The notes under the pieces: generated by a model
Told to the model about the DNA's origin: nothing
Databases searched by the model: none
Seen by the model: the letters and a program-made list of their open reading frames with translations, nothing else
Translations under genes and position numbers: made by a program
Source: Candidatus Jorgensenbacteria bacterium
GTDB lineage: Bacteria; Patescibacteriota; Minisyncoccia; UBA6257; GWB1-50-10
Reading direction: 5' to 3'
DNA: 50,512 bases
Assembly: GCA_030648515.1 (NCBI GenBank)
Contig: JAUSHK010000005.1
Location: 112,383-162,894 of the forward strand
Shown: positions 1-50,512 of the stretch, one piece after another
Layout: each line of letters begins with the position of its first letter
Numbering within the stretch: the first letter of the stretch is position 1

Positions 1-1
1 T

Positions 2-274
2 AAAGTGTTCACCGACACCGCATCGGGATACTCCGCGTTTGACCCCAAAAGCTCAATTGAGGTTCTAAATCTCAGCGGAGACAACATCAAAGCGACGGAA
101 GTAAACGGTCAGTTCGCTTCCATACCGCCAAAAAGCGCCGCGACCGGCAATATAGTTTTTCAAACCGATGCGTCGCGCAACACGGTGATTATTCAAATCG
201 GCTCCGGCGATAGTATGAAGTTCTACGAATTTAACTTCACAAAAAAGACCTACAAAGAAACGACGGTGGGATAA
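2..274 (+). CDS. C-terminal end of an unrecognised protein (partial)
   Basis: The frame is open to the left edge (the codon before the first GTG is AAA), so this is most likely the tail of a longer protein and not an 89-residue gene. The visible part is rich in Ser, Thr, Asn and Gly with alternating hydrophobic residues, as in beta-strand-rich exported proteins, for example around SSIEVLNLSGD and NTVIIQIGSGD. No transmembrane helix or catalytic motif is visible. It ends with TAA 24 nt before a good promoter for rpmB, so it is probably a separate transcription unit. I cannot name the family. Confidence 0.55.
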   Translation, partial: KVFTDTASGYSAFDPKSSIEVLNLSGDNIKATEVNGQFASIPPKSAATGNIVFQTDASRNTVIIQIGSGDSMKFYEFNFTKKTYKETTVG

Positions 275-297
275 TATTATTTATTAACGGCTCAAAT

Positions 298-325
298 TTG
301 ACATTTCCGCCGTTGCCTGTATTCT
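298..325 (+). promoter_or_regulatory. sigma-70 promoter for rpmB
   Basis: A perfect TTGACA (298-303), a 16-nt spacer and an extended TG-TATTCT -10 box (320-325). Only 9 nt separate the -10 from the ATG at 335 and there is no Shine-Dalgarno, so the mRNA would start at or next to the start codon. Confidence 0.6.
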
Positions 326-334
326 ACTTACATT

Positions 335-526
335 ATGCGAGCGTGTGAAAAGTGTGAAAAATCGTACTCAATGGGCGGGACGCGCAGAAAACTGCGCGGA
401 AAGTTTAACCCGACAAACTGGACCAAGAAACGCGCTAATCTGCAATGGACGCAGCTTTTGCGCGCCGGCAAGCGATCGCTTGTGTGTATAAAGTGCTTAC
501 GAACACTGACTAAGAAAACAAAATAG
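335..526 (+). CDS. rpmB: 50S ribosomal protein bL28
   Basis: A 63-residue basic protein of the large ribosomal subunit. Two cysteine pairs (CEKC near residues 4-7 and CIKC near 51-54) match the zinc-ribbon form of bL28. The central TRRKLRGKFNPTNW and RANLQW stretch and the C-terminal KRSLVCIKCLRTL follow the family pattern (SHSNRRTKR, PNLQ, KR-VCTKCLRA). The length is normal. It has its own promoter and terminator, so it is monocistronic. There is no Shine-Dalgarno before the ATG; the -10 box ends 9 nt upstream, which suggests leaderless translation. Confidence 0.93.
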   Translation: MRACEKCEKSYSMGGTRRKLRGKFNPTNWTKKRANLQWTQLLRAGKRSLVCIKCLRTLTKKTK

Positions 527-540
527 TAAAAAACAAAATT

Positions 541-562
541 CCGCCCTAAAGGCGGTTTTTGT
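541..562 (+). terminator. Rho-independent terminator after rpmB
   Basis: The hairpin CCGCC-CTAAA-GGCGG is followed by a run of T residues, 14 nt after the rpmB stop. Confidence 0.85.
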
Positions 563-618
563 TTTCGGACTAGCGTGATATAACTAAAGCGGGTTTACCC
601 CCGAAGTTCTGATGAAGG

Positions 619-689
619 CGGGCTGTAGTATACCGGTAGTACGCATGCATGGGGTGCATGTAGACCGGGTCCAATTCCCGGCAGCCCGA
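619..689 (+). tRNA. tRNA-Pro (anticodon GGG)
   Basis: The cloverleaf folds by hand: a 7-bp acceptor CGGGCTG/CAGCCCG with the C1-G72 pair typical of bacterial tRNA-Pro, a 4-bp D stem (628-631 with 639-642), anticodon stem CATGC/GCATG, and loop ATGGGGT with anticodon GGG at 651-653 followed by G37. The T stem is CCGGG/CCCGG. The discriminator is A689 and CCA is not encoded. The T loop reads TCCAATT, so position 55 is C where almost all tRNAs have U (pseudouridine 55). Confidence 0.9.
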
Positions 690-703
690 CAAGGAATTTA
701 TTT

Positions 704-907
704 TTATCTTCCGTGTTTTCCAAACTTGTTGAGCCAAAATATGTAAAGGATTTCTAGAAGCCCGGCGGTGTTCACAATCAAGAGCGCCACAAACCACGGC
801 TTGCTGTCATTTCTCGCCGCTTTCCAAAGTGCGAGCCCTTTCCAAATCAGACTCCACGCCACAACTACGGCCAGTACCCACCAGTACTGATTTAAATAAT
901 TGATCAT
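704..907 (-). CDS. DUF5652-type small membrane protein
   Basis: A 67-residue protein from the ATG at 907. An upstream in-frame start at 958 is possible, but a TGG-TATACT extended -10 box lies at 919-914, only 6 nt before 907, so 907 is preferred and the mRNA may be leaderless. Two hydrophobic helices flank a polar loop, and the pattern WKGLALWKAARN then WFVALLIVNTAGLLEILY matches the DUF5652 family common in Parcubacteria. Its function is unknown. It sits convergent with tRNA-Pro and divergent from the asparagine-synthase-like gene. Confidence 0.75.
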   Translation of the reverse strand: MINYLNQYWWVLAVVVAWSLIWKGLALWKAARNDSKPWFVALLIVNTAGLLEILYIFWLNKFGKHGR

Positions 908-951
908 AGTAATAGTATACCACAAATAAAAATTCCCGTGTCTCACTATTA

Positions 952-979
952 TTGACAAATTTTAAATATCTTGTATGCT
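952..979 (+). promoter_or_regulatory. sigma-70 promoter for the asparagine-synthase-like gene
   Basis: TTGACA at 952-957, 16-nt spacer, TATGCT at 974-979 preceded by TG. The predicted transcript has a leader of about 40 nt containing a GGAGGAG ribosome-binding site at 1011-1017. Confidence 0.65.
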
Positions 980-1025
980 ACAAAGCAGCAAATTGATCTT
1001 CTACATAAACGGAGGAGAACTGAAT

Positions 1026-1841
1026 ATGGCTGGGACAGCTAAATTAACGGAGTGGAGAAAAGCGATTACTATGCCGGTGATTGCGCAGGTGTTAAATAAT
1101 AACTGGAGCTTAACGGAGCTCGAGAAAATTCTGACAGAATCCTTCAGTAAATGTGTAGATGTCTGTCTTGAAAAAAATGGCGGGGTAATCTGCACTACCC
1201 TATCGGGCGGAGTGGATTCTTCGTTTTGCCTTGCTAAAATCAGGGAAATCGTCGGGCGAAAAACTCCGATTCATGCACTTACAATTGTCGGAGACGAGAG
1301 ACATCCTGATCTACAATTCGCCAGAATCGCTGCCAAAAAATTTTCGGCGATTCACCATGAATACATTCCGGAAAAAGGGTCCGCAGTAGCTGCGAAAAAT
1401 TTCCTCGATTTCACGTGGCCAGAAGAGCCACATAGCGACGGGAGTGCTGCCGTATTTTTGTTGTATTGGCTAATTAATCGACACGGCTTCAAATGCGCCA
1501 TTGCTTGTGACGGAATTGATGAATTATTTGGCGGCTACTGGCCACACAGGCAAGGACAAAGTCCGGAAGAAAAAAGAGCAATTTTTGAAAAACTATGGGG
1601 GGCCTTGGAAAAAGACCACTTACTCCCACTGGAGAGAAAAGCAGGGCACTTCGGAATTGATGTTGTATTGCCCTACCTTCAGGAAAAGATTGTGAATTAT
1701 ATCTCAGAAATTCCCCTCAACGATCGGACAAGCTTTAAAGAAAGCAAAACTCCTCTCAGAACTATCGCCCGCAAATATCTTCCAAAAGAGATTATCGATA
1801 GGAAAAAGATAGGATTTTGCGACGCGCTCAAAATATGGTAG
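1026..1841 (+). CDS. Asparagine-synthase-like ATP-pyrophosphatase without glutaminase domain
   Basis: A 271-residue protein that begins directly with the synthetase half of the asparagine synthase (AsnB/Asn_synthase) family. The ATP-binding P-loop SGGVDSS lies near residues 60-66, and ACDGIDELFGGY near 160-171 matches the family's second nucleotide/aspartate-site motif (CDGxDELFGGY). The C-terminal IIDRKKIGF also matches. The N-terminal Ntn glutaminase domain is absent, with no catalytic Cys2, so the enzyme would need free ammonia or a partner, or act on a different acid such as in a natural-product or tRNA-modification reaction. The ATG at 1026 is chosen over the track start because GGAGGAG lies 8 nt upstream. 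Monocistronic, with its own promoter and terminator. Confidence 0.8.
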   Translation: MAGTAKLTEWRKAITMPVIAQVLNNNWSLTELEKILTESFSKCVDVCLEKNGGVICTTLSGGVDSSFCLAKIREIVGRKTPIHALTIVGDERHPDLQFARIAAKKFSAIHHEYIPEKGSAVAAKNFLDFTWPEEPHSDGSAAVFLLYWLINRHGFKCAIACDGIDELFGGYWPHRQGQSPEEKRAIFEKLWGALEKDHLLPLERKAGHFGIDVVLPYLQEKIVNYISEIPLNDRTSFKESKTPLRTIARKYLPKEIIDRKKIGFCDALKIW

Positions 1842-1869
1842 TGCATTCACTGTGTCCGACAAAAAAATA

Positions 1870-1898
1870 ACGTCTTGGCTACCCCAGGACGTTTTTAT
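1870..1898 (+). terminator. Rho-independent terminator
   Basis: ACGTCTTGG pairs with CCAGGACGT around a short loop, followed by TTTTATTT. It closes the asparagine-synthase-like unit. Confidence 0.8.
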
Positions 1899-1932
1899 TT
1901 GAAAATTAAGCTTAATTTGATATAACTGATGT

Positions 1933-2199
1933 ATGGACAATATACTATCACTCTTCCACCATATTCATCACGATAGAGACACTCACTCGGTCCATCATTG
2001 CGGCGGAAAACACAAGAAGGTTGACCCGAGCGTTGATTACACAATTGAACATTGTTTGTGTGGCAAACATGGAATAGACCGCGAGATTGCCATTGGGCAT
2101 GCTACTGGGGGAAATTTGGAATCACTTGAGGTAAAAATTAAATTTCTTGAGAAGTGCCCCGAAGGCGGCTGGCACATAGAAAGCGGCGTTAGACTTTAA
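1933..2199 (+). CDS. Small His/Cys-rich conserved hypothetical protein
   Basis: An 88-residue soluble protein of unknown function. The N-terminal half is unusually rich in His and Cys (FHHIHHDRDTHSVHHCGG, then EHCLCGKH near residues 39-46), a composition that would suit metal binding. The second half has IGHATGGNLESLEVKIKF and EKCPEGGWHIESGVRL, which I recall as a recurrent block in CPR hypothetical proteins but cannot name. A promoter TTGAAA (1899-1904), 16 nt, TATAAC (1921-1926) ends 6 nt before the ATG and there is no Shine-Dalgarno, so translation is probably leaderless. A terminator follows at 2213. Confidence 0.6.
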   Translation: MDNILSLFHHIHHDRDTHSVHHCGGKHKKVDPSVDYTIEHCLCGKHGIDREIAIGHATGGNLESLEVKIKFLEKCPEGGWHIESGVRL

Positions 2200-2212
2200 T
2201 AGTGTTTTGAGA

Positions 2213-2247
2213 AATAAAAATTCCCGCCTCACACGGGAATTTTTATT
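2213..2247. terminator. Bidirectional terminator
   Basis: AAATAAAAATTCCCG and CGGGAATTTTTATTT form a near-perfect A/T-flanked hairpin. It ends the plus-strand gene at 2199 and the minus-strand RNA that starts near 2382. Confidence 0.85.
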
Positions 2248-2382
2248 TCTTACGCAATGTCCCGCCCTACAAAGGTGATCCCAGCTATACGCCAGGTGGG
2301 TTTCCTCAGTCTAATCCCTCGGGACCAGTCTATACAGAATCCCTTTGTGATCATTTAATCTGGAATCTTTGTAGAACGGAAC
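2215..2382 (-). ncRNA. Structured non-coding RNA candidate, 6S-like shape
   Basis: The minus strand has an extended -10 box (TGG-TATAAT, 2394-2389), then a predicted start at about 2382. Positions 2382-2367 pair with 2274-2259 along 16 bp with only G-U wobbles, so the 5' end sits in a closing stem. A second 7-bp helix follows (ATTCCAG at 2366-2360 with CTGGGAT), then a large internal bubble of roughly 20 nt per side, then an apical hairpin CTGGTCC-CGAG-GGATTAG (about 2328-2311). A strong terminator ends it. A closing stem, central bubble and apical stem is the layout of 6S RNA. The SRP signature (GGAAGGAAGCAGCC type) is absent. No ORF with a start signal was seen on this strand. Confidence 0.6.
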
Positions 2383-2388
2383 ACTTAT

Positions 2389-2394
2389 ATTATA
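2389..2394 (-). promoter_or_regulatory. -10 box for the structured RNA
   Basis: TATAAT preceded by TGG on the minus strand (extended -10); the -35 is weak. The distance places the start at about 2382, exactly where the closing stem begins. Confidence 0.6.
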
Positions 2395-2448
2395 CCATCC
2401 CAATGAAAGAAAAATAGCCGCCTGTGGACAACTGCCTGATGCCGGCGA

Positions 2449-3054
2449 CTACTCTAATATGCCGTCTAAATTCACGTCGTAGAGGATTGCGTCGCCGATG
2501 AGCCGGTAGTTAATGAGCTCCTCAGGTTTGAACCACAGCGCGATTTCCTTCTCCGCGTCTTCCGACGAACCGGACGCATGAAGGAGGTTTCGCACCGCCC
2601 GTCCGTCAATATCTGAAACTTCATATGAATCTATCATAAAATCCCCGCGGATCGTGCCGACATCCGATGTAAGCGGTTCTGTCCCGCCGGTGATTTTCCG
2701 CACAATACCGACTGAATGCATCCCCTGCCACACCATTGCGATAACCGGCCCGCTCGTCATATATTTTATAAGCGCATTAAGCACCTTCTCAGCAACTTTG
2801 AGCGGATCTTCCGACGGCGGCGTCTTTCCTTTTTTGCGATATGAGTTAATCGCCTTTTCTCCAACTTTCACGCGCCACTCAGGGTCAACGAGATAATGCT
2901 TCTCAACGAGTACATTTTGAGGCACTACCATTTTCAATCCGACAAGTTTGAGTCCGCACTGTTCATAGCGCTTCACAATTTCTCCTATCAGGCTACGCTG
3001 AACTCCGTCGGGCTTTATGATAATTAAAGTCCGTTCTTTTTTGATGTCTTTCAT
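2449..3054 (-). CDS. ndk: Nucleoside diphosphate kinase
   Basis: Balances nucleoside triphosphate pools by transferring the gamma phosphate through a phospho-histidine. The N-terminal ERTLIIIKPDGVQRSLIGEI is the NDK signature, GPVIAMVWQG and GTIRGDF are present, and the catalytic His is in NLLHASGS. At 201 residues it is longer than the usual 130-150: an insertion after the Kpn loop (about residues 58-90, EWRVKVGEKAINSYRKKG) and a C-terminal tail of about 30 residues account for this; both are features of many archaeal and CPR enzymes. It lies 2 nt after aspS, so the two are co-transcribed. Confidence 0.95.
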   Translation of the reverse strand: MKDIKKERTLIIIKPDGVQRSLIGEIVKRYEQCGLKLVGLKMVVPQNVLVEKHYLVDPEWRVKVGEKAINSYRKKGKTPPSEDPLKVAEKVLNALIKYMTSGPVIAMVWQGMHSVGIVRKITGGTEPLTSDVGTIRGDFMIDSYEVSDIDGRAVRNLLHASGSSEDAEKEIALWFKPEELINYRLIGDAILYDVNLDGILE

Positions 3055-3056
3055 AA

Positions 3057-4454
3057 TTATTTTTTATCAGTAGTGAACTTAATTTTCAACTCTTTTAACT
3101 GTTCGGCTCTTGCTTCCGAAGGCCCATCCATCATCAAATCTTTTCCGTCTCCTGTTTTCGGAAACGCGATTACTTCGCGGATGTTCGGCTCGTTTTCCAA
3201 AATCATCATCACGCGATCAAGCCCCCATGCGATTCCGCCGTGCGGCGGCGCGCCCGAACCGAGCGCTTCAAGCATATGGCCAAAATTGTTTTGTATTCTC
3301 TGTTCCTCAAACCCCATTATTTCAAAAACCGCTTTTAATGCTTCTGGCTGATGATTTCTAATGCTTCCTCCGCCGATTTCCCAGCCGTTTAGAACAACAT
3401 CGTACTGCGTCGTCAAAATCGCACCGATGCTTTTCTTTGAGAGTAGGTCGCCCATAAATTCCGGTTTCGGCGCGGAAAACGGGTTGTGCGTGAATGTCCA
3501 TCCACCATTGTCTTCTTTTTCAAAAAACGGGAAATCAATCACCCAGCAGAACGCGAGCAGGTTTGGATCATTTTTATCTTTGCGAAAATCAGGCCTGTCG
3601 GTGCCGTATTTTTCCATCGCTTCCTTGTATGAAATTCGCGGAAACGGCTTTTCTTGAATTTTCTTTTCCGGATACAGCTTTTCAACCAACGCGATGAGAG
3701 CGCGCTCATTCACGTCCATTACGTCCTCGCGCGTTACGAAACTCATCTCAAGGTCCATTTGCGTGAATTCCGGCTGTCGGTCTCCGCGAGTATCCTCATC
3801 CCTGAAACACCGCGCAATCTGGAAATAGCGCTCCATGCCGGCAACCATCAGGAGCTGCTTGTATTGCTGAGGCGATTGCGGAAGGGCGTAAAATTTCCCG
3901 GGGTAAATACGTGAAGGCACCAAATAGTCGCGCGCGCCCTCAGGCGTTGATTTGCTTAAAATCGGGGTTTCAATTTCAACAAAGTCCTCTCCGCTCATAA
4001 AGTTTCTTACAAACTGGATTACGCTGTGGCGCCGGCGAATATTTTTCTGCATCCGCGCCCTGCGGAGATCAATGTAGCGATACTTCATCCGCACTTCTTC
4101 GTTAATGTCAGTTCCGTCGCTCACAACTTCAAGCGGCGGGGTTTTTGCTTCGTTTAAGATTTCCAATTTCGTTGCCGAGACTTCGTATATTCCGCTTGGA
4201 ATTTTCGGATTTTCCATTCCTTTCGGCCGTTTTTGAACCGTTCCTGTTATAGAAATTACCCATTCAGTTCTGAGATGTCCGGCTTCTTGAATAAGCTCTT
4301 TATCGCTCGGCGGGAAAACAACTTGAGCGATGCCCGTGCGGTCACGCAAATCAATAAAAATAAGCTTGCCGTGGTCGCGCCGAACTTCAACCCAGCCCTC
4401 GAGCGTGACTTCCTTGCCTTCTTTTTTAGCAATCTCTTGAGATAATGTCCGCAT
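3057..4454 (-). CDS. aspS: Aspartyl-tRNA synthetase, lacking the GAD insertion
   Basis: Charges tRNA-Asp (or also tRNA-Asn if non-discriminating). An OB-fold anticodon domain (residues about 1-105) precedes the class II core: motif 2 FRDEDTRGDRQPEF near 217-230, a QMDLEMSF block, and motif 3 GIAWGLDRVMM near 407-417. It is bacterial-type in sequence, but the roughly 100-residue GAD domain that normally follows YGTDRPD (about 283-289) is missing: the chain runs straight to LLAFCWVIDFPFF. Hence 465 residues, not about 590. A weak extended -10 (TGG-TAATGT) ends 6 nt before the ATG, so it too may be leaderless. ndk follows in the same operon. Confidence 0.96.
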   Translation of the reverse strand: MRTLSQEIAKKEGKEVTLEGWVEVRRDHGKLIFIDLRDRTGIAQVVFPPSDKELIQEAGHLRTEWVISITGTVQKRPKGMENPKIPSGIYEVSATKLEILNEAKTPPLEVVSDGTDINEEVRMKYRYIDLRRARMQKNIRRRHSVIQFVRNFMSGEDFVEIETPILSKSTPEGARDYLVPSRIYPGKFYALPQSPQQYKQLLMVAGMERYFQIARCFRDEDTRGDRQPEFTQMDLEMSFVTREDVMDVNERALIALVEKLYPEKKIQEKPFPRISYKEAMEKYGTDRPDFRKDKNDPNLLAFCWVIDFPFFEKEDNGGWTFTHNPFSAPKPEFMGDLLSKKSIGAILTTQYDVVLNGWEIGGGSIRNHQPEALKAVFEIMGFEEQRIQNNFGHMLEALGSGAPPHGGIAWGLDRVMMILENEPNIREVIAFPKTGDGKDLMMDGPSEARAEQLKELKIKFTTDKK

Positions 4455-4503
4455 GTAGAAACATTACCATAAAAAGGATTTTGGTGGCAACAATTCTTGT
4501 ATG

Positions 4504-4532
4504 TTGACAAATTATATAAGTGGTGCTACAAT
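4504..4532 (+). promoter_or_regulatory. sigma-70 promoter for two small membrane proteins
   Basis: TTGACA (4504-4509), an ideal 17-nt spacer, and TACAAT (4527-4532). The leader is about 40 nt and carries an SD (GGAGG). Confidence 0.75.
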
Positions 4533-4580
4533 TACCAGTAGAAAATTAAGTAATTACAACCTGTAAATTCGGAGGTAAAA

Positions 4581-4787
4581 ATGGGAATTGGAGAAATTAT
4601 CGGAGGGTTGATTATCATTATCGCCCTTGCCTATATCTACTATACCGCGTCGCCTTTTACGAAAGCGCTGATTATTCTCGTTGTGTTTTGTGCTGTTGTC
4701 GCTTTTCTCTTTTGGGGATACGATAGGGCAGATGTTTTTATGAATGGACTTATAGACAAATTATTTAACCGATTACCGGGCAAATAA
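4581..4787 (+). CDS. Small membrane protein, unknown
   Basis: A 68-residue protein with two closely spaced hydrophobic helices (about residues 5-23 and 29-46), a short polar turn, and a basic tail ending NRLPGK. GGAGG at 4571-4575 and a strong promoter upstream support expression. No family recognised. It is the first gene of a two-gene unit with the ORF at 4810, separated by 22 nt. Confidence 0.65.
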   Translation: MGIGEIIGGLIIIIALAYIYYTASPFTKALIILVVFCAVVAFLFWGYDRADVFMNGLIDKLFNRLPGK

Positions 4788-4809
4788 ACATTAAAAGAGG
4801 AGGCTTGTC

Positions 4810-5028
4810 ATGATAGTAATAACAACGGCTGGGTGGGTCGTAATATTTTCTGTTTTGGGTGCTTGTTTACTTTTCCTATCACTTCCACATCCGGGATTGC
4901 AGGAGAAATTAAATGTAAATCTTTTCATTTCCGCGATAGGATTGGCCGTATGCGCCATACTATGTCTTGTGTGCGCCATATGTGGCATCACAATTCCTAT
5001 TTTACCTGGGCAGCCGCCTGTTTGTTAA
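4810..5028 (+). CDS. Small membrane protein, unknown
   Basis: A 72-residue protein with two hydrophobic helices (about 5-25 and 37-62) and several cysteines in or near the second (VCAILCLVCAIC). AGAGGAGG lies 7 nt before the ATG. A second frame starting at 4833 also stays open, but it lacks an RBS and is polar, so I reject it. Co-transcribed with the upstream small protein and followed by a terminator. Function unknown. Confidence 0.65.
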   Translation: MIVITTAGWVVIFSVLGACLLFLSLPHPGLQEKLNVNLFISAIGLAVCAILCLVCAICGITIPILPGQPPVC

Positions 5029-5054
5029 CAAGAGTTTCGCTCGCCTAAAAATTT

Positions 5055-5094
5055 AAAAACCCCGCCGATTTAATTCCACTGGCGGGTTTTTTAT
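5055..5094 (+). terminator. Rho-independent terminator
   Basis: AACCCCGCC and GGCGGGTT form the stem, followed by TTTTTATT. The next gene's promoter overlaps its T tract. Confidence 0.85.
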
Positions 5095-5099
5095 TGACA

Positions 5100-5129
5100 T
5101 TGACAAAATTATATCCACCATAGTATAAT
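5100..5129 (+). promoter_or_regulatory. sigma-70 promoter
   Basis: TTGACA at 5100-5105, 18-nt spacer, and a consensus TATAAT at 5124-5129. A second overlapping TTGACA at 5094 is at a poor distance. It drives the ORF at 5184. Confidence 0.75.
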
Positions 5130-5183
5130 GTTATTAGTAAATAAATAACTGGCCCTTACAACACAAAATAAGGAGAACATTCT

Positions 5184-5615
5184 ATGAGCCCCTTAGTGTA
5201 TCAAATTCCCCTTGCTATCGCAGGCTATGTGTTTATTTTTGTCACAATGCTTGCTAAAAACGAAAATATTCGTAGAGGGATTGGAGTTACAGCGTTGATG
5301 ATATTTGGTGTTTTCACGACTGCGGTATTTCTTTTCACCACCGAAAAGCCTTATCTTGCTCCATATCAGAAAATGGGCGAAAATTCCGTACTTCTTGTTG
5401 CTGGATACGGCACTGTCGATGAGAAATCGTGGGCAGTTTTCCTTGACGGCGAGAACCAATTCATAGCGTATGACATGACTGGCGCGAGGAAACAATTTCC
5501 AGTAAATCAGTTTGTTAAGACCGTGCGAGTAAGATTGCCGATAAATAAGGAGGACATTTTTCTGCGTCCCTGTTCTGTCAGTTTTACGACGCCGGACTCT
5601 ACTTTTAAACAATAG
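5184..5615 (+). CDS. Membrane-anchored hypothetical protein
   Basis: 143 residues. Two N-terminal helices (about residues 6-24 and 33-51) are followed by an extracytoplasmic or cytoplasmic domain of about 85 residues with a beta-rich pattern (NSVLLVAGYGTV, WAVFLDGENQFIAYD). AAGGAGAA at 5169-5176 is the likely RBS. It is monocistronic between its own promoter and a strong terminator. No family recognised; the small ORF style and SD-led start resemble the two preceding membrane proteins. Confidence 0.65.
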   Translation: MSPLVYQIPLAIAGYVFIFVTMLAKNENIRRGIGVTALMIFGVFTTAVFLFTTEKPYLAPYQKMGENSVLLVAGYGTVDEKSWAVFLDGENQFIAYDMTGARKQFPVNQFVKTVRVRLPINKEDIFLRPCSVSFTTPDSTFKQ

Positions 5616-5626
5616 CGTTGGACCTG

Positions 5627-5667
5627 CCATTATAATGCCCCACTATCAATTTCATTGATGGTGGGGC
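5627..5667. terminator. Rho-independent terminator
   Basis: GCCCCACTATCAAT pairs with ATTGATGGTGGGGC around a 3-nt loop, then TTATTTTTT. It ends the plus-strand gene and may also stop minus-strand transcription just past 5668. Confidence 0.85.
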
Positions 5668-6552
5668 TTATTTTTTGAAAACTTTTATTGTTTTGCCGTT
5701 CGCGACGAGGGTTACCGTGCCGTCTTGGTCTGTGCGGAAGATTTTGGAGCCGGCTGACTTGAGGCGCGAAAGCGTTTCCTCCGTCGGATGACCGTATGAG
5801 TTTTTCCCAACCTCAATCGCTGAAATGAGTGGTTGTATTGCATTCAACAAACTCGCAGAAGATGAATATTTAGAACCGTGATGCGGGACTTTTAAAACGT
5901 CTATTTTCCCAACATTTACGCTTGCGAGAAAAGCTTCCGGTTTTACCCCATTGTCGCCCGTGAAAAGCGCTTTTGTTTTATTACTTTCCAGTTTTAAAAC
6001 AAGGCCGGTATCGTTTAAATCTTTTCCAGCAAGCGCCTGTTCTGTCGGCCAGAGAACATCTATCACGCTGTTTTTGTATCGGATTTTATCCCCTGCTATA
6101 AGCGTAATAATTTGAATATTTTGCTCTTTCAGTTTTTTCTCAAGATCATTAAACGCCGACGGCGCGCCTTCCCTTCTGCCATTCCAGATGAACGCACCGA
6201 CCCTGTATTGTTTGATTACATCAACGATTCCGCCGAAGTGGTCTAACTGCGGATGGCTTATTGAAACAAGATCAATGTATCGGTCGGTTGGTCCGAGGAC
6301 GGACGCGATTTCGCGCGTGGCACGGCCATTCGGCGGACCGCCATCTACTAACACATCCACGCCGCCCGGCAGTTCAATAAGCTCGCTGTCGCCCTGCCAG
6401 ACATCCAGGAAATGAACCCGCAAGTCACTACTTACAGCGTTCGCCGATATTATCTCTAAAAATACAAGCGCGTTTGCGGCCGCAAGTCCGATAATGAGGA
6501 TGGTCACCCGCTCTTTGTGTTTTGTGATGTACTCGTATATTTCGTCTATCAT
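5668..6552 (-). CDS. ComEC-type metallo-beta-lactamase-fold hydrolase
   Basis: 294 residues: one N-terminal membrane helix (about 17-38), then a secreted MBL domain equivalent to the C-terminal part of ComEC/Rec2. Visible motifs are VHFLDVWQGDSELIEL (the family's FLDVGQGDS), LVDGG, SHPQLDHFGG (the metal site, in place of the usual SHxDxDHxGG), LFTGDN, and VPHHGSKYSSS. In competence the domain is proposed to degrade one DNA strand during uptake. The first Asp of the HxDxDH motif is Gln here, which may alter metal loading. The ATG overlaps the stop of the upstream ComEC channel gene (ATGA), so the two are translationally coupled halves of a split ComEC. Confidence 0.88.
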   Translation of the reverse strand: MIDEIYEYITKHKERVTILIIGLAAANALVFLEIISANAVSSDLRVHFLDVWQGDSELIELPGGVDVLVDGGPPNGRATREIASVLGPTDRYIDLVSISHPQLDHFGGIVDVIKQYRVGAFIWNGRREGAPSAFNDLEKKLKEQNIQIITLIAGDKIRYKNSVIDVLWPTEQALAGKDLNDTGLVLKLESNKTKALFTGDNGVKPEAFLASVNVGKIDVLKVPHHGSKYSSSASLLNAIQPLISAIEVGKNSYGHPTEETLSRLKSAGSKIFRTDQDGTVTLVANGKTIKVFKK

Positions 6553-7988
6553 AATCGTTCCGTTATTTTCTTTTTACTAAAGATTACAACTACCAGAAGC
6601 AACGCGTAGTACGCGACAGCCGCGAAAATGCCGATTTTAAAACTTATCGGGATGCTCCATCGCGCGAACAACTCTATTACCTCAATTTTAAACCATAGGA
6701 GCACGAAAGCGAGCCAACTCACGACGACCGCCGCGTAATATGAAACAAACGAAACTCCCGCAATTATAAATCCGAGTGCCATTGTAATTGGGACAATCGG
6801 CAGAACTAAAATGTTTGCGGGAATGGAAGTCAGTGAGACACTTCCGAAATAGCTGATAAGCGCCGGCGCGACAGCGAGCTGTGCGGAGCATGTTGTGATG
6901 AGATTATCTTTCCATGAAAGCGGATTTTCTTTTTCTTCTTCGCGAACTTTTAATAATTTCATAATCGCCGGACGCAGATACACAATTCCTAAAAGCGCGA
7001 GAAATGAAAGCTGAAAGCCGACATCAAACACGAGCACTTTCGGATTCCACAAAATCATAATGAGCCCAGCGAACACGATTGCGTTCCGGAAGTCATATAT
7101 TCTCCCCGCTTCGCGCGCGAGGAGCACAAGCATGCCCATAATTGCCGCGCGCACCACCGATGCTTCCGCGCCAGCGAGCAAAACAAAACCAATGATTACA
7201 AGTGTCACGGTGAAAAACGCCGTCCGCCGCGATAAAAATAAAAGAAAAACACTTAGCATTACCCATACAACAATCGTGATGTTGTAGCCCGAAAGCGCGA
7301 CAAGATGCGTTGTTCCGCTTTTGCTCATGGCGTCCTTGAACTCGGCTGAAAAACCGCTTGTGCCGCCGAGTGTTAGTCCAGTTAAAAATGCCGCTTCTTC
7401 CGGCGGAAGAAGTTTTTGAAATGTCCCTACGACATTGTTTCGAAGTCCGAGAAGCGTTGATTGTATTGATGCGCCGCCTTTTTCAATAAATTCTACCTTC
7501 GGATAATTCATGAGCCCGCGGATGCGTTCCTTTTCAAGATATCTACCGTATGAACCTTCGGCTTTTTGAATCGTTCCCTGAACACGGATTTTGTCTCCGT
7601 ATGAAAACTCGGGCAATGGCGGTATAGATGCGAGAATTCTTGTTCCGCTGAGATTATCAAGCGCAACAACCAACTCTTGTTTGCTTCCTTTTATAACCGG
7701 CGCCTCAACAATTGTTCCGCTTGATATAATTGTTTCTTTTGGAAGTTCGACTGTACGAAACCGCGCATCGTCAGAAATATAAAAGAATGTTCCTAAAACC
7801 ATAAAGAGTCCCAGGGAACCAAGCCACATAATCCGCTTCCCCTTTCCGTTTCCCCACAATATCAAACAAAAAGCGCCCAGGATGAGGGCACATAAAAAGA
7901 CCTGCCATATCCCGAGTCCCGCGCTCGCGAGCCCAACTCCCGCAAGAAAAAAGAACGAGGAGAAAAAGAAAATATCGTACTTCGGCAC
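6549..7988 (-). CDS. comEC: ComEC/Rec2 competence channel protein
   Basis: 479 residues with about 10 membrane helices. The N-terminal part contains a small soluble OB-like segment (about 80-160, DUF4131 type). The competence domain follows, with GLTLGGTSGFSAEFKDAMSKSG near 207-228, THLVALSGYNITIVV near 229-243, and AGAEASVVRAAIMG near 272-285, all hallmarks of ComEC. It forms the channel that takes single-stranded DNA across the cytoplasmic membrane. The fused MBL domain of typical ComEC is carried by the next gene. GTG start; the G of the mnmA stop codon TAG is the first base of this GTG, so the operon is mnmA-comEC-MBL. Confidence 0.92.
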   Translation of the reverse strand: MPKYDIFFFSSFFFLAGVGLASAGLGIWQVFLCALILGAFCLILWGNGKGKRIMWLGSLGLFMVLGTFFYISDDARFRTVELPKETIISSGTIVEAPVIKGSKQELVVALDNLSGTRILASIPPLPEFSYGDKIRVQGTIQKAEGSYGRYLEKERIRGLMNYPKVEFIEKGGASIQSTLLGLRNNVVGTFQKLLPPEEAAFLTGLTLGGTSGFSAEFKDAMSKSGTTHLVALSGYNITIVVWVMLSVFLLFLSRRTAFFTVTLVIIGFVLLAGAEASVVRAAIMGMLVLLAREAGRIYDFRNAIVFAGLIMILWNPKVLVFDVGFQLSFLALLGIVYLRPAIMKLLKVREEEKENPLSWKDNLITTCSAQLAVAPALISYFGSVSLTSIPANILVLPIVPITMALGFIIAGVSFVSYYAAVVVSWLAFVLLWFKIEVIELFARWSIPISFKIGIFAAVAYYALLLVVVIFSKKKITERL

Positions 7989-9079
7989 TATTCAATTATA
8001 CCTCCTCCAAGAAGCTCGCCGTTTTTGTTATACAGCACCGCCGACTGGCCAGGAGCGACGAATTTCTGCGACTTATTAAAAACGAGTTTTGCCGTTTTTT
8101 TACCCAATACAAACCCGGCTTCCGCTAGCGGCTGCCTGTACCTGACCCGCGTCAGCACCAACATTCTCACATTCTGCAGAATGTGAGAATGTTGCGGGTT
8201 AATGATATTTATGTTTCGTAATGCAATTTCTTTTTTGAATAATGCGGGATTCTCATCGCCTTCAGCGACTGTAATCGTATTTGTTTTTACGTCTTTTGAC
8301 ACGACATAGTGCGGTTTAGTTTCGTGCCTGCCCGTCATCTTCAATCTTTTGTTTTTTGCTTTTAAATCAAGTCCGTGGCGCTGGCCGATTGTGTAAAACT
8401 GCGCGCCTTCATGCTCGCCTATCTTTTTGCCTTCCGTCGTTATGACTTCGCCTGGAGTTTCAGAAATATATTGCTTGAGAAAGTCATGAACCGACACTTT
8501 CCCTAAAAAACAAACGCCCTGCGAATCCTTCTTTTCCGCAGTCGGAAGTTTTGCTTTCTTCGCAATTTCGCGAACCTGCGGCTTTATATAATCACCTATT
8601 GGAAACAAACAATGCTTAAGCTCGTTTTGCGTGAGCGTCCATAGGAAATAGCTTTGGTCTTTATTTTTGTCTTTTGCTTCATAAAGTTTCTCGTTTTTAA
8701 TGCGCACGTAATGTCCGGTCGCGATATAGTCCGCGCCGAGCGCGAACGCGCGCTTCAGGAATAAACCGAATTTAATGTATTTATTACACATCACGTCCGG
8801 GTTCGGCGTGATTCCGCGCTTATATCCATCAACCATGTATTCAACTACATCACGCTTATACTCTTCCTCAAAATCAAAAACGTAGAATGGAATACCGAGA
8901 TGCTCCGCAACGCGGCGCGCATCCTCGGCGTCAGTTTCCGAACAACCATCCAAATTAAAACAGCGCATAAACACGCCCGTTATGTTATAGCCCTGTTTTT
9001 TCAACAGTAATGCAGCGGCGGACGAATCCACGCCCCCGGACATCGCCACGAAAACTTTTCCTTTTTGCGGATTTGACAT
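7988..9079 (-). CDS. mnmA: tRNA-specific 2-thiouridylase MnmA
   Basis: Inserts sulfur at C2 of U34 in tRNA-Lys, Glu and Gln. The PP-loop SGGVDS is at residues 14-19, the catalytic Cys is in PDVMC (C98), the persulfide Cys in QGVC (C190), and TGHYVR, KDQSYFLW and YTIGQRHGL are all present; the C-terminal beta domain carries VRYRQPLAEA. Length (363) is normal. Near residues 296-313 the family's variable linker is encoded by a perfect DNA palindrome (8159-8194) that stays in frame. There is no clear SD. First gene of mnmA-comEC-MBL. Confidence 0.96.
   Translation of the reverse strand: MSNPQKGKVFVAMSGGVDSSAAALLLKKQGYNITGVFMRCFNLDGCSETDAEDARRVAEHLGIPFYVFDFEEEYKRDVVEYMVDGYKRGITPNPDVMCNKYIKFGLFLKRAFALGADYIATGHYVRIKNEKLYEAKDKNKDQSYFLWTLTQNELKHCLFPIGDYIKPQVREIAKKAKLPTAEKKDSQGVCFLGKVSVHDFLKQYISETPGEVITTEGKKIGEHEGAQFYTIGQRHGLDLKAKNKRLKMTGRHETKPHYVVSKDVKTNTITVAEGDENPALFKKEIALRNINIINPQHSHILQNVRMLVLTRVRYRQPLAEAGFVLGKKTAKLVFNKSQKFVAPGQSAVLYNKNGELLGGGIIE
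8159..8194. repeat. Perfect 36-nt palindrome inside mnmA
   Basis: Positions 8159-8176 are the exact reverse complement of 8177-8194, centred on CTGCAG. It encodes part of the variable linker before the VRYRQP block, without breaking the frame. In RNA it would form a very stable cruciform-type hairpin with almost no loop unless the centre opens. Confidence 0.9.
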
Positions 9080-9149
9080 AAAAAGTTTTATTTGTTTGAA
9101 TTGTGTTAGAACTTTTTTCTTTATCTAATAAACTAGATTGGAGGTGTAT

Positions 9150-9305
9150 ATGGGAGGACATGACATAATAGCTGTTTTAGCTCTTATCTTTTTTGTCGCT
9201 TGTATGTCTCCTTTTATCATCTTAAAGATAAGAAATAAATGGAAGGCTTTTGATACAACCGATGATAAAGATGATGACCATGATTTTCCTGCGTTTTCAG
9301 GATAA
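9150..9305 (+). CDS. Small membrane protein, 51 residues
   Basis: ATG at 9150 with GGAGG at 9140-9144. The product starts MGGHDIIAVLALIFF, has one membrane helix (about residues 6-25), a basic segment (KIRNKWK) and a strongly acidic tail (TTDDKDDDHD) ending PAFSG. Topology is probably N-out with the acidic tail in the cytoplasm. A weak promoter TTGTGT (9101), 17 nt, TCTAAT (9124-9129) precedes it and a clear terminator follows directly after the stop, so it is a stand-alone unit divergent from mnmA. No family recognised. Confidence 0.65.
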   Translation: MGGHDIIAVLALIFFVACMSPFIILKIRNKWKAFDTTDDKDDDHDFPAFSG

Positions 9306-9337
9306 GCCCGCCCACAAAATTTGTGGGCGCTCTTTTT
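9306..9337 (+). terminator. Rho-independent terminator
   Basis: GCCCGCCCACAAA/TTTGTGGGCGC stem followed by TCTTTTT, immediately after the stop at 9305. Confidence 0.85.
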
Positions 9338-9343
9338 AACGGC

Positions 9344-9372
9344 TTGTAAAACCCCCGTAGGCACATTACACT
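9344..9372 (+). promoter_or_regulatory. Promoter for two small membrane proteins
   Basis: TTGTAA (9344-9349), 17-nt spacer, TACACT (9367-9372). The leader of about 40 nt carries ACGGAGGAG before the ATG at 9418. Confidence 0.5.
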
Positions 9373-9417
9373 ATATTACAGTAAATTAAACAAGAAACCT
9401 TATTTACGGAGGAGAAA

Positions 9418-9624
9418 ATGCGCATACATGTACTTGGTCTTTGCGGGCTTGCTGTTGCGTACTTCTGCGGTGAGATGACGTTGCTTCTCGCCACCATATA
9501 CTTTAAAGATGTCGGGCCACAATCTTTGTTTTTGTGGTTCCTTTCTGCCACTGCTTTCGGAATCGTTGGGGGCACATTTCTCATTGAACATTACATAACA
9601 AAACCTTTTAGAAGAACGGGGTAG
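9418..9624 (+). CDS. Small membrane protein, unknown
   Basis: 68 residues with two hydrophobic helices (about 4-26 and 36-57) joined by a short polar loop (FKDVGPQS) and a basic end (KPFRRTG). GGAGGAG lies 5 nt before the ATG. It is followed after 33 nt by another SD-led small membrane protein, and the pair likely forms one unit. No family recognised. Confidence 0.65.
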   Translation: MRIHVLGLCGLAVAYFCGEMTLLLATIYFKDVGPQSLFLWFLSATAFGIVGGTFLIEHYITKPFRRTG

Positions 9625-9657
9625 TGTATTTATTATTAATTAAAGCGGAGGTGACTT

Positions 9658-9810
9658 ATGGGAGCTGAAGAGATAATGTACGCCTCGATGTACGGACAAT
9701 ACATCATTGCAACAGGGGTTATTATATGTGGTATTATCGTCTTCGCCCTTGTAGCAATATTCGTCGCTCTTTGTAAACTAACGAAGAGCGACAGCTCGCC
9801 TGCTTTATGA
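9658..9810 (+). CDS. Small single-helix membrane protein, 50 residues
   Basis: ATG at 9658 with GGAGGTG at 9647-9653. The product begins MGAEEIMYASMYGQY, has one long hydrophobic helix (about residues 15-39), and ends with LTKSDSSPAL. Its TGA lies inside the loop of the transcription terminator at 9790, so the last six or so codons form one arm of the hairpin. No family recognised. The strong RBS supports real expression. Confidence 0.6.
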   Translation: MGAEEIMYASMYGQYIIATGVIICGIIVFALVAIFVALCKLTKSDSSPAL

Positions 9811-9826
9811 GACGGGCTGTTTTATT
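9790..9826 (+). terminator. Terminator overlapping the stop codon
   Basis: ACAGCTCG (coding) pairs with CGGGCTGT downstream of the TGA at 9808-9810, then TTTTATTT. A translating ribosome would disrupt the hairpin. Confidence 0.65.
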
Positions 9827-9881
9827 TCTCCTCTTGAATTTTTTTAAAATCTTTATTACACTTCCATCATAATTTATAAAT

Positions 9882-10466
9882 ATGGCGCGGCTTGAATATA
9901 ACGAACTAAAAATCGGAACTATCTTTACGAAGAACGAGGACCCTGATCCGTATCAGGTTCTTGAGTATGCATTTATTCGCATGCAGCAGAGAAAGCCGGT
10001 AACGCAGATTAAAATCAAAAATCTCATCACCGGAAAGATGCTGGATTACACGGCGCACCAAAATGAGGATTTTCGCGAAATTGAAATAGACCAGATGCCT
10101 GTGATTTTTATATATCAAAGCCACGGCGAGTACTGGTTTCACGAAAAAGGAAACCCCAAAAATCGATTTTCTCTTACCAGTGAAATTATGGGAGATGGCT
10201 GCCAGTTTCTGAAATCAAACGCAGAAATTACCGCAATGAAGTTTGGCGATAAAATCATTAGCGCAAAATTACCGGCCAAGGTTGAACTTAAAGTCACCGA
10301 GGCGCCGCCGGCTATCAAGGGCAACACTGCGCAAGGAGGCACAAAATTAGTCACGCTTGAAACTGGCGCGAAAGTTAACGTCCCCCTCTTTATCAATGAG
10401 GGTGATATTATTCGCATTAATACGCAAACAGGAGAATACGCTGAGCGGGTGGAGAAAGGGGCCTAG
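9882..10466 (+). CDS. efp: Elongation factor P with a non-canonical loop
   Basis: Binds between the P and E sites to rescue ribosomes stalled at polyproline. 194 residues, three beta domains: KOW-like (1-65), OB (about 66-130) and C-terminal OB with VELKVTEAPPAIKG, GGTKLVTLETGAKVNVPLFINEGD and GEYAERV, the family signature. The domain I loop, normally PGKG with the modified Lys34, reads RMQQRKPVTQ here (33-42): PGKG is absent though a Lys (K38) is near the tip. CATAAT (9868-9873) ends 8 nt before the ATG and there is no SD, so translation is probably leaderless. Convergent with the TraG-like gene. Confidence 0.93.
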   Translation: MARLEYNELKIGTIFTKNEDPDPYQVLEYAFIRMQQRKPVTQIKIKNLITGKMLDYTAHQNEDFREIEIDQMPVIFIYQSHGEYWFHEKGNPKNRFSLTSEIMGDGCQFLKSNAEITAMKFGDKIISAKLPAKVELKVTEAPPAIKGNTAQGGTKLVTLETGAKVNVPLFINEGDIIRINTQTGEYAERVEKGA

Positions 10467-10479
10467 TTCTAGTATCAAG

Positions 10480-10541
10480 TAGCGAGTATAAAGTATTAAG
10501 TATTTAAGAACCCGCCGTTAGGAGGGGCTAATACTAAATAC
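10480..10541. repeat. Imperfect inverted repeat between convergent genes
   Basis: AGTATTAAGTATT on the left arm pairs, with one mismatch, to AATACTAAATACCT on the right arm around a GC-rich centre. The arms are built from TAGTATTAAG-like units. It may act as a bidirectional terminator, but a T tract is weak. Confidence 0.45.
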
Positions 10542-12209
10542 CTACTTCCCCTTGAGTGCGTCCTGAATTGCCGCTCTAAGTTTTCCTATATCGCGTTCGG
10601 CCGGTTGTTTTTCAAGCCTCGGTTTCTTTTCCTCGCGCGGCAAGTCTTTAAGGCTTATGCCTTCTTTTTTTAGGGTTGCATCTACGGGACTTTCTTTTGT
10701 AGCCTCCGTGGATTGTTTTACTATCGGAATAGGAGTAAACGGCTTCGGCGCAATCTCCCCAGCGCGTAGCTTTACAAGACAGTCCTTGCAGTATACCGGC
10801 CTTCCTTCTTGCGGCTCAAACGGGACTTCTGTTTCCTTTTTGCAATTGGAGCATTTCACTTTCCATGTTTTCCGGTTCGCCGGCTTGTCATTTTCCTGCC
10901 CAACCATGCTCAGTTCGCTCCAGCGGTTTATTTCATCTTGAATAAAATTTACCGGACGCGCGTATTGTTCCCGCGAGATTTTGATAATTTGCTCGGCAAT
11001 ATCCGGCTGTGTTTTTGTCTTGAATGGCGGGAGTGTTGTCGCTGAAAATGGGCGGCTGCGCACTCCGTCAATCATGAGTTTTAAATAGATATGGTAGTTC
11101 GGGAGGCCAACCATGTCTTGTATTAAAAATTCCGGGTCAAACTCTTTTTCCAAAAATTCCGCGTCGCCCGCGCCTACTCGAAACATTATCATTGTGCCGA
11201 CGTTGCCAAAAATAGCGTCGCGAACTTTCGTGGAAATATCGGTTACGAGCTGGCCGATATATTGGTGCGCGAGCGTGAGGTTCAGGCGGTATTTTCGCGC
11301 CTCGGAGAGTATGTTCGCAAATGAATCAGTCGCAAAGTTTTGAAACTCGTCAACGTAGAGATAAAAGTCGCGCCGTTCGTCTTCGGGAATGCGCACGCGC
11401 TCCATAGCGGCGAGTTGGATTTTTGTGATAAGCATTGCGCCCAAGAGCGCCGAGTTATCTTCGCCGATACGGCCCTTTGAGACGTTCACGAGTAAAATCT
11501 TCCCCGTGTTCATAATTTCCTGAATATCAATCGTGCTCTTCGGCTGGCCGACAATGTTTCTGATAAGCGACGCCGAAAGGAACTGGCCTACTTTGTTTTG
11601 AATAGGCGCGATTGCCTCGTTTCTGAATTTCGGGTCCCATTTTTCAAACTCATTCATCCAAAACGCTTTCACGACTGGATCTTTTACGTTTCCCACAACC
11701 TCCAGCCGGTACGCTTTATCAACAAGAATGCGCGGTATGCCCATGAGCGTTGAGTTTGGCGTTTCAAGGAGCGCGAGGATTGCATTGTTTAAAATGTACT
11801 CCATTCTCGCCGACCAAACGTTGGACCAAATTTTTGTAAAAATACCCATAAGGCCCGAGGCGACGAGGTGCTTGTACTTCGGGTCGGGAAGCTCCAGCAC
11901 ATTGAACCCGATGCTGTAATCCGAATCGGCAGGATTAAAATAGATGACGTCTTTCGCGCGCTCTTCGGGGATGCGCTTCAGGAGTGTCTCAACGTTCTCG
12001 CCGTGCGGGTCAACAAGACAAAGGCCTTCGCCGTTCGCGACGTCCTGAATTACCATATTTTGGAGCATTACTGATTTGCCGGTGCCGGTCATGCCGACAA
12101 TGTAGACATGCTGGCGGCGATCGGCACGCTTAATGCCGAATAACCGGTTCGTGTTCCGAAAATTCACCCGCCCAAAATAGGTAATATCTTTTTCGTGGTC
12201 TTCTACCAT
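10542..12209 (-). CDS. VirD4/TraG-like (HerA/FtsK superfamily) ATPase with C-terminal zinc ribbon
   Basis: 555 residues. Walker A GMTGTGKS at 39-46, a FNPAD block near 91-95, Walker B YLYVDEFQNFA near 283-292 and a sensor-like LAHQYIGQL near 313-321 mark a type IV coupling protein/TraM-recognition ATPase. A zinc ribbon follows: C453-x2-C456 and C474-x2-C477. The C-terminus is charged and low-complexity. There are no N-terminal membrane helices, so it is soluble, unlike classic TraG. Such stand-alone genes are common in CPR and may serve DNA translocation or pilus-related export. TATAAT (12222-12217) ends 7 nt before the ATG with no SD: leaderless. Confidence 0.85.
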   Translation of the reverse strand: MVEDHEKDITYFGRVNFRNTNRLFGIKRADRRQHVYIVGMTGTGKSVMLQNMVIQDVANGEGLCLVDPHGENVETLLKRIPEERAKDVIYFNPADSDYSIGFNVLELPDPKYKHLVASGLMGIFTKIWSNVWSARMEYILNNAILALLETPNSTLMGIPRILVDKAYRLEVVGNVKDPVVKAFWMNEFEKWDPKFRNEAIAPIQNKVGQFLSASLIRNIVGQPKSTIDIQEIMNTGKILLVNVSKGRIGEDNSALLGAMLITKIQLAAMERVRIPEDERRDFYLYVDEFQNFATDSFANILSEARKYRLNLTLAHQYIGQLVTDISTKVRDAIFGNVGTMIMFRVGAGDAEFLEKEFDPEFLIQDMVGLPNYHIYLKLMIDGVRSRPFSATTLPPFKTKTQPDIAEQIIKISREQYARPVNFIQDEINRWSELSMVGQENDKPANRKTWKVKCSNCKKETEVPFEPQEGRPVYCKDCLVKLRAGEIAPKPFTPIPIVKQSTEATKESPVDATLKKEGISLKDLPREEKKPRLEKQPAERDIGKLRAAIQDALKGK

Positions 12210-12243
12210 CAGCTTTATTATACCTTATGCGTATGCAGAAAAG

Positions 12244-12273
12244 AAAAACACCGCGTTGTTTTGCGGTGTTTTT
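12244..12273. terminator. Terminator of alaS
   Basis: On the minus strand AAAACACCGC pairs with GCGGTGTTTT, then TTCTTTT. It sits right at the alaS stop and ahead of the next gene's promoter; it is symmetric enough to work in both directions. Confidence 0.8.
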
Positions 12274-14083
12274 ACTCAATGATTGCTCTGATGCGACGGA
12301 TGCCGGCACTGGAGGATTCCTCTTTTGTGATTTTGAATTTTCCGATTTCGCTGGTGCGCGAAACGTGCGGGCCGGCGCAGAATTCTTTATTAAACGCGTT
12401 TTCTAGTGAATCACCGATGAAATATACTGTTACCTTATCACTGTACTTTCCTTTAAAGAACTTGAGCGCGCCAGTTTTCTCAGCTTCAGCTTTTGACATT
12501 TCAATAACTTTCACTGGCAAATCGGCTTTGATTTTTTCGTTCACAATTTCTTCAATACGCTTTAATTCCTCAGGCGTAACTTTCCGCGGAAACGTGAAAT
12601 CAAACCGAGTCCGCTCCGGCGTAATATCCGACCCGCGCTGTTCAACTTCATTCCCTAAAACCTCAAGCAATGCCTGATGAAGCAGGTGTGTTGCCGTGTG
12701 AAACTTGATTACTTTTCTCTGTTCCTCCTCGCTCCCTGCTTTTAATTCGCCAGTATCAAGCGTAAGCCCGTGTCCGCCGAATTTTTTCTCAACGCCCGCA
12801 CGCGAGATTTCTTGGTGTTTTTCAAATTCTTTATCAAATCCCTTGTCATCAAATTCAGCTTCTCGCTCTACACAAAGATCTCTTATAATCTCACGAGGAA
12901 GTCCGTATGATTGATATAAATGGAAAGCATCTTCAGCTGAAATCTTTCCGAAAATCTTATATGATCCGCCACTTTCGCCTTGAACCTTGGATTTGGAATT
13001 ATGTAACCGATTAAATTCACGAATGCCATTATCTAAAGTTTGTATAAATTTATTTTGCTCTTCTTTGAATATTTTCAGTATATCTTTTTCATTAACCAAA
13101 AGGTTTTTGTAGTTTTCAAACGAATTTCCATAAAACGAGATGGTGTTTTTTACGGCTTCTAAAGTTCGCGACGTGCTTAATTTAAAACCTCCTCCATTGT
13201 CTTCACCGGTTAACTTGCGAGAATGGAAAATAGCTCTTCTTATTAAGCGCCGAAGAATGTAACCAGCGTCCTTATTAGATGGTAGAACACCATCAGCGAT
13301 CAGAAATGTTGCTCCCCGAATATGATCTGCAAAAATCCTACCGCTTTTATCATCAACGCCAGGAAGATGCATAAACGTTGAGAGAGGATTTTTAAATAAA
13401 TCTGTTTCAAAAATCGTCTGAGTATTTTGTACCATCATCGCGAGACGCTCCAAACCCATACCAGTATCAATGCCTTTTACCTTGAGCGGTGTGAGTTTTT
13501 TATTTTTGTCCTGATAGTATTCGTTAAACACCAGATTCCAAACCTCCACGCCGCGGACATAGACCTCAGATGTCGGACCGCACGGGCCTTCCGCGCCGGT
13601 CGGGCCCCAAAAGTTATCCTTGCGTCCGAACTTTCTGACATCTTTCACGCCGAGTGATTTCCAAATTTCTTCCGATTCCATATCGGCCGGCACATCGGCG
13701 TCCCCTTCAAATACGCTTACATAATCAATCGAAAGCCCGAGTTCTTTAGCGATAAACTCGTGCGCATATATAATTGCTTCTTTTTTGAAATATCCTCCGA
13801 ATGAAAAATTCCCCATCATTTCAAAGAACGTGAGGTGCGATTCATCGCCGACTTCGTCAATATCAGAGGTGCGAAAACATTTTTGGACTGATGTAACGTT
13901 TTTTGAACCGAAATCTTTTATCGGATCCAGCTCGCCCGTGAAATACTTTTTGAACTGCTGCATTCCGGCGGTTGTAAAAAGCACCGACGGATCATCGGGA
14001 ATAAGCGAGGACGAGGGCACAATGGCGTGACCTCGTGCTTTAAAAAAAGCTAGAAATTTAGTTCGAAGGTCGGATGAGTTCAT
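12272..14083 (-). CDS. alaS: Alanyl-tRNA synthetase, no C-Ala domain
   Basis: Charges tRNA-Ala. Catalytic core at 1-240 with LFTTAGMQQFKKYFTGE, a RTSDIDEVGDESHLTFFEMMGNFSFGGYFKKEA-type block (motif 2 region), and GMGLERLAM (motif 3). The editing domain carries HTATHLLHQAL and, near the end, FCAGPHVSRTSEIG. The chain stops at AGIRRIRAIIE, directly after the editing domain, so the C-terminal DHHA1/C-Ala domain is absent (603 residues against about 875). The ATG at 14083 is chosen over a GTG six bases upstream. It follows rpoD by about 90 nt of TCTAAT-type repeats. Confidence 0.96.
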   Translation of the reverse strand: MNSSDLRTKFLAFFKARGHAIVPSSSLIPDDPSVLFTTAGMQQFKKYFTGELDPIKDFGSKNVTSVQKCFRTSDIDEVGDESHLTFFEMMGNFSFGGYFKKEAIIYAHEFIAKELGLSIDYVSVFEGDADVPADMESEEIWKSLGVKDVRKFGRKDNFWGPTGAEGPCGPTSEVYVRGVEVWNLVFNEYYQDKNKKLTPLKVKGIDTGMGLERLAMMVQNTQTIFETDLFKNPLSTFMHLPGVDDKSGRIFADHIRGATFLIADGVLPSNKDAGYILRRLIRRAIFHSRKLTGEDNGGGFKLSTSRTLEAVKNTISFYGNSFENYKNLLVNEKDILKIFKEEQNKFIQTLDNGIREFNRLHNSKSKVQGESGGSYKIFGKISAEDAFHLYQSYGLPREIIRDLCVEREAEFDDKGFDKEFEKHQEISRAGVEKKFGGHGLTLDTGELKAGSEEEQRKVIKFHTATHLLHQALLEVLGNEVEQRGSDITPERTRFDFTFPRKVTPEELKRIEEIVNEKIKADLPVKVIEMSKAEAEKTGALKFFKGKYSDKVTVYFIGDSLENAFNKEFCAGPHVSRTSEIGKFKITKEESSSAGIRRIRAIIE

Positions 14084-14096
14084 GTGCACATATGAA

Positions 14097-14169
14097 TTTC
14101 TAATATCTAATTTCTAATGTCTAATGTCTAAATGCCCGACGTGCTTATTAGAAATTAGTAATTAGGCAT
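14097..14169. repeat. TCTAAT-type tandem and inverted repeats between rpoD and alaS
   Basis: Four to five degenerate copies of CTAATWTCTAAT-like units at 14100-14133 are followed by GCCCGACGTGC and then ATTAGAAATTAG and AATTAGGCATT, which pair back with TCTAATTTCTAAT and AATGCC. The same unit recurs before parA (41066-41095). The role is unknown; it might slow or stop read-through from rpoD. Confidence 0.6.
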
Positions 14170-14172
14170 TCA

Positions 14173-15420
14173 TTAATAGCCCTCAAGTTTCTTAATGTCT
14201 TCGTGATGCCTGATTTTCTCAAGCGCTTTTGCTTCAATCTGGCGGATGCGTTCGCGCGTCACACCGAACACTTTTCCGACTTCTTCAAGCGTGTGTGGAA
14301 TACTGTCATCTAAACCGAAGCGCATCGCGAGAATTTTCCGTTCGCGTTCCGTGAGGTCTATAAGCACTTCGCGGATTTGGTCGCGGAGCAAAGCGTGGCT
14401 CGCAAGCTGGTCAGGGCTCAGGCTCTGTTCGTCTTTAATAAAATCAGCAAGCACCGAATCCTCGTCGTCATCGCCTATCGGCGTTTCAAGCGAGATAACC
14501 TCCTGCGAGATTTTCTGAATATAATGCACTTTTTGCACATCCATGCCCATTTCAGCAGCGATTTCTTCGGGCATCGGCTCGCGCCCGAGTTCCTGCATCA
14601 ATTTCCGCTTCGTCTGGGTATATTTCATAATCGTCTCAACCATGTGGACCGGAATGCGGATGGTGCGCGAGTAATCCGCGAGAGCGCGCGTTACCGCCTG
14701 GCGAATCCACCATGTCGCGTACGTTGAAAACTTGAAGCCCTTTCGGTAATCAAATTTATCAACGGCTCGAGAAAGACCGATGTTTCCCTCCTGTATCAAA
14801 TCAAGAATTGATAGGTGTGGGCTGCGGTTCACATAGCGTTTCGCGATTGAAACAACGAGGCGGAGGTTCGCCTGAATAAGTTTTTGGCGCGATATTTCGT
14901 TTCCCTTTTCAATTTGTTTTGCGAGTTCTTTTTCTTCTTTTTGGACGAGAAGTGGCGTTCTTCCGATTTCTTTCAGGTACATCTGTACAGCATCCGGCAA
15001 ATCCTGGCTGATGCGCGTTGCGTCCTCAAGTTCCGCGGCACTGACTTCTTCATGCCCTTCTTTTACTTTTTCAACAAGCGAGCTTGTTTCCTGCACTTTA
15101 ATGCCTTCTTTATCAAGGCGCTTATACACCTCGTCTAAAAACGGCAAATCGTCTTCAATCGTCGGGAAATAATTCAGCACCTCGGCGTCCGTCACGAATC
15201 CGCGGCTTCTTCCGCGAATAACGAGTTCTTTGAGATGCACTTCGTATTCACCGCGCATCTCGGCGAGTTTCCTTGCTTTGTGCCCGCGAGCGCCGCGCCG
15301 CGCGGCAAGCGAGCGGAGCTTTTTCTTTGACGGGCGATGTGTTTGTTTCGGGCGCGAGTGCTTTTTTAGTTTTTTCGCGTGTTTGGCGTTTTTATGCGCC
15401 GGTTTTTTCTTTTTTGGCAT
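14173..15420 (-). CDS. rpoD: RNA polymerase principal sigma factor
   Basis: 415 residues. Region 1.2 [16 protein letters not shown], region 2 [50 protein letters not shown], region 3 [10 protein letters not shown], and region 4 [14 protein letters not shown] and [14 protein letters not shown] are all clear. The usual acidic region 1.1 is replaced by a highly basic N-terminal tail (first 60 residues, many Lys/Arg, e.g. [10 protein letters not shown]). Start ATG 15420 is chosen over the upstream frame because it begins this tail and overlaps dnaG by 29 nt. dnaG-rpoD is the classical macromolecular synthesis pairing. Confidence 0.96.
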
Positions 15421-17146
15421 GTGTCGTGTTTGAAACAACGTTGTCCAGTTCATTCGCGAGCGACTGGAACGCCGTCATCGCTTTCGCCATTTCTTCATCG
15501 CTCCCGTTCTCCTGCGCTTTATGAATATCTCGTCTCAATTCACCCTGGCGTTTGCGCAAAACTTCAATGTTTAACTGTTTCAAGAGCTCCATGAGCTCCT
15601 GTTTCAGCTCCGCTTCATCCCCCTTGCCCACAATGTAGCTTGCGTATAGTTCAAAAACCGCGTTTTGGCCGCTTTCCGGATTTTCTATTATTGCGTGGTA
15701 GGATTCAGGAAAACGCTCTTTGTATTCACGTATTGTATCCCAGAAGCTTGGGTGTGTAAAGGCAAGCGCTAACACGCGCCGCGCAATGGCATCCGTGCGG
15801 TCGCCTGTGGTTTTTGTAGCAACACTGTTTTGTCCGACTGATTCGTTTCCTGGCGCGTTTCCTAGCGTATTTTCCCGCTCCGCGGGCAGATTTTCCAACT
15901 CTTCAATAAGGACTGACTCTGTTTCACCAGAGTGCTGGGAAAGCTCTTTTACCCATTGGTTCCGCTCAACGCCGCTTCGCACGTGCCGTACGCGCGAGAG
16001 AAGATGGCGGAGAACACGTTTCTTGATTGCCATGTCGCCCTGCTTTTCGGCTATGTTGAAGTAGAGATCAAAAAGAAACGTGAACGCCGGCAATGCATTT
16101 TTAACGGCGTTACCTAGAAACGCTGGGTCGGCTTTTGCAGCATCTGCAGGATCCTTGTGCGGTTTCAAATTGAGCACCTTCGTATGAAAATCAAACTCGT
16201 TTGCGGCATCCAAACTTCGTTCAAGCGCCTTGATGCCAGCGCTGTCGTTATCAAAACTTAAAACGATTGTGTCGGCCAAACGGCGCAATTTTTCAAGATG
16301 AAAGTTAGTAAGCCCAGTACCCGACACCGCAACCGTGTTTTTTACGCCCGACTGCCACGCCATCAAAAAATCCATCTGCCCTTCAACTACAACGGCGGTT
16401 TTTTCGTGTGCGATTTCATTTTTTGATTTATGAAAACCGTAGAGAATTTTTGATTTATTAAAAACCGGGCTTTCGGGACTGTTTACATATTTCGGCTCCG
16501 TTTCGGAATCCTTGAGAATGCGCCCCGTAAACGCGACTGTTTTCCCAATGGCGTTTGCTATTGGAAACATAATCCGTCCGTCGAAGCGGTCGCGGTAGAG
16601 CCCGCTTTTGTTTTTATAGGCGAGGCCGGACTTCACCATATCAGCGACGTCAAATTTGAGATTTAAAAGATTGAGCACTAATGCTTCGCCGCCTGAGGAA
16701 AAACCGATTTCAAACTCGCGTATTGTTTCATCATTCAAACCGCGGTTTTTGAGATACGTAATTATGTCGCCGTGTTTTTCAAGTTGGTCAATAAAAAATT
16801 GTTTTGCTTCCGCGTGGATGTCGTAGAGGATGTTGTACTCCCGCTCTTCGCGCAAATTAGTTGATTGGAGCGTAATACTGGCTTTTTCCGCCAAATACCG
16901 CAGGGCTTCCGGAAATTCAATGTTTTCATATTTCATTACGAACTTAATAACGTCTCCGCCTTCGGCGCAGCTCCCGAAACAATGCCACGTTTGCCGCTCC
17001 GGCGAAACAATAAATGACGGGGTTTTTTCCTGATGGAACGGGCAAAGCGCCCTGAAATTCTTTCCGGCGGGGATGAGGTTTATGTACGAGCGCAGGAAAT
17101 CAACAATATCCAATTTTTGCTTTATGAGATCGGTGTCCTTCTGCAT
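15392..17146 (-). CDS. dnaG: DNA primase DnaG
   Basis: Makes RNA primers at the replication fork. 584 residues from the ATG at 17146: CHC2 zinc domain (C35, H38, C56, C60; the last pair is C-x3-C, CFGSC, one residue longer than the usual C-x2-C), the RNA polymerase core (110-250), and a TOPRIM domain with VVVEGQMDF (E255) and SFDNDSAG (D299, D301). The C-terminal part (about 400-584) is helical and would bind DnaB. A TATAGT box (17159-17154) ends 7 nt before this ATG, which excludes the earlier GTG and ATG starts inside or next to it and points to a leaderless mRNA. Confidence 0.95.
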
Positions 17147-17160
17147 CGCCATCACTATAC

Positions 17161-17200
17161 AAAAAAACAGCCCCGACGCATAGTCGTAAGCTGTTTTTAA
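17161..17200 (-). terminator. Terminator upstream of dnaG
   Basis: On the minus strand AAAACAGC pairs with GCTGTTTTTTT, with an inner CGAC/GTCG helix. It ends transcripts of the two preceding envelope genes. Confidence 0.75.
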
Positions 17201-17211
17201 GAAACTTGCGC

Positions 17212-17511
17212 TTACAAACTTTTCAGCTGGTCGTTAATTCCCTGAAGGTCTGCGTTAATGTCGCCCGTATTAATTCCCTGAAGCTGTTGGTTAATTGCGT
17301 CGGTTGTGTCCTGAGGAAGCGTCTGTGAAAGCGCCGCTTCGCCTGTTGAAGTCGGCACTTGCACTTGCGGCTGTTCAGTCGTCGCCGGTCTCGCTCCGCC
17401 GTAGTAGTAGATGATAAAGCCAACGATGACAAGAACAACAATCGCGGCTGCGATTTTTGCCCAGCTTCCGCCTCCCTGTTCCGTGTTCGGATTGAATGGT
17501 GCGTTTTCCAT
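17212..17511 (-). CDS. Single-pass membrane protein, unknown
   Basis: 99 residues from the ATG at 17511 (the longer frame reaches back into the previous gene and is basic junk). A Pro/Asn/Gly-rich N-terminus (NAPFNPNTEQGGGS) leads to a membrane helix (about residues 19-40), then an outside tail rich in Thr, Pro, Gln (TTEQPQVQVPTSTGE) and a helical end with repeated Gln/Asn/Asp (INQQLQGINTGDINADLQGINDQL; note the duplicated LQGIN). The start is 4 nt after the upstream gene's stop, so the two are co-expressed. No family recognised. Confidence 0.65.
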   Translation of the reverse strand: MENAPFNPNTEQGGGSWAKIAAAIVVLVIVGFIIYYYGGARPATTEQPQVQVPTSTGEAALSQTLPQDTTDAINQQLQGINTGDINADLQGINDQLKSL

Positions 17512-17515
17512 AATA

Positions 17516-18403
17516 TTATTGCGCCGTTGATGTTGACGCTGGCGCCGAAGTTGTCGACGATGCAACCTCAAGCTTATTTACGTTCGGAATCTTGGCAAGC
17601 GTCACAGCTGCCTGTTGGACAGCGTCGCGAGCCGACTTGATTGACTGCTGAATTTTTTCAAGATCCTGCTTGAGCGCGTCGCGGGATTTTGTGACGTCTG
17701 ATTTGAGATTCGCTTCTGCCCCGACGGTGACTGAGTACGTTTTCCCCGCCTCAATTTCAATTAATGACCTCGCTTGCGCAATCGCGGTTTTCGCCGTGGT
17801 AAGCTGGGCCATAACCGCGGTTATGTCTTTCCCGTTTGCGGCTGCCTTATCAGCCCTCGAAAGGATGTTTCCCGCGACTTTCTCTATCTGATCAGTGGAT
17901 TTCTTGAAATTATCAATCCATGTGTCTTTCACCTTATTCAACTGATCAAAGACATTTTCTACCGCTGTCTTTTTTTGCTCGTCTTTTATTCCCTTGAGTT
18001 TCTTATCAAGCTGGACTTTAAGCGTTTCAATTTCTTTCTTCGCTCCTTCACGTTGTTTTTCTATCGTGTTCTGAAGCGACTTCTGGCCATCTTCAATTTC
18101 TTTCTGTACTGCCGCGCGTTTTGTTTCAAACGCTTTAAACTGTTCCATTAAGAAAGTTGTTGATGAGCCAACCAATGCACGTTTCTCCTGTTGGACTTTG
18201 GTTTTTAAATCTTCTTCAACTGCCTTTTCTTTCTCTTTCACGTTTTGAACCTTGCTTTTTAATGCCTCCTTAGCGTCTTTAATTTCTTTCTGAGCTTGTG
18301 CTTGCGCCTCTTTTGCTTTTACTTGGAGACTACTTGAGTTCGTCTGCGCAAGCGCCGGCGAAACGAGCGCGAAACTAACTAACAATGCTGCGATGTATTT
18401 CAT
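17516..18403 (-). CDS. Secreted coiled-coil protein, unknown
   Basis: 295 residues from the ATG at 18403. A classical signal peptide (MKYIAALLVSFALVSPALA, cut before Q) is followed by a long helical, Lys/Glu/Gln/Ala-rich region (about 25-270), with heptad-like blocks such as KEIKDAKEALKSKVQNVKEK, and a Ser/Thr/Ala-rich end (SSTTSAPASTSTAQ). It is probably an envelope or surface filamentous protein. A promoter with TATAAT at 18443-18438 and TTGCGT 16 nt further up gives a leader of about 28 nt with no SD. It is unrelated in sequence to CopA, which ends 75 nt upstream. Confidence 0.7.
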   Translation of the reverse strand: MKYIAALLVSFALVSPALAQTNSSSLQVKAKEAQAQAQKEIKDAKEALKSKVQNVKEKEKAVEEDLKTKVQQEKRALVGSSTTFLMEQFKAFETKRAAVQKEIEDGQKSLQNTIEKQREGAKKEIETLKVQLDKKLKGIKDEQKKTAVENVFDQLNKVKDTWIDNFKKSTDQIEKVAGNILSRADKAAANGKDITAVMAQLTTAKTAIAQARSLIEIEAGKTYSVTVGAEANLKSDVTKSRDALKQDLEKIQQSIKSARDAVQQAAVTLAKIPNVNKLEVASSTTSAPASTSTAQ

Positions 18404-18477
18404 AATAATATTTTTTATTTTGACCTTTATGATGTCCATTATACTACACGTCTTTCGCAACGCAACTGCTCGCAATA

Positions 18478-20715
18478 CTACTTGTGAGGATACAGTTTCC
18501 GTTTAAGAAGGAGCGAGTTTGAAACAACGGAGATTGAGCTTAGCGCCATTGCGAGCGAGGCGAGAATCGGATTTAAAAGAGTATGAAAAAACGGATACAA
18601 AATACCCATCGCGACTGGGATTAAAATTACGTTGTAACCGAACGCCCAAATAAGATTTACTTTAATCGTCCGCATTGTGTCTTTGGAAAGTTGGATTGCT
18701 GAAGCAACTGACGTGAAATTTTTATTTATAAGCGTGATGCCAGCAGACTCAATCGCAATATCCGTGCCTGTTCCCATCGCAATTCCAACGTCAGATGCCG
18801 CGAGCGCCGGAGCGTCGTTGATTCCGTCTCCGACCATCGCGACCGTGTTTCCAGCTTGCTGTATTTCCCGCACCAGCGTCTCTTTTTCATCTGGTAAAAC
18901 ATTCGCAAACACCGTTTCAATTCCAACTTCCTTGGCGATTGCTTTCGCGGTCCGTTCGTTGTCGCCAGTAATCATCGCGGTTTTAATTCCCATATTTTTT
19001 AACATCGCGACTCCCTCGCGCGCCGTGCTCTTGAGCGTATCGGCAACCGCGATAATTCCCGCGAGGCGGTTTTCTATACCTATTCCGACAACGGTTTTGC
19101 CTTCTTCCTCAAGTTTCACAATATCTTTTTCGTACATCGTTACTGATATTCCAGCGCGTTCAATTAACTTCCTGTTCCCTAAATATATGCTCTTGCCGCT
19201 AATTATTCCCGACACACCATAACCCGGGGCCGCTTCAAATTTTTCCGTGGCGCCAAGCAAAAGCCCTTTTGATTCAGCTGATTTTACAATAGCTTCCGCG
19301 AGCGAGTGCTCCGATCCTTTTTCAAGCGATGCTGCGAGACGGAGAACTTCATTTTCCGGGACATCACCGAATACAATTACCTCCGTAACTTCGGGCGCGC
19401 CGTTTGTGAGCGTACCCGTTTTATCAAAAATGATTGCGGTGATTTTGTGCGCTACTTCCAAGCTTTCCGCGTCTTTAATTAAAATGCCATGCTCGGCGCC
19501 TTTTCCCGTTCCAACCATAATTGCCGTCGGTGTCGCAAGTCCCATCGCGCACGGGCAGGCGATAATCAAAACCGCGATGGTGTTTAGAAGCGCAAACGTC
19601 AGGCGCGGCTCGGGGCCGATGCCAAACCACACTATAAACGTCGCGATGGCGAGCATGATGACGACTGGCACAAAAATTGAAGAGACCTTGTCCGCCAATC
19701 GCTGGATTGGCGCCTTGCTACCCTGCGCTTCTTCCACTAATTCAATGATTCGCGCGAGAAGCGTTTCGGAACCGACGCGAGTTGTTTTAAAAATAAACGT
19801 TCCGGTTTTGTTGATAGTGCCGCCGATTACTGTGTCTCCTATTTTTTTATCAACGGGGATGCTCTCGCCTGTCACCATTGATTCATCTATTGACGATTCT
19901 CCCGATTCAATCACGCCGTCTATTGGAATCTTTTCTCCGGGACGGACTCGGATACTGTCGCCAACAATTACTTCCTGTATAGAAATATCCACTTCTCCTC
20001 CTTCACGGACAACGCGCGCAGTTTTTGCCTGAAGACCGATGAGTTTTTTAATCGCCTCGCTCGTCCCCGCTTTCGCTTTTGCTTCAAAATATCGCCCCAA
20101 AAGAATGAGGCCGATGATAATTGTTGAAACGTCAAAATACGGCACGGGAGCCGCTCCGGTTACTGAGACGATTTGAGGGAACACTGTTATCACAATTGAG
20201 TAAACGTACGCGACACTCGTGCCGAGGGCGACGAGCGTATCCATGTTTGCGGTGCGGTGCCGGAGCGCGGGAATGGCAGCGCGGTAAAACATCCACCCCG
20301 CCCACAGTTGGACAGGCGTCGCGAGGAAAAGCCCTATCCACGGATTTGTAAGAAACGCGGGCGCAAACGACATAAGTACCGGGAAACTTCCCCACACGAT
20401 AAGCGCGCCGAGCGCGAGGCTCACGATGACTTTGCGCCAAAGGTCCGATAACTCTTTTTCCCGCATTATTTTTTCCTTATCTTCCTCCTCAAACTCGTGC
20501 GAGATGAGCGCTTCATAACCGGCGCTTGCTACCGTGGAACTTAGGATATTATCGGTAACTTTTTCCGAATCATACGCAACAGTCGCCTTTTCATTCACAA
20601 GATTTACACTTGCTTCGTGCACACCTGGAATCTTCCGCAATTCGTGCTCAACGGTTATAGCGCACGAAGCGCAGTGCATGCCTTTAATTGGAAATGTTTT
20701 TTTGGTAATCGGCAT
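18478..20715 (-). CDS. copA: Copper-exporting P1B-type ATPase
   Basis: 745 residues. One N-terminal HMA metal-binding domain with GMHCASC (C15, C18), then eight predicted membrane helices, TGES at 282-285 (actuator), CPC at 387-389 (transmembrane metal site), DKTGT at 431-435 (phosphorylated Asp431), and [10 protein letters not shown]. The last helix carries [13 protein letters not shown], the P1B-1 (Cu+) pattern. The ATP-binding SEHP motif reads SEHS (468-471), a minor change. It is the last gene of a minus-strand cluster with cupredoxin, CcdA-like and DsbA-like genes, which supports copper handling at the cell envelope. Confidence 0.95.
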
Positions 20716-20763
20716 TTTTTCAATAATGCTTTAGTGAGCCTACTGAACTAACTTGTGGTGAGT

Positions 20764-21120
20764 TTACCGAACCATGATTTTTCCGTGGTACATATTCATC
20801 CCGCACGAGTATGTAAATTCGCCCGTTTTCTGCGGTGTAATTGCTATTGGAACTTTTTGATTGAGTGGCAACTGTCTCCGAATCCTGAAGTCGCTCAAAA
20901 CAACTTCCTCAAGGCAGCTCGTCGGATCGGTGCGGGTGAAATTCAGAATCGTGGTTTTCCCCACGGGAATCGTGATGCTCTCGGGTGAATATCCGCCTTC
21001 CACCCTTATATCAATTGATGGCCCGTTTGCAATTGTTTCTTTTGTTTTTTTCATGAAGAAAAACCAATGTACGGCAACAATTCCAAGCGCACCCGCAATG
21101 CCGACAATAAGTTTGTCCAT
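20764..21120 (-). CDS. Membrane-anchored cupredoxin-like protein
   Basis: 118 residues from the ATG at 21120. One N-terminal helix (about 3-22) anchors a cupredoxin domain: YSPESITIPVGKTTILNFTRTD, then SCLEEVVLSDF, and the C-terminal loop TYSCGMNMYHGKIMV, which holds the likely copper ligands (Cys, Met, His, with the earlier Cys). This is the pattern of plastocyanin-like domains near CopA in other bacteria. It may pass or buffer copper outside the membrane. It lies between copA and the PCYCGC-like gene with very short gaps. Confidence 0.85.
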   Translation of the reverse strand: MDKLIVGIAGALGIVAVHWFFFMKKTKETIANGPSIDIRVEGGYSPESITIPVGKTTILNFTRTDPTSCLEEVVLSDFRIRRQLPLNQKVPIAITPQKTGEFTYSCGMNMYHGKIMVR

Positions 21121-21127
21121 ATATATA

Positions 21128-22015
21128 CTATACACCGCAGCCGCTGCTGCCTTTTTGTTCAGTGGGAACAATCTGGCTTAGTACATTCTTGTATCCCGAA
21201 CCGCTCGAGTAGTTCGTCCCGAGAATTTCTTTCGGATCAGCTGACACAAGCGATGAGCCGTGGCTCGCAAGATACTTATTGATTGTCGCGTATTCGCTTG
21301 GAAACCAATATGAATTTACAGTGAGCGCCGTTTCATACATATCAGCCTCGCTTACGCCCTGCGACGCCATAAGCTCAAGTAGCCCAAGCATCGCCATGCC
21401 GTGGTTGCAGTCGGGAAAATATGTTGAGTTTCCGCAGCACGGCCGGTAGATGTTTTTACTCACCCTTTCAACTAACACCTGTTCCTCGGGCGAAAGCGCT
21501 ATGAATTTATATTTGCTGTAATGGTCCATCGCGCTGCCTTTTGCAATCGTCCAGCCGCCGGTAGATGCAAATCCTCCAACGTCGCCGTATTGTTGCATAG
21601 GGCCATTATCAAGAATCGGATTTTTATTTCCGAGGCCGAGCGCCCAAAAAAGATTCAGGAGCACGCCGGCATTCTGTTCGTTGATTTTAATCTTGCCATT
21701 TCTCGCGCCTTCAAGTAGTTCCCGTTCGGCGTCGCCGAGCGTCTGCCGCTGCGCGTAGAGCGCGAGAAATTTATCCTTATCTATAACTCCAGCGTTCGTC
21801 ATCTGAACGCCAAGATTCCCCCACACTACCGGCAATTCAGCGCCATCGGCCTGATTGCTGGCGGGTAAGCTTACGCTCACGCCGGTACTCTGAGCCGCGT
21901 CCGCGCCGAGCGGGGCGCGGGAAGTTGTCTTGAGCCCCGTTTTATACATCCACGCCGTCACTACGATTACCACGGAAAGTATGATGCTTACCGGAATCAA
22001 ATATTTTTCATTCAT
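21128..22015 (-). CDS. PCYCGC-like exported protein
   Basis: 295 residues. An N-terminal anchor helix (about 6-26) is followed by a soluble domain. The stretch YRPCCGNSTYFPDCNHG and AMLGLLELMASQGVSE resembles the PCYCGC family (proteins of unknown function with a Cys-rich CYCGC...DC-HG core); the match is by motif only. Another Cys pair lies at the very end (SSGCGV). Cysteine richness and neighbours (CopA, cupredoxin, SHOCT, CcdA) suggest metal or disulfide chemistry in the envelope. Its stop is 7 nt upstream of the cupredoxin start. Confidence 0.6.
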   Translation of the reverse strand: MNEKYLIPVSIILSVVIVVTAWMYKTGLKTTSRAPLGADAAQSTGVSVSLPASNQADGAELPVVWGNLGVQMTNAGVIDKDKFLALYAQRQTLGDAERELLEGARNGKIKINEQNAGVLLNLFWALGLGNKNPILDNGPMQQYGDVGGFASTGGWTIAKGSAMDHYSKYKFIALSPEEQVLVERVSKNIYRPCCGNSTYFPDCNHGMAMLGLLELMASQGVSEADMYETALTVNSYWFPSEYATINKYLASHGSSLVSADPKEILGTNYSSGSGYKNVLSQIVPTEQKGSSGCGV

Positions 22016-22041
22016 ATGATTGTTTATAGTGTGTTTTTTAA

Positions 22042-22290
22042 TTAATCCACGAGGTCTTTCTTTTTCTGTTCAAATTCTTTTTTATCAATCTCGCCGCGTA
22101 CATATCGCTTTTCAAGAATTTCAAGCGGCGAATCTTCTTTTCTCCCTCGCTCCCTGCCACTAACCGATCCGCGCACAATCGAGACGATGAGAGCAATTAC
22201 CGCAGCCCAGAAAAGTATCATTATCAGGACCATCCAGTCGCTTCCGTACCATCCATTGCCAAACATATGATTGTAGTAGTAGTTACCCAT
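22042..22290 (-). CDS. SHOCT-domain small membrane protein
   Basis: 82 residues. A Gly/Tyr-rich start (MGNYYYNHMFGNGWYGSDW), one membrane helix (about 20-40), and a C-terminal SHOCT motif, SPLEILEKRYVRGEIDKKEFEQKKKDL. Such proteins commonly sit beside copper genes in Gram-positives and CPR. The SHOCT motif is thought to mediate protein contacts. Part of the copper/thiol cluster. Confidence 0.85.
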   Translation of the reverse strand: MGNYYYNHMFGNGWYGSDWMVLIMILFWAAVIALIVSIVRGSVSGRERGRKEDSPLEILEKRYVRGEIDKKEFEQKKKDLVD

Positions 22291-22326
22291 TGTAATTTTA
22301 TTTTTTATGCATTGTTGACCTTTTTA

Positions 22327-23112
22327 CTAGAACATGAGGATTAGAAATCCTAAAACGATCATCGCGATTGAAGACCATAATCCAGCCTTTCCAATCTCTG
22401 ATTTGCGCCACGCCTGCGCCTTTTCAAGCAACTCTTTATTGCTTGCGATAAGAAGAGCAACAACAAGCGGCGCGACAAAAACGAGATTGTAGGCGATAAG
22501 ATAGAGAACGCCTGTTACGTACGTCGCCTGATCATGAAGCAGTCCAAGCACCATGAGATACGGGCCGCCGGTGCATGGGAATTCGCAGATGCCAACGAGC
22601 ATTCCAAGGAGAAACACCGCAAGCACCGACCCTTTTTCCATAAGCATCGCAATGCTGCGATGAGTGAAATTGGGGATTCGGAGCTTTATCGGAAACTTCG
22701 GGAAAAACTCGTTTATGAGATTGATTGCACCCAAGGCTATCAGCAGAAACGCCCCGAGACGCGCCATAAAATGCGGCGTACTGAAAAGATGGAGCGTTTG
22801 GAGTATCCCGAGGCCGATCATAAGGTACACAACAAAAATCCCGGCGATGTAGAACCCTCCAATCTTTAACACGCTTGAGCGGAGCTTCCCCATACTAAAC
22901 AGAAATGCGATTGTGAGAAGTAAAATGGAAAATGCGCAGGGATTGATGCTATCAATTAATGCAGAAACGAGGACGAGCGGCGGAAGCCACGTTCCTCCAC
23001 TTGAAATGCTCCACACAATTTCAGTGCCGAACCGCGTAAGCTGAAGAAAAAGCGCGCCGCCTACAAGGATGATGCCAACGCCTATCGCCGTCAGTAATTT
23101 CTTATTTGCCAT
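22327..23112 (-). CDS. CcdA/DsbD-type thiol-disulfide transmembrane protein
   Basis: 261 residues, about six to seven helices. INPCAFSILLLTIAF near 55-70 and GICEFPCTGGPYL near 172-185 are the two reactive Cys motifs of the CcdA/DsbD transmembrane domain, which carries reducing power from cytoplasmic thioredoxin outward. An extra N-terminal helix precedes the core. It sits with a DsbA-like protein, DUF1573 and cupredoxin genes, so it may reduce or recycle extracytoplasmic thiols needed for copper proteins. Confidence 0.88.
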   Translation of the reverse strand: MANKKLLTAIGVGIILVGGALFLQLTRFGTEIVWSISSGGTWLPPLVLVSALIDSINPCAFSILLLTIAFLFSMGKLRSSVLKIGGFYIAGIFVVYLMIGLGILQTLHLFSTPHFMARLGAFLLIALGAINLINEFFPKFPIKLRIPNFTHRSIAMLMEKGSVLAVFLLGMLVGICEFPCTGGPYLMVLGLLHDQATYVTGVLYLIAYNLVFVAPLVVALLIASNKELLEKAQAWRKSEIGKAGLWSSIAMIVLGFLILMF

Positions 23113-23113
23113 G

Positions 23114-23638
23114 TTATGGAGTTACGTTTGCCTTAATGTCGAAGATGAGTGGCGAACCGTTCGCGGTTTCAACATAAACCTCGCGCTCAATCCGGCCCAC
23201 TCCCGCCGGACCGTGCGCTGCTGGGTCAAAAACAACTTCTATTTTTGCTTCTTCGCCAGGCTTCAGTACTTTATTTATTCCAGGGACAAATCCGTGCCCA
23301 ACCATGCCAAATGGACCGACTCGGTCGCCTTCGGCCGTGATAAGCGACGCTGATGTGCACATACAGGAAGTGTACATCCGTGAAATTGTAACCGCGCTTG
23401 AAGCCGAGTTCGTGAACGCAAACGTTGTTGTTACCTTTCCTCTCGACATGCTGACTATGCCGAAATCAAACGCGTTGCCGGACGCAGAAAACGAGCTCGC
23501 GGTTGCTACGGCGTTCCCGTCAAGCGAAACGGATGTCTCCCCTGGGTTTAGAGAAGAACCCGGCCGCGCAACCCAAACCAAGCCGAGAAGCACTATAACG
23601 GCAATTCCAAACCACACTAAAATATTTTTATTTGTCAT
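23114..23638 (-). CDS. DUF1573-like membrane-anchored beta-sandwich protein
   Basis: 174 residues from the ATG at 23638 (earlier in-frame starts run into a polar stretch). A signal anchor (about 7-24) leads to a beta-sandwich: FDFGIVSMSRGKVTTTFAF, SAVTISRMYTSCMCTSA (the Cys-x-Cys hallmark of DUF1573), and VLKPGEEAKIEVVFDPAAHG. DUF1573 proteins are often next to Cys-rich or copper genes. It starts 2 nt before the CcdA-like gene, so it is co-transcribed with it. Confidence 0.8.
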   Translation of the reverse strand: MTNKNILVWFGIAVIVLLGLVWVARPGSSLNPGETSVSLDGNAVATASSFSASGNAFDFGIVSMSRGKVTTTFAFTNSASSAVTISRMYTSCMCTSASLITAEGDRVGPFGMVGHGFVPGINKVLKPGEEAKIEVVFDPAAHGPAGVGRIEREVYVETANGSPLIFDIKANVTP

Positions 23639-23728
23639 AATAATTTGATTAATAAATAACCAGAGAGACGCGAACAAACACGCGTAAGCGGCTCGCCATC
23701 GACGTGCGGAGAGCACTCTTGCGCGTGT

Positions 23729-24127
23729 TCAGAAGACGTTCGGGCTATTTTCTTTTTTGGAAAACCAACGAATGCGTTTTTGGAGCGCGAGTGCGCGGCT
23801 TCTATCTGATTGGCGCATGAGCGACGGCACGGCATATAGAAATTTTTCCGCAGTATTGCGTTCTATGAGTACAGCAAGCGCAAGAGCGAAAAGAATCAAC
23901 ACAAAAGAAATTGCGATGCTTTCCGCGCTAAAAACAGCGGATGAAAAGCTCCGAAAGGCGTCAATATGAAAATTTACAGAAGACGCGGCGGCGTTAGTAA
24001 GAGGGCAACCAATAAGCCCCTGTGCGGCCATAGCGATGCAGTTTTGTCCGTGATGCATTGCATAAAATCCAAACACCGCCACCCCAAGAAAGCCCAGGAC
24101 TATAAGCACTGCGAAAACCTGTTTCAT
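23729..24127 (-). CDS. Two-helix membrane protein with Cys/His-rich loop, unknown
   Basis: 132 residues. The first helix is at 5-23, a loop rich in Cys and His (MHHGQNCIAMAAQGLIGCPLT) follows, a second helix lies at about 70-88, and a basic tail ends in the cytoplasm. The loop's paired Cys and His would face outside and could bind copper or form a disulfide. A TGG-TATACT box (24142-24137) ends 9 nt before the ATG and no SD is seen, so this may be an internal leaderless start within the cluster. Confidence 0.65.
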   Translation of the reverse strand: MKQVFAVLIVLGFLGVAVFGFYAMHHGQNCIAMAAQGLIGCPLTNAAASSVNFHIDAFRSFSSAVFSAESIAISFVLILFALALAVLIERNTAEKFLYAVPSLMRQSDRSRALALQKRIRWFSKKENSPNVF

Positions 24128-24158
24128 ACGCTTTTTAGTATACCACGAACGTCAATAT

Positions 24159-24620
24159 TTAGAAACCGTACCGTATTTCAATCTGGTCGCCGTCGCGCAT
24201 TATATAGTTTTCAAATTCATTGTTTTCTTTTCCGTTTACGAGCATTGTAACTGTCCCCTTTGCGCCGTTACAAAAATCAAATATACAGTTTTTGTTGAAT
24301 TGCTTTTCCCAAACTTCAAAAAATCTTCCGAGTGCGAGGTTTTGCTTTTTTACCGCGCCACCGAACTCCATGTGAATAATGTCGTCAGTGCCGTGGGTAT
24401 GAATCGGTTGTTCTATTGCTCCACCGAGCCCGACTCCCGCCGGGACCACCTGCTCTTTGCCGTTAATAATAATAGTGAGCTTTGCGTGCCAATGAAGGCC
24501 GTTTTGCGCGACGATGTCCACCGCTGAAATTTTCTGCGTGTCCAAAAAATATCCTACGGCAATGCCAATACCCGCTAATATAACGAGCAGAATAATAATA
24601 TTTCTCCCGATATGCTGCAT
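24159..24620 (-). CDS. Membrane-anchored His-rich protein (HWH...HTH), unknown
   Basis: 153 residues. An N-terminal helix (about 7-26) anchors a soluble domain with LHWHAKLTIIINGKEQ, PIHTHGTDDIIHMEFG, a LGRFFEVWEKQF block and GTVTMLVNGKENNEFENYIM-DGDQIEIRY. The H-x-H, H-x-H and H-M-E clusters look like a metal site. I recall the same block in other CPR and archaeal hypothetical proteins but have no family name. It lies 3 nt after the DsbA-like gene and belongs to the same cluster. Confidence 0.65.
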   Translation of the reverse strand: MQHIGRNIIILLVILAGIGIAVGYFLDTQKISAVDIVAQNGLHWHAKLTIIINGKEQVVPAGVGLGGAIEQPIHTHGTDDIIHMEFGGAVKKQNLALGRFFEVWEKQFNKNCIFDFCNGAKGTVTMLVNGKENNEFENYIMRDGDQIEIRYGF

Positions 24621-24623
24621 ATG

Positions 24624-25331
24624 CTATTTCTCCGCGAGCGCGAGGTTAATTACGGATTTTACAAATTCGTACGGCTGCGCGCCGCTAATTAGAAATTTCT
24701 TTCCGTTCTGCGCGATTACAATGCTGTACGGCGTACCGCGACCGCCTGAATTTGCCGCGTCGGTAATGTCGTCCGCAATACGCTTATCATATCGCGTGCT
24801 TCCGAGGCACTCATTAAACTTCGTCGCATCAAGCCCGATATATGTCGCGATTTTTGGCAATTCGGCAGGGTCAAGTCCGTTGTTGGACGGCGTCACTTCA
24901 AAAATGCGATTGAGGTATGCCCAAAATTTTTCGCTCCCGCCAAACTCGTTCGCGCATTCGGTAGCCACTGATTCGTGTTGCGCCTTTGGGTGCAGTTGAG
25001 CCAAAGGAAAGTGACGGTACACCCACGCAACTTTTCCAGCGTATTCATTCATGATTTGTTTCATGGTAACGTCGAAATTTTTACAAAACGGGCACTCAGT
25101 ATCGGAAAATTCAACGATTTTTACCGGCGCGGCTACGTTTCCAAAAATGTGGTCGTCAGCACCGACCGGCTTTATTTTTTCTAAGGCCGCTTGCCCGCTC
25201 GCGTCTTTCTGTACCACAGTTTTTCCTATATTCGCGTCTAGAGATTTCTTTCCAGTGGAATACACCACCGCGCCGGAAATCAGTATCCCGGCGACGAGTA
25301 TTGAAACCGGCAAAACAAATTTATCGTTCAT
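24624..25331 (-). CDS. DsbA-family thioredoxin-fold oxidoreductase
   Basis: 235 residues. An N-terminal anchor (about 7-25) leads to a DsbA-like domain (about 60-235): VKIVEFSDTECPFCKNF holds the CPFC active site, with WVYRHFPLAQLHPKA, and GTPYSIVIAQNGKKF (the cis-Pro loop). It catalyses disulfide formation or isomerisation outside the membrane. It is the first gene of the copper/thiol cluster. A TGG-TATACT box (25346-25341) ends 9 nt before the ATG, with no SD. No VKOR or DsbB is in the window, so its re-oxidant is unknown. Confidence 0.9.
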   Translation of the reverse strand: MNDKFVLPVSILVAGILISGAVVYSTGKKSLDANIGKTVVQKDASGQAALEKIKPVGADDHIFGNVAAPVKIVEFSDTECPFCKNFDVTMKQIMNEYAGKVAWVYRHFPLAQLHPKAQHESVATECANEFGGSEKFWAYLNRIFEVTPSNNGLDPAELPKIATYIGLDATKFNECLGSTRYDKRIADDITDAANSGGRGTPYSIVIAQNGKKFLISGAQPYEFVKSVINLALAEK

Positions 25332-25359
25332 AGTGCGGTTAGTATACCATATTTATGAA

Positions 25360-26334
25360 TCACTTTTTCACGGCGGCAAACGCGAATGCTTCAAAGCCTG
25401 GGTACGCGGATGTCGTGTCCGCGTTTCCTAAAACAACGCCCGTGTATTTCGCTTTCACTGTCTCGCGGATTTTCCTTTTTGCATCAATGACTTCTGCAAT
25501 AATTTGCTTTGGTTTTACAATATCGCCCGGACACGCGAGGAAACGCACTGTCCCTTTTGTTTTAATTTTTGGCTCGCCTGAATACGTGAGCGTCGCGCCC
25601 GCAAATAGCGGCGGCGTTTGGAAGAGCGGTTTCGTGTCTCTAGGGTTTACCATTTTGAGCGATGCAAGCACGTTCCAAATTGCGGCGACACCAGCTTTCA
25701 CGTTTGTTTTATTAACCGTGAACGCGCCTCCAAGTTCCAGTGTAATTGCCGGGATGCCGCGAGAGAGTAGGCTTCCGGAAAGCGTTTTGCGCCACGACGC
25801 TCCTTCTGTTTCTTCTTCTTCATGTACTACAACAAACCCCGTTTCGTTCGCAATCTTCTCTGCGGCGAGGAATGCTTTGCGGCGCCTGAGTCCCGGATAC
25901 GGGTCTATAAGCGTGTATGGAATTGAGGCAATCCAGTCATTATGGAGATCCAGCACGATGTTTGGCTTTGTTTCGGTAATTATAGAAAAAATTTGTTCAG
26001 CAATCCGCTTGCCCAGCGAACCGTTCTTTTTTCCAGGGAACGAACGATTCAGATCCTCATTGCTCTCTGGAATGCTTCGCGCTTTCACACTGATTGCAGT
26101 CGGGTTTGCCCCAGGAATCGCGTATACGGCTCCGCGCTCAAGCCCTTTTCGCGATAGCTGTTTCATGATTTCGCGCGCAGTTGCAACGCCTCCGACTTCT
26201 TCGCCGTGGATGCCAGCAACAAGCCACACCGTCGGCCCGGCTGATTTTCCACGCGCTTCAAGAAGCTTGATGTGATACGCCTTGTTTTTTAATCCGTAGA
26301 TAATAGTAATTTCCCTCGGGAAGGTCTTCTTCAT
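25360..26334 (-). CDS. AstE/aspartoacylase-family zinc deacylase
   Basis: 324 residues. AGIHGEEVGG (near 41-50) gives the zinc ligands His and Glu, a LDLHNDW (near 148-154) supplies the third, and NPTAI, RSIPESNEDLNRSFPG and ELGGAF match the succinylglutamate desuccinylase/aspartoacylase family. Substrate cannot be told; options are N-acyl amino acids or a cell-wall-related peptide. TATAAT (26344-26339) lies only 4 nt upstream of the ATG, so the exact transcript start is uncertain. Divergent from the gene at 26435. Confidence 0.85.
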   Translation of the reverse strand: MKKTFPREITIIYGLKNKAYHIKLLEARGKSAGPTVWLVAGIHGEEVGGVATAREIMKQLSRKGLERGAVYAIPGANPTAISVKARSIPESNEDLNRSFPGKKNGSLGKRIAEQIFSIITETKPNIVLDLHNDWIASIPYTLIDPYPGLRRRKAFLAAEKIANETGFVVVHEEEETEGASWRKTLSGSLLSRGIPAITLELGGAFTVNKTNVKAGVAAIWNVLASLKMVNPRDTKPLFQTPPLFAGATLTYSGEPKIKTKGTVRFLACPGDIVKPKQIIAEVIDAKRKIRETVKAKYTGVVLGNADTTSAYPGFEAFAFAAVKK

Positions 26335-26434
26335 CCCAATTATAATGTCAGATTTTTCCCATAATGGAAAGTTTTTGCACGCGCTGCTTTACTTGTCCAC
26401 ATGTCGCAAAAAACGTATGTTCTACAATAAGGAC

Positions 26435-27280
26435 ATGAAAAAATTCTTTAAGGTCATCGGCACCGTGCTTCTTACCGGTGTCATTGGCGCACTCATCACT
26501 GAGTACGTCCTCAAAGTCGGCACGCTCGGCATGAGTAACTTCAAATATCTCATCATCGCTGGCGTCGTTTTGGGAGTTATTGTTTTCTTCGTTTCAAAAC
26601 GGAAAGTGAGCTATTCCATCGCGGTTTTTATCGGCGCTCTTCTCATTCCATACTTCGCGTTCGGCGTCGGGCAGATTGATTTCTATATGGTTGACGATAA
26701 CCTCGCGCAAGGCATTACCGTAGTTGAGGTGCGGCCAACGATGGATAAAATTGTATTCGGCACGCCGGACAAGGGCGATGTTGCCGTCTGGAGTGGACCG
26801 CAAACATTACAACTGCATCCTGGAGAAAATCGCGTGAAACTCGGACGATTTAATATACCCGCCGATACATATAAAGGCGGAATGGTTAGTATCGGCGATA
26901 TTCAGGTTGATATAAAAGCAGACCTTACGATTATGACGGACCCGATTAGCGGACAGTCCATACCAGCCGACAGATATGAGGAGGCCTTTAGCAATATTAA
27001 AAACAGAATGACGGGAAGCGTCGGCGGGTTCAATATAAAATTAATGAACTCGGCGCTTAATGGCTCTGTTGGCACGTTTACCATAAGCGTCGGCTCAATG
27101 AAACAACCGCTTCCTATTCCGGAATTTAAATATCCCGGCATGGGCGGGCCTGATATTACATTAGATATAACGCTTGATGAGATGGGAAAGCCCGATCCGT
27201 CAAAAATCAAAGCGATTGTTGATATGCCGCCCGGCGTCGGCGGAGCGTTCCCTTCAATGCCGGGGGTGGAGTTCAACTAA
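26435..27280 (+). CDS. Membrane protein with C-terminal soluble domain, unknown
   Basis: 281 residues from the ATG at 26435 (earlier in-frame ATG would read through promoter sequence). Three N-terminal helices (about 5-25, 35-53, 60-78) precede a large beta-rich extracytoplasmic domain ending with PDITLDITLDEMGKPDPSK and PGVGGAFPSMPGV. AAGGAC before the ATG is a weak SD, but TACAAT at 26423-26428 ends 6 nt before the start, so leaderless initiation is likely. Family not recognised. Followed by a terminator. Confidence 0.65.
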   Translation: MKKFFKVIGTVLLTGVIGALITEYVLKVGTLGMSNFKYLIIAGVVLGVIVFFVSKRKVSYSIAVFIGALLIPYFAFGVGQIDFYMVDDNLAQGITVVEVRPTMDKIVFGTPDKGDVAVWSGPQTLQLHPGENRVKLGRFNIPADTYKGGMVSIGDIQVDIKADLTIMTDPISGQSIPADRYEEAFSNIKNRMTGSVGGFNIKLMNSALNGSVGTFTISVGSMKQPLPIPEFKYPGMGGPDITLDITLDEMGKPDPSKIKAIVDMPPGVGGAFPSMPGVEFN

Positions 27281-27317
27281 GTATCTAGTAGTAAGTATTA
27301 GGAAAAAGAGAAAAAAT

Positions 27318-27356
27318 GATGCCCGCCGCGACTTTCGCGATGGGCATTTATTTTGT
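27318..27356. terminator. Rho-independent terminator
   Basis: ATGCCC-GCCGCG-ACTTT-CGCGATGGGCAT stem followed by TTATTTT, between the convergent genes ending at 27280 and 27365. Confidence 0.8.
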
Positions 27357-27364
27357 GTAAATTA

Positions 27365-27607
27365 TTAACCGAGCAAGAACTCTGCTTCGGCGGCGACTAA
27401 ATTTCCAGTAACTTGTGGCTGCTTTCCAGAACAGGCCGTCAAAACTTGCACCGTTACATCAGTTATTTCAGTATCCAAAAAATATATTCCAATTCCTTCG
27501 ATACTCGCCTTGATGACTCTCGCAAGTTGTTCATCTTCCTCTGTTGAAAATTTCTCTTCGTCTTCCATATGCTTTATGACTCTTACCCAGAGTTTCAGTT
27601 TCTTCAT
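27365..27607 (-). CDS. Small soluble protein, unknown
   Basis: 80 residues with GGAGGAAA at 27621-27614 before the ATG. Charged and acidic (EDEEKFSTEEDEQLARVIK), with a central IGIYFLDTEITDVTVQVLTAC and a short hydrophobic end (GNLVAAEAEFLLG). No membrane helix is obvious. SD-led and isolated between a terminator and the next operon's terminator. No family recognised. Confidence 0.6.
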   Translation of the reverse strand: MKKLKLWVRVIKHMEDEEKFSTEEDEQLARVIKASIEGIGIYFLDTEITDVTVQVLTACSGKQPQVTGNLVAAEAEFLLG

Positions 27608-27681
27608 GGCTGTTTCCTCCTTGTTATTTAATTCTGGATTGTTTTGCTGATATAAACGTATGTAAAATACGAGGAAATGTC

Positions 27682-27711
27682 AAAAAACGCTCCGGTTTTG
27701 GGCTGGAGCGC
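27682..27711 (-). terminator. Rho-independent terminator
   Basis: On the minus strand CGCTCC pairs with GGAGCG around AGCCCAAAACC, then TTTTTTG. It closes the three-gene small membrane operon 28409-27727. Confidence 0.85.
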
Positions 27712-27726
27712 ACAGAAGCAAAACTA

Positions 27727-27957
27727 TTACTTCCCTTTTGTGATTGTGAGAAAAACCGCGAGCGCGGCGGCGAGCGATAGCGCGTTCAATCCCGCGAGTT
27801 CTATCAAGTTTGATTGTATTCCGTCTGCTATTAGCAGTATCACGCCGATAATATAAATGATGACGAAAACCGGAGATATCGCCTTCCCCCGCTTTAGCTT
27901 GAATAGCTGATAAAACCAACCGAGAGATATGAGTACGAGGCCAATGCTGGTAAACAT
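27727..27957 (-). CDS. Small three-helix membrane protein, unknown
   Basis: 76 residues with three hydrophobic segments (about 2-18, 28-46, 52-72). LVLISLGWFYQLFKLKRGK and VFVIIYIIGVILLIADG resemble small membrane proteins of the PQ-loop/SemiSWEET type, but I cannot confirm a family. It starts 3 nt after the stop of the next upstream gene and shares its operon. A different frame (27680-27919) is an antisense-like shadow and was ignored. Confidence 0.6.
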   Translation of the reverse strand: MFTSIGLVLISLGWFYQLFKLKRGKAISPVFVIIYIIGVILLIADGIQSNLIELAGLNALSLAAALAVFLTITKGK

Positions 27958-27960
27958 AGT

Positions 27961-28206
27961 TTATGTTTTTTTATACAAGGACCAAACCGCGAGGAGAGCG
28001 GAGATTGTTGCGACAAAAAAGCTGGGATATAGTGCTGAGTTTGGGATGCTCAGCAAGTAAAGTTTCGCGAGGTCGTAGAAAACATATATCGCGAACGTGA
28101 GCGCAAATCCCCAGCCATATTTTTTTCCTTTTCCTAAAGCGAGCATCAGTGAAATAATGACAATGGCGACCTCAAGGAAAATTGAAACAAGTTGGAGTGT
28201 GTCCAT
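27961..28206 (-). CDS. Small three-helix membrane protein, unknown
   Basis: 81 residues, three helices (about 3-23, 32-50, 60-77), with LALGKGKKYGWGFALTFAIYVFYDLAKLYLL in the middle. It resembles a recurrent small CPR/archaeal membrane protein but I cannot name it. TGA-TATAAT (28218-28213, extended -10) ends 6 nt before the ATG and there is no SD, so the transcript is probably leaderless. The next gene follows by 3 nt. Confidence 0.65.
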   Translation of the reverse strand: MDTLQLVSIFLEVAIVIISLMLALGKGKKYGWGFALTFAIYVFYDLAKLYLLSIPNSALYPSFFVATISALLAVWSLYKKT

Positions 28207-28256
28207 ATATAAATTATATCACAATGCCTTTCTGAGAACCGCGGATATTTTTGTTT

Positions 28257-28409
28257 TTAAGTTTTTCGGATGTCTGCAAAAAGCGATAGCGCTCCGAGAG
28301 CCAGAAAAAGCGCCGCCTCCAGCCAGTTTTGTTTTTCAAAAGCCTCAATGAGCGCGATTCCAAAAAAGATGACAAACACCGCGAGATTTGTGAATTTTGG
28401 AGTTTTCAT
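28257..28409 (-). CDS. Small membrane protein, 50 residues
   Basis: Read directly from the sequence: MKTPKFTNLAVFVIFFG at the N-terminus, then LIEAFEKQNWLEAALFL and ALSLFADIRKT. Two hydrophobic segments (about 8-21 and 30-46) with a charged turn suggest a hairpin in the membrane. There is no SD. It probably starts the operon that continues with the genes at 28206 and 27957. The start is the least certain part. Confidence 0.5.
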   Translation of the reverse strand: MKTPKFTNLAVFVIFFGIALIEAFEKQNWLEAALFLALGALSLFADIRKT

Positions 28410-28621
28410 TGTTTAAAATTTGAATTCCGAATTTTGGCGGGCCAGATTGGACGAGTTTCGAACGACTGACTGGGCAAGTTGCTTTAATGATCCGGAGGAT
28501 GTCATGCGACAAATTAATCATCTTCTTAAATTACAGGTTCAGAATAGCAGAAACATAGTATGAGAAAAAGGATGGAGATTGTGCTGAAAATAGCAAATAT
28601 AGAATTTGTGATTCAAAATTA

Positions 28622-29176
28622 TTATTGGACTATGAGCCCATTATCGTCAGCCCAGGAATAAACCGCTTGTTTAACTAGCTTGGAATCAATATTGATATGA
28701 AAATCCCACGCAGATCCATACGCGACATCTATTTCGGAAGCGTTTCCATTTCTGTCAAATTCGGCCCAAAAATAAAGAGCGTTGCCATTAGGGGTAATAA
28801 TTTCTTTGACCGCACCGTCGGAAATCATTGCTTCAAGGGAGTAGTAATTCCCGTTTTCATAAGAAAAAGCAGAGATTGTTTCTGTTCCTATTAAGTAATA
28901 TTTTATCTCGTCCCAGTGTTCATCTACAGCTTCTTCCTTACTCAAACTTTTCCTTTCATAGGATTCTTCATAAAATCCGTTTGAAATTTGATCAGAGTTG
29001 TCTCCTAATAAAAGAGGTGGCTCCGCATTGGAAAGAAAAGAAGTAGGAACAGTATTTGGACTATTTCCAAAATTCCAATGATTTACTTTTGATACGTCTA
29101 GTGAAACAAGTATAATCGTCAAAGAAGCGCCGACTGCAAGGATATTAAGCAAATTCCCTTTTATCCAGTTCGCCAT
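28622..29176 (-). CDS. Membrane-anchored hypothetical protein
   Basis: 184 residues from the ATG at 29176, which overlaps nothing; the longer frame from 29212 runs into the previous gene. A short N-terminal helix (about 7-26) precedes an acidic, mixed alpha/beta domain (SKEEAVDEHWDEIKYYLIG, FWAEFDRNGNASEIDVAYG). Family not recognised. The stop of the upstream gene is 5 nt before this start, so they are likely co-transcribed. 28410-28621 upstream of the tail shows no gene that I can support. Confidence 0.6.
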   Translation of the reverse strand: MANWIKGNLLNILAVGASLTIILVSLDVSKVNHWNFGNSPNTVPTSFLSNAEPPLLLGDNSDQISNGFYEESYERKSLSKEEAVDEHWDEIKYYLIGTETISAFSYENGNYYSLEAMISDGAVKEIITPNGNALYFWAEFDRNGNASEIDVAYGSAWDFHINIDSKLVKQAVYSWADDNGLIVQ

Positions 29177-29181
29177 AACGC

Positions 29182-29598
29182 TTAGTTCGAAAGTCCGTAA
29201 AGTCGAATGCAATTGTTATAAAGGTAATCCCCTACCTCAAAAATATTCTTATCTATGTCGAAATTTCGCCAATCGGAAGGCATATTCATTGGGACAGATT
29301 TCTCCATACAATAGCTTCGTATGGATGCGGGACTCGAGTTAAATCTAAAAATAACAAAAAAGAGGGCTACTGCTATTGTGAGTAAAATAACTTGAGATAG
29401 AATGTAGCGCTTGGAAACATTCTCACCCTCATCCTTCACATATTGCCGTATAATAGAGGCAATTATTCCATAGACGAAAATGTATAAAGACTGGTCTAAA
29501 AAGAAACCGCCACTGGAAATAGAAGTTACAACAAAAAGGACACTACCGCCGAGGACTAACAAAGGGTATGGTCCAGAAGCCTTAAGCATGTCTTTCAT
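29182..29598 (-). CDS. Three-helix membrane protein, unknown
   Basis: 138 residues with helices at about 11-29, 34-50 and 64-84, a cytoplasmic basic linker (RQYVKDEGENVSKRY) and a Cys-bearing tail (RSYCMEKS, YNNCIRL) outside. No family recognised. It heads a two-gene unit with the protein at 29176. Confidence 0.6.
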   Translation of the reverse strand: MKDMLKASGPYPLLVLGGSVLFVVTSISSGGFFLDQSLYIFVYGIIASIIRQYVKDEGENVSKRYILSQVILLTIAVALFFVIFRFNSSPASIRSYCMEKSVPMNMPSDWRNFDIDKNIFEVGDYLYNNCIRLYGLSN

Positions 29599-29659
29599 TC
29601 CTTTATTATATTACAAATCTGCAATGGCGTGTATTTTTACCGAAAGTAGAAAATTTATG

Positions 29660-29744
29660 CGGAGGGGGCGAGATTCGAACTCGCGGTACCTTGCGGTACA
29701 CAGTCTTTCCAGGACTGCCAATTAAACCACTCTTGCACCCCTCC
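29660..29744 (-). tRNA. tRNA-Ser (anticodon GGA)
   Basis: Acceptor GGAGGGG/CCCCTCC, anticodon stem CAGTC/GACTG with loop CTGGAAA and anticodon GGA (29710-29708), long variable arm GTACC-GCAA-GGTAC typical of serine, T arm GCGAG-TTCGAAT-CTCGC. Discriminator G; CCA is not encoded. Confidence 0.95.
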
Positions 29745-29749
29745 AATTA

Positions 29750-29968
29750 CTAAGCGGCTTCTTTGAAATATAAATCAATCAGCTCTTTGAGATACTTGGA
29801 ACGCTCTTCTGGTGAAAGCTTACGATATATCGGGCTTTCTCTTAGCATCCTCTCATCCAAATCCAGAATTAATGCCTCGTTCTTTTCTTTTTCACTCGGG
29901 ATATTTGAAGCTTTCCCCTTATTTTCTTTCTTGATATTTTTTCCACCGAGGATTTGTTCGAATGCCAT
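29750..29968 (-). CDS. Small charged protein, unknown
   Basis: 72 residues from the ATG at 29968. Basic/acidic low-complexity (GGKNIKKENKGKASNIPSEK) with a helical C-terminus (LDERMLRESPIYRKLSPEERSKYLKELIDLYFKEA). Soluble. The frame continues upstream but only as the shadow of the TPM gene's Gly-rich tail. It lies 25 nt after the TPM gene and before tRNA-Ser. Family not recognised. Confidence 0.6.
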   Translation of the reverse strand: MAFEQILGGKNIKKENKGKASNIPSEKEKNEALILDLDERMLRESPIYRKLSPEERSKYLKELIDLYFKEAA

Positions 29969-29993
29969 ACTTATTTTTATTTTCTCGCGACCT

Positions 29994-30893
29994 TTACCAT
30001 CTACTACTCGCCCCTCCGCCGCCGGAGGAGCCGCCACCAAAACCTCCGCTTCCAAATCCCCCGCCACCAAAACCGCCACCCCCGTGTCTGCCGCCGCCAA
30101 TCCACCACGGCGGGACTCCGCCATCTTTCTTACTCTTTTGATACGCCCGAGAGACGAGAAAGTCAAAGATGAGGCCAAGTGGAATTAAAATCACGAGCGA
30201 AATGATACCAACATAGAGAAAACCTTTTATGATGCCAATGATAACACCGGCAACGCCTCCAACAACGCCGCCGGCCCACCATGACTTTGAACGCGCGAGA
30301 ATACTTGATATCCAAAGCAAGACAAAAAATACTATCCATATAAAATCAAAACTTGGACCAGAGCGTATTTGCGCGTCTTCAAATGGAATGGGGATTTCTC
30401 CTTCAACTGCGAACATTATCTTATCAACGGCAGCACTGACACCGTCATAGTATTTGCCATCTCGGAATGCTGGAGCAAGTTCTTTGTTTAAAATCCAGAA
30501 GCTCTCGGCGTCCGTGAGCATGCCCTCAAGCCCGTATCCAACTTCAATGCGCATTTCACGGTCATCACGCGAAATGAGAAGCAAAATTCCGTTGTCCTTG
30601 TTTTTTTTACCGATGCTCCACTCCTTAAAAAACTCCACGGCGAAATTTTCAACCGTATCGCCGCCAAGATTCGGAACTGTTACTACAGCAATTTCATCGC
30701 CTGTTTTTTTCTCAAACGCCGACAGTTTTGCGTTTATCCCCTCGATTTCGCTCGGGGCAAGCATGCCAGCAAAATCATTTACAAACCCAGTTGGTTTTCC
30801 CGGGCTTGTATATGCAAACACTGCGAGTGGGATAATAAACACCGCTACCGCCATTGCAACTATTCGCTTATTCGTGCGAATTAGAGAATACAT
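29994..30893 (-). CDS. TPM-domain membrane protein (YgcG-like)
   Basis: 299 residues. A signal peptide (about 12-28) is followed by a TPM domain (about 35-160): GFVNDFAGMLAPSEI, IAVVTVPNLGGDTVENFAVEFFKEWSIGKK, NGILLLISRDDREMRIEVGYGLEG and AFRDGKYYDGV. Two to three helices come next, then a Gly-rich, Ser-containing tail (many GGGGFGGGG-type repeats) ending GASSRW. TPM proteins act in membrane or photosystem protein repair in other organisms; here the role is unknown. It follows lemA, a common pairing. Confidence 0.9.
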   Translation of the reverse strand: MYSLIRTNKRIVAMAVAVFIIPLAVFAYTSPGKPTGFVNDFAGMLAPSEIEGINAKLSAFEKKTGDEIAVVTVPNLGGDTVENFAVEFFKEWSIGKKNKDNGILLLISRDDREMRIEVGYGLEGMLTDAESFWILNKELAPAFRDGKYYDGVSAAVDKIMFAVEGEIPIPFEDAQIRSGPSFDFIWIVFFVLLWISSILARSKSWWAGGVVGGVAGVIIGIIKGFLYVGIISLVILIPLGLIFDFLVSRAYQKSKKDGGVPPWWIGGGRHGGGGFGGGGFGSGGFGGGSSGGGGASSRW

Positions 30894-30955
30894 AATTTTA
30901 TACGCAGGAACTGATAACCTCTTTATCGACCGCCAGCGTTTTGTGTGGTGCTTTT

Positions 30956-31510
30956 TTAGAACTCAACTTTCGGTGCGTTTTCTGCTCCGCTTACTGATTC
31001 AAAATACTGCCGTTCGTTAAAACCAAATACTTTTGCGATGAGGTTTGATGGAAATCCTTTAATCGCGACATTCAGTAGTTGAACCGCATCATTAAACCGC
31101 TTCCGCTCTACGCTTACGCGATTCTCCGTTCCGGCGAGCTCCGCCATAAGCCCCTGCACCACATCCATCGATTTGAGTGTTGGGTAGTTTTCCATTACGA
31201 CCAGCAAACGGCTAAGCGCGGTTTCAATCTGCCCTGCCGCCGCGGCTTTTTCATCAACTGTTGCCGCTCCAGCATAGCGCGTGCGCGCGTCTGCAATCGC
31301 GTTAAACACCGACTGCTCTTGCTTCATCGCGCCCTTCACTGAATTGACCAGGTTTGGAATCAAATCAAGCCGTCGCTGATACTGCGTTTCAACCTGTGCC
31401 CACTGACTGTCGACCGCTTCGTTTTTGCTTACAAAACCGTTGTACGATGCTAACCCCCACAGCACCACTACAACAACGACCGCCAAAATAATCCACTTTG
31501 TTTTATTCAT
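30956..31510 (-). CDS. lemA: LemA family protein
   Basis: 184 residues. A membrane helix (about 5-22) leads to YNGFVSKNEAVDSQWAQVE, QYQRRLDLIPNLVNSVKG, and a long helical bundle ending in IAKVFGFNERQYFESVSGAE. This is the LemA pattern in full. Function is not settled; it often accompanies TPM genes, as here. A TATATA box (31522-31517) ends 6 nt before the ATG with no SD, so the operon lemA-TPM may be leaderless. Confidence 0.95.
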   Translation of the reverse strand: MNKTKWIILAVVVVVVLWGLASYNGFVSKNEAVDSQWAQVETQYQRRLDLIPNLVNSVKGAMKQEQSVFNAIADARTRYAGAATVDEKAAAAGQIETALSRLLVVMENYPTLKSMDVVQGLMAELAGTENRVSVERKRFNDAVQLLNVAIKGFPSNLIAKVFGFNERQYFESVSGAENAPKVEF

Positions 31511-31564
31511 AGTTTTTATATAAAAATGACCTTTTCTCTATCATATCAGTATTTCATACAAACA

Positions 31565-31594
31565 AAAAGAGCCGAAAATATTTCGGCTCTTTTT
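31565..31594 (-). terminator. Terminator of the groES-groEL-tmk-thyA-dcd run
   Basis: AAAGAGCCGAAA pairs with TTTCGGCTCTTT, followed by T residues on both strands. It lies 10 nt after the dcd stop. Confidence 0.85.
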
Positions 31595-31603
31595 ACAGAC
31601 ACA

Positions 31604-32689
31604 TTAACTATTAAAACGCTTTGACAGACGAGGACCGCTTTGAACAACATAATGCGAGGTTTCCATTTCATCGTATAAGAATTTTGGATTCTCGGTCATT
31701 TCCTCAAATCTAACTCTCGCAATCGGCTGGTTGTCTCGAACCAGCATGTCTTCAAATGGGCGGACTTCAAGAGTTATCGGCCTGCCTTTCCCCTCGCCAT
31801 TTTTCCCCCAACCCCAACCCGGATCAATAAACCCAGCGTAATGAGAACGGAAATCTCCGCTTCGCTCATCCATAGGAACCATCTCGCAAGCGAGCCACGG
31901 AGGTACCCGAATACTCTCGCGCGTTGAGAGAATATAAAATTCGCCTCTTCTGAGAAGAATGTGTCCGTCGTGGGAAACAACAGGCTCAAAAAAATCTTTT
32001 TGGGCATACTGTTTTGAAAAATCCATAACTTGGCGCGTGTATATTGAGTGCCAACCAATAGCCTCCGAAACGGCGGCTGTTAAAATTAACGAACCGTCGC
32101 CATTACTGACTTTTAGGTCGCTATATAATAGGGGCATTCCGGAGTGCCATACTAGCTTGTCCGCGTTTACTCTTTTCACAAGCTCTGATTCATTAAATCG
32201 CGTATCTTTATTGAAAAATCGAACTTGGCTTAATTTTTCTCCGGGGCTTAATTTAACCGGAAACGATTTTGGATTAATAACGATCCAGAGATCCCCGTGA
32301 AATCCGGGCGGATAAATAAAATCGTAACGCGGAATTCCATCAGTCATAACTCTTACGTGCACGTCATCTCTGCCTGTTGAAGATTTTGGATTGCAAAATC
32401 CGTAGACGTCTTCCGGAAGCGCCAACGATTCGTTGAGTTTAGCAAGATATACCACACCCAACTCAAGTGGCGAACTTAAATCGTGTGGCCGGGCATTTAA
32501 ACATTCAAGAAGATTCTCAATGCGTTCGCCTGATCTTGGCTGGACAATGCCGTCAACCCGAAATACTTTTTCCGAAAGCGAGAGGTCAAGTGATGCCGGG
32601 CTGATATTTTTTAGCGAAGCGCCGCAAATGAGTTTTTTCTCAATCGCTTTTTGAATCCACTGGCACGGCAAGGCTCCTTTTTTTTCCAT
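31604..32689 (-). CDS. dcd: 2'-deoxycytidine 5'-triphosphate deaminase (tandem/long form)
   Basis: 361 residues, about twice the size of a single dCTP deaminase. The first half (about 1-175) has ISPASLDLSLSEKVFRV, a GFCNPKSSTGRDDVHVRVMTDG block and GFHGDLWIVINPKSFPVKLSPGEKLSQVRFF; the second half repeats the fold with RGEFYILSTRESIRVPPWLACEM, GFIDPGWGWG and LEVRPFEDMLVRDNQPIARVRFE. It converts dCTP to dUTP (some forms give dUMP). It sits after thyA and tmk, completing a dTMP supply operon. Confidence 0.9.
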   Translation of the reverse strand: MEKKGALPCQWIQKAIEKKLICGASLKNISPASLDLSLSEKVFRVDGIVQPRSGERIENLLECLNARPHDLSSPLELGVVYLAKLNESLALPEDVYGFCNPKSSTGRDDVHVRVMTDGIPRYDFIYPPGFHGDLWIVINPKSFPVKLSPGEKLSQVRFFNKDTRFNESELVKRVNADKLVWHSGMPLLYSDLKVSNGDGSLILTAAVSEAIGWHSIYTRQVMDFSKQYAQKDFFEPVVSHDGHILLRRGEFYILSTRESIRVPPWLACEMVPMDERSGDFRSHYAGFIDPGWGWGKNGEGKGRPITLEVRPFEDMLVRDNQPIARVRFEEMTENPKFLYDEMETSHYVVQSGPRLSKRFNS

Positions 32690-32695
32690 AAATAT

Positions 32696-34207
32696 TTATT
32701 TGGAATTTAAATTCAACAACTTATCCTGACTATAATTTAACCCGCCCTTTAACGCAATCTCGGCTTTTTGAAGCTCAGCACCAATATCAAGCAAATGGTC
32801 CGACCTGCTCAAAATATCCAGTTGAGCGATTTTACTCATAAGCTCTCTTGCGGTTTCGCCTTCCAAATTCATTAATTTTTCTCCTTGCGGACCCCGAAAA
32901 TTAACATTAATTTTTCCTCTTTCCAGATTAATAATCATATATCCCCTTGGGTCATTTTGGGTATTCTCGTTAAAAGTTTTTGGTTTTCTTTCCCAAAATA
33001 CGCATTTCATCAATTGATTGGCATTATCCCAATCTTGTTCGTAAATATGAGCCGACTGAGAAGTGATTTGAAGCTGTCCCAATTCAAAACCTAATTTTTC
33101 AGTTACTCTTTTTTGTAAAATTCTCAATCCAAAAGCATTGGGAATGGCGGCTTTAAAAATATCATGGCTTCTGACGGTCGCCAAAAAATGAAGCCTTCCA
33201 CTGCTTTGAAGCGCCTGCAACTGGGTGATACAGGGCGGTTCTTTTGAAAAAGCGTCGACTTCCGGAACCAGCGTTGTTGCCACCGCCCGGCGGGAATCCG
33301 GAGAATCTTTTAATTGTTTAATAATTACTTCTTCAATCTGGTCTAATTTTCTGTCTTTTAAAGGATAGTTCATCAAACGATTTCCATAGGTATAAGAAAT
33401 TCCCGCCGGCGGTTCGGGCGACAAAAATACCGAATAATATTCTTTAATGTATTTTTCGGTGGCGCCGATAACTTTTATCAATTCCTCCGGCCAATCAGAA
33501 GCCGATGATAAATCGGGGCTGTCTGGGTTCTCGCCGTCAATCACCCAAGTTACACCGATTAACTCCCGCTGCTGATAGCCGTATTGCGTTCCCTTAATCA
33601 ACCCGTATCTCATAATTCTTTCGACGACTCTCAACCATGTTTCTAAAATTGTATTTCCCCTTGCCAGCCAGCCGACTTCCTCGGAAGGAAATGTTTCAAT
33701 TTTTTCCAAGACAGCTTCCGGAAATCTAACCGGCTCCATGTAAGGCGCGCTTGTTTCATTGTTGTTTTCCAAATATTTTTCAACCTCCTCAAATGAAAGA
33801 TTGCTTATATCGACAAATTCAACATTACTGATAATTTTTTTCAAAACTTCGACGTTGATTTCTTTTTCTATCTTAAATTTTGTTCCTTTAACCGTACCAT
33901 CGTCTTCCATTCCGTCTTTCCAGATTTTTTCAATCAATGATTTTCCCATCACTCCGAATTGGGTATTGGAAAGTCCGCCGCTCCCCCAGAGAAAAAACTT
34001 CCTGATTTGAGGGTTAAGCGCCAAGTTGCGCAAAATAATATTTACTCCGGAACGGCTGTAAAGAGTCCCTAAAATCGCCGTTTTTTCCCGTAAAATTTTC
34101 GATTTATTGAAAAGAGACTCCGCTTCATTCCAAACAGTGCAAAAACCCAAAGATTTTCCACTCCCCAAGAAAACCTTATATTTTTCCGGCTGATAAAGAG
34201 AAACCAT
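32696..34207 (-). CDS. Thymidylate synthase fused to an MtrA-like DUF4346 domain
   Basis: 503 residues. The N-terminal part (about 10-135) looks like DUF4346/MtrA: FFLWGSGGLSNTQFG, GKSLIEKIWKDGMEDDGTVKG and VEFVDISN. The C-terminal part (about 185-440) is a ThyA-type thymidylate synthase: TYGNRLMNYP, DSRRAVATT, PPCITQLQ (catalytic Cys326), RSHDIFKAAIPNAFG (346-360) and SAHIYEQDWDNA. It makes dTMP from dUMP and methylene-tetrahydrofolate. The fusion is found in archaea and some CPR. A folate-like cofactor or corrinoid role for the N-terminal domain is only a guess. Starts 42 nt after tmk. Confidence 0.85.
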   Translation of the reverse strand: MVSLYQPEKYKVFLGSGKSLGFCTVWNEAESLFNKSKILREKTAILGTLYSRSGVNIILRNLALNPQIRKFFLWGSGGLSNTQFGVMGKSLIEKIWKDGMEDDGTVKGTKFKIEKEINVEVLKKIISNVEFVDISNLSFEEVEKYLENNNETSAPYMEPVRFPEAVLEKIETFPSEEVGWLARGNTILETWLRVVERIMRYGLIKGTQYGYQQRELIGVTWVIDGENPDSPDLSSASDWPEELIKVIGATEKYIKEYYSVFLSPEPPAGISYTYGNRLMNYPLKDRKLDQIEEVIIKQLKDSPDSRRAVATTLVPEVDAFSKEPPCITQLQALQSSGRLHFLATVRSHDIFKAAIPNAFGLRILQKRVTEKLGFELGQLQITSQSAHIYEQDWDNANQLMKCVFWERKPKTFNENTQNDPRGYMIINLERGKINVNFRGPQGEKLMNLEGETARELMSKIAQLDILSRSDHLLDIGAELQKAEIALKGGLNYSQDKLLNLNSK

Positions 34208-34249
34208 GATTTATTTTAATAATATAACTAAATTTAAATAAAATGGCGC

Positions 34250-34882
34250 CTATTGTAAGTATGGCGCCACTGTTTCTTTTATTGATTTAAAAACTTCTTC
34301 TATTGGCTTATCGCCGTCGATTATTACTATTTTTTCATCCGGTAGAATCGCCGAAAGCGCGAGAAAATTTCGGCAAGATTTTTCTAGAAAATCTTTCTTG
34401 TCAAAGACTTCTTTATGGTCTCTGTTGCTGTCTTTTAAAATTCTCTCAAGAACCTTATCAGCCGGCACATCAATGATTATTATCAAATCGGGAATTAAAA
34501 TTCCCTTATGCATTTCAATAAGTTTTTCCAGAGAAATGCCCTGTGTTTGCTGATACACCAAGGTTGAATATTTATATCTATCGCAAACGACATGAATGCC
34601 GCGATTTAATAAATATTCAATGAGTTCAGCGTGAATCTTTCTGTCTTTTACAAAAAGTTCAGCCATAAGCTCCGCGTTGTCTTTTGGATTCACGCCGCTT
34701 TTTAAAAGCCGCCGTATTTCCGCGTAATATTCAGTATTATACGGTTCGCGAGTTAAAAAAACATTATTCTTTTTATCGCTGTTAAAAACAAATTCCGTGA
34801 GTAATTTTATCTGCGTTCCCTTACCGCAACCGTCAATACCGTCAATTACTATAAATTTCCCTTTTTTTATAATCTCTTTCAT
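34250..34882 (-). CDS. tmk: Thymidylate kinase
   Basis: 210 residues from the ATG at 34882 (the longer start lacks support). P-loop KFIVIDGIDGCGKGTQ, TREPYNTEY, DRYKYSTLVYQ (DRY motif) and LIIIIDVPADKVLERI match dTMP kinase. It phosphorylates dTMP to dTDP. It lies between groEL and the thymidylate synthase; groES, groEL, tmk, thyA and dcd run in one direction with small gaps. Confidence 0.93.
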   Translation of the reverse strand: MKEIIKKGKFIVIDGIDGCGKGTQIKLLTEFVFNSDKKNNVFLTREPYNTEYYAEIRRLLKSGVNPKDNAELMAELFVKDRKIHAELIEYLLNRGIHVVCDRYKYSTLVYQQTQGISLEKLIEMHKGILIPDLIIIIDVPADKVLERILKDSNRDHKEVFDKKDFLEKSCRNFLALSAILPDEKIVIIDGDKPIEEVFKSIKETVAPYLQ

Positions 34883-34931
34883 AAAAAACGATGCGCGCAA
34901 AAAATATCAATACCCCCAACCGTGGATGACT

Positions 34932-36587
34932 TTAATAGTCCATCCCCATTCCACCCGGCATGCTTCCTCCACCGTGGCCGTGATCGTCTTCTTTCTTCGG
35001 GACATCGGTAACCGCCGCGCCAATCGTGAGATATGTGCTTGCGACAGAAACTGCATTCATAAGCGCCATTTTAACAACTTTGAGCGGGTCAATAATGCCG
35101 GCCTGCTTCAAATCTTCAATCTTGTTTGAAACCGCGTTGAATCCTTTCCATGTGTCCGCGCTACTGCGGGCCTTGAGCTCAGTAATAATTTTATTCGGAA
35201 CTTCGCCGCTATTCGCAACTATCGCCGTAAGCGGAGCTTCGGATATTTTCATCAAAATGGTCTTTGCGGCTTCAGCTACCGGCGAAAGGCCGTGTGAGTC
35301 TTGCACAAATCTAAGAGCGTAGGTATTAAACAGCGCGATTCCACCACCTGGCACAATTCCCTCTTCCATCGCGGCGCGAGTTGCGGCAACCGCATCTTCA
35401 ACGCGCTGTTTCAATTCCTTCTGAGCAGATTCGGTCGGCGCGCCGACTTTCAAAACCGCGACTCCACCCGAAAGCTTTCCAAGGCGCTCCTGCAATTTTT
35501 CTTTGTCGTATTCAGAATCCGTCTTTTTGACCTGCGCCCTGAGCTGTGTGACTCGGTTTTCAATTTCTTTCTTATCGCCTTTTCCGCCGACAATTGTCGT
35601 ATTGTCCTTATTCGCAACAACGCGATGCGCGTGGCCGAGATGCGAAATTTCAACGTTCTCAAGTTTTTTTCCAAGATCTTCTGAGATGAGTTCAGCTCCC
35701 GTTATAATCGCGATGTCCTGGAGCATTTCCTTTTTCCTATCTCCGAAGCCGGGCGCTTTTACAGCAAGCACGTTAAAGATGCCACGCAATTTATTTACCA
35801 CGAGCGTCGCAAGCGCCTCGCCCTCAATTTCCTCAGCAATGATTACTAATTCTTTCTTTCCGCTTCCAACGATTTTCTCAAGAAGCGGGAGAAGCTCCTG
35901 AATTGAAGAAATTTTCTTGTCAGTGAGCAGGATATACGGGTCTTCCAAAACGGCCTCCATTTTCTCCTGATTCGTAATCATGTATTGCGAGACGTAGCCC
36001 TTATCAAATTGCATACCTTCCACAACTTCATATGAATTGCCTACCGTGTTTGAATCTTCAATCGTCACGACTCCTTCTCCTCCAACCTTCTGCATCACTT
36101 CCGCGATCAATCTGCCGATTTCCGCGTCTTTTGACGAGAGTGTCGCAACTTCCTGAATTTTTTTATTGTCATTGATAAGCTCGCGTTGTTTTTCAAGTCC
36201 TTTTATAATTGCCTCGCTTCCTTTCCGAAGCTCTTCCGCAAGATGAATGACGTTAAAACCTTTTTCACGAACGATGTTTTCTCCCTCGTCAATTATCGCG
36301 TGCGCGAGCACTACCGACGTGGTGGTTCCATCGCCGACGTTGTCGTTTGTCTTGTCCGCGGCCTGTTTAATAAAATCCGCGCCGAGATTTTCATATTTTC
36401 CTTCAAGCTCTATTTCCTTTGCGACTGTTACGCCGTCAAATGTAACCTGCGGAGTTCCGTAGCCCTTTTCAATAACTGCCGCGCGTCCGCGCGGACCGAG
36501 CGTCATGCGAACTGCTCTCGCAAGCACGTCAATGCCTTTTCTCATTGCCGCCCGCGCCTCTTCGTCAAATAAAATTTGTTTTGCCAT
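34932..36587 (-). CDS. groL: Chaperonin GroEL (60 kDa)
   Basis: 551 residues, normal length. MAKQILFDEEAR at the start, the ATP-binding DGTTTSVVLAHAI block, VKAPGFGDRRKEML-type motif (here GFGDRKKEML), a conserved AAMEEGIVPGGG, and the Gly/Met-rich end (HGGGSMPGGMGMDY). It folds proteins with GroES in an ATP-driven cage. Starts 5 nt after groES; heat regulation through the CIRCE variant upstream. Confidence 0.98.
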   Translation of the reverse strand: MAKQILFDEEARAAMRKGIDVLARAVRMTLGPRGRAAVIEKGYGTPQVTFDGVTVAKEIELEGKYENLGADFIKQAADKTNDNVGDGTTTSVVLAHAIIDEGENIVREKGFNVIHLAEELRKGSEAIIKGLEKQRELINDNKKIQEVATLSSKDAEIGRLIAEVMQKVGGEGVVTIEDSNTVGNSYEVVEGMQFDKGYVSQYMITNQEKMEAVLEDPYILLTDKKISSIQELLPLLEKIVGSGKKELVIIAEEIEGEALATLVVNKLRGIFNVLAVKAPGFGDRKKEMLQDIAIITGAELISEDLGKKLENVEISHLGHAHRVVANKDNTTIVGGKGDKKEIENRVTQLRAQVKKTDSEYDKEKLQERLGKLSGGVAVLKVGAPTESAQKELKQRVEDAVAATRAAMEEGIVPGGGIALFNTYALRFVQDSHGLSPVAEAAKTILMKISEAPLTAIVANSGEVPNKIITELKARSSADTWKGFNAVSNKIEDLKQAGIIDPLKVVKMALMNAVSVASTYLTIGAAVTDVPKKEDDHGHGGGSMPGGMGMDY

Positions 36588-36592
36588 AGGAT

Positions 36593-36892
36593 TTAATTAA
36601 TGATTCCTAAAATATCGTCTTCCTCGACCAAAAATAATTTCTTTTCTCCGTCTTCCATTTTATTGTCGTCCGACCATGGTTCCTTAAAAAGAACCTTGTC
36701 ACCGACTTTGACCGACATCGGGAGCCGACTGCCGCCGTCTGAGAGTTTCCCGGGACCTATCGCGATTACCGTTCCCTTGCTCTGCTTTTTCTTTTCCGCC
36801 GTATCAGGAAGCACAATGCCCGATTTTGTCGTTTTGGTATTGTCTTCCGCGGTTAACTCAACTAACACGTGATTTGATAGTGGTTGTAACAT
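36593..36892 (-). CDS. groES: Co-chaperonin GroES
   Basis: 99 residues, GroES fold: the mobile loop TTKSGIVLPDTAEKKKQSKG, AIGPGKLSDGG, VKVGDKVLFKEPW, and a C-terminal LVEEDDILGII. It caps GroEL. It is slightly longer than the family's 94-97 because of a short insertion near DDNKMEDGEK. The leader is about 50 nt, lacks an SD, and contains an inverted repeat of CIRCE type, so HrcA control is expected although hrcA is not in the window. Confidence 0.97.
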   Translation of the reverse strand: MLQPLSNHVLVELTAEDNTKTTKSGIVLPDTAEKKKQSKGTVIAIGPGKLSDGGSRLPMSVKVGDKVLFKEPWSDDNKMEDGEKKLFLVEEDDILGIIN

Positions 36893-36910
36893 ATTTGTTG
36901 TTTTTAGCTT

Positions 36911-36937
36911 TTAGCAGTCCCGACTTTTGACTGCTAA
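36911..36937 (-). promoter_or_regulatory. CIRCE-type operator (compensated variant)
   Basis: TTAGCAGTC, 9 nt, GACTGCTAA: a perfect 9-9-9 inverted repeat. The consensus is TTAGCACTC-N9-GAGTGCTAA; here both arms change C to G (and G to C), so the symmetry is kept. It lies in the transcribed leader of groES. Confidence 0.8.
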
Positions 36938-36948
36938 TTGATGTTCCT

Positions 36949-36976
36949 AGTATAGGCGTGTAATTCACTGTGTCAA
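36949..36976 (-). promoter_or_regulatory. groES promoter
   Basis: TTGACA (36976-36971), 16-nt spacer, TATACT (36954-36949) on the minus strand. The predicted start is about 36942, so the CIRCE variant lies just downstream. Confidence 0.7.
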
Positions 36977-37013
36977 GATGAATATTCTCTAGTGCGGTAG
37001 TACAATGCCATTA

Positions 37014-38699
37014 ATGAGCGTCCTGCTTAAAAACTATGCTCCTGACAGCTTGGTTGGGCGAGCGTACAAGTTTGCGGAGGAGGCACACCAAGAGACGAAA
37101 CGCGCGAACGGCGAGCCGTATTTTACGCATTCCGTAAGCGTCGCTGAAACGGTGCATGAGTGGGGATTAGATGAAGAAAGCGTCGCGGCTGCATTGCTTC
37201 ACGACGTCGTGGAAGACACAACGCACACGATTGCTGAAATTGAAAAACACTTCGGGCCGGAGGTGGCGTTTCTCGTGAACGGCCTTACAAAACTTACCGA
37301 GGTTCACTACTCGGAAAAGCAAACGGAGATAGAAAATTTCCGACGGTTTATTATTTCCTTCACCCGCGATTTGCGCGTTGTCATCATAAAGCTTGCCGAC
37401 CGCCTCCACAATATGCAAACGCTTCAATTTCTTGACGACGAGAAACGGAGGAGAGTTGCGTTGGAAACGGAGGAGATTTACGCCCCGCTCGCCTACCGTC
37501 TCGGCATGCAGAAACTTTCTGGAGAACTTGAAGACCTCGCGTTCCCCTACACACACCCCGATGAATACAAGTGGCTCACTAAAACCATTAAGGATTCTTA
37601 TGAAAACCGGCTTACGTACGCGCTTAAGGTAAAACCGATTTTAACAAAGTTGCTTGTAAAACACAGCATTCGGCCGCTTATCGTTGACGCGCGCGCAAAA
37701 CGCCGCGCGAGCCTTTATAAAAAACTTGTACGGCTTGGCATGGATTTTGACAAAATCTACGATCTTGTCGCGCTCCGCGTTGTTTTAAATACCGTTGAAG
37801 AATGTTATGCCGCGCTCGGCGTCGTCCATCAGGCATGGCCTCCGCTTCCCGGAAGATTCAAGGACTACATCGCGCGGCCGAAACCGAACGGATATCGCAG
37901 TCTCCACACAACCGTGTTTTGCATTGATAACCGAATTACAGAAATTCAGATGCGCACGAAAGAGATGCACGAAGAAGCGGAGTTCGGCATTTCTGCACAC
38001 TGGGCGTACCAGCAGGCGCGCGGCGGGAAAAATCCTAAAAAATGGACTGGAGTAAAAAACCGGCGAGAGCTCTTGTGGGTACAACAGCTTCAGAATTGGC
38101 AGAAACATTTCGGAAACCAGGAGGATTTTTTAAAGTCGCTCAAGGTTGATTTCTTCAAGGACCGGATTTTCGTCATTACCCCGCACAACGACATTATTGA
38201 CCTTCCCGCGGGCGCGACGCCCGTGGACTTTGCTTATAACATTCACTCAGATATCGGCAACCAGTGCAGTGGGGCGAGAGTAAACAGCAAAATCGTTCCA
38301 CTTGACCACGAGCTCCAATCCGGCGACATTGTTGAGATAATTATTCAAAAAGGCAAAAAACCGTCCGAGGATTGGTTGCGATTTGTAAAAACCACTGAGG
38401 CGCGCGAGCACATTAAAAGCGCTCTTAAAATCAGAAGCACAACAAAGAAACGAGAGCCGCTTCTTGAATTTAAAATCATCGGGCTTGAGCGTACTGGCTA
38501 CCTCAAAGATATTTCTGAGGCGTTTGCGAGTATGGGTGTAAATATCAACGATTTAACCAGCGGCGTTGGGCCTAGTTCTACATTTGCCACCATCACGGCG
38601 CATTCCGATTTGCTTACACAGCAGAAAATAGAAAAGTTGCTTGTAAAACTAAAAAAAGCGCCCGGCACGAAAGAGGTACAGTACAGAATAGTGAGGTAA
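37014..38699 (+). CDS. relA: RelA/SpoT-family (p)ppGpp synthetase/hydrolase
   Basis: 561 residues from the ATG at 37014. HD hydrolase domain with FTHSVSVAETVHEWG and ALLHDVVEDTTHT, then a synthetase domain with RFKDYIARPKPNGYRSLHT, a TGS domain (DRIFVITPHNDIIDLPAGATPVDFAYNIHSDIG) and a C-terminal ACT-like end (GYLKDISEAFASMGVNINDL). The HD is intact, so both activities are likely. It is shorter than the usual 700-740 because the region between TGS and ACT is compressed. TACAAT (37001-37006) ends 7 nt before this ATG, overlapping the earlier ATG at 37005, so a leaderless start at 37014 is favoured. Confidence 0.95.
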   Translation: MSVLLKNYAPDSLVGRAYKFAEEAHQETKRANGEPYFTHSVSVAETVHEWGLDEESVAAALLHDVVEDTTHTIAEIEKHFGPEVAFLVNGLTKLTEVHYSEKQTEIENFRRFIISFTRDLRVVIIKLADRLHNMQTLQFLDDEKRRRVALETEEIYAPLAYRLGMQKLSGELEDLAFPYTHPDEYKWLTKTIKDSYENRLTYALKVKPILTKLLVKHSIRPLIVDARAKRRASLYKKLVRLGMDFDKIYDLVALRVVLNTVEECYAALGVVHQAWPPLPGRFKDYIARPKPNGYRSLHTTVFCIDNRITEIQMRTKEMHEEAEFGISAHWAYQQARGGKNPKKWTGVKNRRELLWVQQLQNWQKHFGNQEDFLKSLKVDFFKDRIFVITPHNDIIDLPAGATPVDFAYNIHSDIGNQCSGARVNSKIVPLDHELQSGDIVEIIIQKGKKPSEDWLRFVKTTEAREHIKSALKIRSTTKKREPLLEFKIIGLERTGYLKDISEAFASMGVNINDLTSGVGPSSTFATITAHSDLLTQQKIEKLLVKLKKAPGTKEVQYRIVR

Positions 38700-39779
38700 T
38701 TATACTGCCTCTTCTTTTCCAAATAGGCGGTCTATAAGTGACTGCCATTCGTCGTCTGAATAAAATTGTACCGTGAGTTTTCCCCTGGCTCCGCGCCGTG
38801 TTATGTCAACCGGCGCGCCGAAAAATTCTTCTAGTTTTTTCTTCCAATATTGCGTTTCCGGATTCGCCTGCGCCGGATTTTTAGCTTCAGCCTGCATCGC
38901 CCGGACGCTCATTGCGCCGGACGCCAATTGTACAAACATTTTGTTTTGCTCATTCGGGTCCGATATTGCAAGCAATGCCCTTGCCTGCGATTCGTTTATT
39001 TTTCCGCCAGCGAGAGCCTCCTGAATATGCGCGGGCAAACTTAGGAGCCGAAGCGTGTTCGCAACAGCCTCGCGGCTTTTTCCTACGCGGGCGGCGACTT
39101 CGCGCTGGGTAAGCTCAAATTCGTCCTGAAGCCGCGCGTACGCGCGCGCCGACTCCAGCGGATTCAAGTTGCTCCGCTGAATGTTTTCAATAAGCGCGAG
39201 TTCAAGTTTTGTTTGCTTTGATTCAGCTTGGCGGATAATCACCGGAACGCGTTCGAATCCCGCCAGTTTTGCAGCCATAAGCCGGCGCTCGCCGGCGATA
39301 AGCTGGTATTCTACTGACGTGCCGGTTTCTGTTTCGGCAACAACTTTTGAAACAACGAGCGGCTGGATAATTCCGAATTCCCTGATTGACTGCGCAAGCT
39401 CATCAAGCTCTTCTTTGTTAAACACTTTGCGCGGCTGGTACGGATTCGGCTTTATTTTTTCAACTTCAATATGAAAAACCGCATCACCCGCCCGTCCATG
39501 GTCATGCTGTGGCGAAGGAGGGTTTACTCGCTGATCTCTTTGCGGCGTCGCAGTCTGTTGCACTTCAATATTTTGTTTTTCCACCGCCGGAGATACGATT
39601 GGAAGCATTGGTTTTGAAATTATCGCATCTACCTGCGCGCGAATTTGCGGAGCAAACGCCGGTTCGGCTTTTGCTTTTATCTGCTCCAAAGATGATTCCG
39701 ATTTAATACCCGCCTCGTTCACGGGCCTTATGGACGGGTCAAAATTGTCGCGTTTTGGTATCAATGATTCTAATCCCAT
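38700..39779 (-). CDS. parB: ParB/Spo0J chromosome-partitioning protein
   Basis: 359 residues from the ATG at 39779. A poorly conserved Pro/Gln-rich N-terminus (about 1-85) precedes HIEVEKIKPNPYQPRKVFNKEELDELAQSI, LVVSKVV, QLIAGERRLMAAKLAG (CTP-binding/ParB box), IENIQRSNLNPLESARAY and the HTH region LTQREVAARVGKSREAVAN. It binds parS and loads onto DNA. TACAAT (39794-39789) ends 9 nt before the ATG with no SD. Its stop abuts that of relA with no gap. Confidence 0.95.
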   Translation of the reverse strand: MGLESLIPKRDNFDPSIRPVNEAGIKSESSLEQIKAKAEPAFAPQIRAQVDAIISKPMLPIVSPAVEKQNIEVQQTATPQRDQRVNPPSPQHDHGRAGDAVFHIEVEKIKPNPYQPRKVFNKEELDELAQSIREFGIIQPLVVSKVVAETETGTSVEYQLIAGERRLMAAKLAGFERVPVIIRQAESKQTKLELALIENIQRSNLNPLESARAYARLQDEFELTQREVAARVGKSREAVANTLRLLSLPAHIQEALAGGKINESQARALLAISDPNEQNKMFVQLASGAMSVRAMQAEAKNPAQANPETQYWKKKLEEFFGAPVDITRRGARGKLTVQFYSDDEWQSLIDRLFGKEEAV

Positions 39780-39817
39780 AATAAAATTATTGTAATACAG
39801 CTTGGTAAAAAATGAAA

Positions 39818-39961
39818 CTAAAACAGAGGATTCGCATGGGTCCTCTGTTCGTACACGTTCTTCCATTTATAAATCTTTCGAGTGATTATATTATTGAATA
39901 GAATATAAAGAGCAAACTCGAAAGTAATATAGAATACTTGTGTTTCAAACAGCAAACTCAC
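39818..39961 (-). CDS. Small SD-led membrane-like ORF, 47 residues
   Basis: GTG at 39961 preceded by GGAGGAG. The product begins MSLLFETQVFYITFEFALY (GTG read as Met), continues ILFNNIITRKIYKWKN, and ends ANPLF. One hydrophobic segment (about 3-24) and a basic half follow. It has its own promoter (40097), a structured leader of about 128 nt, and a terminator at 39823-39850 that overlaps its last codons and stop. I recognise no family; it could also be a leader peptide. Confidence 0.5.
   Translation of the reverse strand: MSLLFETQVFYITFEFALYILFNNIITRKIYKWKNVYEQRTHANPLF
39823..39850 (-). terminator. Terminator overlapping the end of the small ORF
   Basis: On the minus strand ACAGAGGA pairs with TCCTCTGT, then TTTAGTTT. 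It separates the small unit from parB. Confidence 0.8.
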
Positions 39962-40090
39962 CGTCTCCTCCGTTTTAGTATAGTGCACGTACACAGCCGC
40001 ACTCACACGCACTTATCCCTTGATTAGCCGATCCGGCATCGGCCGATACCATTTCGGACTAGCCGCGGAACAGCCGCGTAGGGTGGACCG
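39962..40090 (-). other. Structured 5' leader with alternative hairpins
   Basis: The leader can form CGCGG-CTGTT-CCGCG (40078-40064) and one of two exclusive hairpins: CCGAT-GCCGG-ATCGG (40042-40028) or GGTAT-CGGCCG-ATGCC (40050-40035). Overlapping alternative stems ahead of an RBS are a common form of cis-regulation. No known riboswitch class was recognised. Confidence 0.4.
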
Positions 40091-40096
40091 TTTGGT

Positions 40097-40102
40097 ATTA
40101 TA
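40097..40102 (-). promoter_or_regulatory. -10 box for the small ORF unit
   Basis: TGA-TATAAT, an extended -10; the -35 is weak. Transcription would start near 40090, just after parA ends. Confidence 0.55.
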
Positions 40103-40123
40103 TCACAACTGGCCCAATCCGCA

Positions 40124-41059
40124 TCAAGCCCCTTCGTGATAGTGGAGAATAAGGGGCAATGGATCCTCAGGATAGATGGGCTCTTCTGCCTTTGCGAGCA
40201 CTGCTTGGGCAGTTTCCGGCGCATATGCTTGCGGCGTTGCTTCGGCGGCTGGAACTTCTCCGTCTTCAGCGCCTACGTGTGAATATGCGGCGATGGGTTC
40301 TCCGCCCTGGCGAATTATTTCATGCGCGAGGCGTTCATATGCGAGCGCGCCGGGACTTTGCGGGGCGTAAAGCATAATCGGTTTTTTAAAACTCGGCGCT
40401 TCTGCCAAGCTCACTGAGCGCGGTATCTCAACTTCGTACACATTAAACGGAAACCGGCGGCGGATTTCTTTCGCTATCTCGCGCGACAATCTTTCGCGCC
40501 GATCGTACATCGTGAGAAGCGCGCCGCTTATTTTAATATCATGCCCGAGATTATTTTTAACGAGTTCAAGCGTCTGGAGCACTTGGTTCAATCCTTCTAA
40601 ACTGTAATACTCGCATTGAATAGGGACAATTACTTCGTCCGACGCAAGCAGTCCGTTTATCGTGAGTAGATTTAGGCTTGGACCAAGGTCCACAAAGATA
40701 AAATCGTAGTGCGGGCGCACAGTATCAACGAAACGGCGCAGGTAGAGCTCCCGCTCCGGCAAATTTACCAATTCAATCAGCGCGCCGGCAAGCTCGCTTG
40801 ACGCAGGAACAATATGGAGATTTGCGAGATATGTCTGCTTAATCGTCTCCTCCGGCCGCTTGCCGCCAAGGAGCGCGTGGTAAATTGTTTCATCGGCGGC
40901 GTGCTTGGTTCCCACGCCAACCGTAGCGTTAAACTGAGAATCAAAATCAATGAGGAGCGTGCGTTTTCCAAACATGCCGAGATACGCCGCCACATTCATC
41001 GCCGTCGTTGTTTTCCCGACTCCCCCTTTTTGATTGAAAACTGCTATAACGCGAGCCAT
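40124..41059 (-). CDS. parA: ParA/Soj chromosome-partitioning ATPase
   Basis: 311 residues. The deviant Walker A KGGVGKTTT at about 11-19, LIDFDSQFNAT, a FVDLGPSLNLLTINGL block and EIPRSVSLAEAPSFKKPI are all diagnostic of ParA/Soj. A low-complexity Ala/Pro/Glu-rich tail of about 50 residues (from about 260) is extra. Together with ParB it segregates the chromosome. Gene order is parA, small ORF, parB; usually the two are adjacent. No SD or clear -10 at the start. Confidence 0.95.
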   Translation of the reverse strand: MARVIAVFNQKGGVGKTTTAMNVAAYLGMFGKRTLLIDFDSQFNATVGVGTKHAADETIYHALLGGKRPEETIKQTYLANLHIVPASSELAGALIELVNLPERELYLRRFVDTVRPHYDFIFVDLGPSLNLLTINGLLASDEVIVPIQCEYYSLEGLNQVLQTLELVKNNLGHDIKISGALLTMYDRRERLSREIAKEIRRRFPFNVYEVEIPRSVSLAEAPSFKKPIMLYAPQSPGALAYERLAHEIIRQGGEPIAAYSHVGAEDGEVPAAEATPQAYAPETAQAVLAKAEEPIYPEDPLPLILHYHEGA

Positions 41060-41063
41060 ATGA

Positions 41064-41118
41064 TAATAAATATCTAATTTCTAATATCTAATTCCTAAAG
41101 ACAAAGCCCTAATTTACT
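41064..41118. repeat. TCTAAT-type repeats upstream of parA
   Basis: TATCTAATTTCTAATATCTAATTCCTAA, the same unit found between rpoD and alaS (14100-14133). The periodicity is about 7-8 nt. Role unknown. Confidence 0.55.
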
Positions 41119-41146
41119 ATAAACGTTTTTTATGGCAACATCAATA

Positions 41147-41181
41147 AAACCCCCGCGCCAATAGGATTGATGCGGGGATAA
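41147..41181 (-). terminator. Terminator of the dockerin-cohesin operon
   Basis: On the minus strand CCCCGC-N13-GCGGGG-type hairpin followed by TTTTATT. It lies beyond the plus-strand tRNA-Leu, so minus transcripts of the cohesin operon would run antisense through the tRNA before stopping. Confidence 0.6.
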
Positions 41182-41184
41182 ACT

Positions 41185-41268
41185 GCCCGGGTGGCGGAAT
41201 TGGCATACGCGTAGCACTCAAAATGCTATGACCGCAAGGTCTTGTGGGTTCAAGTCCCACCCCGGGCA
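41185..41268 (+). tRNA. tRNA-Leu (anticodon CAA)
   Basis: Acceptor GCCCGGG/CCCGGGC, anticodon stem TAGCA/TGCTA, loop CTCAAAA with anticodon CAA (41219-41221), long variable arm GACCGCAAGGTC and T arm GTGGG-TTCAAGT-CCCAC. Discriminator A; CCA is not encoded. Confidence 0.95.
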
Positions 41269-41276
41269 CAAATTGC

Positions 41277-42041
41277 CTATTGTTTATTATCGCGCGGCTT
41301 ACGCGTGAAGAAGTAGATTGCCAAAATTATGATGAGGAGGATGACCGCCCCTGAGAGAATACCAATCCAGGTTTTTCCAGTTCCGAAGGTAAGCGTGCCG
41401 AGTGCGGCCATTAAGAGCGTTGATGAGGTTGCTGGTTGCGAAACGATCGGCTTTGTTTGTTGTGCCGCTTCCCCGACAGTCGGTGTTGGCGCGGGAGCAA
41501 CTTCAGGCGCATTTTGTTGAGCAGGAACAGGCGATGATTCTGACGTTGGCGCTACTGTAGCTGGCGTTATCACCACTGCAATTTGAGATTGCGCGCTATC
41601 AAGCGCGTTTTTACTTGTTGCGTCCAATACTAATGAATTGCTTCCAACGCTTACGGTTCCATTGCCGGATTTTTTAGCTATGAATGAAACCGAACCGAAT
41701 GGGGCAACTCCGGAAATTCCACCAGGGTATCCTGCGGTTTTAATCAAAAGGCCGTTTGAATTATCCATTACATCATAACCGGCACGCGAAATTGCAATCC
41801 AACCGCTCTCAAACGAGAATGATTTGGCTTCCAAAAGATCCATCGGGTAATTCAATTCGGTCTTTACGGTGTAATTTTTTACACCATGCGGATCAATAGC
41901 AATATTTAGAGTAACCTCCTGCCCTTCTTTTACGCTGATATTTGCCGGCGAAAAAGAAAACGTCGTGGCGGCGCTTGCCTGCATTACGAGAAGCAGTGTT
42001 CCGGCAATACCAATGAGGGTTGTGAGTGTAGTTTTTTTCAT
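41277..42041 (-). CDS. Membrane-anchored cohesin-like protein
   Basis: 254 residues. Signal peptide (1-24, ending QASA), a cohesin-like beta-sandwich (about 25-158: TFSFSPANISVKEGQEVTLN, KTELNYPMDLLEAKSFSF, APFGSVSFIAKKSGNGTVSV, SLVLDATSKNALD), a Pro/Thr/Gln-rich linker (about 160-205), and a C-terminal helix (about 226-246) followed by a short basic tail (TRKPRDNKQ). This is the plan of an anchoring scaffoldin reduced to a single cohesin. The cohesin call is from the strand pattern and LNYPxxLLE/GxVSF motifs, not from a search. It lies 36 nt after the dockerin gene in the same operon. Confidence 0.75.
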   Translation of the reverse strand: MKKTTLTTLIGIAGTLLLVMQASAATTFSFSPANISVKEGQEVTLNIAIDPHGVKNYTVKTELNYPMDLLEAKSFSFESGWIAISRAGYDVMDNSNGLLIKTAGYPGGISGVAPFGSVSFIAKKSGNGTVSVGSNSLVLDATSKNALDSAQSQIAVVITPATVAPTSESSPVPAQQNAPEVAPAPTPTVGEAAQQTKPIVSQPATSSTLLMAALGTLTFGTGKTWIGILSGAVILLIIILAIYFFTRKPRDNKQ

Positions 42042-42077
42042 AAATTTGTTTTTGTGGTTTATATTCGTGTTAGATTT

Positions 42078-45000
42078 CTACAAAGTCCAGTACATCATGA
42101 GTAGATTGAAATCAAATATATCGACTTTACCGTCAGAATTAAAGTCCGCGATATTGCCGGCATCCGCGTTTCCCCAATTGACCAAGAGCGTGTTGAAATC
42201 AGTAATGTCAATTTTGTTGTCTCCATTCACGTCAATTTTTTGAGCGGCCAGGCTTAATGCCGGAATTGTTACTATCGGAGTAGGCGTTCCTCCCGCCGCC
42301 GCCACAACAACTGGCGCATCAGGAACGATTGAAACCGTTCCAGAACCTCCCGATACCGCCGTAAAGACATTGAGGCCGCCGAACGAAGTAAAGTGATACG
42401 TTACGATTTTTGTATCGGTCCCGTTTGATTTATAACACTCGCCTGGAAACGTCGGGGATGACGGACTTTCATATGTCCCGCCGCAGATATCTGTTATCTG
42501 CGTCCAAGCAGTAGAGCCCGATGGCTTATAAGCAACGTTTCCCGAAACTCCGGTAAGCGTTACAGTAACTGGTTTGCTAAAGATGAGCACTTCGGTTGGC
42601 GAACCTATTTCAATTACAGAATTTGATACCGAAAACCCTGACGGCGCACTGCCGTCTGTTGAACCGGTTTTTGGCGGTTGAATTTTTCCATTCCATCCGG
42701 TAGGAGCATATACAACCGATTCGTCTGGAATTGAAACTGAAACACCTGCCTTATCAGCATTTGAAAGAGAGATCGCCTCGCCTAAAACGCCCGAGTTAAG
42801 TTTTACCGACTGCGTGATAGTGACTGCCTGACCGCCAATTGTTTTTGCCGCGCCCTGATCAACCCCATTAACAACAAGCGTGCTCGTAGCAACCTTCCCC
42901 GACGAAACATCAAGAAATGTTGAGTTGCCTAGCGTGATTGTCGTCGCGCCTGACGGCAAATCTGCCTGGCCGCCTGTCGCGGACGTGAGGCCCGCGTCGG
43001 TTGTTGTTGAGTTAACCGTACTGCCACTCACGGCGTCCGATAAAATCGTTCTCGTTGAACTCAAATACCACGGGTCATAACTAACTAAACCGTTTTTAAG
43101 TGCCGTGATTTCAGTTGATGAAACAGTCCCCCACCAGTTTTTTGCGGCGTTAAGAGTATTGCCGGAATCTTCGTTTTTTATACCCAAAACGTTATCGGAT
43201 AAATCATTATTATTCACCGCTATACCATTCGCGGCAAACATAACACGTACACCCGCCGTACCAGTTTTATGCACAGTATTTCCTGTAATAGAGACACCGC
43301 TAAATGCGTTTATCGCGTTAAAGCCTAATTTTATGCCATAGGTAAATCCCTTACTGGTTATCGCATTAATTGTATTGTTAGAAACAGAAACATTTGTTAC
43401 CGCGCCGACATCATTCGCGCCTCCTATGTTTATACCTTGCCATCCGCCAACGCCAAAACTCCCAGGGGCGAGGTCTGTACTAATCGTATTACCGCTAATC
43501 GTCGTACTGGAACGCTCGGCTGTTATTGCCCTAGCTACGTTGCCGCTGAAATTATTATTTTGAATAGTCGCAACGCCAGAACCTTCGTCTATGTTTATAT
43601 AGACGCCTTCATAGCCCGCCGTCCCGGCAGAAAGATTCGTAAAACTGTTGTTGTGAATGTTTAAACTAGAAATGTCTTGCGTGCCAGACTCACTGAAACG
43701 CCACGTTTGAATCGCTTGAGATATTTCATTTTCATTTGCGGCCGGAGTCACTTTAAAAGCATTACTGTAAACATCAACATTGGAACTGCCAATTACTATG
43801 CCGCTGGAATATTTTCCAGATACATAGTTCGGCCCTTCAATTGTAAACCCGTGAATTTTTACCCCATTGGCTAATACATTAATATTCGGCATGGCCAGAG
43901 GAATTGAAGCAACGGCGACATTTTGAACACCCTTAATAGTTGTGCTCGCCAAGCCGGCGCCTGAAATATCAAGATTAGTTTTTCCGGCTGGTATCGTGAG
44001 GTCTTCGGTGTATGTCCCAATAGCAACGTGGATAGTTCCGTTCGCCATTGCGGCGCCGATACCTTCTCCGATTGTGTTATATGGATGCGCCTGCGTTCCG
44101 TCTTCAGCCCCAGAGTTACTAGCGTCAACGTAAACATTGCTATCAATATCAAACTGGGTGAAGTGCGCGGCGGAAAAAGACATCATCTTGCAAGCTGGCG
44201 CGTCTCCTGCGCACGCCGGAGCTGGATCGTTTTCGTACAACACGTCGGAGATTAGACCACTCTGGTCAAGTGCTGTTCCGCTATCGTTTTTCACAATTAG
44301 CGGCGGTTGGACCGTATACGGAAGGGACTCAAGATAAATTCTCGCGCCGGTCGCGTTCATCGCCTGCGCTGTTGCTGAATCAAACTTTACGTGCCCGTCC
44401 GACATTTGCATCTTTTGGCCCAAATCCTGCAAAACAGCCACCGTTGCTTGATCGCTTAAGTTTAGGCTAGCAGTGAAAACTATTTTCCCTTTTCCAACTT
44501 TTTCAAAATATAGGCCAGTGGAAGTCGCCGCCGGCGTTGCGGAAGGATTGTCCAGTTCGCCAATATTTGAACTTATACCGCTTGAAGCGAGTGTTGAGTC
44601 AATGGCGCTTAGCAATGGCGCCTTGCTAGGTTGCCCGGCATCATTGAACCACCCCTTGGTCGGAGTTTGGTTGGTTTGCCAGGCGCCAGAAATGTAAGCG
44701 CCTGATGTTCCAGAAGTTGGAGCGGTTTCTAACCCTGTAGTAGTAGTGAACCCAACTACTGTTCCGTAAACAATGTGATTAACCACGATGGGCGTGGCGC
44801 CGTTGTCATAAAGCGTTATTGAATCGCCGCTGTTATTGAGTCCCGTAACGTCAACTGTGATGATGCTGTTTGCCGGTATGGTTACGGCTCCGATAGTTGT
44901 AGTCGCTACGCCTGACACATTGCCGCCAGAAAAAGTAAAATTTTGTATTTTCCATCCAGACAAGGAGATGCTGGAAGTTGTTATATTTAATAATTCTACC

Positions 45001-45197
45001 AATTCGTTGCCAGAAGAGGGATTTGATACAAATTCATTAATAATTACATCGCCCGGAGTCGCCGCTGTTACTGGTTTTGTAATAAAAAAACCGCTCGTAA
45101 CAAGTACCGCGGCGATAACCAAGAGAACAACCTTTAATTTGCTCGAGATTTTTGTATCTTTCAAAAATGAGATACAACCTTTGCTTATACAGTTCAT
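42078..45197 (-). CDS. Exported LTD / beta-helix protein with C-terminal dockerin
   Basis: 1039 residues. An N-terminal signal (helix about 20-45) is followed by a lamin-tail domain (about 47-145: VIINEFVSNPSSGNELVELL, LSGWKIQN), a middle segment, a right-handed parallel beta-helix (about 355-700; PYNTIGEGIGAAMANG, IHNNSFTNLS, ISGNTIST, VSNNTIN, ITGNTVHKTG), Thr/Ser-rich beta domains, and a type I dockerin at 989-1039 with two Ca-binding repeats: DVNGDNKIDITDFNTLL and DFNSDGKVDIFDFNLLM. The dockerin would bind the cohesin of the next gene. Beta-helices of this kind often bind or cut polysaccharide, but no catalytic site is clear. Promoter at 45258-45286. Confidence 0.85.
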   Translation of the reverse strand: MNCISKGCISFLKDTKISSKLKVVLLVIAAVLVTSGFFITKPVTAATPGDVIINEFVSNPSSGNELVELLNITTSSISLSGWKIQNFTFSGGNVSGVATTTIGAVTIPANSIITVDVTGLNNSGDSITLYDNGATPIVVNHIVYGTVVGFTTTTGLETAPTSGTSGAYISGAWQTNQTPTKGWFNDAGQPSKAPLLSAIDSTLASSGISSNIGELDNPSATPAATSTGLYFEKVGKGKIVFTASLNLSDQATVAVLQDLGQKMQMSDGHVKFDSATAQAMNATGARIYLESLPYTVQPPLIVKNDSGTALDQSGLISDVLYENDPAPACAGDAPACKMMSFSAAHFTQFDIDSNVYVDASNSGAEDGTQAHPYNTIGEGIGAAMANGTIHVAIGTYTEDLTIPAGKTNLDISGAGLASTTIKGVQNVAVASIPLAMPNINVLANGVKIHGFTIEGPNYVSGKYSSGIVIGSSNVDVYSNAFKVTPAANENEISQAIQTWRFSESGTQDISSLNIHNNSFTNLSAGTAGYEGVYINIDEGSGVATIQNNNFSGNVARAITAERSSTTISGNTISTDLAPGSFGVGGWQGINIGGANDVGAVTNVSVSNNTINAITSKGFTYGIKLGFNAINAFSGVSITGNTVHKTGTAGVRVMFAANGIAVNNNDLSDNVLGIKNEDSGNTLNAAKNWWGTVSSTEITALKNGLVSYDPWYLSSTRTILSDAVSGSTVNSTTTDAGLTSATGGQADLPSGATTITLGNSTFLDVSSGKVATSTLVVNGVDQGAAKTIGGQAVTITQSVKLNSGVLGEAISLSNADKAGVSVSIPDESVVYAPTGWNGKIQPPKTGSTDGSAPSGFSVSNSVIEIGSPTEVLIFSKPVTVTLTGVSGNVAYKPSGSTAWTQITDICGGTYESPSSPTFPGECYKSNGTDTKIVTYHFTSFGGLNVFTAVSGGSGTVSIVPDAPVVVAAAGGTPTPIVTIPALSLAAQKIDVNGDNKIDITDFNTLLVNWGNADAGNIADFNSDGKVDIFDFNLLMMYWTL

Positions 45198-45220
45198 AAT
45201 TTTTACTGTTAAATAGTTTT

Positions 45221-45246
45221 TACGATACGCGACGATTCGTATCGTT
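45221..45246 (-). other. Hairpin in the leader of the dockerin gene
   Basis: CGATACG and CGTATCG form an inverted repeat around a short spacer in the leader. It might stabilise the mRNA or be an operator. Confidence 0.4.
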
Positions 45247-45257
45247 ATCTTGCTTCC

Positions 45258-45286
45258 AAGCTACACCAGTAAAAAAACACTGTCAA
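45258..45286 (-). promoter_or_regulatory. Promoter of the dockerin-cohesin operon
   Basis: TTGACA (45286-45281), 17-nt spacer, TAGCTT (45263-45258) with TG just upstream. The -10 is imperfect. Leader about 55 nt, no SD. Confidence 0.5.
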
Positions 45287-45406
45287 ATAGCAGCTTTCCG
45301 CGTAGCGTACAAGCCCAAATCTTATCCACTATAGGCGCGTATTTGGCGTGTTATACTAAAATTAGATTCATTTCCAAGTGTATATACAGAGAGAAAGGAG
45401 GTGATT

Positions 45407-45748
45407 ATGGCAATTCCTTCTAATGTGATGGAGCATTATCGGTTGACGAGAAGCATTCTCAAGCCACGCGAAGTTCAAAAAATGCTCTTACTGTTAAATG
45501 AGGGGCAAATCATCGAAAAGATCAAGGAAATAGCGGAAAAGCTCCATGTAAAAATGGTAGAAATCATGAAATTCTGCACCAGTGACGAAAAAAGTATTTT
45601 TGAAAAGGATTTGAAAGAGCTTGAGTTAAGAGAAATTGTTTTCCGCGATCCTTTCGACTATTCTCCGGCTACGGTCTTCAGTGCTATAGCTTTCGTCGTT
45701 TGCATTGATCAAGCGATGAAAGTTTTAAGTCCCGCATTAGCGGGCTAA
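45407..45748 (+). CDS. Small SD-led protein, unknown
   Basis: 113 residues from the ATG at 45407, preceded by AAAGGAGGTGAT, an ideal anti-SD match. Mostly helical and charged (KPREVQKMLLLLNEGQIIEKIKEIAEKLHVK), with FCTSDEKSIFEKDLKELELREI and a mildly hydrophobic end (SAIAFVVCIDQAMKVL). No family recognised. A TATACT box lies at 45353-45358, giving a leader of about 40 nt. A terminator follows 3 nt after the stop. Confidence 0.65.
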   Translation: MAIPSNVMEHYRLTRSILKPREVQKMLLLLNEGQIIEKIKEIAEKLHVKMVEIMKFCTSDEKSIFEKDLKELELREIVFRDPFDYSPATVFSAIAFVVCIDQAMKVLSPALAG

Positions 45749-45751
45749 CAA

Positions 45752-45787
45752 AAACCCTGTCTCGTAAAGAAACAGGGTTTAAAAATT
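45752..45787. terminator. Rho-independent terminator
   Basis: AAACCCTGT pairs with ACAGGGTTT around CTCGTAAAGAA; A/T tracts flank both sides. Convergent with the PAP2 gene. Confidence 0.8.
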
Positions 45788-45809
45788 TTTAAAAACAGAA
45801 ATGCGGGAG

Positions 45810-46379
45810 CTAGGCATTCATGTCTGAACTTTGTGGAATGTCTTTTACAATATTTTCTTTTTGTTTATCTTCCCGCCCTACGATTGCGCGGATAGCATAG
45901 AAACAAATTGCCGCGAGAATAAAACCTCCCAGTATATCAGCTGGCCAATGCACGCCGGCATAGATACGGGCAAGGCCGTTTATAAGCGCGAATCCGAAAA
46001 ACCAATATCCCCACTTGCGATTCGATGAGAAAACAATGAGCGCGATTATAAAAAGCGTGATTGCATGGCGCGACGGGAACGCGGCGCCGGTATCCATAAA
46101 AAGCGGGTTAAAACCGAGTTCTAGGAACGGACGCGGGCGGGCAATGAAAAAATGGAGTAGTTGGCCAAAAATTCCTAGCGAGAGAACGAGCGCAAGCGCG
46201 CCAACCAGCAATCGTTTAATTCGTTCGCGCACTGAACCGTTCAGCAGAATAATCACTATTCCGCCTATAACAATCAAATAGGTCGCGTATTCCGCTAGAA
46301 AAATTGAAAACCAATCAAGCACCCGCATTTTCCCGACAAACGAGTGAATTAGTTCAAAGACTTGTAGATCGAACGACAT
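45810..46379 (-). CDS. PAP2-family membrane phosphatase
   Basis: 189 residues, about five to six helices. The three PAP2 motifs are present: ARPRPFLELG (KxxxxxxRP region), FPSRHA (PSGH equivalent, with R in place of G), and ARIYAGVHWPADILGG (SRxxxxxHxxxD). Likely substrates are undecaprenyl pyrophosphate or other prenyl/lipid phosphates (BcrC-like). It follows rpsR by 9 nt, so it may be the tail of the rpoC-rpsF-ssb-rpsR run. Confidence 0.9.
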   Translation of the reverse strand: MSFDLQVFELIHSFVGKMRVLDWFSIFLAEYATYLIVIGGIVIILLNGSVRERIKRLLVGALALVLSLGIFGQLLHFFIARPRPFLELGFNPLFMDTGAAFPSRHAITLFIIALIVFSSNRKWGYWFFGFALINGLARIYAGVHWPADILGGFILAAICFYAIRAIVGREDKQKENIVKDIPQSSDMNA

Positions 46380-46388
46380 TATTAATTA

Positions 46389-46601
46389 TTATCTTCCAAC
46401 GAACGGAAGTAGCCCCATGATGCGGGCGCGTTTTATTGCCCTGGCGAGTTTTCTCTGGAACTTTGCAGAAACGCCGGTGTGGCGCGGGTCAATGATTTTT
46501 CCCTGGCTTGATACAAAACGCCGCAAGAGTTCAACATCTCGATAATCAATATCTTTGATCCCCCGTGAAAGAAACGGGCATTCTTTTTTGATTCGTGTCA
46601 T
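46389..46601 (-). CDS. rpsR: 30S ribosomal protein bS18
   Basis: 70 residues. [43 protein letters not shown]-type pattern (residues about 17-60) and LLPFVGR at the end are bS18. A CPF at residues 8-10 is also common. It lies 3 nt after ssb. Confidence 0.97.
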
Positions 46602-46604
46602 AGA

Positions 46605-47081
46605 TTAAAATGGAATATCTTCTGCTTTGATTTCTTCGTCTTCAATGTTTATTTCCGGCAGTTCCTCCTTCGTTTCGTCCGCGCTAAATTGCGGAGCGGC
46701 ATCTTTTGGCGCTGGCGCGTCGGAATCAAACTGCGGTGCTCCCCCTGGAACGCCCGGGCGCGGACCAAGCTGAAGCCGTTCTGAAATGATTTCCGTCACG
46801 GTGCGATTCTGTCCCTGTTTATCCTGCCACTTCCGCGTCTGGAGCCGTCCTTCAATCATTGCCATCGTCCCCTTTTTTAAAAATTGGCTCGCTACCTCCG
46901 CCTGGCGTCCCCACACGACAATGTTGTGATACTGCACGTCCTGCTGGCGTACGCCTTGTTTATTTGCCCATGTCCGATTCGTCGCTATTGAAAATGTCGC
47001 CACCGACTGGCCGCCTGGCGTCGTCCGCAGTTGGGGGTCATTCGTGAGCCTTCCTATGATAAATACTTTGTTTAAGTTCAT
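46605..47081 (-). CDS. ssb: Single-stranded DNA-binding protein
   Basis: 158 residues. OB fold at 1-105 (NKVFIIGRLTNDPQLRTT, VATFSIATNRTW, YHNIVVWGRQAEVASQFLKKG, IEGRLQTRKWQDKQGQNR), a flexible Pro/Ala-rich linker and an acidic tip ending EDIPF that recruits repair and replication partners. The classic rpsF-ssb-rpsR order is kept, with gaps of 3 and 12 nt. Confidence 0.97.
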   Translation of the reverse strand: MNLNKVFIIGRLTNDPQLRTTPGGQSVATFSIATNRTWANKQGVRQQDVQYHNIVVWGRQAEVASQFLKKGTMAMIEGRLQTRKWQDKQGQNRTVTEIISERLQLGPRPGVPGGAPQFDSDAPAPKDAAPQFSADETKEELPEINIEDEEIKAEDIPF

Positions 47082-47093
47082 ACCTTTCAGTCC

Positions 47094-47519
47094 TTATTGT
47101 AGTATTTCCTCAATCTTTTTCTCAAGTGCTTCATTTGAGAGCGCCTGACCAAACGGCCGCAAACGTTTCATCCCTTCCGCGGGCTGTTGAGACGGCGCGC
47201 CGGCTCCTTGTTTTGCTTTTTTCTGCCTCTCTTTTTGAGGAAGCACTTTATGAATAAGCGACCGAAGCACCAGGCCTCCGAGTTTCAACTCATTCAAAAT
47301 CGCGCGAACTTGTTCCGGGTCAGCATCAAATCCAAGAACTCCCATAAAACCGTACGTTTGTTTTTTAACCGGATACGCAAGCCGCACTTTTTCAAGCGGG
47401 CGTTCATATGTGATGGTACCGCTGCATTTTTCAACACAACGGCGCACGTCACCGGCATTTTCTTCGGTGAGGACGTGAAATGTTATTTCGTATATGTTTT
47501 TCTCTTTGTTTTCTTCCAT
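47094..47519 (-). CDS. rpsF: 30S ribosomal protein bS6
   Basis: 141 residues from the ATG at 47519 (an earlier start would overlap rpoC). The ferredoxin-like fold shows YEITFHVLTEENAGDVRRCVEK, TYERPLEKVRLAYPVKKQ, YGFMGVLGFDADPEQVRAI and LVLRSLIHKV. The C-terminal 40 residues are Lys/Gln/Ala-rich and extend beyond the usual length. It starts 25 nt after the rpoC stop. Confidence 0.93.
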   Translation of the reverse strand: MEENKEKNIYEITFHVLTEENAGDVRRCVEKCSGTITYERPLEKVRLAYPVKKQTYGFMGVLGFDADPEQVRAILNELKLGGLVLRSLIHKVLPQKERQKKAKQGAGAPSQQPAEGMKRLRPFGQALSNEALEKKIEEILQ

Positions 47520-47544
47520 ACGTTCGAAGGGAACGGTATCAGAG

Positions 47545-50511
47545 TTACGCGGACGCGTCAATACTCTCTGATGGCTTTGCGACCTCTTCTTTTTCTGCTT
47601 CCACCGGCTTTTCTTCTACAACTATCGGCGCTGGCGGTTTAAGCGTTTCCCTGAATGCTTTAAGTTCTCCCTCGGGTATGCCGCGCGCACCGGTTCCAAT
47701 CGGTACAAGTTTTCCAATAATTACGTTTTCTTTGAGCCCTTGGAGCGTATCAATGCGCCCTTCAATTGCGGCGGAGACAAGAACACGGCTTGTTTCCTGG
47801 AATGAGGCGGCTGAGAGGAAACTTTCCGAATTGAGCGACACCCGCGTGATTCCCATAACTTTTTGCACAGCTTTTGCGATTTTTTTCTTCGCGCCTCTCA
47901 ATTCAATGTTGTTGTTTACAAATTCCAGTTTTTCAAGCATATCTCCCGGCATATAAACGGAGTCTCCGGACTCTTTTACCACGACGCGCGAGAGCATCTG
48001 TTTCACAATCACTTCAATATGCTTGTTATTGATGGGCGAACCTTCAGGCACATAAATTTTTTGAACTTCGTTCACAATGTATGACTGCACTTCCTCAATG
48101 CCGTGATAAGCGAGGATTTCGCGGAGATCCAGCGGACCCTCGCAGATTCGGTCGCCGCACCTTACCATGTCACCTTCCTTCACAAGAATCGTGGCGCCTG
48201 ACGGCGTGAGATATTCATCGGCGGCTTCTTTCTTGCCGTGCCCTTTTTCCGTACGCTTCACGCGCACGAGCGTCACGAGTCCGCGCTCCGTGATACTGTC
48301 AACAATTCCGTCTTCGCGCACGAGCGGCGCTTTTCCTTTCGGCATACGGGCCTCAAAAATTTCTTCAACGCGTGGAAGGCCCTGCGTAATGTCAACGCCG
48401 GCAATACCGCCCGCATGGAATGTACGGAGTGTTAGCTGTGTGCCCGGTTCTCCGATTGACTGCGCGGCGACGACGCCGACCGCTTCTCCAATATCAACCG
48501 GTCTGTTGCGCCCAAGGTCAAGGCCGTAGCACTTCACGCAAAATCCGTGTCGCACGCGGCAAGCAATCGGCGAACGGACATTAACTTCTTCAAGATTTGA
48601 TTCCTGAATCGCTTTTGCCGCATCGCGGAGAATAATTTCCCCCGCGCGAACAATTAGCTTGCGGTCAATACGAACATCCTCAATGCTTGTTCTTGAATAT
48701 AGGCGATCAGCAAACGAGTGGCCATACGCATCGCCTTCTGCACGGCGCATCATAACACCACGCTCAGTTCCGCAATCTTCCTCGCGGATAATAAGACCCT
48801 GTGCCACATCAACCAAACGGCGAGTGAGATATCCTGCCGTCGCGGTCTTCAAAGCCGTGTCAGTAGAGCCCTTACGGGTACCGTGCGTTGAAATAAAGTA
48901 TTCAATAATTTTAAATCCCTCTTTGAACGACGATTTAATCGGAAGTTCAATAGGTTCGTTCCGCGTGTTGTTCACGAGCCCTTTCATCGCCATCATCTGG
49001 TTTGATTGCGCCCAGCTTCCTTTTGCCCCGGAGTCGAAAATGGCAAACACAGGACTCAGTGGGTCCATCGCTTTCGGAGTAAGTTTGTACAATTTCTCGC
49101 GGACTTCATTCCATACCATAATGATTTGATTGCGCCGTTCTTTTACTGTAAGAAGCCCTTCCGCGAATTGATCTTCAATAACCGCCACGTTTTTGTCCGC
49201 CTCCACTACAATCCCGTGTTTTTCTTTCGGCACCGCCGTGTCGCCCATCGCCCATGTTATTGCGGAATCCGTCGCGTATTGGAAACCAACGTCTTTAATT
49301 CTGCTGATATATTTTCCAGCTTCGTTGTTCCCATAGTGCTCAATAATCCGCATAACAAGCTTTGCGAGATCTTTTTTATTAAGCGGTCTGTTTACAAATT
49401 CAAAATCCTCGGTAAAAATCCGGTTAAAAATGATTCGGCCGTAGGAAGTTTCCGTGAGCGTTCCGCGTACCGGCACTCTAATTTTCGCATTGATTTCAAC
49501 AACGCCGCTTTCATACGCAAGCTCAATTTCGTCAGAGCTCGAGAATGCGTGTCCCTCGCCTTTCGCCCCTTCCTTTATTTTCATAAGGAAGTAAGTTCCT
49601 AAAACCGCGCACTGCGTCGGCGTGACAATCGGGTCTCCGCTTGCGGGCTTTAAGAGGTTTCTTCCCGCGTCCATAAGATTCAATGCTTCAAATTGCGCTT
49701 CAACAGTGAGCGGCAAGTGGACCGCCATCTGGTCGCCGTCAAAGTCAGCGTTAAACGCGGAACAGACAAGGGCTGGAATTCTGATTGCAAGACCTTCAAC
49801 TAAAATCGGCCGGAAAGATTGAATACCAAGACGGTGGAGTGTCGGCGCGCGGTTTAGGAGAACGCGCTTGTGTTGAATCACTTCTTCCAAGATTGCCCAT
49901 ACCTCCGGCGGCGCTTGTTCAATCAACCGATTTGCTTGTTTGATGTTGTATGCTAATCCGCGTTCAATAATTTTATTAATAACAAAGTGGCGGAAGAGCT
50001 CGAGCGCCATATTTTTCGGAAGACCGCATTCGTCGAGTTTTAGTTCCGGACCAACCACAATCACGGAGCGCGCCGAGTAGTCCACGCGCTTGCCGAGCAA
50101 ATTCTGGCGGAAACGCCCCTGCTTTCCTTTCAACATATCGGCGAGTGACTTTAGCGGCCGGCGGCGGGTTGAAAGCAATTGGCTTCCCATCCTGGCAGAA
50201 TTGTCTATTAAAGCATCAACGGCCTCCTGAAGCATGCGCTTCTCGTTCGTTAAAATTACCTCCGGCGAGCGAAGCTCAACCAGTTTTTTCAAACGATTGT
50301 TGCGGTTGATAACGCGGCGGTATAAGTCGTTTAAGTCGGCAGTCGCGTATCGTCCGCCTTCAAGCGGAACCATCGGGCGGAGATCCGGAGGCAAAACCGG
50401 AAGGACGGTCATAACCATCCATTCAGGCCGTACGTTTGATTTCAATATTGATTGCGCGAGCTTCAAGCGGCGGAGAAGGCGCTTGCGCTTATTGTCGTCT
50501 TTGACGGTTTC
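47545..50511 (-). CDS. rpoC: RNA polymerase subunit beta' (partial, N-terminus off window)
   Basis: 988 residues are visible; the frame runs through a TTG at 50466 to the window edge, so the start (about 200 residues, including the first zinc site) is outside. The Mg-binding NADFDGDQ lies about 254-261 in the visible part, [14 protein letters not shown] and [14 protein letters not shown] are present, and CGTERGV...[11 protein letters not shown] forms the second zinc site. [25 protein letters not shown] is the trigger-loop region. A Pro/Glu-rich tail ([11 protein letters not shown]) ends the chain. Confidence 0.98.
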
Positions 50512-50512
50512 A

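Follow-up and report, generated by a model that had tools for sequence, protein, structure and literature searches.

The two genes described here lie in a genome of 690,800 bases (100% complete), inside a stretch of 50,512 nt that corresponds to positions 112383-162894 of contig C3 (the window). The assignment of this genome to the CPR was confirmed, and those relatives of its cohesin that bear a lineage name belong to Patescibacteria/Parcubacteria; the source bacterium is tiny and probably host-attached. The first gene (42078..45197) encodes an exported protein of 1039 aa with Pfam matches to LTD and Dockerin_1, which is the cargo, or plug, of the pair. After a spacer of 36 nt (42042..42077) it is followed by the gene for a membrane anchor of 254 aa (41277..42041), which was recognised by profile and fold as the cohesin, or socket. 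Both genes and all of their features are on the minus strand, and the sequence bore out the reading frames and spacing that an earlier sequence-only reading had given. A PAP2 phosphatase gene (Pfam) and a tRNA-Leu on the opposite strand are found around the pair, and the flanking housekeeping genes, read from the sequence, are ParA/ParB-like, GroEL-like and RNA polymerase beta'-like. It was also observed that the two genes share one frame, with a single TAG ahead of the spacer and no other stop (42042-42080), and that they read as one chain in silico when TAG is translated as Q. The shared frame is probably due to chance. Read-through of the TAG, if it occurred, would produce a natural fusion resembling the one-chain protein of locus L140.

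The cargo protein starts with a signal peptide region (residues 1-45, 45063..45197), a hydrophobic segment ending in TKPVTAA that was recognised from sequence and hydropathy, and continues with a lamin-tail domain (LTD; residues 45-135, 44793..45065; PF00932, E 1.9e-12). A right-handed parallel beta-helix probably occupies about residues 355-700 (43098..44135, boundaries approximate). The Beta_helix profile (PF13229) matched residues 512-680 with 15 bits, under its cut-off of 25.9, and the start of the helix region is weakly like the pectinesterase 1xg2 (E 7.5e-4); no glycoside hydrolase domain was found in this protein with Pfam. Residues 989-1036 (42090..42233) form a type I dockerin, which scored 24.3 bits against Dockerin_1 (PF00404), above the gathering cut-off of 22.9. 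Its two Ca-binding loops of 12 residues each, DVNGDNKIDITD (989) and DFNSDGKVDIFD (1018), both precede a DFN motif, as is typical of this dockerin subtype, and AF2 modelled a helix after each loop with pLDDT >90. The earlier description of an exported protein with an LTD and a C-terminal type I dockerin carrying two Ca repeats was thus upheld, while the beta-helix that it also named is to be regarded as probable.

Two HFTxF motifs are present in the protein encoded at 42078-45197 (residues 345 and 935), one of which precedes the dockerin, and the motif also occurs in the second dockerin protein of the genome (residue 334). It brings to mind the HF/S-type sites at which ZU5/GAIN domains cleave themselves, but the idea of self-cleavage was set aside because the motif is rare, being found in 3 of 123 dockerin ORFs. 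A genome of the same family encodes a protein (locus L203, G099:C20) whose beta-helix end and pre-dockerin module are closely like those of the window protein. It likewise adjoins a window-type cohesin and is a probable ortholog.

The anchor consists of a signal peptide (residues 1-24, 41970..42041; sequence and hydropathy), a cohesin domain (residues 25-158, 41568..41969; hhalign, AF2 and Foldseek), a linker of Pro/Thr/Ala between sandwich and membrane helix, and a C-terminal transmembrane helix (about residues 224-246, 41304..41372; sequence and hydropathy) that is followed by the basic tail RKPRDNK. As a single sequence it gave no match to the Pfam Cohesin profile (PF00963), which used alone matched nothing in the whole genome, and a match to BT_3987-like_N was under the cut-off and was rejected. 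The HMM check suggested by the sequence-only reading therefore had a divided outcome: PF00404 matches the 1039-aa protein, but PF00963 alone misses the 254-aa protein. Across 64 anchors, PF00963 was matched at E<=1 by 23, the best at 2.9e-8. We distinguished the subfamily of the window anchor itself (A2) from the larger main family of CPR anchors (A3), and the two profiles align in hhalign with 99% and E 4.6e-18. The A3 profile had 17 matches in the PDB at E<=0.1, of which 16 were cellulosomal cohesins and the remaining one was 7urp. The A2 profile, built from a five-member alignment that is too shallow for this purpose, matched phage tail proteins best and reached cohesins at E 0.2-0.3. The AF2 model of the cohesin domain of the window anchor has pLDDT >90, and Foldseek placed cohesin or cohesin-like PDB entries at all of ranks 1-44 with probability 1.00; the best target TM-score among the matches listed was 0.82, to 2vo8. 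Cohesin matches were repeated with a second AF2 model, that of locus L174. The profiles together with the predicted fold confirm the sandwich of the 254-aa protein as a cohesin. What had been a guess, namely a cohesin-like sandwich with signal peptide, Pro/Thr linker and membrane helix, was in this way borne out, and an unrelated Ig or CARDB sandwich is ruled out by a fold that is that of a cohesin and a profile that joins the cohesin family.

The arrangement was found to recur widely. Dockerin neighbourhoods were gathered from 244 genomes of the order, and 95 of these genomes contain dockerins. The proteins encoded directly 3' of the dockerins show a recurrent layout of signal peptide, sandwich and membrane helix. 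With profiles, 75 of 88 C-terminal dockerin genes (68 of 79 genomes) were seen to be followed on their own strand by a cohesin that starts no more than 600 nt away, a count that supersedes the 61/88 obtained from hydropathy; for dockerins located elsewhere than at the C-terminus the figure was 11 of 33. The reverse search, seeded solely with the window-type cohesin, returned 22 loci, which include representatives of Wolfebacteria, Yanofskybacteria, Jorgensenbacteria, Azambacteria, Vogelbacteria, Liptonbacteria and Nomurabacteria. Three of them were unreadable (contig ends truncate L160 and L164, and L166 is masked), and at 18 of the 19 readable loci a dockerin forms the end of the upstream gene, or at 14 of 15 once the four loci that seeded the profile are removed. 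The sole exception, L178, is also without a membrane helix. Dockerins and A3-type cohesins occur together in 87 of the 244 genomes, while 8 have only the dockerin, 31 only the cohesin and 118 neither (odds ratio 41, uncorrected for phylogeny). Among 380 genomes of the phylum, 99 have dockerins and 126 have A3-type cohesins. The survey of related neighbourhoods that had been proposed thus found dockerin-cohesin adjacency to be systematic and the pairing near-constant, with a second pair in the same genome in addition. The device is less singular than had been supposed, because it belongs to a phylum-wide system with subtypes. As a separate observation, a protein of about 305 aa with signal peptide and membrane helix recurs upstream of many dockerin genes of about 340 aa (for example L052:1885-2802, L121:6251-7165 and L104:6214-7125). 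It is weakly like the peptidoglycan-binding domain of WxL-interacting protein, under the cut-off, and is possibly a third component of the operon.

The second pair of the same genome is of a different subtype and lies beyond the window, at C3:145-2176, where the dockerin gene (L032:145-1419) is followed after 16 nt by the anchor gene (1439-2176). Each of the only two dockerins of the genome therefore adjoins a cohesin. The two anchors share BLASTP similarity in the linker and membrane helix only, and the residues after the Ca loops are IT/IF-DFN in the window dockerin versus KY-DF[SA] in the second one. When each dockerin was compared with its nearest relative in another genome, the cohesin type next to that relative was the same in 61 of 64 pairs, against a maximum of 38 in 500 shuffles of the labels, the type I/II label in this test being taken from anchor length only. 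Where two subtypes are present in one genome, either dockerin is like its counterparts in other genomes and unlike its genome mate, with G161 as the one exception. This tracking of subtypes across sequences fits matched specificity, although linked inheritance of neighbouring genes alone could also give it.

Natural single-chain proteins were found in which dockerin, cohesin and transmembrane helix are fused (L140 and L207-L209), with the modules in the same order as in the operon. The first loop of the dockerin is degenerate in L207-L209, and the dockerins of these fusions may engage a cohesin in cis or in trans, or may bind none. A third cohesin of the same genome (L154:1210-3204, contig C4) is part of one chain that comprises an FN3-rich part, a Gly tract, a sandwich, the cohesin and a membrane helix, and it carries no dockerin. 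Cohesin profiles accordingly match the genome in three places, with one cohesin each. Such a series of fused and split forms is as expected if dockerin and cohesin stand in for a covalent joint. The interface was modelled with AF2 as a single chain in which the window dockerin and cohesin were read through the in-frame TAG. The pLDDT was mostly >90 in both domains, and pTM was 0.62 for the window pair and for that of L174 alike, with low confidence in the mutual placement. Since most rows of the alignment were unpaired, the linker contained a signal peptide and the fused stop lay within a helix, this outcome is neutral for binding and not evidence against it. The pTM value fits well-folded domains that are modelled without a fixed mutual position.

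Taken together, we consider it likely that the products of the two genes are a matched pair of cohesin and dockerin that serves non-covalent display at the cell surface. After export, the anchor would be retained in the membrane through its C-terminal helix and would present a single cohesin on a Pro/Thr stalk. The cargo protein would be secreted, and its C-terminal Ca-binding dockerin would plug into the cohesin of the anchor, so that the LTD and beta-helix rod becomes fixed to the cell exterior. The proposal that the second protein is a one-cohesin anchor for the first is supported by adjacency, recurrence, cohesin fold and subtype matching, and the binding of the window dockerin to the neighbouring cohesin is itself a prediction. 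Calcium would presumably be required for the pairing. The rod is a candidate adhesin that may contact a host cell or a polysaccharide. We infer host binding because of the CPR lifestyle and because a dockerin protein of Southlakia is essential (PMC10633639).

The nature of the cargo bears on the main alternative, a reduced cellulosome of the kind put forward for Shapirobacterales (PMC9123182), where the pair would hold an enzyme that degrades polysaccharides. The domains are common to cellulosomes, the start of the beta-helix has its weak pectinesterase likeness, and a CPR genome with glycoside hydrolases was reported to express cohesin and dockerin genes as well (PMC9123182). However, Pfam analysis showed that the modules of 60 dockerin proteins are for the most part Ig-like, FN3, TIG and MBG. 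None of the 25 commonest families is a glycoside hydrolase (13 rarer families fall outside this set), and only a GDSL lipase and one subtilase among the 25 are clearly catalytic. Since the cargo consists of Ig, FN3, LTD and beta-helix modules and enzymes are nearly absent from it, the evidence argues for surface display and not for a cellulosome. Moreover, all cohesin profile matches in the genome are single, and a multi-cohesin scaffoldin is absent from them. We regard the reduced cellulosome as unlikely.

The true partner of the dockerin might instead lie elsewhere, for example in the one-chain cohesin on C4 or in a cohesin of a partner cell, with the neighbouring anchor binding some other dockerin. 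The genome does have this third cohesin-TM protein with FN3 and no dockerin, and single-chain AF2 left the interface unconfirmed at pTM 0.62, but the conserved adjacency and the matching of subtypes in genomes with two pairs make such a partner quite improbable. It would be more surprising still if the sandwich were a generic stalk of cohesin fold that binds no dockerin, the dockerin-like repeats being Ca-stabilised ends and the two genes neighbours through membership of one surface operon. One-chain proteins found here do carry cohesin-fold domains without a dockerin, yet in several architectures a dockerin at the gene end is again followed by a cohesin anchor, and the dockerin and cohesin subtypes stay together. 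Matched surface display is thus the reading that we prefer, and the recurring pairing suggests a standard way to hold adhesive proteins on the surface of Patescibacteria. In its broadest form, this would be a phylum-wide modular plug-and-socket system, with several subtypes that have distinct recognition motifs, a cargo-then-anchor order, swappable adhesin rods for host attachment, and a series of gene fission and fusion to which the single-chain form belongs; we give this wider view about an even chance.

Within the literature searched, which has most subscription journals outside it, no description of CPR operons with adjacent cohesin-anchor and dockerin genes was found, and the recurrent one-plug, one-socket operon with its subtypes and fusions appears to be undescribed there. 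If true, a conserved anchor-cargo operon names an attachment partner in CPR host attachment, makes testable adhesin candidates of many CPR surface proteins that lack annotation, and recasts the claims of CPR 'cellulosomes'. The subtypes could also be of use in protein assembly as a source of new, small pairs of cohesin and dockerin.

Cohesins and dockerins of CPR bacteria have been noted in Shapirobacterales and Roizmanbacteria, where they were read as cellulosomes (PMC9123182). SEML1_0315 of Southlakia epibionticum is, as here, a dockerin protein of a CPR epibiont; it is essential in Tn-seq and was proposed to act on host glycans, and the report discusses no cohesin partner (PMC10633639). The pair resembles OlpA/OlpC of Clostridium thermocellum with its type I dockerin enzymes in the cohesin fold, the C-terminal dockerin with two Ca loops and the cell-bound cohesin protein, and the Foldseek matches include 3ul4 and 4dh2. 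The anchoring cohesins of cellulosomes differ from the present system, in which a TM helix serves as the anchor, each anchor has one cohesin, the cargo is adhesin-like and not cellulases, and the genes for cargo and anchor are side by side. Non-cellulolytic use is shared with the cohesin and dockerin of Archaeoglobus fulgidus (2xdh) and of ANME archaea. Dockerin-cohesin systems were listed among the possible syntrophy features of the latter, and as many as 5 cohesins are found in the scaffoldin-like proteins of ANME-1, 2a and 2c (PMC9012536), whereas the CPR anchors described here carry one, and the organisms and cargo are different. The best structural match among those listed (target TM-score 0.82) is to the cohesin modules of Clostridium perfringens glycoside hydrolases (2vo8, 2jh2); the cohesin is part of the hydrolases in that species, while here it is part of a membrane anchor.
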